Assembly (NCBI RefSeq): GCF_042453785.1
Contig: NC_091667.1
Span: 33,720,001 to 33,784,000, forward strand
Source: Malus domestica
Taxonomy: Eukaryota > Streptophyta > Magnoliopsida > Rosales > Rosaceae
Direction: 5' to 3'
DNA: 64,000 bases
Shown here piece by piece: positions 1 to 64,000 of the stretch. The position numbers and the translations under genes are program-made. Positions within the stretch are counted from its first letter, which is position 1. Every line of letters begins with the position of its first letter. The notes under the pieces are model-generated. The model made no database searches and was not told the DNA's origin. It saw nothing but the letters and a program-made list of their open reading frames with translations.

Positions 1-449
1 AGAAGAGAAAGGAAACCAGGCTGGGACATTGTTAAGGAAGTAGCACTGAATGCCCCTTGCCGCTATTGGTTCTGGTGTTGCTGGTTTTGCTGAATATGTT
101 GAGAGTTCTGATCATGCTAATATTGTTGGAAGAGCATTACATGGCCGGTGCTGGTAAGCGTAAGTACAACTCTGTATTGATGCTTACACTTTTCTGAAAA
201 TGGAGACTTCGTAAAAGTAGAGAGTTTATATTCTGTATGAGCTTTCAACAATTTATGATGGGGATCTAAGATAAAAGGAAGGAAACAACACTATCAGCAG
301 CATAACGAGAAAAAATAAACACAGAAATTGAACTAGTTTCCAAACCAACATTAGGCAGAAAGTAGATTCAACATTAACAACCAGCACGAAACACACAATC
401 GGATGTCTTCAAATCTAGCATTGAATTAGAATCAATTATTGCAATTGAG

Positions 450-643
450 AAGTTGGCCCTAAAAAAGTGGCTAAGTGGAGGGCTACATTTGATCAGCGTG
501 ATGCCCCTTTGGCCAAATAATGGTTTGGTAGGCTCCACAGAATTATACCCCAGCTATCAATTTGAGATGAATTTTTGGCAAATCAGGTCATCGTTTGCCT
601 TTTGGACAACCTTTAGCCCTCCCCATTGGAGATGGCCTAACTT
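450..643. mobile_element. Short MITE-like element
   Basis: About 194 bp. The two ends are loose inverted repeats: the left reads AAGTTGGCCCT and the right, on the other strand, AAGTTAGGCCATCTCCAA. The right end resembles the CCATCTCCAA-type terminus of the Harbinger-like element at 47535-48920. It has no coding capacity. The target duplication is not clear, so family placement is tentative. Confidence 0.35.
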
Positions 644-1136
644 GTAACCAAACTACCCTTGAAAAAATGACATAAGCTTGTCAACCCTGAACCCACCAAT
701 TACTAGAGAGCCTAAACAAAACCAGTTCAATTGAGCTGAAAATTTAACAAAGTAAAACCGGAATAAAGAAATTATAAGCTAAATTCTTATCAGAGAGACA
801 GATTTCAGACTAGTAACAAAATATTAACGAAATTAAACTAGTCAAACTCTTAAGCAAGTAGAAAAACAAGAAGATCGAGCAGCAGAGTCAAAATTTTGAA
901 GACCAAGTAGAACAAAAAATCAGTGAGCTCTTTGCATTCCAGAGATCGATCGATCATAGCTTAATATACATAACCAAAACGAATAATCCTAACTAGCTGC
1001 AAAAATTTAAGCCAAAATACACGGCCGCAAATGACCTCAAGAATCGGGAGCTGTACAAGCGGAACGTTACCTTTTCGTCGACCAAAAATTTGCAGACAAC
1101 TTTTAGAGAGAGTGAAACGGCAGACCTAAAACTTAA

Positions 1137-1282
1137 GGGGTGTGCTATCCACATATCCTATTTTACTTCTCACATATCTTTTGATAATTTTTGTCTGTTG
1201 ATCTTCTTAAATTCATTCGATCCGAATGTTAAAAATTAAAAAGATGTGTAAGAAGTAAAATAGAGTGTGGATATCACACCCC
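1137..1282. mobile_element. MULE-type MITE, family 1 copy a
   Basis: A 146-bp palindromic element beginning GGGGTGTGCTATCCAC and ending with its near reverse complement (GTGGATATCACACCCC). It is flanked on both sides by the 9-bp direct repeat AAAACTTAA. A 9-bp target duplication is characteristic of Mutator-like elements. Related copies are at 12957, 16052, 53143 and 60016, sharing the core TTTTACTTCTCACA and its complement. Confidence 0.75.
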
Positions 1283-1602
1283 AAAACTTAAAAACATGAA
1301 GAGTGAAAACAGTAGTGTTTATATACATGGCTGCATTTGAAACTCTAGAAGAATATTATTCTTGCTCATATTCATCTATGCACATTTGTTCAAGCCTTGT
1401 TGTCAGTGTATGGTTGAGATGATTCTAGGTGAGTCTTGGGTGTGTTGATCCATAAAGAAAGAAAGAAAGAAGCCAGGTTAACTTCTCTATCTATACTTGG
1501 CAAGTTATTTGGTAGCGTTACTCGGTAGGAGTAATGTTAGGTATACCAAAATTTTAAATTTAATTTACAAACTAAATAATTTATTACCAATATAAAGTAG
1601 GA

Positions 1603-1750
1603 AACCTTAAAAAAAACACTCTCGGTACTATTCATTTTAACAAAAAACCACATTTTTACACTAAAAAGTCAATCATGTACTATTTACTTTACCTTCTATT
1701 TTATCTTTATCATTAAAACTCAAAGTTTTCAAACCATTTTCATTAGTTTC
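1603..1750 (+). mobile_element. MITE family 3, copy a
   Basis: About 150 bp containing the landmarks ACCACATTTTTACACTAAA, AAGTCAATCATG and TCATTAAAACTCAAAG. Copies of the same unit lie at 30541-30690 (reverse) and 40015-40170 (forward). The family is very common in apple and pear sequences as I remember them; that is recalled knowledge, not a search. Confidence 0.6.
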
Positions 1751-2550
1751 TTTATAAAATAAGCACTCCAGCATATCTATTTCAACATTTAATCCCAATG
1801 TCTATATAAATTAGACAAACAACACCACCCCAACGTGCATCATAACCCTATTTCTTTGGGATTTGGATCCTCTCCTGGGCCCAAAGAGAGGATCTTTCCG
1901 TACCACCCAACCTCCAAGCCCTCCAAACCCTCACTATTCCCTTGGATAAAACGCAACGTCTACGACTACACCTTACCCGTCATCCTCTTCCTCTGCATCT
2001 GTTCCTACTTCTTCGGCCTCTGGCAAGTTGGCAACACGGCGACACCACCGCAGTCACCAAAACCGTCACCTCGCCAACCTTCAATCTCCCATGCAAATCC
2101 TCCAACGAAATCCAAACAACATCAATCACGTTACCCCTAGATTTCAACTCCCACCATAGCCCCAACTTCACCGCCACCACGTCCTCCCACTCCGCCGCCA
2201 CAAACGAGTACCCGCGCTGCAACGCGAAATACAGCGAGTACACGCAATTAATAAACACTTGGGTAAATAATTCATTTTTAACTCGAATTTATAATGGTTA
2301 TTTCTTAGAAGAAAATTGGTGACCGCATGTGAATTTTGACAATTTTCGATATAATATGACCTAAGGCGTGGATTAGAAGAAATTTTTTATTGTGACCGGA
2401 ACACGAATAATACATTACGTGTTTTTATATAAGTGGTGAGAAATTGTATTCTTTAAGTTCTTAACTTTTTAACACACATATCCTACCATTTGTATAGTGA
2501 CACATGGTGTACCACCTCGTGTACCGTCACACTGAAAAATTTCTCGTGGA

Positions 2551-2674
2551 TTAGGAATAATTTTATATTGATCACCTATTTGTATCATCTTTCTAATAGA
2601 GATAGGGTCTGCCAATACATGTGAATCTTATTTCCATTAAAGAAATGATACAAATAGGTAGTAAAAGTAGTATT
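2551..2674. mobile_element. MITE family 2, copy a
   Basis: About 120 bp with inverted ends. CCTATTTGTATCATCTTTCT on the left mirrors AAATGATACAAATAGG on the right, and the core AATAGAGATAGGG is shared with the copy at 30391-30510. It sits in the intron space of the PMT pseudogene. Confidence 0.6.
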
Positions 2675-3526
2675 TTGATGAATTTGTGGTAGTTGATGAT
2701 TACAACTAAATAGGAAGGGGAGGGGCGATTTAATTTCCCAAAATAAGACATTCCCTCCCTCTTAATTTTTTTGCTTTTTAAATTTACAAATTAACCCCAA
2801 AACTTGAGAAAGGAATCTCGCACGAATATCAAGTGCAAATATTTTACTATACATTGTTAACTATGCATATTTTGGTCAACCATGAAGGCTAAATTATTGG
2901 TTCCTCTATCCGAAATAAAACATTTCGATTTAAATAATTTCATCAAATCTTAATTACAGTGTTGATGATCTGTAGTTTACGACAAATCAATTTTTAAGAG
3001 AAAGATACGTGTTTGTATATCAAATGTCATGATAACATATATATTTTACATAGTCTAATTGTAACCTAATCGTAACATCAAATTATGACATCAAGTTGAT
3101 CATGTGTTATAATATTTTTCGAGAAATAATTTTCTGCACCTTATTTCAAAGTTGATCTCATGCCACAAATTTTTTCGAGAAACAATTTTTCACACCTTAT
3201 TTCTCATTCTGCACATTGAAAATAATTTTTTTTAATTTTTAACAAAGTCAACGCCGTTGACTTGGACACATTCCACTTGGCAGCCATGCGATGTTAATTT
3301 ATTGTTTCCTCTACGTGCATGCAATGCAGGTTGCAAGTTGGGGAGCGTACCCGCTGTCCCGCGACATCCTCACCATGTCGTTCGCGCCGAGGGACACGCA
3401 CGTGTCGCAAGTCCAATTTGCTCTGGACCGAGGAGTGCCCGCCCTCATCGGAGTCATTGCGTCGAGCAGACTTCCTTACCCTTCTAGAGCCTTTGACATG
3501 GCCCATTGCTCTCGCTGCCTCATTCC

Positions 3527-3780
3527 TTGGGGCCAACACGGTAAACTTCATATCAACTCCAAAATTCACATTTGTTACCGGTAGTGGCGGATTCAGATTT
3601 TCAAGATCCGGGGGGTCCCAATATAAAAGTTATATATATATATATATATATATATATTGGGGCCAACATGGTAAACTTCATATCAGCTCTAAAATTCACA
3701 TTTGTTACCGGTAGTGGCGGATTCAGATTTTCAAGATCGGGGGGGGGGGGGGGTTCCCAATATAAAAGCTTTATATATAT
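3527..3780 (+). repeat. Tandem duplication across an exon-intron join, with (TA)n
   Basis: A unit of about 130 bp occurs twice in direct order, at 3527-3656 and 3657-3780. Each copy starts TTGGGGCCAACA, runs through GGTAAACTTCATATCA and ends in a TA-rich run. The first copy includes the last bases of a PMT exon and its 5' splice site, so the duplication also copied the splice donor (second GT near 3671). The (TA)n tract at 3631-3656 and a run of G at 3739-3753 suggest slippage. Confidence 0.8.
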
Positions 3781-3883
3781 GACTAATTTGGTTCTATATC
3801 ATTATTTTCTACTGAATTTAGTTCATCGAATAAATCAAAATTAATCTCAAGGGTAATAAAACCAACAAATTCTCCTCAGCAAC

Positions 3884-5524
3884 TGTTGACCCTAGAAATT
3901 ACAAAGCCTACGTGGCGCGCAGGCCGAATATATTCTAAGCTAACTACGTCCTTCGGTGATTGCGGGGCGTGCCAACTCGTCGGCCGAGGCTCGGCCGAGG
4001 AGTAAATTTGATGATGCTGCGTTGGGTCGCGCTACTGACTTCTGCGTCTTGCGATTGCGGCCGAGAAAGGAACGCGTCTCGGCCTCTCGGGTTCTCGAGC
4101 CTGAAGACAAGGCTGCTATTTCTTACAAAGTTCACGAACCGAATTCGGCTTACAATGTGCCGAATGTAATAACTGTAACACCTCACCTCGCCGAGAAGGC
4201 TAATGAGATGACCTCGACCAACAAGGATTCGAAAACCCTTCTCGACCGAGACTTGGATAGGCAATCGACCGTTCTCGCCGCAGTGCTGTTGATGCCAACG
4301 GAAGATACTGCGAGACCGACCGACTCTACGGTGACAGAGCTATCTATGCCGACTTAAGATATCACCGGTTGCTTCCACAGTGCTGTTGATGCCAACGGAA
4401 GATGTGTCAGCGAAAAAAGAAAAGAAAAAGATCTCAAGTTGTGAGAGTTTGCGCAGGGCAATTTTGTATTGATGTTTGTGGGGTCGCGCTACTGACTTCT
4501 GCGTCTTGCGATTGCGGCCGAGAAAGGAACGCGTCTCGGCCTCTTGGGTTCTCGAGCCTGAAGACAAGGCTGCTATTTCTTACAAAGTTCACGAACCGAA
4601 TTCGGCTTACAATGTGCCGAATGTAATAACTGTAACACCTCACCTCGCCGAGAAGGCTAATGAGATGACCTCGACCAACAAGGATTCGAAAACCCTTCTC
4701 GACCGAGACTTGGATAGGCAATCGACCGTTCTCGCCGCAGTGCTGTTGATGCCAACGGAAGATACTGCGAGACCGACCGACTCTACGGTGACAGAGCTAT
4801 CTATGCCGACTTAAGATATCACCGGTTGCTTCCACAGTGCTCTGTATTTATAGGAGCAAATGTTGTGTGACGCGGCCAAATAATTTTGTAGAGTCCAAGT
4901 GTAACTCTATTTTGTGGAATTGACCTTGATCCCGTATCAAATATGACGCGCATATCCTTCAGATAAACCCTGATCCCGTATCAAATACGCCGCACATATC
5001 GTTCAGATAAATAAAGCCTACCTAGGCTTTATCACATCTCACTAGAGATCTAAACCACCTAGGCTTCTTATTAAAAAACATGAGAAACCTTTAAACCCAT
5101 ATTGCCATCACCATGCAAAACCATCATCTCCATTGTCGCATGCCACGTGCACAAAACCAATCCCAAAAAACCATGCATTAGGATAGAATCTCCATATTGC
5201 ACAATTCTTTTGCAAATTACACGTTTTGGCATGTTTGGATTTATCCCTTATCACTTCATTATCTTTACATCCCATGCATGCATGTCCAGCAAAACAAACC
5301 AACCTGATTCAAAGCTCACTTCCCCATCACAACTCTACTTGCCTCCATCCCATTTATTTTGCATAAAAACCGAGATAGCTTATTAAAAAAATAATTATTA
5401 CGATTAAAAATCATAATATTATCTCTTAACAATAATATCTAAACTTTCTTATCCAACGGTTGAGAACCATGCTTACTCAACGGCTTCGATTGCTTAGGCC
5501 GATGTGTAAAATCGGGTCCAAACA
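3884..5524 (-). repeat. Left LTR (3' LTR of the minus-strand element)
   Basis: 1641 bp, against 1184 bp for its partner. The 457-bp excess is an internal tandem duplication: the stretch starting GGGTCGCGCTACTGACTT at 4024 recurs at 4481, with about 110 bp of purine-rich sequence between the copies that the other LTR lacks. A minus-strand TATAAATA box lies at 4845-4852. Confidence 0.92.
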
Positions 5525-6438
5525 TTGCCCCCCAGTTTCCGTGAGCTTCGGCTCGTAAGCCGAATGGTTAAGGAAATTAATTGCTCGTAGCCAACAACAC
5601 TTCGTTGTATTGCCGAAACAAATTTTGTCTATCGGCATTAAAATCACCTATGTTCTGCCAATGTCATAACCTCCCTCATTTCCTTTACACATATATGCCG
5701 AGGCTTATACATGAGGTGGTCGAGGCCGAGGCCTTTGTAAAGTGGCCGAGGTCAGGACCGAAACAGAATAAGACGTCGGCCTGCCTATATATATAAACCC
5801 GTTTTACTCGGCCATATACAAATCATTCCTGACAGTGCAACAACACGATGAAACCACGTGGTCTTGATCAAAATCTCGTGGTATCGTCGAACAAGAGAAA
5901 AATTTCTCGGCAAACAAAAAGCACATCATGCTATTATGAACTCATAGTTGAGCAAGTGTGGCCGAGAAGGTTTTATGGCATGATAATCCACCTTTGGCCG
6001 AGCTCGACCTGCTTATATATATATATATATATACTCTCCACCGCATGGCATGAATTGATCTGCACCCATACATCCATTGAGGCCTGCATGCTCTGTCGTC
6101 CATGATACCCAAAGCCACATCCAGAAGGGTCTTGTCTTCCATCATTCAAAGGGATGTCAAAAATACTTTAAAGTCGAGCACGAGCAGCTTATCATCTCCA
6201 TCTTCGACGACCCGAGTGTCAACAATCATGAAAAGAAGCATGATGGCGCTGCTATATATATATATATATATATTAAACCCAATGTCAGCAACGCAGCAAA
6301 TAAACATTTCAGAAACTAGCATACTAGGCCGAGGTCGAGAAAAGGCAGGTTGAGAAAAATTAGAACGAGCTCGAGAAACATGGGGCCGAGAAAAAGGGAG
6401 CTCGGCCTGCCCATAATTCATCAATATGCTGCTGTCTC

Positions 6439-6496
<58 letters not shown>

Positions 6497-7018
6497 CTAT
6501 GCATTATTCCACCGTTTACCATTACCAATCTTTGAAAAGCCAACCTTTGAACAGTCAACTCCATCCACGCATGGCGTTGCGAGACCTTTATTTCAAATAT
6601 GGGTACGGCACGACCTCTGAAAACCTTAAACAAACTTGTGTTCATCCAAATCTCCTCAACTTTTTTGTAGTTCTTTTATTCGGCCGACTCCAAAGCCAAT
6701 CTCGTCGAGTGAAGATCGGGCTACGCGAAGGCCTAACTGCAAACGTCCGTCTTTTCTCGGCTTGACTAAAGAAACAACCTTTTAAGCCGAACACACCATA
6801 TTTTGAATTGCCGCACCATCTTGTTACCCCCTTTATTTCCTTGAGCATCGGCTGATCAGCCGAATGGTTAAGAAATATATTCTTATTCATGATAGCTCGG
6901 CCTATTGAGAAAACTGGCAGCTCAGCAACGCCAATTATACCATCTTCTTAAGCATCGGCTGAATAGCCGAATGGTGAAGAAAATAAATTCTTATTTTTTA
7001 TTCTATTTTTTTTTTTTT

Positions 7019-7906
7019 TTAGCAAAAGAAAACCAAAGTGGCCGAACCATAAAGTGGAGGAGGCCAACGATGCTTTATTCCAAGCTGAGATCTGGTAATA
7101 ACGAAATTTTGAAATTGAGTTCGCCTTGAGTCAAATAAAGAATTTTCTCCAAATATTTTTGACTTGGCGAAATATTTCCCACTTTCGGCTGCCGAATATG
7201 TTGAACAATTATTATGCCCCCCAGGCATAATAATTTCGCCAATTTCGGCTTTTAACCCAAATAACTTGGCCGAATGGAATTTCTCTATATCGGCCTCATC
7301 ACTAATAATCATATCGATTGGCGTGGTTTTTCTGGCTAGGCCTATGTCTCGGCCTTGTTCGTCATTGGAGCACTTTTCTGGCGAATCATTTTTTGAGTCG
7401 ATTTGTGGCTCAGAAACTTTAACTTTTTCTTCTAGGCCTACCACACTTTCAGTCTCGACCGAAAAAATAGGTGGCCTAGGTTTTTCTTCTTGGCCGACCA
7501 TATTTTCAGCCTCGACCGAAAAAATAAGTGGCCTTTGTTCTTCGGCCAAATTAACAATTTTCTTAGGCCGATGTCTGATTACGGCCGGAGCGAAAAATTG
7601 CCCCCCGGACTTTGGGCCTAACCATTTTTCAAATGGAATTGATCTGTAATCAGAAACATAAGGAAAATTTTCTTCATCTAGCCAGGCATTAAATCGAGCC
7701 TTGTCTTCATTTACCCATTGCCCTTGTAGTATAACAGGAGCTTTCATTTTCAACATGCAAGCGAATGACTTTTGCATCTCTCTACGGCCACGAAGGACTT
7801 TTTCTGCTTCCAAAGATTTTTTACATTCCTCATTATGTTTTTTCAATTCCTCCAGGAGCTCGTACAATCGGCTACGTTGAGCCAGATTGGAATCTTGATA
7901 TATCAT
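7019..7906 (-). CDS. Unrecognised protein frame inside the non-autonomous LTR element
   Basis: An open frame of 295 codons starting at the first ATG after the primer-binding site. I do not recognise it: there is no zinc knuckle, protease or polymerase motif. Visible are an N-terminal charged, probably coiled-coil stretch (RLYELLEELKKHNEECKKSL, about residues 15-35), a Trp-rich middle (FNAWLDEENFPYV; FEKWLGPKSG), and two imperfect repeats around PLIFSVEAENMVG and PPIFSVETESVVG. By position it corresponds to gag in autonomous relatives. It may be a diverged or replaced gag, or a captured host fragment. Confidence 0.45.
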   Translation of the reverse strand: MIYQDSNLAQRSRLYELLEELKKHNEECKKSLEAEKVLRGRREMQKSFACMLKMKAPVILQGQWVNEDKARFNAWLDEENFPYVSDYRSIPFEKWLGPKSGGQFFAPAVIRHRPKKIVNLAEEQRPLIFSVEAENMVGQEEKPRPPIFSVETESVVGLEEKVKVSEPQIDSKNDSPEKCSNDEQGRDIGLARKTTPIDMIISDEADIEKFHSAKLFGLKAEIGEIIMPGGHNNCSTYSAAESGKYFAKSKIFGENSLFDSRRTQFQNFVITRSQLGIKHRWPPPLYGSATLVFFC

Positions 7907-7950
7907 ATGAACTTCGTAGTATAGCACTGGTCCCACTGGGCGTGCCAAAA

Positions 7951-9134
7951 TGTTGACCCTAGAAATTACAAAGCCTACGTGGCGCGCAGGCCGAATATAT
8001 TCTAAGCTAACTACGTCCTTCGGTGATTGCGGGGCGTGCCAACTCGTCGGCCGAGGCTCGGCCGAGGAGTAAATTTGATGATGCTGCGTTGGGTCGCGCT
8101 ACTGACTTCTGCGTCTTGCGATTGCGGCCGAGAAAGGAACGCGTCTCGGCCTCTTGGGTTCTCGAGCCTGAAGACAAGGCTGCTATTTCTTACAAAGTTC
8201 ACGAACCGAATTCGGCTTACAATGTGCCGAATGTAATAACTGTAACACCTCACCTCGCCGAGAAGGCTAATGAGATGACCTCGACCAACAAGGATTCGAA
8301 AACCCTTCTCGACCGAGACTTGGATAGGCAATCGACCGTTCTCGCCGCAGTGCTGTTGATGCCAACGGAAGATACTGCGAGACCGACCGACTCTACGGTG
8401 ACAGAGCTATCTATGCCGACTTAAGATATCACCGGTTGCTTCCACAGTGCTCTGTATTTATAGGAGCAAATGTTGTGTGACGCGGCCAAATAATTTTGTA
8501 GAGTCCAAGTGTAACTCTATTTTGTGGAATTGACCTTGATCCCGTATCAAATATGACGCGCATATCCTTCAGATAAACCCTGATCCCGTATCAAATACGC
8601 CGCACATATCGTTCAGATAAATAAAGCCTACCTAGGCTTTATCACATCTCACTAGAGATCTAAACCACCTAGGCTTCTTATTAAAAAACATGAGAAACCT
8701 TTAAACCCATATTGCCATCACCATGCAAAACCATCATCTCCATTGTCGCATGCCACGTGCACAAAACCAATCCCAAAAAACCATGCATTAGGATAGAATC
8801 TCCATATTGCACAATTCTTTTGCAAATTACACGTTTTGGCATGTTTGGATTTATCCCTTATCACTTCATTATCTTTACATCCCATGCATGCATGTCCAGC
8901 AAAACAAACCAACCTGATTCAAAGCTCACTTCCCCATCACAACTCTACTTGCCTCCATCCCATTTATTTTGCATAAAAACCGAGATAGCTTATTAAAAAA
9001 ATAATTATTACGATTAAAAATCATAATATTATCTCTTAACAATAATATCTAAACTTTCTTATCCAACGGTTGAGAACCATGCTTACTCAACGGCTTCGAT
9101 TGCTTAGGCCGATGTGTAAAATCGGGTCCAAACA
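7951..9134 (-). repeat. Right LTR (5' LTR of the minus-strand element)
   Basis: 1184 bp, TG...CA ends. By eye it matches the left LTR almost base for base outside the left copy's duplication. On the minus strand a TATAAATA box lies at 8455-8462, suited to start a transcript running into the element interior. Confidence 0.92.
8455..8462 (-). promoter_or_regulatory. Probable LTR TATA box
   Basis: TATAAATA on the minus strand in the 5' LTR, about 510 bp from the LTR's inner edge. The same box is in the other LTR at 4845-4852. Direction agrees with the primer-binding site and purine tract. Confidence 0.5.
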
Positions 9135-11101
9135 GCAACATAATGCAATTAGTGACTCTACAAAGATAAAATTTACTAATGTAAGATATATCTTATTAAT
9201 TGAGAGTTGGGGCTAGAGTCTAGGATTAAAAAACTTATATGAATTTGGAAGAAATTAAATTAGGTAGCTAAAGGCGGTGGAACGGCAAATGGTGGTGGGG
9301 AATAGGGTAACTTGGGTTTAAAGTTAGAAGGTTGCGACGATTGGGGTTAGGAGTTCTTAAATATAATTTAGGGATATTGGAAAAGATCGGGGTTCTTAGA
9401 CGAGAAAACAGAGATATTTTAGTTTTTAAATTTTTTATAATGACTAGGCTAAAAAATGTTGTCGTTTTGGCTACGTCTTTTAAAACAAAAATTAAAAACC
9501 TCTTCTTTTTCTTTGTTATAAGCACTGTTGCCTGCACATCCGTGGAGGCAACAAGCCTCTCCACTGCACTTGCCCAAATTGTTGAAGGGTCCCGAAGGTC
9601 GATCACAAGTGTTTCTTCGAGCTTCCGAAGGGTCCCGGGACCCCTCAAGTCCCTACATGGATCCGCCAGTGGTCATCGGCTTATATTATAACCCGTGAAT
9701 TAATTATTACATGTCCGCCTAATTTTGTACATTTTGAATTGGAACAGACGGGATTTACTTAACGGAGGTGGATTGAGTTCTGCGACCGGGCGGGTACTGG
9801 ATTCTATCGGGCCCACCGATCCTCTGGGCAAAATATTGGAAGGGTTGGGAAAGAACCAAAGAGGATTTGAATGAGGAGCAGACTTCCATAGAGGATATAG
9901 CCGAGGGCCTTTGCTGGAAAAAGTTGGTGGAAAAGGACGACATTGCCATTTGGCTAAAACCAACCAACCATTTGAGTTGCGAAAACAACCGTAAGCTCGG
10001 CAAGGCTCGCAATTTCTGCTCCTCCAATGATCCTGATACGGCTTGGTATGTGTTCACTTTAGTTTTGTCTTTTAAAGTCATAAATGTTACGGTTTTATTA
10101 AGATTAGTGTCGTGCACAGAAAAACATAGAACTATTTCCTTAAACTCATCTATTTCTTTTTCTTGTAAAAAATGCAGGTACACAAAGTTGGAGACTTGTT
10201 TGACCCCATTGCCAGAAGTTTCAGATAATGAAGAAGTTGCAGGAGGAAAATTGGCAAACTGGCCACATAGGCTCAATGCAATCCCGCCAAGGATTAGCAA
10301 GGGAGCTGTGGAAGGTGTGACGGCTGATGTTTTTAAGCAAGATTCGGAGCTGTGGAAGAAGAGGGTTTCGTATTATGAATCGGTGAATAATCAGCTCGGA
10401 AACCCTGGAAGGTACAAAAACATTTTGGACATGAATGCACAACTGGGTGGATTTGCTGCTGCCGTAGTTGATCTGCCTGTCTGGGTCATGAATGTCGTTC
10501 CGGTGGAAGTTAAGGCTAACACACTAGGAACCATCTACGAACGAGGACTGATTGGAACATATCAGAATTGGTAAATCCAATAACATTTTATCATACATTT
10601 TTTATGACATATATAAATATTTCAAGGCCGGCTAACACACTCGGAGTTGTATTACTTTTGCAGGTGTGAAGCAATGTCTACATATCCAAGAACTTATGAC
10701 TTCATTCATGCTGATTCAGTGTTTAGCCTGTATCAGGATAGGTAAACCTGAAACTCATAATATACTTCAAATGTTTAAAAAACATTTGCTAAGCTTTACG
10801 TGCATTAGTTATTTGTGTGTGACAATTAGTAAAATGTACCAATGTGTGTCACAGTCGAGTTGCAGATGCAATGCAGATGACATTTTGCTGGAGATGGACA
10901 GAATTCTGAGGCTAGATGGGAGCGTGATCATTTGAGATGATGTAGATGTGTTGGTGAAGATCAAGCATTATCAACGGCATGGAATGGGACAGTCGGATTG
11001 TAGACTACGAAGACGGTCCTCACGAGAGGGAAAAACTGCTGTTCACCGTGAAAAAGTATTGGACAGTTCCTGCTGCAGCTGAAGATGAATCTTCCTCCTA
11101 G

Positions 11102-11588
11102 CATTGGCATTTTGTTTTGCTCTGTTTGGTACTTAAAATTCATGATTCTCTTTGCAAGGCATTTGCTCTTCCAGCCGAAAGCAGCTGATTTTTCATATAA
11201 TGGAAGGGTTCTATCCAAATCTCAATTTTCTCAGACCAGCAGCTGATTTTATATTACAATCTAACAATTGAGATGTTGTGCGAACACATGTTCAATACGA
11301 ACAAATGGAAAAACTATCATTGTCGATCATTAAGTGGCACATTTACACATTGAGCGGTGTAGCATGATTTCAAGTGTTTACTACACTATCTAATTGGTCT
11401 AATACATAACACCTGATGCATCATTTGTGAATTTCATACTCTAACAAGCGTTTGTATCTTAAAAAATAACAAAATTTAACTGGGTCATGAGACCTACATG
11501 ATTTTCCCCTACACGAAATTGTTCATCTAACCAGCAGTAATTAGGTGATTCATACATGAAGCCACCTCTTCCTTGCCCAATTGCCACC
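11102..11588. other. Spacer between PMT pseudogene and LTP-like gene
   Basis: About 490 bp with no gene or recognisable repeat; it should contain the promoter of the LTP-like gene. A TATA box closes it. Confidence 0.5.
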
Positions 11589-11595
11589 TATAAAT
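11589..11595 (+). promoter_or_regulatory. TATA box of LTP-like gene
   Basis: TATAAAT about 100 bp upstream of the ATG at 11696, a usual distance allowing for a leader of about 70 bases. Confidence 0.55.
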
Positions 11596-11695
11596 GGACT
11601 TGATTATCCTACAAGATAATCCATAGTTAATCAGAAATCTTAATCCATACAATTAGTATTAATTACCTTATAACACAAACGGTGGAGTGGTAATC

Positions 11696-12111
11696 ATGGC
11701 ATCCTTCAAGTATCTTATCAACTCTTTCAGCTGCTTCCAAGCTGCTACAATCCTTGTGTTGTTGATTGCCCTGAGCCTCTCAGTGCATACTCAGAAGGCT
11801 GATGCTCAGGGCGGCAGTTGCTCGGCCGAGCTGAGCAGCCTAAATGTGTGTGCACCTTTTGTGGTGCCTGGCTCCACCAACACCAACCCGAGCTCTGATT
11901 GTTGTAGCGCGCTCCAAGCCGTCCATCCTGAATGCATTTGCAACGCCGTCAGGGTCGCCGCTCGCCTCCCCGCCCAGTGCAATCTCTCCCCCCTCACTTG
12001 TGGTTAGTCAACTAAAAGTATATGTTTAATTGATCATCGTACATTAATTACAATTTGTAGGATTAATTAATATCGTTTTATACTTTAATCCCTTTTGCAG
12101 ACACCAACTGA
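11696..12111 (+). CDS. Secreted 8-cysteine lipid-transfer-like protein (FIL1/MEN-8-like)
   Basis: Small extracellular plant protein of the LTP/2S-albumin fold, which binds lipids in a cavity held by four disulfides. Exon 1 is 11696-12002 and exon 2 is 12101-12111 (only the last codons, ending D-T-N-stop); the join is GT-AG, phase 1. The product is about 105 aa: a signal peptide with hydrophobic core ILVLLIALSLSV, likely cut after KADA, then the pattern C..C..CC..CxC..C..C (CSAELSSLNVC, DCCSAL, ECICNAV, QCNLSPLTC). The spacing resembles the stamen-specific FIL1/MEN-8 group, typically anther-expressed; that is inference from family. I chose the ATG at 11696 because no ATG lies upstream in frame near the TATA box. 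Confidence 0.85.
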
Positions 12112-12956
12112 TGCGCTACTACGATGCTGCCAAGGGCATAATGTTGAAGTTTCATCATTTTGCTTATGTTGTCTTTTTTCCTTTTTTCTTCCCTCGAATG
12201 TATGCTCTCATCTGTGATGATATGGGGATCAGAGAGAGAGCCTAATGTTGTTGAATAAAATGGGAAAAATGTTTCAACTTTGAGGAACAAGAAGTTTTTG
12301 AATTCTACTCCGATAATAATGACAACAATATATGACCTTATCGAGAACATATGACTATAAGTCTACTTATATGGGTATATCATCTTGACATTGAGGGCAA
12401 AACTTTGCGCAATGAAAATGTCGTTTCTTTGTTACTGAAAGGTCTTCGAGTCATAGAAATAGCCTATTGGCAAAGTAAGAGTAGGACTGTGTAAAATAGA
12501 CATTTCCTTGACTCTTGCAATGCGGGGAGCCTTGTTGGATCGGTGTCGCCCTTTTATATCATCTTGACATTAAAGCCTGAGGATGCTCAAGCTTTCACTT
12601 CAAGTAGCACTGACTGCAAATGGCAAGTACTCTAGTACACTAAGAATTCAGAATATAGATGCATCCCTACAAAAGTCCGCCATTGTATGCTCAAGCTTTT
12701 ATGTTCATGTCTTGTTAGCCAGTTTGGATCTTTCGATGTTCCTTACACAGGGTTTGTACAACTTTGAAACGAAGCGGGTCGTTCAGTGCATGCACGAACA
12801 AGCTAAAACTGGTGATAAACCAACAAACTGATCCTAACATGTTCTTTTCGAACGAACACGATTCACGTGGTCATTCTCAACTACTGCAGGTAGATGATGG
12901 CGGAGCCACCCACAAGGCTAAGGTGAGTTGTAGCCCAGGAAGGTTTTCTGTAAAAG

Positions 12957-13098
12957 TAGTGTTATCCATACATTCATTTTTACTTCTCACACATCCTTCT
13001 CAATTTTCGGATGTCAGATCGAATGAATTGAAGATGATTAATGGAAAAAAATTAATAAGGGTGTGTTAGAGGTAAAAATAAGTGTGTGAATAACACTA
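12957..13098. mobile_element. MULE-type MITE, family 1 copy b
   Basis: Inverted ends AGTGTTATCCATACA and GTGTGAATAACACT, with the shared TTTTACTTCTCACACATCC core and its complement near 13060. Same family as 1137-1282. Confidence 0.65.
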
Positions 13099-13143
13099 TT
13101 CATTAGTGTGAATAGCACTATTCATTAGTGTGAATAACACTAT
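13081..13143 (+). repeat. 22-bp tandem repeat, three copies
   Basis: The unit GTGTGAATAACACTATTC plus ATTA is repeated three times with one or two changes. It begins inside the right end of the family 1 MITE, so it is an amplified MITE terminus. Confidence 0.8.
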
Positions 13144-14085
13144 TCAATACATGTCATTATTTAATGTATATATAGCAGAGGATAGGTAATCAATAATACG
13201 TTTTATGCTACAAATTATAAATTAGTTATATCTCTCGTCCTCCTTTGTCCTATTCATAAAGGAAAAATATCATTTATCACATGCGATTTAGCCTATGTGC
13301 TTCTTACTGAAGAAAATAAATTTTTTTTTTTTAAATCCACAATTAGATCCCTATTTTCACATTTCCTTACTTTCCTCTGCGATTTTCTAATGAATATCAC
13401 ATTTGGTATGCTGTAAATCTCTTTATTTACTTATTCTTGATTTAATTAGTAGGTTAACTATTTATATGGTCTTTGAATTTATCAATTAGGGTTATGATTT
13501 AGAAAATAGTTTATATTCGGTGTAGTTCTTTTATTTGATTATTATATAATTTGATATAAGCAAATATAATTTTATGCTACTAATTTCAGCCAACCTATCC
13601 AAGAAAAAAATCCTAACTCCGCCCTACCATCTTGTTGACACTCAACTGTTCATGTTTTTTTTGGAGGTTTTCTGTAGGCTATGGATCCCGATGTCCAAAC
13701 TCCTTCGTCCTTTGGGATTTTTTTTTAATTTTTATTTTTAAACGGCAGATAGAGCACTTCAGAGCTCCTCTGTTAAACTATGTTGTATAGTGTAGAGTCT
13801 CAAATGTCTGAAATGCCTATTTTTGGTTTCTAAATATAATTTTGAAGAGGCACTCTTCATATGATAATTTCTCCATTTATCCTTTCATTTTTCTGTTTTT
13901 GTTTTAGTTGTAATTCTCCAACTAAAAACTGCAAGTTTTCAGAAGAGAACACTTGGGGCAGACTTAGTCTGACCATCAAATATCGACAAGTATATTGACT
14001 ATCGTTGTATTGATTAACCATAATTCAACTACATAGTTGTCGATATGTTTGTCAGTTGAAGTCTACGTGTAAAGCAAGCACCACG

Positions 14086-14200
14086 GGGTGGCCCCTCCAC
14101 ATAGCTCGTTCTGAGTTCGATTTCTAGTGCTGGTGAACGCACGATAATGGCGAGAGGGCAGTTAAAATGCCTCTACGAGTCATCCCGTTGTTAAAAACTC
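14086..14200 (+). mobile_element. SINE-like fragment (tRNA-derived look)
   Basis: Contains GGGTGGCCCC, then GTTCTGAGTTCGATTTC, which resembles a B box, and later CGAGTCATCCCG. It shares layout with 31783-31910 (GGTGGTTCAGTAGTTGGGAC ... GTTCTGAGTTTAATTT). Truncated and diverged. Confidence 0.4.
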
Positions 14201-14596
14201 ATTTTGCCTTTAGATGGCAGAGTTGAAATTTGCTCAACATTTAACAAATGGATCAATGTGCATATTGTAGCCCAACTAGAGATGTAAAACCCAGGAGGAA
14301 AGCCCAACACGAATATTGTAGACACTCCAAAAGTTCTTTGTATTTTGCATTTTAAATGCGCCGGGCCCACCCAACTGTGCGACAAAGCTCATCCTTGTCC
14401 GCCTCCCCCACTCTTAAAATTCTTCAAAACCCCAAACACTCGTCCACAATCTTTGCTTTCATCTCCATCACTCACTCCCTTGTCACTCCAACACTCCTTA
14501 TTTCTGCTTTTGGCTTTTGGCTTCTCCCTCACGCACCCCCCACAAATTCCCCAACTCCGTCGTCCCATGTGCTTCTTCTTTCCACTGCAATGAGAA

Positions 14597-17500
14597 ATGG
14601 GATTTTTCCGGCGACTCTTCGGCCCCAAACGGCCCAAAAACAACCCGTCTCCGACGAACAAGCACACCACTAAGGAAAAGAGTCAAAAGACTACTACTTC
14701 TGGGTCTAACAAGCACAAGCCCGGCGCCTCCACGTCATCACCTGCTGCTCAGGAATGGGCGGGCCTGGACGCCAACGAGCATGCCATAGCCGTAGCAGCC
14801 GCTACGGCCGCAGTCGCTGAGGCTGCTCTCGCGGCGGCTCATGCGGCGGCTGAGGTCGTCCGCCTCACTAATGGCGCTCCACCAGGGACCTCCTCGCAAG
14901 TCAGCCTTCCCACGGCGGCGCCTTCAACCGTCCGCCGCCATCTCGCCGCAGTGAAGATACAGTCGACTTTCCGGCGATATCTGGTAAGTGACTTCGCCTT
15001 TTTTAATTCTTTTCCGTTTCTACCCCTGTCCGTAGCTGAAATTACCTTTGGAAATGGCAAGTTTTCATTTTTCCAAGGATCTTCCCTTCCTCTTTTACTA
15101 CCCAATTTCGAAGTTTGGAGCTTCATAACATAGATTTTCACAAAAAAAATACAAATTTAGATTTCCGCCGACACTGCTGCAGTTGACGTGTCAACTCGCT
15201 GGGTCGCTGTCGGACGTGTTCAGGCAGTGATTCTCTGTGGTATCCACAGAATTGTGTACTGTACCTTTACCAAATGTACGTGTAATCCGTACTTACCATG
15301 TTCTGGAGTATTCTTCTTTATTCGTCACACAAGGGTTACTATGGTCTTTTCCACTTGTATTTAGAATGTCCAAGATGACGTGGGCCCAGCTGATTGGACA
15401 GTTACATCCATCATTCTTCATCAACAATTTAAGGCTTGATTGAAAATTCATTTAAAAAAATTTAAAGTATTTTTAGAGAAAATATTTTTAAATTTTAAAA
15501 TCATTTAAAATGTTTTTTTTCGAAATTAACTTGTTTTCTTTCATAAAGATTCATTGCAAAAATATATTCACCGAAAGGCATTTAAGCTATTTTAAAAGCA
15601 GTTTCAAACAAAAAATTTTACAGTATGCTCGAAACATAAGTATATACGTTATATATCATTATATAAATAAAGAGATATTTTAATAAAAAAAAAAACCTTT
15701 ATCTACTTGTATAATATCTTATGATATACCACTGCGTATGCCGGCTTCCTGGAAAAATATCTCCTTCCGAAAGAGCCCCAATTCTATTCTGCCGTTGCCT
15801 GTTACCAATGCCAGATTACATGCGGAAGGACAAAACTGTCATTTTGTAGAAATTTAACCTTGGTACGGTATTCCAGCTAGGCTGGTGGGCCCATTGTAGC
15901 CTTTCTGTTGATATGATGGCTATGTTCTCCCTTTCTGGTGGTATGATGATGGCTTTCACTTGAAGAAAAACTGCTCCCATACTTTCCTTTTTCCACTTGC
16001 GTTCAAATTCAAACTGACTAGTGGGAATTTGATCAAGTTGGGATTTATTTAGGGGTATGATATCCATCCTCTTTTTTACTTCTCTTACATTCTTTTAATT
16101 TTCGATCGTCAGATCGGATGAATTAAAAAAAAAATCAAAGAACATAAGGAAAAGTAAAAAAGATATGTGGATAGCACACTTCTTTATTTAACTTAACCTT
16201 TGATTAATTAATAGAGTAAGTAGCATAGGTTAACTTGATGAAATTGCAATAGGATGCTTTTACTTAAGAGCCCGTTTGGGACGTTTGGGACGGTTTACGT
16301 AGAAATCACTTCTGCTAATAAGCACCTTTGTGAGAAATGTTGGACCTGAAAGCAATCTTAAGTTCTTATGTCAAGTGTAGTAAAAAACGTTATTATACTT
16401 TTTAGAATCAGTCTCAAACATGCTCAAGTATGTGACTTTATATTACGCAGATGATTGATGGTTTTTTTTAATATTCTTGTTCTTTCTTTTGTTTGATTAT
16501 TTAGTAGGGAATCCTTGTTAGTGAGATCATGATTTCATCCACAAGCCTGTCCCTTTCTATAAGTTGTAAGCTAGAGATGAGTTGTCAGTGTCCTACCTAA
16601 TTTTCAAATTCACGGGAAATAACGTCACGGTTAAGAACTTAAGAAATTGTTTCATACGTTCGATGTGTACTGTATTTTGTTAATTAGTAGTACGCTGCAA
16701 TATCGATGGTCTGATTGCCCGAAACTTTGTGGCACTGTGAAAAGGCAAGAAGGGCCCTAAGAGCACTCAAATCACTAGTGAAGCTTCAAGCTTTGGTGAG
16801 AGGCCACATTGTGAGAAAGCAATCGGCAGACATGCTCAGGCGTATGCAGACACTGGTTCGAGTCCAAGCCCGAGCGCGCGCAACTCGATCGCTCATGTCT
16901 GAATCACTACATTCTAGCAGCAAATCCTTCCTATCGTATCACCCGGTAAGCAGACTTTATACTATGTATCATGAATCCGCCACTAGTGTTTTAGTGATTT
17001 TGATTACTATATGTCGAGTCCAACTTTGCTTAATGCGACGTAATTGGTATTCATTTTCTTTGATGTTTACTTGCAGCTGCCAGAAAGCCCTGACAAAATT
17101 GGACACCAGCACCGCGTATATAGCAGCAAATTTGACGGGCCCTCGATACTGCAGGTATTTACTTCAATTGCTGTGTAATGTAGAATTTCATTCAGGCCTT
17201 GTATGATACTTTACAATTACTTACATGTAATTGTGGGATTCCTTTCAATCAAATTCAACCCTTGTGAATGAAATTCAATCTTGAGACATTGTTGAACTTT
17301 ATTTCTTCGATGTTTATCTCGATTTCATTTGTTTAACTTTAAATGAAACTTGGATTTAATCAAATTACTGTACGCCGTTATTTTTAGAGATGCGGTTCAA
17401 ATTCAAAGGTAGACAGAAGACGGCTGGCGTCAGGTTGGTTAGACCAGTGGATGGAAGAAAGTGCACGCCGAGATGGTTCACTGAGATATGAGCACTCAGA

Positions 17501-18116
17501 TGATATGAAGGTTGACAAAGTTCTTGAAGTAGATACTTGGAAGCCTCACTTGGGGTCCCAACGTAGACCCCAGACCTTTCAAACAGCACATCGCGTTCTG
17601 TCTTCAGATCATTACAACCCAAGCTTTATGACATATGACTCTCCATCAAAACGCTCGACAAAAGGATCAAACTTCAATCGAAATCAAGCTCCTATCGATG
17701 TTGTTTCACTGCCATCTCTGAAATATCCCTTGGCAACGGATGAAGCAGCTTTTAGGACCACCGAGAACAGCCCACAAGCATTTTCTGCCTCCTCTAGACC
17801 TGGAACCAGTGGTAGAAGATGTCATCCCTTCACGCCGGCAAGGAGTGAGTGCTCGTGGGGTTTCTTTAATGGGTATGCCGGTTGCCCTAACTACATGGCT
17901 AACACGGAATCATTCCGCGCAAAGGTCAGGTCACAAAGTGCCCCTAGGCAAAGGCTTGAGTTTGATAAATATGGTTTGACCAAGAAGTCTGTTCCGGAGT
18001 TTTGGGATGCAGGAACTTATTCAGATACGAGTTTTGCTGAGGATGGTGACCTCCGAAATAGAGCCTTTTTCAGCCCTAGCCGCCTGAATCGAGTCGGAAG
18101 CTCCAATCCACGGTGA
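14597..18116 (+). CDS. IQ-domain (IQD) calmodulin-binding protein
   Basis: IQD proteins bind calmodulin and tie calcium signals to microtubules and the plasma membrane. Four exons: 14597-14983, 16745-16945, 17077-17154 and 17388-18116, all GT-AG and phase 0, giving 464 aa. N-terminus [15 protein letters not shown] is basic as in the family; an Ala-rich helix follows (about 60-95). The IQ67 region begins [11 protein letters not shown] and continues after intron 1 as [18 protein letters not shown] and [16 protein letters not shown] (about 118-180), carrying IQ and 1-5-10-type motifs. The intron splitting the first IQ motif is a family hallmark. The C-terminus has a DUF4005-type segment ([19 protein letters not shown]). 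It resembles the Arabidopsis IQD22-26 branch; the exact orthologue is not assigned. Confidence 0.9.
16052..16181. mobile_element. MULE-type MITE, family 1 copy c (in IQD intron 1)
   Basis: Begins GGGGTATGATATCCATCC and ends GTGGATAGCACACTT. The flanks are ATTTATTTA on the left and CTTTATTTA on the right, a 9-bp target duplication with one mismatch. It sits in the 1.76-kb first intron of the IQD gene. Confidence 0.7.
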
Positions 18117-19423
18117 TGTTGCGTGTCTTCTTTTTCCATATATGTATTTCTGTATGGTAGCGATGTTTGTGAGTTTAATTACTTGACCTTAGATGTACAA
18201 ACACTGTTCTTACCATCAAACTCTGGCACTATGGTTGTCAAAATATGAACATAGCTTCCGAAACTGCGACTGTACCTTCACGGATTCAAACTCCATTACG
18301 ATGTAATTTTGATTGTGTGCTTGTATACATATCAAACTTTTAATCTAGTATTGCTTGTAAGACCACTTGAGCCTTTAGAATAATTTCCTTTTTATTTTCT
18401 CATACCAATTGGTTGTCTTGCACCAAAGAATAACTTACATCGGGGATATATCCCGCTTTCCTCATCTCACTCTGTCACTCATCACGTGATAGGTAGAGAG
18501 AGTGCAGATATATCCCCGTGACGGAGAAGTGTTCCTTTGACACCCTAAAAGTCGAACCTAGCTCCCTCCTCTGCAGTTGAATCCCGACTCTTTATTTTGG
18601 TCTTCCACTTATATAGTTTTCAAAACCGACTCAGTGCAAATTTGTGACTCATAGTATGATGCACCATCATGTATACATCATTAGGCATCCATCACAAATC
18701 AAAATCATAAACGACAATTCGGAGAGAAACTTGCATACACCGGATATCATGACGGCGGCATCTCAACCAAATTACTTAGGCAAAGTGGAGATGACATAGG
18801 CACATTTGGGTTGTAAGTCGCGATGAGGGCCATCAAGCATCTACATGCAAATCTCCGATTTTCAATGGTGTCAGCAATAACCTTGAGACTGGCCATAGCA
18901 TTGCAGCACGGAGACCCCCAAAAACGGGGTCCGGCATCCCGTAGGTGATGAACGTGTAGCACATGGCAACCAGTCACGTCATGGAGGTGCATTATTCTGT
19001 GCTAGACTTCAATATCATTGAGGTATCGTTTGGTATGCAGACGGGACGGGACAGAACGGAATGGGACGGGACAGAACGGAGAGGGAGTAAAGATGCCCTC
19101 GGTTGGAAACAAGGAGGACGAAGAAGGAGATGCAAATGTTATAATTTTGTGTTCCACGGATTTGGAACGAGTCGTTCCAGGGGGGTGAGGCGGAACAAAA
19201 ATTCACCCAAAATTCGTCCCGTGGAACAGTGCTTTCTATCCGTTTTAGGTGCATCAAACGTGGGACGGAACGACTAGTCCTACTCCGTTCCGTCCCATCC
19301 CACGTACCAAGCGGAACCTGAAGGAAACAACAAAGTTAACGTCGCCCAGATCATCATCGATTTTTGGCCTCCCATTTTGCACAATTCCATCAACGTACAC
19401 CACACTCCACTAGGTTTGAAGTA
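18117..19423. other. IQD 3' flank and intergenic
   Basis: About 250 bp of likely IQD 3' UTR, then non-coding sequence with no gene support. A Harbinger-like MITE occupies 19022-19318. Confidence 0.5.
19022..19318. mobile_element. MITE with GTTTGGTA-type inverted ends
   Basis: 297 bp. The left end GGTATCGTTTGGTATGC mirrors the right end, which reads on the other strand GGTTCCGCTTGGTACGTG; both continue into GGGACGG/GGAACGG-rich stretches. A 3-bp direct repeat TGA flanks it (19019-19021 and 19319-19321). A 3-bp duplication fits PIF/Harbinger. Confidence 0.65.
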
Positions 19424-19599
19424 GCCAAAAGCATCATGTGTGTTTTTATATTGATGTGAACGTTGGATTGGTGTAAAATAAAGAACGTGTGGATCTTCAT
19501 GAATTTTGAATGAGCCATACAACTGTTGACCAAAAAAAAAGTCAAACAATTAAACCGGGATCAGGTAAAATCAGAATGTTAGAGGATTGTTGATAACAT

Positions 19600-19673
19600 G
19601 GTTTCGTGGTGTAGTTGGTTATCACGTCAGTCTAACACACTGAAGGTCTCCGGTTCGAACCCGGGCGAAGCCA
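19600..19673 (+). tRNA. tRNA-Val (anticodon AAC)
   Basis: 74-nt cloverleaf. The acceptor GGTTTCG pairs with CGAAGCC (one G-T pair), the D-arm is around GTGTAGTTGGTTATCAC, the anticodon loop is CTAACAC and the T-arm is CCGGTTCGAACCCGG. The A-box and B-box (GGTTCGAACC) are intact. CCA is added after transcription, as usual in plants. Duplicated at 24185. Confidence 0.95.
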
Positions 19674-20219
19674 TTTCAATATATTTTTGGCATTTTTTCA
19701 GAACATTTTTTTTTTAACTGCAAATTTTTTGCTCCTCTATATTTGGTATTAGAATTTCTCCGGATCTCCGTAATGAAAGTTTGACACGTGTACAACACTC
19801 TAAAGATCATTGGCATCCATAACGGCTACATGCAATATCACAGAGCTTCGTTTTGGTCTGAGTCCTTCTCTGCCCCAACCCCCTCAATTTCTAGGTAATC
19901 AAAATTCAAACCAAAAAGGAGCTCTGTGATTGTTATACTAACATTTAGAAATATTAATTCAGAACAATTTAATGAAGACAAATTGCAATTACAAACAGGG
20001 ACATATGAAAAGAAAAAAAAAAATTGAATGTCCCAATCCACAACAAATACATTGTATGTAGAAAATCAGTTTCTCACTTTCTAAAACAACTAAAATTTTT
20101 TTCGGCAAGGTTTTTATCAAAGCCCATGTTATGGACCCTTATTCAATTTTGTACGTTTTCAACTACTATTAATGAATATTGTACGTAATTCACAAAAAAA
20201 AAAAAAGTTAAATTTACAT

Positions 20220-21513
20220 AACTGACTCCGGCAGGAAGATTCGGGTTCTCCAACCACCCAAAGCGAGGGCGGGCCATCAAGATAAAGCCGATGAGGAAAC
20301 CCGTAAGAAAACCGCCAATGTGAGCAAAGTTATCTACGTGTGGTAAAATTCCAACGGCAAGGTTTATGACAACAATGATTAAAAGTGTGAGAAGGGCTGC
20401 AACCTGCGGAAGCAAAAGCGAAATACAGTAAATTAGCGAACATGAAAGTTAAACGTCAAGACTATTTTAAAGTGCTAATAACAATTTCCTTTCTTATTCA
20501 ATATCAAGGCCATATAAACCTTGTTGGTGTAGATGGTCCAATTTGTAATTAGTTCTGAAAGCATTGCTCCTAGAAACCCGAAAAGAGCACCAGAGGCACC
20601 AACGGAGATGTTCTTTCGAATAAAAAGCGAGGAAAGTATGCTCCCTCCAAATCCACACAGCAGATATATAATTCCAACTCTTACTGCCAAATTAAGATTA
20701 TATAGGATCAAGTGTAAGACAGACCATGTATTAGATATATAATAAGGTAGCTTAACCGAAAACATAACAGAAAAAAATTGGTTCCATGAAATTAAATTCA
20801 AGACAGACCTGATAAGCTCTAGAAATATGTGCAACTTATTCAGTAACTCCATTGAAAGGAGTCTAGAGCCAATGGACCTGGGGATTCGGGCCACTGAAAA
20901 GAGAGAGAGAGATCCGGACTCTTAGTTTGTGTAAGGTGGTCAGTAGAATAAACTCATGAAGACCGCATTATTTAAAATAAGTGTTCCGGATCTTCGAATT
21001 CGTTGACACCGGACAAGAGATCCACAGAGGATCTCAATTCTATTGGACGAGCCAAAAACTTCTGACAACATTAGTATTAATATGCATGTTGTAAGAAACT
21101 GACATTTTTTTATACTTGAAATCTTGTATCCGTTGGCTTTCACAAGCTCTAGGTTGAGCATCCAATGGCTACTAATTTGAGACCAAAATAATAAAAAGAA
21201 CCTTGACCTTATATACAATTTGCTAAAACTTGAGACAACCCTTGAAGAATTTTGCATACTGTAGGGGATTCTCAACATTGAATCTAATTTATTGCCACAA
21301 AAAATTCAAAATTTGATCACCAAAAGTTCAAGTGGATCCAAAAGAGCAAATACCAGAATTTCAACCACCAAAACAGAAACACCAACAGACAAAAAACAGA
21401 AAATTGGAAAGTGGGTAAGAATTTACTAAATTAGAAAACCAGAGAAAGTAAAATTACGTGGAGGAAGAAGGGCCGAATAGAGGGTTCTCCTTCAAAGACT
21501 GAAACGACAACCG
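20220..21513 (-). pseudogene. Truncated duplicate of the rhomboid-like gene
   Basis: Exon 3 (20683-20520) is whole, including the catalytic [12 protein letters not shown], and exon 4 (20403-20220) keeps [11 protein letters not shown]. However, the last 60 or so codons are deleted and replaced by a frame ending in Phe-rich nonsense. Exon 2 is deleted. Only the last 56 bases of exon 1 remain (21458-21513) before the foldback element begins. It therefore has no start, no second exon and no proper end. Confidence 0.88.
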
Positions 21514-23980
21514 AAGAGGGCTGTCCCACATAGGTCGGGTGAGGACACTCAATTTCGGCCTACATATACCTCAATAAATGAATTACGGCCTACATATATA
21601 CCTCAATAAATGAATTACGAAGACAAATTAGCATCCTACTCAAAAAACAGAAAATAAGACACCCTTACCAAGATGATACCAAACAATATCAGACACTTTT
21701 TGGATCTGCAGGTTGAAATTTCGATCGGAAACGGGAAAGTTACTCGACCCGCATCTTTTTTCTGGAAGAAAAGTAACAAAGCCTTATTACCATAAAATTC
21801 GACTTTTTGTCGGAAAACGTAATCAGAATTCGATTGGACCCAAACCCTATTAAAAAGAAAATTCAAGAAAGGTACTCGATACCTCAAAATTTGAAGACAA
21901 AGGGGTCGTTTTTTTGAGGAGTTGGAGAGGCACGTTTTCCATATGTGGTGGAGCCCTAGTGACAACATCTGAGCCACTAGCAACCGTATTGGGCAACTGA
22001 AAGTCCTACGCCGAAGCTGTCAAATCGCCCTCCCCAACAGGGTTACGACTCCGATTCCTGGAAATACGACTTCCATTTTGCCTTCGCCTGGAAATACAAA
22101 GCCCGGTACGGTTGCCAGTTGCTCAAACGCTGTCACTAGGGCTCAAGCACAACCCATCGTAAGGACACTAGAAAACGTGCTGGAGTTACCGGTCACATCT
22201 GAAAAGACAACCGTGTCGACTTCCAAGGTATCGACTACTTTCTTGAACTCTTGATTTTACATCAAGGGTTTTTTTCTTTCTAATTTATTAACTTTTAAGA
22301 GTTTGCGAAGGGGTTTTGGGTCAAATTATTTGATAATAGGGGGCGCTATTTTCTAAATAGTTTGTTGTGCGAATTAACATGGCTTAACGATAGGCTTTTT
22401 ACTTTCTTTCAGAAAAAAAGGTACAATTCTACAACTTTCCACAATGTTACGATCGAGGGCTTAACCTCCGGATCATATCCCAAAATTTTTCAATATGCAT
22501 TGCCCAATACGCCCGCCAGTGGCTCAGACGCTGTCACTAGGGCTCCACCACATCTGGAAAACGTGCCTCTCCAACTCCTCGAAAAAACGACCCATCTGTC
22601 TTCAAATTCTGAGGTATCGAATACCTTTCTTGAATTTTCTTTTTGAAAGGGTTTGGGTCCAATCGAATTCTGATTACGTTTTCCGGCGAAAAGTCAAATT
22701 TTATGGTAATAAGGCTTTGTTACTTTTCTTCCAGAAAAAAGATGCGGGTTGAGTAACTTTCCCGTTTGCGACCGAAATTTCAATCTGCGGATCCAAAAAG
22801 TGACAAAGCCTTATTACCATAAAATTTGACTTTTCGCCATAAAACATAATCAAAATTCGATTAGACCCAAACCCTGTAAAAAAAGAAAATTCAAGAAAGG
22901 TACTCGACACCTCAGAATTTGAAGACAGAGGGGTCGTTTTTTTGAGGAGTTGGAGAGGCACGTTTTCCATATGTGATGGAGCCCTAGTGACAACGTCTGA
23001 GCCACTAGCGGCCGTATTGGGCAATGCATACTGAAAAATTTTGGGATACGATCCGGAGGTTGAGCCCTTGGGCGTAACATTATGGAAAGTTGTAGAATCG
23101 TACCTTTTTTCTAAAAGAAAGTAAAAAGCCTATCGTTAAGTTGTGTTAATTCGCACAACAAACTATTTAGAAAATAGCCCCCTATTATCAAATAATTTGA
23201 CCCAAAACCCCTTCGCAAACTCTTAAAAGTTAATAAATTAGAAAGAAAAAAAAACCCTTGATGTCAAATAAAGAGTTCAAGAAAGTAGTCGATACCTCGA
23301 AAGTCGACACGGTCGTCCTTTCAGATGTGAGCGGTAACTCCAGCACGTTTTCTAGTGTCCTTATGATGGGTTGTGCCTGAGCCCTAGTGATAACGTCTAA
23401 GCAATTGGCGACCGTACCAGGCTTTGTATTTCCAGGCGAAGGTAGAATGGAAGTCGTATTTCCAGGAATCGGAGTCGTAACCCTGTTGGGGGAGGGCGAT
23501 TTGGCAGCTCCGGCGTATGACTTTCGGTTGCCCATTACGGCTGCTAGTGGCTCAGACGTTGTCACTAGGGCTCCACCACATATGGAAAATGTGCCTCTCC
23601 AACTCCTCAAAAAAATGACCCCTCTGTCTTCAAATTCTGAGTTATCGAGTACCTTTCTTGAATTTTCTTTTTTACAGGGTTTGGGTCCAATCGAATTCTG
23701 ATTACGTTTTCCGGCGAAAAGTCGAATTTTATGGTAATAAGGCTTTGTTACTTTTCTTCCCGAAAAAAGGTGCAGGTCGAGTAACTTTCCCGTTTCCGAT
23801 CGAAATTTTAACATGTGGATCCAAAAAGTGTCCGATATTGTTTGGTACCATCTTGGTGAGGGTGTCTTATTTTCTGTTTTTTGAGTGGATGTTAATTTGT
23901 CTTCGTAATTCATTTATTGATGTATATGTAGGCCGAAATCGAGTGTCCTCACCCGACCTATGTGGAACAGCCCTCTCCGG
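21510..23980. mobile_element. 2.4-kb foldback element with nested inverted repeats
   Basis: The outer ends are inverted: AGAGGGCTGTCCCACATAGG at 21515 and its near complement ending at 23976 (TGGAACAGCCCTCT). Arms of about 1.2 kb meet near 22750-22790. Within each arm a block of about 300 bp, marked by CACTAGGGCTCCACCACAT, recurs in opposite orientation, so four copies lie alternately inverted (around 21950, 22530, 22960 and 23560). No transposase is recognisable. The longest frame, 23230-23913 on the minus strand, includes a protein-like stretch (MGNRKSYAGAAKSPSPNRV) that may be a captured host fragment. No clear target duplication. It resembles a MULE or foldback-type DNA transposon, but the family is uncertain. 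Confidence 0.75.
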
Positions 23981-24184
23981 TGACTCCAAGGCCTTCAGAG
24001 CAACTTGCCAAAATCATCATGTGTGTTTTTATATTGATGTGAACGTTGGGTTGGTGTAAAATAAAGAACGTGTGGATGTTCATGAATTTTGAATGAGCCA
24101 TGCAACTGTTGACCAAAGAAATAAAGTCAAACAATTAAACCGAGATCAGGTAAAATTATAATGTTAGAGGATTATTGACAACAT

Positions 24185-24258
24185 GGTTTCGTGGTGTAGT
24201 TGGTTATCACGTCAGTCTAACACACTGAAGGTCTCCGGTTCGAACCCGGGCGAAGCCA
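24185..24258 (+). tRNA. tRNA-Val (anticodon AAC), second copy
   Basis: Identical by eye to the gene at 19600-19673 over all 74 bases, with the same upstream flank; part of the duplicated unit. Confidence 0.95.
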
Positions 24259-24728
24259 TTTCAAATTTCAATATATTTTTGACATTTTTTCAGATCAATT
24301 TTTTTTTAACTGCAAATTTTTTGCTCCTCTGTATTTGGTATTAGAATTTCTACGGATCTCCGTAGTGAAAGTTTGACACATGTATAACACTCTAAAGATC
24401 TTGCCATCCAGAACGGCTACATGCAATATCACACAGCTTCGTTTTGGCTTAAGTCCTTCTCCGTCCTAACCCCCTCAATTTCTAGGTAATCAAAATTCAA
24501 ACCAAAATGGAGCTTTGTGATTGTTATACTAACATTTAGAAATATTAATGCAGAACAATTTAATAAAGACAAATTGCAATTACAAACAGGACCATATGAA
24601 AAAAATAAAAATGAATGTCCAAATCCACAACAAATACATTGTACGCAGAAAATCAGTTTTTTACTTTCTAGAACAACTAAATTTTTTCTTGGCAAGGTTT
24701 TTAACGAGGCCCATGTTATGCATCCTTA

Positions 24729-25345
24729 GACCTCGTTTGGCTCCTCGGACTGTACTGACTATTTCAGTCGAATAAGATAAATAGTCGTCGGATAAAAAAC
24801 CCAATTTTGAGTTTCTAATCCATTGAATTAAAAATACCCAGATGAAATCCCCCCCCCCCAATTTGAGTTTCTAATCCATTAAAATAAAAAACCCAGATGA
24901 AATCTCGCCCAATTTTGAGTTTAATCACCACATATCAACAAAATCTAGGAACAGTTAAGCCAAAAAAACAGATAATGTCTCTCCAGAACAAGAACGGCGT
25001 GATTTGAGTTTGATCTGCCACCTCTGGTTTTCCGTTAAAATCGGCTTGATGTTGATCAGAAGTGTGGATGGTGAAAGAGGGAGAAAGAATACCATGAGAA
25101 AGAGTTAGCGATGTGCAGGGCAGATGGTGAGATAGCTTGGAGAAAAGCCAGCACATTTTTATTAACGTGAACCCGACTAAATAATACCAAGGTTTTAGAT
25201 GGGATAAACAAGTGGGTGTAAGGGAGATAAAATAGGTGGGGCTAGATTAATGGTCCGATGCTTAATTAGTACAAAAGTTCTCCAAACATCTGTTTCGTAT
25301 TATATAATACTATCCGGTGTTCTATACAGTATGCCAAACGAGGAC
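24729..25345. mobile_element. Harbinger-like MITE with TTA target duplication
   Basis: 617 bp. The ends are GACCTCGTTTGGC and, on the other strand, GTCCTCGTTTGGC. TTA flanks it on both sides (24726-24728 and 25346-25348). The duplicated unit at 20139-20141 shows the unoccupied site with a single TTA, which proves the borders. Its interior has no coding sequence. Confidence 0.88.
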
Positions 25346-25447
25346 TTATTCAGTTTTGTACGTTTTAACTACTATTAATGAATATTGTACTGAATTCCCC
25401 CTTCAAAAAAAAAAATAACAACAACAACTAAAATTTACATAACGGTG

Positions 25448-27269
25448 TTAATTTTCTTCACAATGCCATCTAGATGTGGGAACACAGCTGAGGTAGTGAC
25501 ACCAATGGCAACGGTCATTTCCGTTCTCTCCGCGGTGGAGCATCAACAATGCAAATGTGAATCCGACGATGAGCAGAACGAGAGAGAGTATCCATAGCAC
25601 ATATTGGTATCCCTTGTACTTGGACTTGACGACACTGACTCCGGCAGGAAGATTCGGGTTCTCCAACCACCCAAAGCGAGGGCGGGCCATCAAGATAAAG
25701 CCGATGAGGAAACCCGTAAGAAAACCGCCAATGTGAGCAAAGTTATCTACGTGTGGTAAAATTCCAACGGCAAGGTTTATAACAACGATGATTAAAAGTG
25801 TGAAAAGGGCTGCAACCTGCGGAAGCAAAAGCAAAATACAGTAAATTAGCAAACATGAAAGTTAAACGTCAAGACTATTTTGAGGTGTTAATAACAATTT
25901 CCGTTCTTATTCAATATCAGGGCCATATAAACCTTGTTGGTGTAGATGGTCCAATTTGTAATTAGTTCTGAAAGCATTGCTCCTAGAAACCCGAAAAGAG
26001 CACCAGAGGCACCAACGGAGATGTTCTTTCGAATAAAAAGCGAGGAAAGTATGCTCCCTCCAAATCCACACAGCAGATATATAATTCCAACTCTTACTGC
26101 CAAATTAAGATTATATAGGATCAAGTAATTGATAAGGCAAGTAATTCACTTATACAGAAACACTCCCAAACGAGCCATACCAAATCCGAATTGCTGCTCA
26201 AGGCGGATTCCGATGAAGACAAGGCTGAGCATGTTAGCAACCAGGTGGATTATGCCAGCATGCAACCAAATGCAAGTGACCAGCCTCCATCCCTGATGCT
26301 TATGCACAACTTTGGTCCACTCCAAAGCCCCTAACTTCTCTAATCTTCATTTAAAAGTAAGACAGATCATGTATTAGATATATAATAAGGTAAATTGGTT
26401 CCATGAAATTAAATTCAAGACAGACCTAATAAGCTCTAGAAATATGTGCAACTTAGTCAGTAACTCCATTGGAAGGAGTTTGGAGCCAAAGAACCTGGAG
26501 ATTCGGGCCACTGAAAAGAGAGAGAGACCCGGATTCTTAGTTTGTGTGGAGTGGTCAGTAGAATAGACTCATGAAGACCGCATTATTTAAAATAAGTGCT
26601 CCGGATCTCCGAATCCGTTGACACCGGACAAGAGATCCACAGAGGATGTCAATTCTATTGGAAGAGCCAAAAACTTCTGACAACATTAGTGTTAATAGCA
26701 ACTCCCTTTGTAACGATCCCAATTTTCACCAAAAAATCAATTAAAAAATGCCCCAGATGCTCAAAAGGTTTCTCAAGCTGACAAGCTGTTCTTCCAATCC
26801 AGCTAATTTATTGCCACAAAAAATTCAAAATTTGATCACCAAAAATTCAAGTGGATTCAAAAGAGCAAATACCAGAATTTCAACCACCAAAACAGAAACA
26901 CCAACGGACAAAAAACAGAAAATTCGAAAGTGGGTAAGAATTTACTAAATTAGAAAACCAGAGAAAGTAAAATTACGTGGAGGAAGAAGGGCCGAATAGA
27001 GGGTTCTCCTTCAGAGGCTGAAACGACAACCGCCCGAGAAACCTCGCCGTGCACTTCCCCTCCGCGGCCACATAATTGTTCTTGGGACAGTTATTGACGT
27101 ACATGACCAACAGAAACACTCCAATATTGGCGACAACAATCATTGGCACCAACCAAGAAGTCCACTGGGCTTCCGAATCATCGACCCCGTACGAGGACGA
27201 CGAGTAGCTCTGCTGTCTTGCTCTGTTTTTCGCTCGCCTGTTTTCCACATCTTCACAAGCTGCAGGCAT
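25448..27269 (-). CDS. Rhomboid-like intramembrane serine protease (RBL)
   Basis: Rhomboids cut substrates within membranes; plant RBLs of this type are in the Golgi or plasma membrane. Four exons on the minus strand: 27269-26977, 26344-26181, 26096-25933 and 25816-25448, with phases that add to 329 aa. Exon 1 gives a basic, Ser-rich cytosolic head ([17 protein letters not shown]) and the first membrane segment ([20 protein letters not shown]). Exon 2 has [20 protein letters not shown]; this His/Asn region belongs to the oxyanion site. Exon 3 has the nucleophile Ser in [12 protein letters not shown] and exon 4 the catalytic His in [11 protein letters not shown]. The conserved tail is [17 protein letters not shown]. 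All catalytic residues are present, so it is probably functional. A broken duplicate lies at 20220-21513. It resembles Arabidopsis RBL1-RBL3. Confidence 0.93.
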
Positions 27270-29163
27270 TTTGTTTGGTTTTTTTGCGACAAAAAATGGT
27301 GGTTTTTTGTTCTCTGAAACTCTCTGGGAACTGGGATTTTAATGGAGTTGGTGGGAAGGTGTTTTAATGGAGTGGGAGAGTGGAAGAAAATGGTGGGCTC
27401 GCCATTTTCTGGTATCAAACTGCTGCAGTCTCCATCGTTGGGTGTTACTGTTACATAAGCTGTTGAGCTCTGTTTCGGGGTCAATCGGTGGTCTCCACGT
27501 CAATAGTCACGTGCCCTCTCACGTTGATATCGTCACCGGTGAATTGGAAAGGTATTGACGTGGCTTAAATTGATTGGTTGTGTTGGGTGTTGAAACCATG
27601 CAACTGTGGACTCGTTTTCCACCGACCGTTTCGTTTTGCTTTTTCATATAAAAAAGAAACGGACGCAGAATACTCTTTTGCTTTTTTTTTTAATTTTTTT
27701 TTTATACATTGATATTTTTACATTATAGGGAGGAAAATATCAGCAAAACCACACAATGGACAGTCTAATTTGGTATCAAATTCGCTATCCACATGATTTG
27801 TATCTAAGACCTCTCATTTCTAAGTGAAGATAAATACAACTAGACCATAATATTGAGTGACTACTTTTTGCTTTTAAATGCGATGGATTGCTTGTACACG
27901 TTTTAACTGGAAAGGAACACGGTATATACCTCCAGGGGTCCAATTCCAAGTAAAAATTTAATAGAGAAATCGGAATCTTGATTTATGTGAGGTGGGCCAA
28001 TAAAATGAGTTAATGGCCTTCGAATTCAATTTGAATGGCCCGGATATGCTGGTCTTTAGACTCTGAACAATGTGATCAGGAGAGAATTTCAACTCTGGAA
28101 AAAGACTAAATTATTTTCTCAAGCTCTTTGACCTTTTGTTTATATTTGTCTGAAACATTAGTTTATGCTCTAAATTTGTGGAAAGAAAGTAATCTTGTTT
28201 GTTGTTTCATGATTTTCCTACCATTTATAACTTATATATATGCTCTATCTTGGAAAATGATCTCATCAAACCATTATAATTAGCTGGTTCTAAAGTTTTT
28301 CACTTTATTCCCCACCTAGTGCTGCATGATTCCTCTTTTCGTTTCATGACGTACGAGTATATTTATGTTATATATTAGGAAAAAGTTTTTTAATAGTATT
28401 ATTATTGTAGTAACTCGATAATATATCAAAAAAATCTTGAATAGTATTGTTATCTTAGTAACTCGATTAGAATAGGATTGTTAAAAACGAGAGCATACGA
28501 TGGAAGATGAAACAGGCACATCAATCTGCAGGAATCCTGCTAACCATTTCTTTTGTGTTGGTCGATCAGAATGATGTGCTGGTGGAGTTTGTTGGGTTGG
28601 TCTGAGGTTCTTTTGTTGCTTTGCTTACTTATGTATACCCTACTTCCCCCCTTACCATCATCACATTTTGTACCTACAGTTGGGAAATTTCTTCCTGTCC
28701 CTCTTGATTCTTCCACAGACTTCTGTAAAAGGGTCCACAACAAAAGAAACCCTAAGCCTAAGATCGAAACACTAATCACCAACTGATTTTACTTTGCAAG
28801 CATGCCAATCATTGTAGATCAACTTTTACTTTTACTTTTACCCTTTAAATCATTGCAAGATAAACAATTTTCAAGCATAAGAAGAACTTTCACGTTACTT
28901 GGGATACTTTCAGATCGACAAATCTTAAAATCAAGAGAAGGGCTTTCATGTTATTCGACATTCTTAAGCGAATCCATTTTTTAACTCACTGCTAAAAAAT
29001 TTAAAATGCAGACAAATTGCCACTCCTCCTTTATTTACTTACTCAGCTGCAACAAAGATAAAAGTTCGATGAAAGAACAAACCAGATTACATCCAGGACA
29101 ATCAATTATCAATCATCGACCCACTCACAAAAAAAATGAGCAGAATCTGAGAGATGATCATGT
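27270..29163. other. Intergenic upstream of rhomboid gene
   Basis: The first few hundred bases are the likely promoter of the minus-strand rhomboid gene. The remainder is AT-rich with a decayed SINE (27700-27864) and no supportable gene. An 80-codon minus frame at 28540-28782 with a hydrophobic N-terminus was considered and not called. Confidence 0.5.
27700..27864 (-). mobile_element. Decayed SINE, same family as 31027-31190
   Basis: Read on the minus strand it has TGGTCTAGTTGTATTTATCT, then GAGAGGTCTTAGATACAAAT and CCATTGTGTGG, matching the layout of the better copies at 31027 and 39133. Confidence 0.5.
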
Positions 29164-29638
29164 TCAGCGCTTGCCCTTGGCCCGACTACCACCACAGCCT
29201 TGGGGCCCTTGGGTCCAGCACCCTTTGGCAAGTTCCCTTTGCCTTGAGACTTTTGTGACTCTTAGCCTTTGCTTCTACCTTCTTTGCATTCTTTTCGTCC
29301 TTGGTTTCCTTAATCCTCTCCTTAATCTCACTGCACAATGCACACATGATGAAGTGATATATATAATTATAAACTACTAATCATTTCTTCTTAATTAAGC
29401 CTAGCGTTGTTTATAAAATTGATTAATGATGAAATAATTTAACATGGAAAACATATACCTACCTAAAAGTAGCATCTCGAACCTCAGGTTTCTCACTTCT
29501 TCTTTTATATATGATCGATCTCCAATGTAGCTCCCACTATGGACCTTGAGTATGGTTTTTACCTGGGAATCAGATTGAACATATCTTATGCCCTTGCCAG
29601 GGTACATTTTATAACCACTAAAACGACACACTTTAGTT
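29164..29638 (-). pseudogene. Ribosomal protein eL24 (RPL24) pseudogene
   Basis: eL24 is a component of the cytosolic 60S subunit. Minus-strand pieces in order: [20 protein letters not shown] (residues about 7-26 of the family); then, after loss of about 60 codons including the YFHNRLKPSKL region, [11 protein letters not shown] and [10 protein letters not shown] in shifted frames; then an intron; then SEIKERIKETKDEKNAKK (from about 29330); then a frame slip and remnants of the GKGNLPKGAGPKGPK tail ending with a stop at 29164-29166. It keeps an intron, so it is a duplicated or truncated copy rather than a processed one. It cannot make a normal protein. Confidence 0.85.
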
Positions 29639-30205
29639 CTGAAATCCCACTTGCAATAATAATTACATTAATTACCACAAATTTTAATGAATAAAATGCC
29701 GATTTTGACCAAAAATTGAAAATACAAATTCAGTGAAACAACCAACACATTAAACCCTAATTAATACAATACATGTTTGTGGAAAATGGAAAATACAATG
29801 CACTCAAACCTATCAAAATAAATGTTTGTAATTATTTGTCTATCATATTTTTCTCAACAACCAACCAAATCGATCAATAAAATGCACATGCAAACGTACG
29901 TTTTCATCTAATTCTTACCCAATACCCACCATCATGAATTAACATATAACCGAATGTAGATATCTCAGTTCATTCTGCTTGCATGGACATATACACGAAC
30001 ATATATATAAATATAAAAGAAATACATAATTGGTGCTTCTAGCATAAAATACTTAAGCGCTTTTTTTTCATAATTGACTTACATTTTTACTAATGATTGA
30101 TTCAAAAAACACTCATCAAAATTGTTTTCAATTATTTTGAAAACACTTCCAAACGAGTCATAGATATTAATACCTGAAAATAGTATAAGCAAATATTTTA
30201 TGAAA

Positions 30206-30346
30206 GAGTAATGCTAGGTAAACTAACCTTTTAGACCAAATTTGTAAATCATGTAATATGTCACCCATAGAAAATAATATGTTAATAAAAAATCATGTCA
30301 TATAGAACAAAATATAATTAAATAGATGATCTCTATAGCATTAGTC
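30206..30346. mobile_element. MITE family 4 copy
   Basis: Begins GAGTAATGCTAGGTAAACTA and ends with the near complement (CTCTATAGCATTAGTCAT). A related element at 38960-39120 ends TACATAGCATTACTC and also contains an ATGTGACATG / CACATGATTTGC pair. Confidence 0.5.
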
Positions 30347-30390
30347 ATTATAAATTTTTTGGTTCAGATATGACAAAGGGTTTTGGCTTT

Positions 30391-30510
30391 GAGTAATGCT
30401 ACACTTACCGCCTAATTGTATCATCTTCCTAATAGAGATAGGGCCGCCAACGCATGTGGATCCCATCTGTATTAGAAAGATAGTGCAACTAGATGATAAG
30501 AATAACATTT
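30391..30510. mobile_element. MITE family 2, copy b
   Basis: About 120 bp. It shares TGTATCATCTTCCTAATAG and AGATAGGG with the copy at 2551-2674, and has inverted ends. Confidence 0.6.
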
Positions 30511-30540
30511 TTGTTTGACTTTTGACCAAGAAAAAAAATA

Positions 30541-30690
30541 AGGAAAACTAAACAAAAATAGCTTGAAAACTTTAAGTTTTAACGATAAGTACAAAATAAA
30601 AGGTAAAGTGAATAGTACCATGATTGATTTTTTAGTGTAAAAATATGATTTTTCGTTAAAATAAATAGTATCAGGAGTTTTACGTTAAAG
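30541..30690 (-). mobile_element. MITE family 3, copy b (reverse)
   Basis: Reverse complement of the unit at 1603-1750 and 40015-40170; TTTTTTAGTGTAAAAATATG and GTGAATAGTACCATGATTGA are the landmarks. Confidence 0.65.
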
Positions 30691-31026
30691 TTCTCAAAAA
30701 AATATGGATCGCTGTGAGTGGGACCACGTGATTATTTTCAAAAGCTAAGAATTTTATGGGCCTGCGAATTTCTTCCGTTAAAGAAGAAACACTTGTGGTG
30801 CCAACTTTGGAACATTGGGCTGGGCTTTATGGTCAGAAATTCGAATTGTGTAAAATGTGAACCCAACGGAGGAAAATAAATTGTTATATTCAATTTAAAT
30901 AGAGAAAAACATAAGCGTATATTTGAAATAAATCAGCTCATCAAATCTTACTCGATTATGGTAATCTGTATTTGTGTAGTTTAATCTTAAATAAAAACTA
31001 AACTGGTACAAATATGGGAAATCACT

Positions 31027-31190
31027 TAGTACTACAGTCTAGTGGTATTCTTCTTCATTTGTAAGAGAGAGCTTTTTAGGTTATATTCTCGCCAAAGACT
31101 GATTGAACTACATTATTGCTGGCCCATTATGAGGTTAAGCTGATCCCCTCCCCCTTAGTGTAAATGATATTGTTTGTTCAAAAAAAAAAA
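31027..31190 (+). mobile_element. SINE with A-tail
   Basis: Starts near TAGTACTACAGTCTAGTGG, contains TTGTAAGAGAGAGC and ATTCTCGCCAAAGAC, then CCCATTATGAGGTTAAGC, and ends TTGTTTGTTC followed by ten A. The layout fits a short tRNA-derived retroposon that uses LINE machinery. Other copies are at 27700 and 39133, both reverse. Confidence 0.65.
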
Positions 31191-31782
31191 TATGGAGCCT
31201 GCGTACGAGATTTTATGTTTAATTTCCTTCCAAGGTGATGAATTCATATTTTTATAACTTAGTTTAATCTTTGATAAAACAAAAACAAAATCTTTGATTT
31301 AAAAAAAAAAAAACTTAGTTGAATAATTAAAATTATGTAAAAACAGTTCTTATGAGTTTTTAACATCACAAAATAAACCCAATTACGGCCAATGCTGCGA
31401 TTTGTGAATCTTTAAAAAAAAATTAGAAGAAAATATTGAAAATCCGATCTCGTGTTCGAGTTCTTTTTCACACCAGTAAACATTGTACATTTTTAAAGAA
31501 TAATTACGAAGCTTTATATTAGTATTCAGCTTCAAGTTGGAAAAAAGATGAAAGAGTTTCTATTTATTTTGCACCAATATAATGATACTACAAAATCATT
31601 AATTCAGAGATATATATAAACACACGATAAAATAATTTATGACACCCATGAATCGTAATATACCAAAGTTGGCCACTACGTGGAAACCATGCATGCACTC
31701 ATGCACTAAACTTAATCATCGTAACATTACTATATTTATAAGTTGTTTTAATGTATATTCAACACTCCATAAACCACTACAG

Positions 31783-31910
31783 GGTGGTTCAGTAGTTGGG
31801 ACTTTTAAGCTCGTATTCCACACGGCACGTTCTGAGTTTAATTTTTTACGCTAGTAAATCACATGAAAAGTTAATACGCCTCAGTGAGTCTTTATGACAA
31901 AAAAAAAATG
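31783..31910 (+). mobile_element. SINE-like element with A-tail
   Basis: GGTGGTTCAGTAGTTGGGAC resembles a Pol III A box and GTTCTGAGTTTAATTT a worn B box. It ends in a run of A near 31900. Related to 14086-14200. Confidence 0.5.
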
Positions 31911-32061
31911 AATTGTCGTGACAAAACCACCAGATAATCCATTTTGTAAAAAGAACACTCCATATAGACAAAGGGCATGCTAATTACGGTCAATTCATCA
32001 ACCCTCGATAACTTTATTTTGTATACGTTGGTATGCATGTAATATTTTTGAAAAACTGTGA

Positions 32062-33777
32062 ATAAGAAGGAGAGTTGGATATCTATAAACTATCTAGAGC
32101 AAGGGAAAAGAAGACAAGGGACCTAAACCAAGTGAGGTGCATCAAGGATGAGGATGGAAAGGTTCTGGCTACAGAGAACGCGGTTAAAGACAGATGGAGA
32201 GGTTATTTTCATAATCTTTTCAATGAAGGACATGAAATGAGTGATTCTTTAGGGGAGTTAAGTAACTCAGAAGAGTGTAGAAACTACTCTTTTTATCGTC
32301 GAATCCGGAAGGAAGAAGTGGTTGTAGCTTTGAAGAAGATGAAGCATAAAAAAGCAATAGGCCCAGACAATATACCAATCGAAGTGTGGAAACTTTTGGG
32401 AGAGACAGGTATAACATGGCTCACTGACCTTTTCAATAGGATTTTGAAAACGAAGAAGATGCCAAATGAGTGGCGAACGAGCACTTTGGTGCCTATCTAC
32501 AAGAACAAGGGCGACGTACAAAATTGCATGAACTATAGGGGTATTAAGCTAATGAGTCATACAATGAAGCTCTGGGAGAGAGTCATTGAGCATAGATTGA
32601 GGCAAGAGACACGGGTTTCGGACAACCAATTCGGGTTCATGCCAGGGCGCTCAACCATGGAGGCAATCTATCTCTTACGAAGATTGATGGAAAGATATAG
32701 AGATGGGAAAAAGGATTTACACATGGTCTTTATAGATTTGGAAAAAGCGTATGATAGGGTCCCAAGAGACATTCTTTGGAGGATTTTAGAGAAGAAAGGA
32801 GTACGAGTAGCATATATCCAAGCTATAAAGGATATGTATGAAGGAGCAAAGACTGCCGTAAGAACTCATGAAGGACAAACCGAAAGCTTCCCCATAACTG
32901 TAGGATTACATCAAGGCTCATCCTTAAGTCCTTACCTTTTTGCGTTGGTAATGGATGAGTTAACAGGACATATTCAAGATGATATTCCTTGGTGTATGCT
33001 TTTCGCAGACGATATAGTGTTGATAGATGAAACTCAGGAAGGGGTAAATGCAAAGCTTAACCTTTGGAGAGAAGTGTTGGAATCTAAAGGTCTTCGCCTA
33101 AGCCGATCAAAGACAGAATATATGGAGTGCAAGTTCAGTGCAAATGGAGGCCAAAACGAGTTAGGGGTGAGGATCGGAGATCAAGAAATACCAAAAAGCG
33201 ACCGTTTTCGTTACCTAGGATCTATCTTGCAAAAGAACGGAGAATTAGATGGAGATCTCAACCATAGAATACAAGCTGGATGGATGAAGTGGAAGAGTGC
33301 ATCCGGTGTGTTGTGTGACCGCCGTATGCCATTGAAGCTCAAGGGAAAATTTTATAGGACGGCAATAAGGCCGGCGATGCTGTATGGCACAGAATGTTGG
33401 GCGGTGAAACATCAACACGTACACAAAATGGGTGTAGCGGAGATGAGGATGCTTCGTTGGATGTGTGGGCACACGAGAAAGGATAAGATTAGGAATGAGG
33501 ATATCCGGGGTAAAGTAGGAGTAGCCGAAATTGAAGGAAAGATGAGAGAAAATCGGTTACGGTGGTTTGGACATGTGCAAAGAAGGCCTACTGACGCTCC
33601 GATTAGAAGATGCGACTATGGGACAGAGGTTCAGGGCCGAAGGGGTAGAGGAAGACCTAGGAAAACTTTGGAAGAGACTCTAAGAAAAGACTTAGAGTAC
33701 TTGGATCTAACGGAGGACATGACACAGGATCGAGCACAATGGCGTTCTAAGATTCATATAGCCGATCCCACTCAGTG
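32062..33777 (+). mobile_element. RTE-clade LINE, 5'-truncated, with open reverse transcriptase frame
   Basis: A single open frame of 567 codons (32075-33778). RT motifs in order: [78 protein letters not shown]; and the catalytic FADDIVL. The thumb and C-terminal RTE tail follow ([39 protein letters not shown]). The apurinic endonuclease domain that should precede is absent, because the element starts abruptly at about 32062 with [10 protein letters not shown]. At the 3' side it stops at the normal end of the frame and passes straight into another element. It lacks its own (GTT)n tail, which the related copy at 38241 has. It could not move by itself. Confidence 0.9.
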
Positions 33778-34038
33778 ACTTGGATTTTCCAAGTCTCCAA
33801 TCGAGAAGTTTTCCTCACTCGGGAAATTAAGGGAACACTACCCCAACCTACATGCTCCACTCAGAAAGCTTCAACATACAAGCTTCAACAAAAGAAAATT
33901 CAAAGAACTTAGCGAAGAAGGCTTTGGTGTATTTAACACAATACGTTGAAATGAAGGAAAGCTTATTTATTGATATCCCCGATCAGCTACAAATATGTAC
34001 ATATACATGAGTCAAAATAAACACACAAGACGGAGCCT

Positions 34039-34719
34039 TCACAAAGGTTGCTTAGGAGAAGTCTCAGCAGTCGGTAGAGCCCCAGAAAGAGAAGGCACCG
34101 GAGGGGGATCATTTGGAGCCTCAGTACTGGACTGAACCCTAGAAGGAGGAGGCATCAGAGGTTGATCATTCGGAGCTTCATTACGCGGTACAGCCCCAGA
34201 AGACGAAGGCAATAAATGCCTTTGGAACAAACCCACAAATCTCTGATGATCAAGTAAAACCTGACCATCAGTTTCCTTCATCTGGTCAAGCTTCCTCTTC
34301 ATGTTTGTAGCATAGTCATGTGCGAGCCGGTGCAACTGTTTATTCTCATGCTTGAGCCCTCTAATCTCCTGTTTGAGACTCATCACTTCAGCCGCCAAGG
34401 ATTCAACTTGGCGGGTTCGAGCAAATAGGCGTTGGGCCATATTAGACACAGAACCTGCACACTGAACACTGAGAGCCAGCGAATCCTTAACAGCTAACTC
34501 ATCAGACCGTTTGGAAAGTAGTCTGTTATCTTTGGGAGTGAGAAGGTTCCTGGCCACCACCGCAGCGGTCATATCATTCTTCATCACGGAATCCCCAACG
34601 GTAAGAGGACCAGTAGGGGAGACGAAGGATGGGCGCCATATGTTGTCTGGAGAAGGCGGGGCTGCCTCTTCAACAAGGTTCAAGTCAAAACGACGGTCGG
34701 AGGGGCCAGACATTTTCAA
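34039..34719 (-). CDS. Coiled-coil protein frame of a repeat element
   Basis: 226 codons, function not recognised. Residues about 95-150 form a clear coiled coil (heptad-like RTRQVESLAAEVMSLKQEIR, then GLKHENKQLHRLAHDYATNM). The tail is Pro/Ser-rich with two imperfect repeats around NEAPNDQPLMPPPS and TEAPNDPPPVPSLS. A leader of about 110 bases upstream (34720-34830) carries a TATA-like TTTTATAGA on the minus strand near 34827-34835, so it may be transcribed. By its repeat surroundings it is an element protein, perhaps a gag substitute, rather than a host gene. Start chosen at the first ATG; MSGPSDRRFD two codons on is equally possible. Confidence 0.45.
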   Translation of the reverse strand: MKMSGPSDRRFDLNLVEEAAPPSPDNIWRPSFVSPTGPLTVGDSVMKNDMTAAVVARNLLTPKDNRLLSKRSDELAVKDSLALSVQCAGSVSNMAQRLFARTRQVESLAAEVMSLKQEIRGLKHENKQLHRLAHDYATNMKRKLDQMKETDGQVLLDHQRFVGLFQRHLLPSSSGAVPRNEAPNDQPLMPPPSRVQSSTEAPNDPPPVPSLSGALPTAETSPKQPL

Positions 34720-34879
34720 AGGTGTTGAAGAGAGAAGAGGTCGGACAAATCAAGATCTTAGAAGTGCAAGAATGAAGCTTCTATTGGTGGAGATTCAAGT
34801 GTGCTTTGGAACTTAATGTCAGCCTCTATAAAAATCTGCACTCGATGGAGCTTCGGAAATCGAAGAGGCGCCTGCTCAG

Positions 34880-36860
34880 AAATCGAAGAGGCGTTTGCTT
34901 TCTCAAAAGCTGGGCTGCTTAGAGATCACGAGGGTTGATCTCAGAAATCGAAAAGGCGTTTGCTTTCTCAAAAGTTGGGCTGCTCAAAGACCACGAAGGC
35001 CGATCTCAGAAATCGAAGAGGCGCTCGCTTTCTCAAAAGCTGGGCTCCCCAGAGACCACGAGGGCCGATCTCAGAAATCGAAGAGGCACCTACTTTTCCA
35101 GCCTTGTCAGCACCCGTCACACGCACACTCAGCTTTGCAGAAATTATGGGCATTCTGTCGAAGACTTCTGGGGAAGTAGAAAACACATGAATCTTACTGT
35201 TCAATCACCCACTTCCCACACGCAACAATAGCTCATGGGTACCACAGATAACTTTGCCAAAGTTCTCTGCCAAAGTTGAGCACGTGAAGCTTGCAGCTCC
35301 CACTACATCGCTCTGACCAAGAAGGGTAAAAGAATAGCAAAGAAACAGCACTAACAAAGTTTAGACCCATAAATTTTGAAGGTCTAGCTACCATATTATT
35401 ACCCACAAGGGTAAAGGAACAGTACCACTGCTGGATAATTGGAAAGTCCCTGTGTGTCAACCTCTGTGCTTCGTGGCAAGGTAGACTAGCAAACATGCCC
35501 AACCTTTACTCACATTCGAGAAAACACTCCCAATAAGATTGCTTGCTCCAAAATCGAAGAGGCACCGTCCTCCGAATCTCGAGAGCCAGACTCCCAACAT
35601 GACTACTTTCTTAAAAATCGAAGAGAGGGTAAAGGAACAGTACCATTGCTGGATAATTGGAAAGTCCCTGTGTGTCAACCTCTGTGCTTCGTGGCAAGGT
35701 AGACTAGCAAACATGCCCAACCTTTACTCACATTCGAGAAAACACTCCCAACAAGATTGCTTGCTCCAAAATCGAAGAGGCACCGCCCTCTGAATCTCGA
35801 GAGCCAGACTCCCAACGTGATTACTTTCTCAAAAATCGAAGAGACACTGCTCCCCGAATCTTCGAGAGCCAGACCCCCAGCATGATTGCTTTCTCAAAAA
35901 TCGATAAGGCATCGTCCTCCGAATCAATCGAAGAGGCGCTCGCTTTCTCAAAAGCTGGGCTGCTCAGAGACCACGAGGGCCGATCTCAGAAATCGAAGAG
36001 GCACCTACTTTTCTAGCCTTGTCAGCACCTGTCACACGCACACTCAGCTTTGCAGAAATTATGGGCATTCTGTCGAAGACTTCTGGTGAAGTAGAAAGCA
36101 CATGAATCTTACTGTTCAATCACCCACTTCCCACACGCAACAATAGCTCATGGGTACCACATATAACTTTGCCAAAGTTCTCTGCCAAAGTTGAGCACGT
36201 GAAGCTTGCAGCTCCCACTACATCGCTCTGACCAAGAAAGGTAAAAGAATAGCAAAGAAACAGCACTAACAAAGTTTAGACACATAAATTTTGAAGGTCT
36301 AGCTACCATATTATTACCACAAGGGTAAAGGAACAGTACCACTGCTGGATAATTGGAAAGTCCCTGTGTGTCAACCTCTGTGCTTCGTGACAAGGTAGAC
36401 TAGCAAACATGCCCAACCTTTACTCACTTTCGAGAAAACACTCCCAACAAGATTGCTTGCTCCAAAATCGAAGAGGCACCGTCCTCCGAATCTCGAGAGC
36501 CAGACTCCCAACATGACTACTTTCTCAAAAGCGAAGAGAGGGTTAAGGAACAGTACCATTGCTGGATAATTGGAAAGTCTGTGTGTGTCAACCTTTGTGC
36601 TTCGTGGCAAGGTAGACTAGCAAACATGCCCAACCTTTACTCACATTCGAGACAACACTCCCAACAGGATTGCTTGCTCCAAAATCGAAGAGGCACCGCC
36701 CTCCGAATCTCGAGAGCCAGACTCCCAACATGATTACTTCCTCAAAAATCGAAGAGACACTGCTCTACGAATCTCGAGAGCCAGACCCCCAGCATGATTG
36801 CTTTCTCAAAAATCGAAGAGGCATCGTTCTCCGAATCTCGAGAGCCAGATACCACATACC
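34880..36860 (+). repeat. Nested direct repeats
   Basis: A long unit of about 916 bp is repeated (GCACCTACTTTTC at 35087 and again at 36003). Inside it a unit of about 215 bp, starting GGGTAAAGGAACAGTACCA, occurs at about 35411, 35628, 36326 and 36540. The short motif AAATCGAAGAGGC recurs many times throughout. This is a higher-order tandem structure, probably the U3-like part of the element. Confidence 0.85.
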
Positions 36861-38240
36861 ACTTTTTCAAAGTGCTCTGACAGAGTTAAAACATGTGAAA
36901 CTGGCAGCTCCCACTACCGTGCTATGACCAAGCAGGGTAAAGGAATAGCATTACTACTTCTTGTTAGGGAGACTCCTATATATGTCGACCTCCATCCCCA
37001 ACGGACAGGCAGACCTGCAAAAATGCTTAACCCTTCATCATATCTGAGAGGGCACTCCCAACGAAGCCTTTCGAAATATTCAGCTTTCTTTCCCCCCGAT
37101 AATACCTCTGCAAACAAGCTATACTAGAGCAAGAATATCTCATATCATCAGGGTTAAAAGCAAGAGTATCCCATATCATGCTTTTTCCCTGTCTTTTCCT
37201 TTGGCCTTGTTTTTACCTGCAAGACAAGGAGAAAGAGAGCAATCAGTCAGCACTTGGATCAAGCTTCCAGCCAGGAACTGATTGCCTGGAACCCCTTACC
37301 TGATTACTTACCTGGCATTGCTCTCGAGTACTCATCTTCAACATCTTATGTTTCCAGGGAAGATTCCGCATCTGCTTGAGGAACAGATAGGGCAAGTGCG
37401 AAGGATACAAGGAAGCATGTGGAGACAAGCGTAACAGCACACGTGCCGATACACCCATTACTCTGTCAAAAGCAAAAGTATCCCATATCAGCAGGGTGGA
37501 ACGTACTCTAGATTTGATGGACTTGTTTTGACCCTCAAATTCTTCAGTCGGCCTTATACTCTGGAGGAAACCAGAAAACCCTCCAGCTCAGTTCAAGAAT
37601 AAGCCTGTGGAAAGTTACTTCTTCAAAAGCAAAAGTATCTCATATCATCTCTTCTCATTTTTCTTCTCTTTATCCTTCATGCTGCTGCAAGATGGGGAGA
37701 AGGTGAACAATCAGTCGGAGCTCTGATTGCTTACCTTGTCTGTCACCTCTTTCAGCAGACCCCCTAGCTCGGCGACTTGGAGGACTCCTACTACATGGTT
37801 TGTATCGCGCTTGACCAAGCCTGAGACTACAAGTAAGCTTCAAGTGAAATTGATACATTACCTTGTGCATCCCCACCAGTTAAAGATACCACCCCTGGAT
37901 GGAGGAAGAGTACTTCCAGAGAAGATGCCACATCTACCTATGAGACAGATAAGGCAAGTCAAGACGACACCACACTCCGATACTTAGAAGTTTCGTGATT
38001 ACGAGATCATTCTCCCACAATATTTCCTAATGTCATTTGTACTAAATCATTCACTTGTACTCACTAAAGGAGAGCTTGAACCTATGTACTTGTGTAAACC
38101 CTTCACAATTAATGAGAACTCTTCTATTCCGTGGACGTAGCCAATCTGGGTGAACCACGTACATCTTGTGTTTGCTTTCCTATCTCTATCCATTTATATA
38201 CTTATCCACACTAATGACCGGAGCAATCTAGCGAAGATCA

Positions 38241-38861
38241 CAAAAAGCGACCGTTTTCGCTACCTAGGATCTATCTTGCAAGAGAACGGAGAATTAGATG
38301 GAGATCTCAACCATAGAATACGAGCTGGATGGATGAAGTGTAAGAGTGCATCCGGCGTGTTGTGTGACCGTCGTAGGCCACTGAAGCTCAAGGGAAAATT
38401 TTATAGGACGGCAATAAGGCCAGCGATGTTGTATGGCATAGAATGTTGGGCGGTGAAGCATCAACACGTACACAAAATGGGTGTAGCGGAGATGAGGATG
38501 CTTCGTGGGATGTGTGGGCACACGAGAAAGGATAAGATTGGGAATGAGGATATCCGAGGTAAAGTAGGAGTAGCCGAAATTGTAGGAAAGATGAGAGAAA
38601 ATCGGCTCCGATGATTTGGACATGTGCAAAGAAGGCCGACTGACGCTCCGGTTCGAAGATGTGACTACGGGACAGAGGTTCAGGGCCAAAGGGGTAGAGG
38701 AAGACCTAGGAAAACTTTGGAAGAGACTCTAAGAAAAGACTTAGAGTACTTGGATCTAACGGAGGACATGACACAAAACCGAGCGCAATGGCGTTCTAGG
38801 ATTCATATAGCCGACCCCACTTAGTGGGAAAAGGCTTTGTTGTTGTTGTTGTTGTTGTTTG
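38241..38861 (+). mobile_element. RTE LINE 3' fragment with (GTT)n tail
   Basis: It resumes at the LINE position equivalent to 33193 and matches 33193-33777 at roughly 95% by eye, then has the genuine LINE end (AGTGGGAAAAGGC) and a (GTT)n tail at 38837-38860. One Trp codon of the shared frame is TGA here (near 38613), so this copy is dead as well as truncated. Confidence 0.88.
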
Positions 38862-39132
38862 TTGAACTTAGGTTTACGCCATCAATAATGGAGCCATTGA
38901 GTTAGAGTTGGTATGAACAACAATAATTCTTAGTTTTTGGTATGAACAACAATAAGTTCACGACCAACTATTTAGACTAAATTTTGTAAAACATGTGACA
39001 TGGTTTTTGATAATTTGATTATTACTTAAGTTTTGATTAGCATGCTTATTTTTTTATTAGGGACACATCACATGATTTGCAAGTTTAGTCTAAAAAATTG
39101 GTCTACATAGCATTACTCTAAGTTTTTATTAT

Positions 39133-39297
39133 TTTTATTTTAACAAACTATATTATCTACACTAAAGGGTTAGGGGTTTAGGCTAAGCTTTACAATGGGC
39201 TAGCAATGATGTGGTTCAAATTCGTCTTTGGCAAGAATCAAACTTAAGATCTCTTACTTACAAGCGAAGAAGAATACCACTAGGGCGTAGTACTAAA
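39133..39297 (-). mobile_element. SINE, reverse copy
   Basis: On the minus strand: TAGTACTACGCCCTAGTGG, TTGTAAGTAAGAGATC, GATTCTTGCCAAAGACG, then CCCATTGTAAAGC and a TTTGTTA-type end. Same family as 31027-31190. Confidence 0.65.
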
Positions 39298-39648
39298 TGA
39301 CAACTTTACTCTAAGTTATCTTGTAACAATGAGGCCACTTGTAAAGTACTTATAGAGTTAAGATTATTTTTTATACTGAATAGCAAAAAAGGATTTATCA
39401 AAATTATAAATGGCGCGGTAATGATATTCAATAACTTTGCGTGAAAGAAAAAACTTATGCGGTCAAGGTTATAGATATGGATGACATATTTATAGAATTT
39501 CGAAACGGACATGCACCTGCGATGCACGTGCAGTAGGATAAGAATTAAGGTACAAAAATGGAAAATGAAGTCAATTAGATACGCACGTGAATATATTATC
39601 GTAAAATATAAACCAATTAAAAATAAAACAACTGTGTGATTTTTTTTA

Positions 39649-39757
39649 CGTAACGGCCTTTTAATAAAATTATATATCTTATTATGACCGCATCCATTCA
39701 TGTAACGGCCTTTTAATAAAATTCCATATCTTATTATGACCGCATCCATTCATATCT
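39649..39757 (+). repeat. 54-bp direct repeat, two copies
   Basis: TAACGGCCTTTTAATAAAAT to GACCGCATCCATTCAT occurs twice head to tail with a couple of differences. No coding role seen. Confidence 0.85.
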
Positions 39758-40014
39758 GAGAAAATAGAAAGATAAGAGAAAGTTCAATGTATTTGCTAAA
39801 AAAATTCAAGTTCATAGTTTTTTTCAAACTTTAACAAATTCTAATGTACATATTATTTTTGAATTTATAAAAATAATTCTAATGGAAATCATAACTAATT
39901 GTAATTTTGTAAAAGAAATTGAATGGATTTGGACAATGCATGCACATTGTAATATTTGAAAAAAAAATGAAGGGTATTTTTGTAAATGAAGAAGCTATAT
40001 TCGATAATAAAAAT

Positions 40015-40170
40015 GGAACTTTAACGAAAAACACACGGTACTGTTCACTCTAACGAAAAACCACATTTTTACACTAAAAAGTCAATCATGATACTATTCA
40101 CTTTACCCTTCATTTTGACCTTATCATTAAAACTCAAAATTTTCAAATTATTTTTATTAGTTTTCTTTAA
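40015..40170 (+). mobile_element. MITE family 3, copy c
   Basis: TTTAACGAAAAACACACGG, CCACATTTTTACACTAAA, CTATTCACTTTACCCTTC and TCATTAAAACTCAAAA in the same order as the other copies. It lies about 285 bp upstream of the putative HD-Zip IV TATA box. Confidence 0.65.
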
Positions 40171-40455
40171 TAAAAAACAGTGATGTCATACAGCAACCAA
40201 AGTACACCAAACCCTGCGGTCTAGGTGGGCGTTTAGATTTAAGGAATTTTCTCAAATGACTATAACGCCCTCAGAAAGCTCATCAACAACGATGTGGCTT
40301 ACACACCGAATCAAAACCCCGCGAAAGGCAAGTACACAAAAATGAGAGCACCGCACGCGCGAGAAAGCAGATTTGGGCGGATTTCACGAACCCTGTGGGC
40401 CCTCTACGCCCCTTCCTTTTCTATTTCTCTCCTCTCTGTCTCTCTCTCACTCCTC

Positions 40456-40462
40456 TATATAA
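40456..40462 (+). promoter_or_regulatory. Putative TATA box of the HD-Zip IV gene
   Basis: TATATAA in a CT-rich context (CTCCTCTATATAATAAG), followed by a purine-rich leader. It is 1.84 kb upstream of the start codon, which would require a leader intron. Plausible for this family but not proven. Confidence 0.4.
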
Positions 40463-42302
40463 TAAGATGCGTTTAGTGAGAGTTAGAGAGAGAAAGTTTT
40501 AGAGTGAGAAAATTTGGTGTGCATGGAGGAGGAGAGATGGTGAGAGGGAAGGGAGGGTGCAAAATTTATGCCAAATTTTGATTCAATGAAGGCGTAGAGT
40601 TAGAGAGAGAAGGAAGAAGAAGGACAAACAAAATTTATTTAACAAAAAAAAAGGGTCCATTGACTCTTTTGGATTTTAATTTTTCCTCTCTGGGGTAAAG
40701 AAAGAGACTTGTAAGTCAGCTGCAAATCTTCAACTCCCATTGTTTAATGCCATTAATTATTTTTGGTTGATCGGTTTTTGTTGTTTGTGGTCAATTATCT
40801 GTGGCTTCTTTGGAAAAATGTTCTTTGAAATGATGTAACTCTTCATTTTAGTTTTTTACATTGAAAATCGATAGAAGTAGTCTATGAGTTTGTCTATCGT
40901 CGGTCATTTTTGTTATTACGTGAGAATTTCTGTTAAATTGAAGGTTGTCTAACAACCCCTCCATCTTGTTTTTCATTTAACGAAGATTTTCACGAAATGA
41001 TCCAAATAATTGAGATTGACAAATTCCGGATATTACTTCTATCAATTTTCAGTGTGAAGATCCAAGTTAGGAGTCATTCCAAATTTTAAAAATCATTTTT
41101 GCTAAAAGCTATTATCTGTTTTACTTGTGAAAAAAAGACATGATTTTTTCACTCTGAAATTTATATGATTTTGATTGGTTTTGACTCTTTTTGTAGTATT
41201 TGCCTGTCCCTTTCTCTTCCACAGATCCCATAAGAGAGGGAGAGAGAGAGAGAGAGAGAGAGACAGTGGGGGTGTTGTGAAAATCCATTTAAACATCTGG
41301 TTAACTCTGTGTGACATAGACGGAGGGAGGCTTTTAGTACTTTGCTCACTGTCAAAATTAAAAGGTAAACCTTTTCGCCGTACTGGGTTGGTTGCATGCC
41401 ATCCAACCATCTATCTGTAACTTTGTAAATTGTAGAGAGAGAGAGAGAGGGAGAGTGAGGGGAGGGAGGAGAGAGGGGAGGTCCACCGAGTCTATTTGAG
41501 GGGGGTGGGGAGAGAGAGAGAGAGGGAGGGAGGAGAGAGAGGGAGGTCCACAGAGTCTATTTGTTTGCTTGGATTTGGTTAATGATGTAATCCAAAAGTC
41601 GTAAGTATTATAGTGTGAATAAGATAAGCGTTTTTCTTTCTCCCCTTCAACATTTTGTGCTTGTTTGTCTTCTCCTTTTCCTTCGGCCAAAATTTTGGAG
41701 ACCCTTTGGGAGTTCAGTTTCCCTTTCTTTTAAAAAAAATAAAATTTAGGTATTTCAATCCTGCCAAACAATTAGGGTTTGTTCTCATAGTTTTGGGAGG
41801 AACGGAAGTGATGGGAGAGGAAAGGGGATTGTGTATGTCTGAACTGGGAATCAGAAAATAAAGGGGTTTTCTAACTTTTTTTGTCCTGTTGCTCTTTCCT
41901 TCCTTTGTCTGTAAACAGATTTTCTAGAGAGAGAGAGAGAGAGAGAGACAAGGGAGATTTCTAGAGAGAGAGAGAGTCATGCATGGGCGTTGACAAAGGA
42001 AACAGCTTTTTCTTCTGTTTCTACTTGGAATGCAATTCTTACTTTTTCAGTCTTTAGCTCAATCTGGCAATTTCTTGGGTAAAAGGTCAATGATTTAGAA
42101 TAAAAAACTCATTAGCAGCATACCCTTGTGAAAGTGATAGTGACTACTTATTTTCTAGGCTATAACCTGCAGAGCCAGCTTAGAGAGAGAGAAAGAGAAA
42201 GAGAGTCAACTAGTCAACAAATTCAGAGAAGCTTTAGGGTCTGTAGAGTCTAAAGGGTTTCAAATTTTCAATATTTTCAGTCAGTTTTTTCCACAAATTT
42301 TA
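40463..42302 (+). other. Long GA-rich leader region, probable 5' UTR intron
   Basis: 1.84 kb between the TATA candidate and the HD-Zip IV ATG, with no frame of interest. Several (GA)n tracts lie at 41235-41265, 41415-41550, 41925-41975 and 42180-42205. GA/CT tracts and leader introns are common in plant developmental regulators. The exact splice sites could not be fixed. Confidence 0.4.
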
Positions 42303-45300
42303 ATGAGTTTGGGAGGTTTGATCAGTAGCAGCGGGGGTGGAAATAGTGGACGTGGGAGAGGAAGAGTTGTGGCTGAAATTGCTCCACATGCCCCTTCCTT
42401 CATGCCTAGTGGCACCATTGCACACGCACACTTTCTCTCTTCCCCAATCCCCAATCCCAGGCAGACTTCCTCCTCTGCCCTCTCTCTCTCCATTGTATGC
42501 TGCTTTCTCTCTTTAAAAATCCATCACCTTTCCCCCTGATTCATGTCTTAAAACCCCATTGTTTGTTTCTTCTTCTTTTTTTGGTTTTTGATGTTATTGA
42601 TGATGTTTTTGTTTGCGTCTGTTCTGTTGTTGTTGATGCCGTTCCTGTTGGTGTTTGGTTTGTGCAGCAGAAGATGGACGGTCACGGTGAACTTGGTTTC
42701 GCCGAGAATTTCGACCCCGGGATCATCGGAAGGCTGAGGGATGATGAGTACGAGAGCAAGTCGGGGAGTGATAACTTTGAGGGCGCATCTGGGGATGATC
42801 AGGACGGCGGCGGAGGCGACCAACGGCCGAGGAAGAAGAAGTACCTTAGGCACACTCCTGACCAAATCCAAGAACTTGAAAAGTACGTTTTTTCCCCTCT
42901 CAAATTCTTAATTTTATCAAAAAGTACTTGTTTTGGTGTTTTATTTGGGATTGTGGGACTTGATTTGTAAAAGGGGTCTGTTTTGTTTGTCTGTTGTTTT
43001 GTTTTTGTGTAGTTTTTTCAAAGAGTGTCCTCATCCGGATGAGAAGCAAAGGTCGGAGCTCGGCCGCCGTCTCGGCTTAGAGTCGAAGCAAGTCAAGTTC
43101 TGGTTTCAAAACAGAAGAACTCATATGAAGGTATTGTCACATTACTTACTTGGTCACTTTGTTGTTTGTTGGTATTTAATTTAGTTATGTGTTAGATTTG
43201 GTGGTTGATTTTGTGAATGATGGAAATGTTAATTGGTCATTTTGAATTAGACACAACTCGAACGCCACGAGAATATAATTCTCAGGCAAGAGAATGACAA
43301 GCTGATAGCTGAGAATGGTGTGATGAAGGATGCTATTTCAAACCCAGTTTGCAACAATTGTGGTGGTCCGGCCATTCCTGGTCAAATATCGTTTGATGAA
43401 CACCAGCTTAGGATTGAGAATGCTCGATTGAAGGAAGAACTGAACCGGATATGTGCTCTGGCGAACAAGTTGCCCATCTCCTCCTTGGGCATTCCTGGCT
43501 CTATTCCGAATGCAACCTCTGGTTTGGAACTTGGGGTTGGAAGGAATGGGATGGATGGTATGAATGCTGTAAGCGCTGGGTTGCCAATGGGGCTTGATTT
43601 AGGAGATGGGGTTTCAAGCTCTTCCCTTATGATCCCTCTCGTTAAGACCTCATCAGGCATGATGGGGAATGAGGTACCATTTGAGAGATCTATGTACATA
43701 GATCTTGCATTGGCAGCTATGGATGAATTGGTGAAGATGGTTCAGGTGGATAGCCCCCTGTGGATCAAAAGCTCAGATGGGACAGATATATTGAACATTG
43801 AGGAGTACCAGGCATTTTCTTGCATTGGTATGAAGCCTAGCAGCCTTGTAACTGAAGCCACAAGGGACACTTGTGTCGTAATAGTAAACAGCTTGGCTCT
43901 CGTTGAGATATTGATGGATGCGGTATGCTATCCTACTCTTTGTTTCAAGAAGCTTTTGATTATTTGTCTTGACTTACCTGTTAGCATGAGGATTGATAAA
44001 TATTGATGTCGTTGATATTTGAACATTGGAGTTTGTAGATTGAGATGATATATTTGGTCCCTTGATTAATTTTGACTATAATCCTACAAATAGAATAACT
44101 TTTTAAGCTAAGTGTTTGAAATTCAAGTTAACCATTATATTTTCTTTGAATAGAATCGATGGGCAGAAATGTTTCAGTGTTTGGTCGCTCGAGCCTCCAC
44201 CATTGATATGATATCCAACGGCATGGATGGGACCAGAAATGGTGCTCTTCAACTGGTATGTGTCTCTTTGCTCTTCACTCTTATCCACCTTATGATGCAA
44301 ATGTGGAACTCATGAGGATTTTGTTCTGTAGATGTATGCTGAGCTTCAAATGCTATCCCCTTTAGTCCCTGTCCGTCCGCTGAAGTTCCTCCGTTTTTGC
44401 AAGCAACATGCAGAGGGTGTATGGGCTGTGGTTGATGTTTCCATTGACATCAATCAAGAAGGTCCCAACACAAACCCGTTTGTGGACTGCCGGAGGCTTC
44501 CTTCCGGATGCATTGTACAAGATATGCCTAACAATTGCTCCAAGGTAAATTATAGTCGATGCCATTTCTTTATTTGTTACATTTAACTTTCCATGCAATC
44601 TTATGGTTATTTATGAACCAAGATTATTGAGCTGGCCTTTGCTGTGTATATTTTCCTTCTACGATATAACTGTGGTTGTTGAGTTACATAATTCGAGTTT
44701 GTTGAGAACGCAACAAGGTGAAATTATGGGCAGTAAAATTCCCAGACATAGACTTGTGCTTCCAAGAATTTACGCTTTCGATATCACCCAACAAAACTGC
44801 TTTCTCTTTGATGAGATTGCTCTTATTGTAATGCACGTAGGACTTAACTTGGAAACCGGTACCCTTTATTAGTATTTTACTGAAGAAGATGCTTCTTCCT
44901 TGTACTTAATATATAGTCTTCGAATTTCGAAGCCAGGGTTGCTCATTGTCTGTATTTAATTACCCTACTGCTGCTCTGAGAGATGAGAAAATCAAGAATG
45001 CTCCCAGTCTAATACTAGAGAAAACCATCGTATCTGTTTCCGCGTCTAAAATATAATATATCCATAAACCCTTATGTGCAGGTGGACGTAAAACCCTTGG
45101 AAATTTCAATCTTTGTAACATAAACTAAGTATTTGATGCTTCTATTCCTCTCTCTCTTTCCGTCTTTAGTGTTTTCTTTATCGTCCACGAGACTGAATGA
45201 CCTGGATCCAGTTTTATAGTGTTATATATTGAATTCCATGCAGTCTGATTTTCTGTGCACTATTTTACTACATTGTTCGCTTCTCCACAAGCCGCAGTTT

Positions 45301-46824
45301 TGACTTTTTATGCTTTATGTTTTCCTCAAACTTGTTTGCTGCACATTTATCCGTATCGATTCATGTCAACTTATCTCTAGGTGATATTATCTCGACCCTC
45401 ATTGTCTTTCACATATCGTTCTCTCTCTCTCTCTCTCTCTCTCTTACTCACAGACACACACATACATACACATGACATGTTTGCATTTGAACTTGGCAAA
45501 ATGGGGCACTTTGGTAAATTCATATGGTGGCTGCATGGCCTGATTGATCATAAAATAGGGAGCGGTTAAAGCTTAGTTTTGGACGTACTTTTTGCCTTTT
45601 CTAATTATGAAATGCTATCTTCTACGTATGAATCAAGTTTCATGACCAAAAATAAAAGATACAAACTGAATTTTGGGTATTGAAAGAGCTATCTTTTAAA
45701 ATATTATTGGCTTTCTTCATTTTATTTGTGTAGGTAACATGGATTGAGCACACTGAATATGATGAGAATATTGTCCACCACCTCTTCCGGGAATCACTGC
45801 GTTCGGGTATGGGCTTTGGTGCACAGAGATGGCTTGCCACTCTGCAAAGGCAATGTGAGAGCCTGGCATTCCTCATTTCGTCAGCCAACTCCAATGAAGA
45901 TCTCTCAGGTCACTCCACTCCCTTCTATTACATTTCTCTAACGAATACGCGATGTTTCATATTCTGTTGTCTGACAAATACGTGTGTTCAACAGGGATAG
46001 AGGTCAGCGGTAAGAAAAGCATGCTAAAGCTTGCACAGCGTATGGTGGATAACTTCTGTGCTGGGATTTCTGCCTCGTCTGTGCGCAAGTGGGACAAACT
46101 TTGCTTTGAAAATGTTAGTGAAGATGTGAGGGTTATGGCCCGGAAGAGTATGAATGACCCCGGCGAGCCACCAGGGATTGTGTTGAGTGTCACAACAACT
46201 GTTTGGGTTCCGGTATCAAGGCATAGGGTGTTTGAGTTTTTGCGGGATGAACAGTTTAGGAAGGACTGGGACATTCTGTCCAGCGGTGTTCCAATGCAAC
46301 GCATTGTCCAAATTGGCAAGGGCCAAGGAGGTGCCAATAGTGTTTCTCTTCTTCGTGCTAACGTGAGTGGCTTCTCATTACTTTTCTACTCTTTCTACTT
46401 CCCATATACACCAGTTGTCTTATTTTGTTTGTGTTATTTTTCCTGATTTCAGGCGCCAGATGCCAACAACAGTAACGTGCTGATATTGCAAGAGACGTGG
46501 ACTGACCCTACAGGCTCACTTGTAGTGTATGCACCGGTTGACACAGAATCAATAAATGTCGTGATGCGCGGTGGAGATTCTGCCTATGTAGCTCTTCTGC
46601 CATCAGGGTTTGCAATCCTTCCTGGTGGCCCGCCTGGCTACGGAGTGGTCAAATCTGAAGGCAATGGCTATGGTGGCGGTGGCGGATGCTTGCTGACTGT
46701 TGCATTCCAAATTCTGGTTAGCAGCCTTCCTACAGCCAAAATCAACATGGAGTCGGTTGAGACAGTTAGCACACTCATATCTTGCACCATTCAGAAAATA
46801 AAATCGTCTCTTCTAGCAGCGTAA
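42303..46824 (+). CDS. HD-Zip IV transcription factor, ANTHOCYANINLESS2 group
   Basis: Nuclear epidermis-type regulator that binds L1-box DNA. Nine coding exons: 42303-42494, 42668-42882, 43013-43130, 43251-43922, 44154-44255, 44332-44544, 45734-45908, 45995-46362 and 46453-46824, all GT-AG with matching phases, giving 808 aa (ANL2 is about 800). Domains: acidic head (about 88-116); homeodomain about 119-176 ([25 protein letters not shown]); leucine-zipper-loop-zipper with the [11 protein letters not shown] loop; START domain about 300-540 ([19 protein letters not shown] to [18 protein letters not shown]); and the C-terminal START-adjacent domain. The homeodomain reads RRTHMK and YLRHT where I recall RRTQMK and YHRHT, so this may be a somewhat diverged paralogue. 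Intron 6 (1.19 kb) carries a (CT)n tract. No break seen. Confidence 0.93.
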
Positions 46825-47275
46825 TGTTTTGAAGACCATGCCCATGCATGCATACCTGCTTAGCTTTTGTTTTTGCTTTATGCGTTTTGGGAGAAAATAT
46901 ATGATAGATGGGAAAACATAGAAGATTAGGATGATACACAGTGAAGGAACTCGAGATTGAGACGTGTCGCGAACAGGGGTTTTGAGTCAAGAACGAACCG
47001 CTTTTGGAGAATTTCTGTGTGGTAGATTGCTTAAATGGTTTTCTGGTGTGGTTTTGAACTTGGAAGAACAAAGAGTTCGTTGGTTCGGGTATTGACTCTG
47101 TGGACCTGCAGGAAAAAGGGTAGCCTCGGCTCGGTCTGGTTGCGTTTTGTTAATTATTATCGATATTTAGCATACAGAAGTATTATGGCATTGTTGGAAG
47201 AAACCTTTTTTTTTTTTTATGCTAATGGTTATATTTTGGATTTTGGATGTTTAATGTTGCTCCTAGTTTTAATTA
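46825..47275. other. HD-Zip IV 3' UTR and flank
   Basis: Likely 3' UTR for the first 250-350 bp, then unremarkable AT-rich sequence leading to the tail of an L1 fragment. No gene. Confidence 0.5.
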
Positions 47276-47534
47276 TGGTTTTTTTATTTTTTTGGTGAAA
47301 TGATACGATAGCTTTTATTAAGTCTCATCAAGTGTTTAAATCTTGACCGAGAGCAATTTGAATAAAGTCAGGAGGTTCTTTGAACCATACTCGTGACTCA
47401 TGACTACATGAACTAGACTTGGCGAGGCAATGAGCCACACCATTACATTCTCTCGGGATATACAAAATCAAACATCCCATAAACTCAAACACCATCTCAT
47501 CGATTTTCTTGTTAATTTGAATGTTGAAAGTTAA
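47276..47534 (-). mobile_element. L1-type LINE 3' fragment with RNase H end
   Basis: On the minus strand the frame ends with ILYIPRECNGVAHCLAKSS, the C-terminal part of the RNase H domain that closes plant L1 polyproteins. It is followed by an AT-rich 3' tail (AAAAGCTATCGTATCATTTC, then an A-rich run near 47276-47294). Strongly 5'-truncated. A Harbinger-like element starts exactly at its 5' side. Confidence 0.7.
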
Positions 47535-48920
47535 GGTTATCTCCAACCGACCCAGCCAAAGGGTAATAGGGCTGAAAATAGCTCGGAATGACACGAAAAC
47601 CGTCTCCAACCAAGGGATAGACCAAAGAGCTTATGGGCCCCACCAGGCCAAAACCCCCAAAGCAGGCCAGCTCAGCCCTCCAACGGCAAAATGTCAAGCA
47701 GTCTTACAGCTCAGCCCATTTGATTGCCAACGGCTACTTGGCATCAACATGACGCCAACTAGCAACAGCTAGCTAATGTCACAGTGCCGTCAAGTTACTG
47801 TTGGAATTTGAAATTTTTTTTTTGGGCAAATTTAAAAAAAAAATTTAATTTTTTTCTTATAAATACCTAAGTCATTCCTACATCATTTCTCACATACTTT
47901 TCACTATTACATACTATCTTACCTCATTTTATTTCAATTATTCACATTTTGTTCTCTTACCTCTTCCAATAATCTTTCCTTTAATTTTTTCAATAATTTT
48001 CAAATGGCCACATCTGCAATGAAATGAAGGGTTTGGACCTAAAAAGAAGATAAAGCTCTTTGCAGGGCTTATAGATGGGTCTCAGAAGATAGTGTCAAGG
48101 GTAGTTCTCAAACAAGTGAAGGTGTTTGGACTCATACGTCCAAAAATTACAATGAGTTCTACGAATGCACCACTCCATCGAATCCCTAGAACCACAAGAG
48201 TTGTTCTTCAAGATGGAGAACGACACAATCTCCACCCTAATACTACTTGGGGGGAGTTATTCAAACTTAAACAACATTAAACAAAACATTTAACAACATA
48301 AAACTTAAACACCTACTCCATTGTTCTTTTTGCCTAAAGATATGAAACAAGATCATGTTGTAGGTACTTATTTGTGGCACGCGAACGTATCATCCTATGA
48401 TGCCTCATCTACCCATTTAAAGAGATATTACCAGTTTTTGGATCTAAGGGCAAATATGGTCCATCATATATTTTCGCATCAGCTGGGGAGGCATAGGCCA
48501 ACATTTGGAGTGCAATAGTAACCTTTTGATGAGGTGATAAACCAGGGCGGCCTGATCTATCCATCTTATGTCGAAAGTATGGATTGAGATTATATAAAGA
48601 TAAGAAATATGGAGGCTTATTCATTTGGTGGCAAGTAGCACTCAAAATATGTCCGAAAATCTTAGTTTAATATGGTAGTTTAATTTAATTAACCATATTA
48701 ATTCAATTAAAATAAAAAATTATGTTTGGCCTATGATCTTTTGGCCTTCTCGATTGGAGATGACTTTTTGTCAAATGGCTATGTTTGGCCTATGACCCTT
48801 TGGCCTCCTCGTTTAGAGATGGTATAAAATATGGCATAACATTGTTCATTAAAATATAATTTCTTGCAGGGCTATAGGGCTAAAGTGAGTCATTTGGCCC
48901 TCATTCGATTGGAAATGGTT
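47535..48920. mobile_element. PIF/Harbinger derivative with remnants of both ORFs
   Basis: 1386 bp. The ends are inverted (GGTTATCTCCAACCGA and, on the other strand, AACCATTTCCAATCGA) and flanked by TAA on both sides (47532-47534 and 48921-48923), the target type of PIF/Harbinger. On the plus strand around 48065-48270 lies a broken copy of the Myb-like accessory protein (CRAYRWVSEDSVKGSSQTSE, then GVWTH). On the minus strand at 48645-48409 lies the start of the DDE nuclease (NPYFRHKMDRSGRPGLSPHQ, then ALQMLAYASPAD). Both are fragments in several frames, so the element is non-autonomous. Confidence 0.85.
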
Positions 48921-49936
48921 TAATCTATTTGGGTCTCTCTTTTTTCCTTTAATTATTAAAAGGAGTGATACTCGTATTCATTATTGAATATTGTGTTCAT
49001 GTCACATTCATTATCTTAACGGATTCTTAACAAGTCACATAATAATGGCTCGAATCGTTAGCGGGTCGTATCGTTTCATATCAAGCTAATAGTTTATGTA
49101 AGAAATTGTCATGTCTAATGCTTAGACTTGGCAAGCTGGTCGTGTTCATGTTTTACCTGTAAGATTTTTATCGAGTTCTTAATAGGTGTTCAAAATACGA
49201 TTCAACTTGATAATGGATTAACCTAAAACCTGTCATTTTGTGTTAAGTTAGCAGATTGTGCAAGAAATTACCATGTTTACAATTTTGTTTAACAATCAAT
49301 AGAAATTATACGTTTACTTATTAAAAACTAAAACTTTTTTAAAAGTCGTATCATATTATTTTTGTAATATAACAACTCTTACAATTTTTTTAATAAAAAA
49401 TACTTAAGAGGAACAATAAATCATGATTTATGCACGACTCATTTAAAAGCTGGCCAAGTCCCAAACAAACAAAACCAAGCAAACGAAATACATCTTAGTC
49501 AAAGGAAAGGACTTACTTGCACCCTTTGAGATGCCACCGTGGCATAATGGTCTATTTTGCAATGTCATTTGTCACGCGAACAAGTTAAAACATGTAACAT
49601 TATATTCATTTGTTTGGAACGTCATGGTCTCATTCGTGAGAATTTAGGAAAGTGAAATCACTGTCCTAGTCCAAAGAAGAGAATTTGGAAGACAAATGAA
49701 GACCCAAATGTGGCCCAAATTTTCCAAACAATTTGCTGGCCGAACGGAAAACTGTTGCCCAACTTTCGAAAGCAGTCCTTCAGTTTCCCGTAATTTATTA
49801 TTTTCCACGAACATTTCAAACTTTCTTACACTGACACCCGCGCGAGCCCAAGTAACTTTTCTCGCCGGTCGTCTCCTACTTCGCATCGTCATCCCCAAAA
49901 ACCCTGCGCAAAACCCTAAACCCCAGAACACCAAAA
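48921..49936. other. Intergenic, promoter side of the PORR gene
   Basis: No gene. 48960-49420 looks like a worn repeat (GGCTCGAATCGTTAGCGGG, several TCGTATC words) whose family I could not place. The last 250 bp lead into the PORR gene. Confidence 0.4.
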
Positions 49937-51286
49937 ATGCGCATATTCTTAACCTACTCAACCAATTTCTTCAACCCCAAGTCAAAAACCCTAAACCCCA
50001 TCACATTCCTCCTCTGCAATCTCACCCCGACCCGACCCAAATCGCAGTCGACCTCCATCCCCAAAAAACAAGGCAGAATCCGCGACCACGGCTACGACAA
50101 CTACATGGAAATCGAAAAAAAGACCCGAAAAGTCCTCAAATTTCAGGACCTCATCCTGTCGCAGCCCAACCAAATCATCCAAGTCTCCCGGCTCGACCTC
50201 CTCGCCCGCCGCTTCGGCTTCAAGCAGAACGAGGCCGGCGTTTTCGTGCTCAAATTCCCCCACGTTTTCGAGATTTACGAGCACCCGGTTCAGCGGATCC
50301 TCTACTGCCGGCTGACCCGAAAAGCCCACCTCCAGATTGAGCAGGAGAAGCAGGCAATGGTGGCACAAATCCCCGACGCCGTCACCCGCCTTAGGAAGCT
50401 CCTGATGATGTCCAACACCGGGCGGCTCCGCCTCGAGCATGTCCGGATTGCGAGGGCGGAGTTTGGTCTGCCTGATGACTTCGAATACTCGGTAATTCTC
50501 AAGCACCCTGAATACTTTAGACTGTTTGATGCGGAGGAAACTAGGAACAAGTACATTGAGGTTGTCGAGAAAGATTGTAGTTTATCTGTTTGTGCTATTG
50601 AGAAACTTAGGGAGATTGAGTATAGGGAGAGAGGAATTGATGCCGAGGATATAAGGTTTTCGTTCATTGTGAATTTTCCGCCCGGGTTTAAGATTGGGAA
50701 GTACTATAGGATTGCGGTGTGGAAATGGCAGAGACTTCCGTATTGGTCTCCGTATGAGGATGTTTCCGGTTATGACTTGAGGTCGATTGAGGCGCAGAAG
50801 CGGATGGAGAAGAGAGCGGTTGCTGTGATTCACGAATTGCTGTCGTTGACTGTGGAGAAGAAGATTACATTGGAGAGGATTGCTCATTTTAGAATGGCGA
50901 TGAATTTGCCGAATAAGTTGAAAGAGTTTCTGCTTCAGCATCAGGGGATTTTCTATATTTCGACTAGAGGGAATCACGGGAAGCTTCATACAGTGTTTCT
51001 TAGAGAGGCTTATAAGAAGGGTGAGTTGATAGAGTCAAATGATTTGTATTTGGCGAGAAGGAAATTGGCTGAGTTGGTTTTGATTAGCCCTAGGAAGGCA
51101 AGAATGGATAGTGAATTGGTTAGTTACCGCAGAGATTGGGAAGACGATGAGATGGGGCACGTTGGAAGAGAATGTGTTGGGAATGCTTTTGAGGATTTAG
51201 GAGGAGGGAATGATGATAGGCGGGAAAGGGATGTGGAGGATGGTACGAACTCAGATAGTGGTGGTGATTATGACTCCGATGGATGA
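49937..51286 (+). CDS. PORR-domain organelle RNA-binding protein (WTF1/RPD1-like)
   Basis: Plant organelle RNA recognition proteins bind group II introns and other organelle transcripts and help splicing in mitochondria or chloroplasts. Single exon, 449 aa. The N-terminus (MRIFLTYSTNFFNPKSKTLN) is rich in Ser, Thr, Asn and basic residues with few acids, as an organelle transit peptide should be. The PORR domain runs from about residue 60 to 390: LARRFGFKQNEAGVFVLKFP, VFEIYEHPVQRILYCRLT, LRKLLMMSNTGRLRLEHV, FSFIVNFPPGFKIGKYYRIA, VWKWQRLPYWSPYEDVSGYD and EFLLQHQGIFYISTRGNHGK. The tail (about 400-449) is acidic and low in complexity, with DDRRERDVEDG. Full length, no break. Which organelle is not decidable by eye. 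Confidence 0.92.
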   Translation: MRIFLTYSTNFFNPKSKTLNPITFLLCNLTPTRPKSQSTSIPKKQGRIRDHGYDNYMEIEKKTRKVLKFQDLILSQPNQIIQVSRLDLLARRFGFKQNEAGVFVLKFPHVFEIYEHPVQRILYCRLTRKAHLQIEQEKQAMVAQIPDAVTRLRKLLMMSNTGRLRLEHVRIARAEFGLPDDFEYSVILKHPEYFRLFDAEETRNKYIEVVEKDCSLSVCAIEKLREIEYRERGIDAEDIRFSFIVNFPPGFKIGKYYRIAVWKWQRLPYWSPYEDVSGYDLRSIEAQKRMEKRAVAVIHELLSLTVEKKITLERIAHFRMAMNLPNKLKEFLLQHQGIFYISTRGNHGKLHTVFLREAYKKGELIESNDLYLARRKLAELVLISPRKARMDSELVSYRRDWEDDEMGHVGRECVGNAFEDLGGGNDDRRERDVEDGTNSDSGGDYDSDG

Positions 51287-53701
51287 GGGTGATCGATTGT
51301 GGTGAAACTATGGAGGAAAAGGATTTCCATGGAGCAGAGTGGCTGAGATAGAACTCGTATTTGGTACTTGAATCATCACTGTTGACAGTTATGGAAGTTT
51401 CAGAGGAAAGGAGAATATCGACTACTGTATCATCTAACTTAAGTGTCTCTGAAACATGATGAGTGGTTGATGATCAAGGGTGGCATTTACGTGAAGCAGA
51501 ATTGCTTCATCATGGACAGCACCTCATGTGGAGCTGGATTTTTGAAGATTGGAGGGCAAAGTTTCGATGCCAGTAGCCTTTTACGCTTGTGCAGAACTTG
51601 AAGAGATCCTGAAATTGAAGTTTTTGAGGTGAGTTGCCATTGCCTCTTTACCTTGTGAATTTGAAAGAAACCATTTTTGAAGCATTTGAATACATTGAAC
51701 TTAAGCGCGAATAATTGGACGAGATTTGCCTTCGGAGATTGGTCCTGAAAGTTTCTTAAATTAACCGAGACTGTCACCACATGTTGTGTTTTGTAAGATA
51801 GACTGCATGCGAACAGATTATTCTGCGTACCTTTGATCCTGAGGTGAAGTATCACTGCATTCAAAAGGATCCTAAAACCCAAAATTTCAGGCAAATGTGT
51901 GGCTAGGTGAACAGGATCATTGACAGCCTCCCGTACTTTGGTTAGGCCAATTGATCAAGGCAAAATGGGTATGCCCGTTCCATTGCATCTTATGTTTAAA
52001 CGCCAAACAAGAAACATTGATGGTGTTGGCCATTTGGTCCAAGAGACAAGGGAGAAGCTTCTACGGTAAACGGATCTATCGCTACCATGACCTTCAGTGC
52101 GACAGTGCCATGATGACATGTATAGAAAAATCAACACTTGGTATTGTTTCGGTGGCATAGGACATCATGGTGACATTATTGATGTCAGTATCAACGATAT
52201 AATGACATGCGGTGAAAACTTGACACTTACCATTATAGCATGGAATTAGGATACAACGTAACGCATAACAATGTACCCATTTCTTGTAACTTCTCTTTCG
52301 GATATAGAGGCCACAGCCGCACTAAACTTTCACCGAATTCTTTGCGTACAGGTGGAGTTTAATCGATGAGAAAAATCTTCAAGTCTTGCACTCAAACCTT
52401 TCTCACGTGAAAGCGATCCCCCACCCTCTATAAGTAGTGTGAGTGCTCCCCATTCCTCAACCGTCCGATCTCAGGTGATCGATTTTTACTAACATCATCG
52501 GCAGTCGTCGGCGACTGAGCATATCCCACGTGTCCGTTTTCCGCAAAAAAATATCTAGTTGGCATGATGAGCAGCTGTGCGTTCACTTTCTCTTTTTGGT
52601 CGCGTTCTGCACGCGTGATTATCGTGGTCTGCGGACCACCTGATCTCTTTTGCCACTTATTTTGTTCAAAAATCCTAAAATCCCATGGATGTATCGCATA
52701 CATTGCTGATTTGGTGAATTGTCATCTAATCCATGGGAATTTTAAGTATTAAATAGTTGTTTGGAAGTAGTTGTCTCTTTATAAAAATCTTGATATTGCC
52801 AACTTGAAAGGGGAAATACTTTTCTTATTGTAAAAGCCGACTCATGTTTCCATTCAATTTTCATTATGAAGATGTATTACGTTAGGATCCGTTGCTCAAA
52901 CTGAATCATGCTAACGTTAAGAAAGTCTTGAATCGAGTGAAATAAGAGTTTTACGAGAAAACTTCATTCAATTCTCGATGGAAATGGAGTTTTGTGAATT
53001 CTCCTTGGAACTGGAAAATCATTTGGAAAAGTGAACCCTAATCGAACAGAAAAAGAAAATAACATGAATTCGTATTCAAACATTTTTAATCATTAGATTG
53101 ACAAGTTCACTTTTATTAGTAATAATGTAATATATCATTGATAATGTTATTCACACATCTATTTTTACCTTCCACACATCTTTGTTAATTTGTTGTCATG
53201 GATCTTCTTCAACTCACTTGATCTGAGGGCCAAAAATTGAAATTAGTGTGTGAGAAATAAAAAAAGATATGTAGATACTTATGAAACACAATCTCCACTC
53301 TACCAGAGGAAATTGTTGATTTAAATCTCATAAACGACAGCGATTGTTGACTACTAAATTGAAAATAAAAATATTAAAAGTAAAATCACATTATTATATT
53401 TTTCAGGAGGGCCCAAGGCCTTCCCTTCTCCATTGATTGTCTGTCAAAAACCAGCACGCTCCTGCCCAAAAAGTCAAACCCCCATATCCAAAAATCCTCC
53501 ATTTTCGCATCCCATCTGTCATTCTTCGACCTCACTCCCTTTTTCTATCATATTTAGGCTGTAAGCCTTCCACGACGGTGGACCTAAATTATCCTTTTCT
53601 TTTTCAATTTATTTTCCAAATTCCACAAGCTTTCGTATTTATAGGTAGAGACAGAGAAAGCGGGACGGGGGTAGAGAGAGAGAGAGAGAAGGGGGAAGGA
53701 A
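51287..53701. other. Intergenic between PORR and XBAT33 genes
   Basis: About 2.4 kb. The first several hundred bases may be 3' UTR. Frames present do not look like protein. A TATA-like word (CCTCTATAAGTAG) at 52426 has no gene behind it that I can support. A family 1 MITE occupies 53143-53290. The final 100 bp, rich in GAGA, form the XBAT33 leader. Confidence 0.45.
53143..53290. mobile_element. MULE-type MITE, family 1 copy d (diverged)
   Basis: Left arm TGTTATTCACACATCTATTT with a TTCCACACATC core and right arm GTGTGAGAAATAAAAAAAG, in the same order as family 1. The ends are worn and no target duplication is visible. Confidence 0.5.
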
Positions 53702-56700
53702 ATGGGTAATTCATTCGGTTGCTCCGCCTCCGGCGAACGGCTGGTTTCGGCGGCGAGAGACGGGGATGTAATCGAGGCCAAAATGCTCTTGGATTGCAAT
53801 CCCTGCCTCTCCAAATACTCCACCTTCGGCGGCCTTAACTCCCCTCTCCATTTCGCCGCCGCTAAGGGCCACAACGAGGTGCTTTGTCCGTCCTCTCTTC
53901 CCCTTTTCTTTTCTGGGTTGGTTTTTGTTTTCAATTTTTTAGCTGGGGATTGTTCTTTTTGATCGGATTTTCGATTTTTGTTGTGGGTTTTCTTTTCTGG
54001 GTTTGATTCAGATTGTTTCTTTGCTGCTGGAGAATGGAGCTGATGCCAATTCCAGGAATTACTGCGGGCAGGTACGAAAGTTGTTGCTTTTTCTCATCTA
54101 GATTATGATTGTTTGTCAGACAGTAATTTAATTTGTGTTTCTGAATCCCCATTAGAGTAAATTTTGGCATTTGGGTATTGATCTGGTTAGAAAGTTTAGT
54201 GATTGGTTTGCTTTGTCGCATAAATCGAACCCTCTTAACGAAAAAATTGAAGCTCACGAGGGGATTGAACTAATTTCATGCTTAAGGGCCACAGATCGGA
54301 AATAGTTAGGGAAATGCAGCTGGTATATTTTCCTTTATGTTCGACGAAATTGTTGTTCTGTCTTTGATACGAATGTTGATTTAAGTTATTTGATTTCTGT
54401 GTTTAACATTAAAGACAGCATTGATGCAAGCATGCCGATATGGACATTGGGAAGTTGTACAGACCCTCTTGCTCTTCAGATCCAATGTAAGTTTTGATTG
54501 TCTCATTGTTTTTTTATTGCTATTTAACTGGATTGTAATATATGAGTAATGAATCTTTCATAGTGAAGCTAGATATATCAGTTATGCTTTGAAACACTGT
54601 AGTCTTTTTTTCCACTTAGAAAAAAATATTGATTCGCAGCACAATATTTAATCATAGTATTTTTCTTTATACTAGGTCACAAGAGCAGACTATCTAACTG
54701 GTAGGACTGCTCTTCATTTTGCTGCTATAAATGGGCATGTAAGATGTATAAGACTTGTCGTGGCTGACTTTGTTCCAAGTGCTCCCTATGAATCTCTGAC
54801 TGCTCAGACAGAGTGCAACAGAGGTGATAGTGCAAAGGTCGTGAACAAAAATGAGCAAAGGTATTTGTGTAGCTTCTGTTTTATTTGTCAAGGAGATTTT
54901 TATGAATGTAAATTCTCCCACGATTGGAGCAATAATGAAAAGAGTAGTGATGTGGGATTGCTTTCCATTTCTACAGATTCAAAGCGGCTAAGTCGCTAAA
55001 TTCATTTTCTGCATGAAGTTTTCCGTGCACTATGTAAATAGATGCAAGCTCTGTTTAGCCCATCTAAATTTTTGCTGGTGTTATATCGCCAAGATATTTA
55101 TATTTGTTTAGGTTTTGAACAAACCGTTATCGGATAGGTTATGCTTTTAGATTGTACAGAAGCATTTGATCTACACATATCTCTCTTGCTATTTATTCAT
55201 TCTATTCCAGTGCAGTGCTTTATCCAAACTTGTAAATAAGGTAGCAGATTGTGGTATTACTGCTCTCCATATGGCTGCATTGAATGGATATTTTGGTTGT
55301 GTACAACTCCTACTTGATCTTCAAGCAAATGTGTCTGCTGTGACGTTTCATTACGGGACTTCTATGGATTTGATAGGTTTGCTTTTTGTTTAGTAACTTG
55401 TACATTAACCGAAGGAATGTTGCTTTCCCATCCTGCTTCAAACTGAAGTGGAAGTTTATTCTTTGTAGGTGCTGGAAGTTCTCCACTGCATTATGCTGCT
55501 TGTGGGGGTAACTTAAAGTGCTGTCAGGCAAGAACTTATTAGTTTTGACGGCTTGTAAATTAGTTTCTCTCTCTCTCTCTCTCCCTTGGATTTAAACTGA
55601 TGGTGTCCGTATTTTTCAGATCCTCCTTGCAAGAGGTGCCAGCAAGATGACTTTAAACTGCAATGGGTATGGGTCTTTTGGTTTTCACAATTAATGTTCT
55701 GTTACTATTAAATGATTAATGTGAAGTATATTTTTTCAGGTGGCTTCCAGTTGATGTTGCCCGAATGTGGGGGCGCCACTGGCTTGAACCACTTCTAGCA
55801 CCCAATTCTGACTCATCAATACCAGCGTTCCCCCTATCAAGTTACCTATCTTTGCCTCTCATGAGCATAATGAACATAGCAAGGTATCTCTTGAACCAAG
55901 TACATCTATGGATACTAACACTTACCAAGTTTCTGGATGTCTAGTGCCTGGTGTCGAGAGTTTCACCCAAAGGATGCCACATACTCATGGACACATTCAA
56001 ATCCTTAGTTAGGAAAATTTTAATGAGTGTATCAGTGTCACCACATAGACTCAAGTTCTTTGGAATTTACTGCAGGGAATGTGGATTTAAGGCTGTGACA
56101 ACATCAGCGGACGACACAGATACTTGTGCTGTCTGTCTGGAAAGACCATGTTTGGTGGCGGCAGAAGGTTTGTCCCGTAGTGGTTATTTTTCATGTCTTA
56201 TGCTTTCCTGATACTTTACAAACTACCTTTTCCCATAGTATAGCTGAATGCTAACATTGTTAGCTAATCCTATAACTATTGTAGTTGCTTACTGATAATC
56301 CTTTCCCGAGGTCCTTAATAGTCTTGGGAGGACTTTAGATTTGATTCATTTAACTGGAGTAAAAGCCTTCTGCTGTTACCATGATAATAATTCTGATAGC
56401 GGATATCTGATTGCATGTTTAATTCATTGGTCCTATTTGTTTGTTTTAATATTGTCTTAGATGGGTGGGCACAATTTTACCAAGTTACCAACCGGATAAG
56501 AGGCAAAATGGTTTCTTGGCCTCTCATGCTTGCAGTCTTAAATTCAGAGAACCCAATATTTTCAACCAGTATGTGCATAAATACAAATGAGGCATTCCAG
56601 TAATATCTTGAAAACAAGAAATGCCAACTCGGGATAAAGTCATGTGTATATGCAGTATGTAGTTTGTGGTGATAGATTGCTTACTTAATGGGTGAGCTTG

Positions 56701-57464
56701 ATATTTCATAAAACCCCTATGTCTTTTTTTTTTTTTTTTTTTTTTTTCTATTACTGATATGCCATCCTTTAAAATATTGTATATCTCTTGGATTAACATT
56801 GAAATCTTATGAGTTGTTCCATTTTCGCGCTCAACCGCTGTTATGTTAAGTGTCTACATTATAGAAATTCAGTTATCTTATGTACAAGATTATACTCATC
56901 CTTCGTTTACTTGTACCTTCAGGCTGTAAGCATGAGCTTTGTGTAAGATGCGCACTCTATCTTTGCTCAACAAGCAACATACCTTCGGAAACAGTGGGCC
57001 CACCTGGGTCCATTCCGTGCCCATTTTGTAGGCATGGAATCATCTCCTTTGCCAAATTGCCTGGCTCCCCGGCAAAGGAAAATAGACTACAGATGTCACT
57101 TGGCCTTTGTACCCCTTGTATACTTCACCCTCGTGACCCAGAGCGTCTATCTCCAGCTTGTGCACCAGAGATCCGAAAGAACCGTGTGGCTTCAGTTTCT
57201 TCAGATATGCTCTGTGCAGTCACCTGCAGTCCGTTTCCTTCCGTCACCATTCCTTTGTGCACCTGCAATGATGGTCCATGCCCACCATTTGAATCCCGGG
57301 AGGTAGAAACCGAAGATGAATTGCCCAGACATCCCCAAGCAATATCAACAGACCAGGATAAGATGGAAGGGCCGAGACTTGGAAAAACAACATGTTCAAG
57401 CATGTTTTGGAGCAGAAGAAGCTGCACCAGGGAGCATCAGTGCAATGCTGAAATAAATGCTTAA
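53702..57464 (+). CDS. XBAT33: Ankyrin-repeat RING E3 ubiquitin ligase, XBAT33 type
   Basis: Attaches ubiquitin to target proteins; the XB3/XBAT family acts in hormone and immune signalling. Ten exons: 53702-53878, 54012-54071, 54415-54486, 54676-54860, 55216-55376, 55469-55527, 55620-55666, 55740-55883, 56076-56167 and 56923-57464. They sum to 512 aa (Arabidopsis XBAT33 is about 513). N-terminus [15 protein letters not shown], where Gly2 is a possible myristoylation site; then ankyrin repeats to about residue 270 ([75 protein letters not shown]); then a C3HC4 RING at about 310-365 ([25 protein letters not shown]); and the conserved end CNAEINA. Intron 6 uses a GC donor (CAG/GCAAGA). No break seen. 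Confidence 0.94.
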
Positions 57465-58864
57465 TGAGTTTGATGGCGATGGCGTGCCTTCTCATGTGTC
57501 CCAGTCAAAAAGGAATTTTTGATTTTACATCAGCGTTGTGGGGCGCCGTATGTTTGATCCCTTCTGGCCGTGGAGTGTATGAAATTAAGCAAACCCGCAT
57601 TTGCCTCCTGTTTTTGTTCGGCTGGCTGCATGGTGGATTTCGGTATTGGCATCACAGTGTAATGTTCTCTTATGGTATTTCCGGCGGCTGTAAAATTTGT
57701 ATGTTTGGAATATACATTGATTGTAATTGAATGTGAACAAAGAAAAGAAAAGAAAAAATTCGTTTCACTACATTTCTTGAGAGATTGTGCACCAAACAAC
57801 GACAGTGCCAGTGAAAATAGTGTGCTCTTCCTCTTTCGCATTATAGCGATGTTCTAATATAACTAATCTAAATATTGCAATTTTTCTCTTTTCCTTCCCC
57901 AATCTTTCCTCCCTTTTGCTTACATTTTTATGGCCCTATAGTTCACGGATGCCATTGCTATGAAGCTTTTTGTATCTCAGTGTTATCTAAGGGTTGTCTC
58001 AGTTTGATCTAAGCTTGTCCGGATAAGGCCCTTATACCTTTTTCATCTCTAACTATCGTTCCTCACCATAAATCCTCAACCATTTATCCCTGCTTCTCAG
58101 CTCATCAGGTGTCTCCTCCAAGGACCTCTGCCGGTGACACTTTGGTGGTTTGTAACTTTTAAAGAGCAAATCACACCATTTTGGTGTGATGATGGGAGTG
58201 TTCATAGCTCGGGTGGCTTGTCTACCCTCATTTTCTGTTTATTCATTTGATTTGTTAGTCCTTATTCTAAGCGGTAAAATCTTTGTGACAGTAGACGTAG
58301 CTGTTTTACTTTTTCAAATGTAGGTTTCTTTTTTACTTTTGTGTTGCTAAGTGCGTTTTTAATGTAATTTATCATGCATAATTGAGGTTTTGCTTTGTTG
58401 TTTTAGACACTCTCTTTGAGTTGTCCTTATCTTGTGTTTAACCAACTTGGTCATGTTCAAATTAGCATTCTCTTTCGCATGATGGGATAGTTTGAAGTAA
58501 CGCTAGAAGAATTATATTCTCAGATAAGCATGCCACGTTGCAATAGCACGGCGACACGTAACTTAGCTATGATGCCTAGCTACATGAACCGAATCACCAA
58601 ACACCAATCAACAATCAACAGAAGACAAAAAAAATGACCGACGGGACCTACCACTGTCCCAAATACCTGGTACAACTAAATAAACAGTTGCCAACGTACG
58701 TACATAATAACAAACCCTAGTACGTACGATCATATGCATAGTTGCATATTCTCTCTCTCTCTCTCTCTCCACGCTTTAGGGAAGACCAGCACAGCAGGAG
58801 ATACAAAACTTCAATCTTTTTATGATATTTTTAATTTTATTGATGTTAATCCAGTACTAAGTTA
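57465..58864. other. XBAT33 3' UTR and intergenic
   Basis: The first 300-400 bp are probably the 3' UTR (A-rich run near 57745). The rest shows no gene or known repeat; a (CT)n tract lies at 58750-58769. The last stretch is downstream of the convergent CEN gene, so the two genes end toward each other. Confidence 0.5.
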
Positions 58865-59747
58865 TCAACATCTTCTTCTAGCAGCAGTTGCCCGTTGTGC
58901 ATTGAAGTAGACGGCAGCCACAGGCAGCCCGAGACCATTCTCCTGCGAGAATATTCTGGTATTGAAATTGTCTCTGGAAGCTGGAGCTCTCACTGTTTGT
59001 CTTCCTCTCTGCTTGAATAGCAGGAATACGTACCTGTGAATGCCTACGACCGGCCGTGGAATTTCATACTCGACAATCTCTTTTCCTGTTAATTATATAA
59101 AACCCAAAATCTCATATTTAGCTAAGAACAAATCTTCGTTTAGCCCTAATCTTGTGTGTGTGTGTGTGTGTGTATATCACTGTATTGTCTGCAATGACTA
59201 GTTAATTACTTACCAAATGAGACATCAGTGGTGCCAGGAATGTCTGTGACCATCCTGAAATATATATATAGTTTAGTGAAAGTTAAATTATTGCAACAAA
59301 TAATTAAGTTACAATCTCTGAAACTGTAGTATGCGAGTTTGTGTGACAAGTAAAATATATACAAACCAGTGGAGATGTTCTCTCAGGTATGGTTCGCTGG
59401 GGCTTGGAAAATCTGGGTCTGTCATTATCTTCATCAGAAGCAATCATCCGAAAACAAAAGTTAGTTATATAACAGTAGTACTATCAATATATATTATCTT
59501 CATGTAGCAAATAAGTAATCACAAAGTATTGGTGAAATTAACTTACTAAGGTATAAGCAGTCCTCATATCTTCACCTCCGATCTCGACGCGAGGTTTAGC
59601 AGCAATGACAGAAGGCATGAGCTCATGTCCATTAGCAACTTGTCTGTTTGGGTTGTAAACTACATTCAGGTTCACAGTTGGGGTGAAGATGTCCACAACC
59701 TCTCCTATCACTCTTCCAAGAGTTAGTGGCTCCATCATCCTTGACAT
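58865..59747 (-). CDS. CEN: PEBP-family floral repressor, TFL1/CENTRORADIALIS type
   Basis: TFL1/CEN proteins bind FD-type bZIP factors via 14-3-3 and keep meristems indeterminate, opposing FT. Four exons on the minus strand: 59747-59547, 59428-59367, 59254-59214 and 59085-58865, with lengths 201/62/41/221, typical of the family; 174 aa. The CEN-like start is [17 protein letters not shown]. The two positions that separate repressor from FT are of repressor type: His in EHLHWMV and Asp in PASRDNFNT. The ligand-pocket segment reads [10 protein letters not shown] where DPDAPSPSDP is usual. The end is TAARRRC with an extra Cys. A (GT)n tract lies in intron 3. Probably functional; the symbol follows homology to CEN rather than TFL1 proper. 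Confidence 0.93.
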
Positions 59748-59783
59748 ACAAAAGAATTGGAGTGAGTGAGTGTTGAAGAAATG

Positions 59784-59790
59784 TTATATA
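59784..59790 (-). promoter_or_regulatory. Putative TATA box of the CEN gene
   Basis: TATATAA on the minus strand, about 40 bases upstream of the ATG. That would leave a very short leader, so a TATA box further out is possible. Confidence 0.35.
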
Positions 59791-60015
59791 TCTTTGTGCT
59801 AGAAAGTTGATCATGCAGTATACTGGAAGTGAGACTATGTTGGCTTTTATAGGCACAAAAAAGGCCCAGAAAGCATAAATTAATAATATTACTCAATTAA
59901 TTACCATTCAGGGAATAAGAAGTTTGTAGATAAGTTGACTAAAAGCATTTACCCGGTGTTCCAAATTCAACTTTCCCTCCTTCCATATCGTTGTCTTAAA
60001 ATTACATTTGGGGAA

Positions 60016-60160
60016 GGGGTGTGATATCCACACCCTATTTTACTTCTCACACACCTTTTTAATTTTCGGTAGTCGAATCAGATGAATTAAAAAAGATCAA
60101 CGGACATAAATTATCAAGGATGTGTGAGAAGTAAAATAGGATGTGTGGATAACACACAGA
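60016..60160. mobile_element. MULE-type MITE, family 1 copy e (CEN promoter)
   Basis: GGGGTGTGATATCCACACCC at the left, GTGTGGATAACACAC at the right, with the strong inverted core ATTTTACTTCTCACACACC / TGTGTGAGAAGTAAAAT. One of the best-kept copies by arm match. Confidence 0.75.
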
Positions 60161-60751
60161 GAAAGGACATTTGAAATAAGATTTCAAATTCGAGTTATCT
60201 TTTGGATGTGGTGAGAAGCCACTAGAAGGATGAGTCCTTACTTTGTTGAGTTTGAGAAAAGAGATCCCTCTGAAAAGTATAAACATAAATTGGTATCTCT
60301 CTGTAGAATCTAATGTCATTGCCTTATTGGGTAAATGAGAATGAAGAATATAACTTTTTCTACTTAAAAAAACAATATCTTGGGAAATCTTGGGAAAATG
60401 GGAATTCATCTTTTAGAGGTGCTTAATAATTCTCCACGTGCACACATGCTTTCTTTCCAACATTAGAAAGGAAATAATTCTCTTATCAACAGGTCTGGAA
60501 AAAGTGTTATAATTTATCTTGATGGAGAGCCACAATGTTATTTCCGAGACACCGGAGGAAATACACCATAATTATACTTATCATGCATACTTCTACTGTA
60601 CTCGATCACTTAAACAAACTTCAAGAGCTAGTTAAAATAACTTTATTTTAAGATGAGTGATTTTCACATTCTTTTTTTTTTTTTTACTTTAGACACTCAT
60701 CCTCTTAATTTTGTATGTTGATCGTATATTCATTTATTCAATTCAATATGT

Positions 60752-60850
60752 AATTCGGTCGTACCCAGTGCACAAGGTTCCCGCTTTACACAGGGTCTGG
60801 GAGAGGTGAATGTCGGCTAGCCTTACCCCCATTTATGGAGAGGCTGCTCC
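60752..60850 (-). mobile_element. SINE end fragment
   Basis: On the minus strand: GGGGGTAAGGCTAGCCGACA, then TCACCTCTCCCAGACCCTG, GGGAACCTTGTGCACTGGG and TACGACC. This conserved 3' half of a plant SINE is known to me from many dicots. The tRNA-like head is missing. Confidence 0.65.
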
Positions 60851-61656
60851 CAAATTTATTCAATTCAATAACTAAAAAAAAAAAAATTGCATGAAATGAA
60901 TAAAAAGATGTTGAAATCACTTCCTTATTTGTAACAGTAACATGCAGCTGCAGATAGGAAAAAAAAATACTTCTCTACAAAACTTTGATTTATATACAAA
61001 TTCAAAGTTTTAAGCAAGGAGATTAGATGAATTTTACCCTAGAAATTAAACATTTGACATCCACCAATAAATCTCTTGAGATATTGCGTCACGCATAGGG
61101 CTTCAAAGGTGGGAAGGTATCGATCTAGAGAAACACGATTGTCAAATTCCCACAATGCATGATATCAATTTCTTTAGTAAAAACCTATACAGAACATTGA
61201 ACCCTAGAGTTTGACATGACATCACTTCCTGTTATTCATGTATTCTGGCTGTAAATACTGGGAAATTATATCTTAATCGTGTTGATTTAGGAACAAGGTT
61301 GACTGGCACGGAAAATAATTGGCATATATATTCTCAGGATAAAAATGTGTATCTATAACTATTTATATATAAAGTCGGAAGGCAAAAATGATGGATCATT
61401 CTCAATTCTAAAATATTATTCTCTAATTACGATTTTAAAATTGTTAATGTAGACATCGAAATTTCGGTAAATAAATGTTGACCGATAAATCAAAGTGTCA
61501 ACGCTCATGTATTACATAAATTTTACACGTAGCGTGTGACTCAACGAAAATTGAAATGAGTTGGAAAAGTCATCAAATAGGACACGTGTCAACACCTGGT
61601 AGAAACGACTTATTTCATCTGGGATATTATATTCAAAATTAGGCTTTGGAAAATTC

Positions 61657-61664
61657 TATAAATA
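61657..61664 (+). promoter_or_regulatory. LTR TATA box
   Basis: TATAAATA in the LTR about 140 bp upstream of the hairpin array, in the direction of the gag frame. Confidence 0.6.
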
Positions 61665-61802
61665 CAAGCCTATTTCATTCATTTAAGAGGGGAAAATCAT
61701 TAGGCAAAACTCTTGAAGCTCTGAAGCTCTGAAACTCCGAAGCTCTCAAGCATCCAGGTTCCCGAAGAATCAAGAAACTGTTCTTCGTTCTTCGTTCATC
61801 GT

Positions 61803-62345
61803 TCTTCCAAGATCAAGCCTCGACGGCCCTTGGATCAACAATCATCCACCAATTCAAGATCAAGCCCCGACGGCCCTTGAAGAAAGTGTTCTTCGTTCTT
61901 CGTTCATCGTTCTTCCAAGATCAAGCCCCGACGGCCCTTGGATCAACCATCCACCAATTCAAGATCAAGCCCCGACGGCCCTTGAAGAAAGCCCCATCGT
62001 TCATCATCCGTTCATCCAAGATCAAGCCCCAACGGCCCCTTTGGATTAACAACGTCGACAAATCCACACATCCAACCGTTCTTCAAGATCAAGCCCAAAA
62101 GCCCTTGAAGATCCGTCCATCACTGTTCTTCAAGATCAAGCCCAAACGCCCTTGAAGATCTGCTCATTACCGTTATTCAAGATCAAGCCTCAAACGGCCC
62201 TTGAAGAAACATTCATCCTCAAGATCAAGCCCCAACGGCTCCTTGAAGATCCGCTCAAATCCACCTCCAAAGATCAAGCCCACGACCCTTTGAAGAAACT
62301 TCCAACAGTTCATCCAAGATCAAGCCTTGACGGCCCTTGGATCAA
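61803..62345 (+). repeat. Eleven-unit minisatellite of covarying hairpins in the LTR
   Basis: Each unit has the core AAGATCAAGCCCCGACGGCC followed by CTTGA or CTTGG, with spacers of 15-40 bp. The bases before the core and after it are complementary in every unit, and they change together: CCAAG with CTTGG, TCAAG with CTTGA, CAAAG with CTTTG. Cores start near 61809, 61856, 61917, 61961, 62018, 62086, 62132, 62180, 62220, 62269 and 62318. Confidence 0.85.
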
Positions 62346-62565
62346 CGAAATATCCACCAATCAACACCTTACGGAGATCGAATCAGAGGATCAAAATAGA
62401 GAGAGATTGTAACCCAAAATCATCAAAAATACATAATATTTGTTTGTGCGCGTTTGTTCTTGTCTCTTTCGTTTCAGGAAATTTCCGTGTTCACAAATTG
62501 GCACGCCCGGTGGGATTATCTCTACCTCTCATCTCTTTCTCCGTTCCAAGCACACCTCAAAGTCA

Positions 62566-64000
62566 ATGGCATCAAGCAAGGGACAAGCCGTTCTTGCAAC
62601 CACTGAGGGAAGGATCCTAAGCACTTCTGCCGCAAACGGACAATCCATTGGCGCCACGACCGCTCCTCAACATGCCACTTCAAAATTGGTGCCGCTAAAA
62701 GAGCAAGGGGAGCATCCAAGGTGTGAGTCTGTCATCAACCTGACCTCGCTGGAGGCACCGAAGCATGATGCTGAGGCACATATGATGACATCCCAAAGCA
62801 GCCAACGACATTCTTCATCAGCATCCTGGATGTCTAAAGGAAAGTCACGTCTATTGGTCGCACAAGTCATGACTATCGGCGTTACCTCCGTTGAAGAACA
62901 ACTGGCTCAAATGAATGAAGCGATCGCAAGGCTAACCCGAACTGTGGAAGAAAAAGACTTGCAAATTGCAGCACTAGTCAACCGACTGGAGGCGCAGGAC
63001 GGCGATAAACCCGACCCAGAGAATGATCCACTAAAGAGAAAAGATGACGAAGAAGATGAGCCTCAGGTGGAGAAAAACGATGCAAAGCCGAATCCAGAGC
63101 AAGCAGCGGCACTCATGGGATCTCTTTCTATCCAGCAGCTGCAAGAGATGATCACCAACACCATCAAGGCACAGTACGAAGGGAGCTCAAATACCTCCGG
63201 GTTGTACTCAAAGCCGTATTCAAAGAAGATCGACGCCTTAAGGATGCCGAGGGGTTATCAACCACCAAAGTTCATGCAATTTGATGGAAAGGGAAACCCG
63301 AAACAGCACGTTGCCCACTTCGTTGAAACTTGCAACAACGCAGGAACCGAAGGGGATTACCTCGCGAAGCAGTTTGTGCGCTCGCTGAAAGGAAACGCCT
63401 TTGAGTGGTACACAGACCTAGAGCCTGAGTACATCAACAGCTGGGAGCAGTTAGAGCGGGAATTCCTCAACCGCTTCTATAGTACCCGCCGCATTGTGAG
63501 CATGCTAGAACTGACGAGCACGAAGCAATGGAAGGAAGAACCAGTCATGGACTACATCAACCGATGGCGTAATCTAAGCCTCGACTGTAAGGACAGACTC
63601 TCCGAGATTTCTTCAATCGAGATGTGCATCCAAGGCATGCAATGGGGTTTGCAATACATCCTTCAAGGCATTAAACCACGGACCTTCGAGGAATTGGCTA
63701 CTCGCGCCCATGACATGGAGTTGAGCATCGCCCATCATGGGAAGAAAGAACCGATCGCCGACTACAAGAACGACAAAGTTCTTGGGACAAAGGTGGAAAA
63801 GGCCGCATGGAAACCCACCAAGGAAGCGATGACGGTCAACACAGCTCCCGTCAAAATCTCCACACGAGGCAAGGCGATTCAAACCGAAGCTTTTCGTGAT
63901 CAAGAGATGCGTAGACGCACTTTGAAGGAGCTTGAGGAGAAGATTTATCCATTCCCCGACTCTGATGTAGTTGCCATGCTGGATGACCTGTTGGACAAGA
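62566..64000 (+). CDS. Gag frame of the Gypsy element (partial)
   Basis: Structural protein of the particle. Open from the ATG at 62566 to the window end (478 codons seen). A Ser/Thr-rich head is followed by a coiled-coil stretch (QLAQMNEAIARLTRTVEEKD), an acidic linker, and a Retrotrans_gag domain with KFMQFDGKGNPKQHVAHFVE, SLKGNAFEWYTDLEPEYI and LEREFLNRFYSTRRIVSM. No zinc knuckle has yet appeared by the window edge. Confidence 0.85.
   Translation, partial: MASSKGQAVLATTEGRILSTSAANGQSIGATTAPQHATSKLVPLKEQGEHPRCESVINLTSLEAPKHDAEAHMMTSQSSQRHSSSASWMSKGKSRLLVAQVMTIGVTSVEEQLAQMNEAIARLTRTVEEKDLQIAALVNRLEAQDGDKPDPENDPLKRKDDEEDEPQVEKNDAKPNPEQAAALMGSLSIQQLQEMITNTIKAQYEGSSNTSGLYSKPYSKKIDALRMPRGYQPPKFMQFDGKGNPKQHVAHFVETCNNAGTEGDYLAKQFVRSLKGNAFEWYTDLEPEYINSWEQLEREFLNRFYSTRRIVSMLELTSTKQWKEEPVMDYINRWRNLSLDCKDRLSEISSIEMCIQGMQWGLQYILQGIKPRTFEELATRAHDMELSIAHHGKKEPIADYKNDKVLGTKVEKAAWKPTKEAMTVNTAPVKISTRGKAIQTEAFRDQEMRRRTLKELEEKIYPFPDSDVVAMLDDLLDK

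Follow-up and report, generated by a model that had tools for sequence, protein, structure and literature searches.

Cis signals that mark the RNA of an LTR retrotransposon are, to our knowledge, little known in plants. The apple locus described here raises the question of whether a short palindromic unit, repeated eleven times within one LTR, acts as such a signal on the RNA, acts as a binding site on the DNA, or is a repeat multiplied without function. The window is the whole analyzed stretch of 64,000 nucleotides of Malus domestica (contig NC_091667.1, positions 33,720,001 to 33,784,000), and the genome searched for relatives comprised 651 Mb in 19 contigs.

The array and its eleven units

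An initial annotation had placed eleven tandem units at 61803..62345, and eleven exact GATCAAGCC cores do lie there; a search of both strands gave no further copy of this core elsewhere in the window. Each unit is an imperfect hairpin of 28-31 nt, consisting of an outer stem (TTCAAG/CTTGAA or TCCAAG/CTTGGA), an asymmetric internal loop (ATCAA) and an inner stem (GCC/GGC or GUC/GAC). The array and its units are as follows.

61803..62345, + strand: array of eleven hairpin units and spacers, inside the 5' LTR, downstream of the TATA box
61806..61834, + strand: unit 1, TCCAAG/CTTGGA; core at 61811
61853..61881, + strand: unit 2, TTCAAG/CTTGAA; core at 61858
61914..61942, + strand: unit 3, TCCAAG/CTTGGA; core at 61919
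61958..61986, + strand: unit 4, TTCAAG/CTTGAA; core at 61963
62015..62045, + strand: unit 5, TCCAAG/CTTTGGA, with an extra T; core at 62020
62082..62109, + strand: unit 6, TTCAAG/CTTGAA; core at 62087
62129..62156, + strand: unit 7, TTCAAG/CTTGAA; core at 62134
62176..62205, + strand: unit 8, TTCAAG/CTTGAA; core at 62181
62218..62247, + strand: unit 9, CTCAAG/CTTGAA, with C.A at the end pair; core at 62223
62267..62294, + strand: unit 10, CCAAAG/CTTTGAA, with a C.A mismatch; core at 62272
62313..62341, + strand: unit 11, TCCAAG/CTTGGA, the terminal unit, whose distance to the LTR end is nearly constant among LTRs; core at 62318

All three stem types named at the outset (CCAAG/CTTGG, TCAAG/CTTGA and CAAAG/CTTTG) are present. 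Full pairing of every stem, which had also been claimed, is found in most units but fails in unit 5, owing to the extra base, and in units 9 and 10, owing to their C.A mismatches; at unit 10, six of the eight LTRs compared have TTCAAAG.

The element and its RNA leader

The array belongs to a gag-bearing element of about 10.7 kb, the 3' LTR of which ends at C7:33792149. Its parts were located as follows.

61443..61447, no strand: 5' target-site copy GTTAA; both flanks were read, and the second copy follows the 3' LTR, outside the window
61448..62495, + strand: 5' LTR, 1048 bp, TGTAGACATC...GTGTTCACA (blastn)
61655..61665, + strand: TATA box TCTATAAATAC, present in all 45 collected LTRs when up to 2 mismatches are allowed
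61685..62565, + strand: putative RNA leader, without ATG; start taken as TATA + 30, gag ATG at 62566
62496..62515, + strand: primer-binding-site-like stretch, directly after the LTR
62566..64000, + strand: gag, Retrotrans_gag PF03732 (E 2.2e-13), continuing past the window end
C7:33791102-33792149, outside the window: 3' LTR (blastn)

The two LTRs differ by 2 mismatches in 1048 (blastn; 99.8% identical), and the element is a young plant retrotransposon. It has the TG...CA LTR ends and the 5-bp target-site duplication (GTTAA) by which Ty3/Gypsy elements are recognized, while its gag frame matches the Ty3_capsid model at E 6e-4, which is below that model's cut-off. Of ten ORFs listed for L079, five were scanned, all outside C7:33784001-33786599, and gave no integrase match; the TRP28 domain (PF04195) that marks the Retand antisense ORF gave none in three antisense L079 frames covering part of the region. 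A tRNA partner of the presumed primer site was sought through the complement of the site in the genome and none was identified; the complement occurs 599 times, and some of the listed places adjoin LTRs read here.

The proposal that the array follows the TATA box and lies in the RNA leader, though inferred from sequence, is well supported. The TATA box at 61655 is upstream, and between 61557 and the gag start codon at 62566 there is no ATG; the leader at 61685-62565 contains 19 occurrences of CAT against none of ATG. In the case of the 811-nt leader within the LTR, dinucleotide shuffles contain a mean of 7.7 ATG and none of 1000 is as low as the observed zero. For the array alone 4.8 are expected and none is seen (0.1% of shuffles as low), a part of the count that is not independent because the units share ancestry, whereas the 267 nt of non-array leader would be expected to contain 3.0 and likewise contain none (as in 2.2% of shuffles) and the U3 contains 3 against 5.2. 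Among 25 LTRs with at least six units, the density falls from 14.3 ATG/kb up to TATA + 30 to 1.0 thereafter, with CAT at 33.3 and 21.1 per kb, respectively; in 15 LTRs with fewer units, ATG/kb is 23.5 before this point and 6.2 after it. The simplest reading of this depletion is that ribosomes scan the stretch and that transcription would therefore start near the TATA box, so that the array would be transcribed. A depletion that begins at the TATA region might also help to place LTR transcription starts from sequence alone.

The same depletion would be expected if weak hairpins and ATG-free spacers tuned ribosome scanning, or the terminal hairpin might instead aid the choice of poly(A) site in the 3' LTR; in the window's LTR and in L013, a GATTGTAAC stretch close to the LTR end follows the near-fixed terminal unit. 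We regard a role in translation or 3'-end formation as improbable, since the non-array leader is equally free of ATG, which points to scanning rather than to hairpins, and since units are also present in the internal 3' region.

Two minor features of the LTR were noted. An 8-bp tandem repeat, TGAAGCTC, occupies 61714-61751, shortly after the putative transcription start. A reading of the GAA/TTC repeats as heat-shock elements was rejected: GAAnnTTC occurs 4 times against 1.0 expected (2% of 300 shuffles have as many) and TTCnnGAA twice against 1.0 expected, GAAnnTTCnnGAA is absent, and a single TTCnnGAAnnTTC is located at the LTR end.

Relatives, the terminal unit and the internal 3' region

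A loose unit pattern, AAGATCAAGCCN{2,12}GCCCTTG, has 10,367 matches in the genome, compared with none for the reversed control. Loci for closer reading comprised 29 from the first 100 listed pattern matches, all on C1, 30 from among the best matches of one query, 11 picked from a list and 8 from the initial cut; the resulting units are not a random draw from the genome, and genome-wide figures are counts of pattern matches only. Eight overlapping loci were excluded from the unit counts. Of 1099 units, 839 fell into clusters and were kept (668 distinct sequences), those outside clusters being dropped. Five LTRs were removed before the terminal-slot and flank-cluster counts: WIN3, L038 and L039 are second LTRs of kept elements, L040 is a near copy, and L073 duplicates another LTR of the set.

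The number of units per LTR ranges from 0 to 17, and their orientation relative to the element is constant in the loci read. Among 44 unit-bearing LTRs of 663-1637 bp, 41 have their last unit 169-178 bases before the LTR end (the exceptions being at 140, 196 and 222 bases), a count that includes one LTR twice, several LTR pairs of single elements and the five LTRs removed elsewhere. Units also occur outside the LTR. The window's element has six further unit-like cores at L001 481-1035, before its 3' LTR, and an arm reading CCCTTGA or CCCTTGG accompanies five of these. A tandem array occupies L001 636-1070, apparently between the coding region and the 3' LTR, and such arrays were also seen at other loci. 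Other families carry the array mainly in this internal 3' region and have 0-3 units in the LTR. More CAAGATCAA-type repeats, some without a second arm, were seen across L001 481-1145, and after them a polypurine-like GTGGGGGCATT is located at the 3' LTR.

Conservation of the units

The 668 distinct units were selected by their ATCAAG core plus a loosely defined inner stem, with the outer arms playing no part in the choice. The arms are conserved in these units and the far flanks are near random; at one stem pair, C occurs in 571 units and G in 552. Position-by-position comparison relied on 8 like-structured LTRs, as a MAFFT alignment of 25 LTRs with unequal arrays may align paralogous units. 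Columns with a variant common to at least two of the 8 LTRs number 11 of 320 in the units and 29 of 223 in the spacers (Fisher p 3.9e-5), and the arms alone, at 4 of 134, also differ from the spacers (p 0.001). Within the units, shared variants are found in 1 of 66 columns of the 5' arms, 3 of 68 of the 3' arms and 7 of 186 of the core. Elsewhere in the LTR they are found in 5 of 207 columns of the U3, 18 of 148 of the leader before the array and 14 of 150 of the tail; the U3 is thus as conserved as the units, and the contrast holds against the spacers and the rest of the leader. These counts are subject to two features of the set: L020 and L021 are identical in sequence, probably as the two LTRs of one element, and L046, L045 and L047 deviate in units 8-9 or 3, where the alignment may join different units. 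The units are thus conserved, as had been suggested, and the argument from conservation is stronger than first stated, while the argument from covariation is thinner.

The lower variability of the units bears on whether the array has any function. Recombination, or strand transfer during reverse transcription, would be able to multiply a chance palindrome and homogenize its copies, and several features agree with such a passive origin: the left end of the array has a 108-bp period in 2.7 copies, unit 3 of L045 and L047 appears to be a half-unit swap between types, the number of units varies widely among LTRs, and the 3' regions of Tat and Retand elements commonly contain tandem repeats, whose origin and function are called unknown in the accessible parts of the sources (PMC7004042, PMC11963269). 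Recombinational homogenization, however, would carry the spacers along with the units, and in aligned slots the units vary less; moreover, families whose LTRs have no more than two units still keep the terminal one at its near-fixed place, with a compensated inner pair. We therefore consider a functionless array rather unlikely.

Folding of the units

Folded singly, the units reach a mean z of -1.97 relative to 200 dinucleotide shuffles each, and fewer than a tenth of the shuffles are as stable for 10 of the 11 units, the exception being unit 10 (fraction 0.21). In these ten, an internal loop separates the outer stem from an inner stem of 2-4 pairs; unit 10 is looser. The hairpins are weak when folded alone (-3.8 to -10.0 kcal/mol), and more stable folds, at -10.1 to -16.7, are predicted for the antisense strand of the units. 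Folded as a whole, 61685-62498 has a z of -2.42 and none of 20 shuffles is as stable, although its minimum-energy structure does not keep some of the units as local hairpins. When pairing is limited to 60 bases, the predicted probability of the expected innermost outer-stem pair is at least 0.56 in nine units and low in the expected register for unit 2 (0.19) and unit 5 (0.08). None of 4227 Rfam families matches 61400-62700 at E<=1. The weakness of the hairpins, the more stable antisense strand and the low values of units 2 and 5 tell against the RNA reading preferred below, under which the units would fold in the cell.

Covariation and the choice between RNA and DNA

Paired change in the stems had been taken as the sign that structure is under selection. 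Two stem pairs do switch between C:G and U:A, but each switch amounts to about one event and broken pairs are inherited; in all, there are about two compensatory switches and a one-base lengthening of the stem. Within the window, paired change is confined to one C:G/U:A position, which separates the two unit types, and an added A:U pair in unit 10. Among units with otherwise intact arms, 64 of the 67 with the C:G outer type belong to one main flank cluster, for which reason this type is approximately a single event multiplied by duplication; the original caution that copying of unit types explains part of the pattern was thus well placed. The second switch is in the terminal slot, where array families have C:G as the middle inner pair and two-unit families have U:A. 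Of 41 LTRs, 21 have C:G, 13 have U:A and none has a broken form, the remaining 7 being C:G by eye where the scripted reading was one base off.

Mutual information over 1485 column pairs gives the stem pairs ranks of 11, 15, 32, 78, 142, 568, 577, 702 and 1303, so that ten non-stem pairs precede the best stem pair and six of the nine stem pairs rank 78 or lower. Rank 11 is the outer pair 13/38, and rank 15 is the inner pair 23/32, in which most rows have G facing either C or a gap. In sets of 36, 45 and 43 lineage representatives, chosen at three thresholds after clusters of fewer than 2 or 3 members had been dropped, double-change cells number 14, 17 and 16, against means of 5.3, 5.8 and 4.6 in shuffles that leave relatedness in place; none of 500 shuffles reaches the observed value, slid controls give 1-9 such cells, and 8-11 of the 14-17 stem from two pairs. 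The percentage paired is 78.1, 82.8 and 87.6, compared with shuffle means of 75.0, 79.5 and 83.9, with a shuffle tie at the first threshold. Unpaired variants (TCCTAAG/CTTTGGA, TCCTTAG/CTTTGGA and ATCCAAA/CTTGGAT) occur in several copies, and inspection by eye of the units aligned across 8 LTRs gave no compensated pair.

The intermediates of a C:G/U:A switch bear on the strand and molecule at which selection would act. As the arms are palindromic, both intermediates have the same sequence context, and an excess of U.G over C.A would point to folding of the sense RNA. At one outer pair with the remaining arms exact, the genome contains 8572 U:A, 2056 C:G (668 expected under independence), 1259 U.G and 426 C.A. 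Unpaired changes as frequent as paired ones had been named as evidence against kept structure; they are seen among single changes at the lineage level (19-21 U.G against 21-31 C.A cells, all nine stem pairs taken together) but not in these raw counts. Sampled units with otherwise intact arms have 32 U.G against 9 C.A, in 9 and 6 flank clusters, while the five outermost pairs of all 668 units have 158 U.G against 169 C.A. At the innermost outer pair, where sequence contexts differ, G.U is found 104 times and A.C 38 times. A raw excess of U.G can come from few copied slots.

Since sequence is conserved as well as pairing, the unit may be a DNA-binding site: a palindrome recognized by a host protein and repeated to raise transcription or set a chromatin state. 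The near-equality of U.G and C.A at the lineage level agrees with this, as do the repeated palindromic motifs that hint at regulation in Sirevirus LTRs, according to the accessible text of PMC2829016. The boxes described there, however, are upstream of the TATA box, and the apple units are downstream of it and in the internal 3' region; a single orientation relative to the element, a conserved asymmetric core between the arms and a raw genome-wide U.G count three times that of C.A at one pair likewise argue against a site on DNA. Such a site appears to us unlikely, though worth keeping in view.

Proposed role

Our preferred reading, held tentatively and at somewhat less than an even chance, is that a conserved hairpin has been multiplied into arrays as a repeated binding site on the RNA of the element. 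The short imperfect hairpin would be a conserved cis-acting element of related Gypsy-type retrotransposons, with selection acting on the RNA. One copy lies at a near-constant distance from the LTR end in almost all sampled LTRs, and tandem duplication would have expanded it into the array of the LTR leader and built the second array in the internal 3' region. Its most likely role would be that of a multivalent site at which the genomic RNA is bound by one protein, in the simplest case the element's own Gag, for packaging; alternatively, a host RNA-binding protein might act through it on export, stability or translation. The more specific proposal is that this 28-31 nt hairpin, common to divergent plant Gypsy-type families, is a new structured RNA element serving as a multivalent signal for packaging or RNP assembly, with up to 17 copies per LTR, further internal 3' copies and a copy number evolving by tandem duplication; we consider this possible but doubtful.

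If the preferred reading is true, this hairpin would lend itself readily to tests: it is conserved and repeated, it exists in thousands of natural variants, its terminal copy is near-fixed and the units of its array can be counted. Transcript level, packaging and copy success could then be compared among elements that differ in unit number or in stem variants. The case would also show that the tandem repeats of such elements need not be mere by-products.

Comparison with known systems

The closest known systems are the tandem repeats of Tat/Retand 3' regions and the palindromic motifs of Sireviruses. Tandem repeats are reported in the 3' regions of Retand and Ogre elements, with their function called unknown in the portions of the papers available (PMC11963269, PMC7004042). 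Tat/Ogre and Retand elements, as far as these portions describe them, resemble the apple element in being Gypsy-type and in having tandem arrays of variable unit number between coding region and 3' LTR. In contrast, the unit here is a hairpin conserved among LTR families that have diverged, and its main array follows the TATA box within the LTR; in the available text, Retand repeats are described as family-specific (PMC11963269), and the word "hairpin" does not occur in that of PMC7004042 or PMC11963269.

Palindromic repeated motifs in the LTRs of Sireviruses, which are Copia elements, share with the apple units a high copy number, dyad symmetry, occurrence in divergent elements and presence outside the LTR, according to the excerpt at hand (PMC2829016). 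The same excerpt gives nearly all of these boxes, besides their position relative to the TATA box, a CGG-CCG core, whereas in the apple units, which follow the TATA box, CAAG/CTTG arms enclose a core of about 17 nt; these units are not boxes of the Sirevirus type. In retroviruses, residual conservation in long R regions has been linked to stem-loops in the part of PMC3601003 available, and conservation within a long R region is the likeness here, where the R borders are putative; the difference is that the LTR here belongs to a plant Gypsy-type element and that a single unit is repeated in tandem as many as 17 times. The apple repeat HODOR has been described (PMC6901071, PMC13334179), with a length of 9,716 bp (PMC13334179), in the accessible parts of these papers. 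No paper on the present hairpin was found in a search whose coverage mostly excludes subscription journals.

Other features of the element and the window

Between the LTRs of the window's element, an open frame on the + strand encodes a Dof zinc finger (PF02701, E 9.3e-34; L079:753-1601, C7:33787352-33788200). Matches to its first ~498 bases lie at C5:43023038 (96%) and C10:39752405 (93%), both possibly host Dof genes, and its bases 1-846 have a 97% copy at C2:7594355, between hairpin-unit matches at C2:7590392 and 7600905. Judged by these matches, the frame looks like a fragment of a host transcription factor captured by the element and present in two copies. Elsewhere in the window, 34875-36849 contains two tandem duplications of ~217 bp and 65-bp repeats, which are unrelated to the hairpin array.
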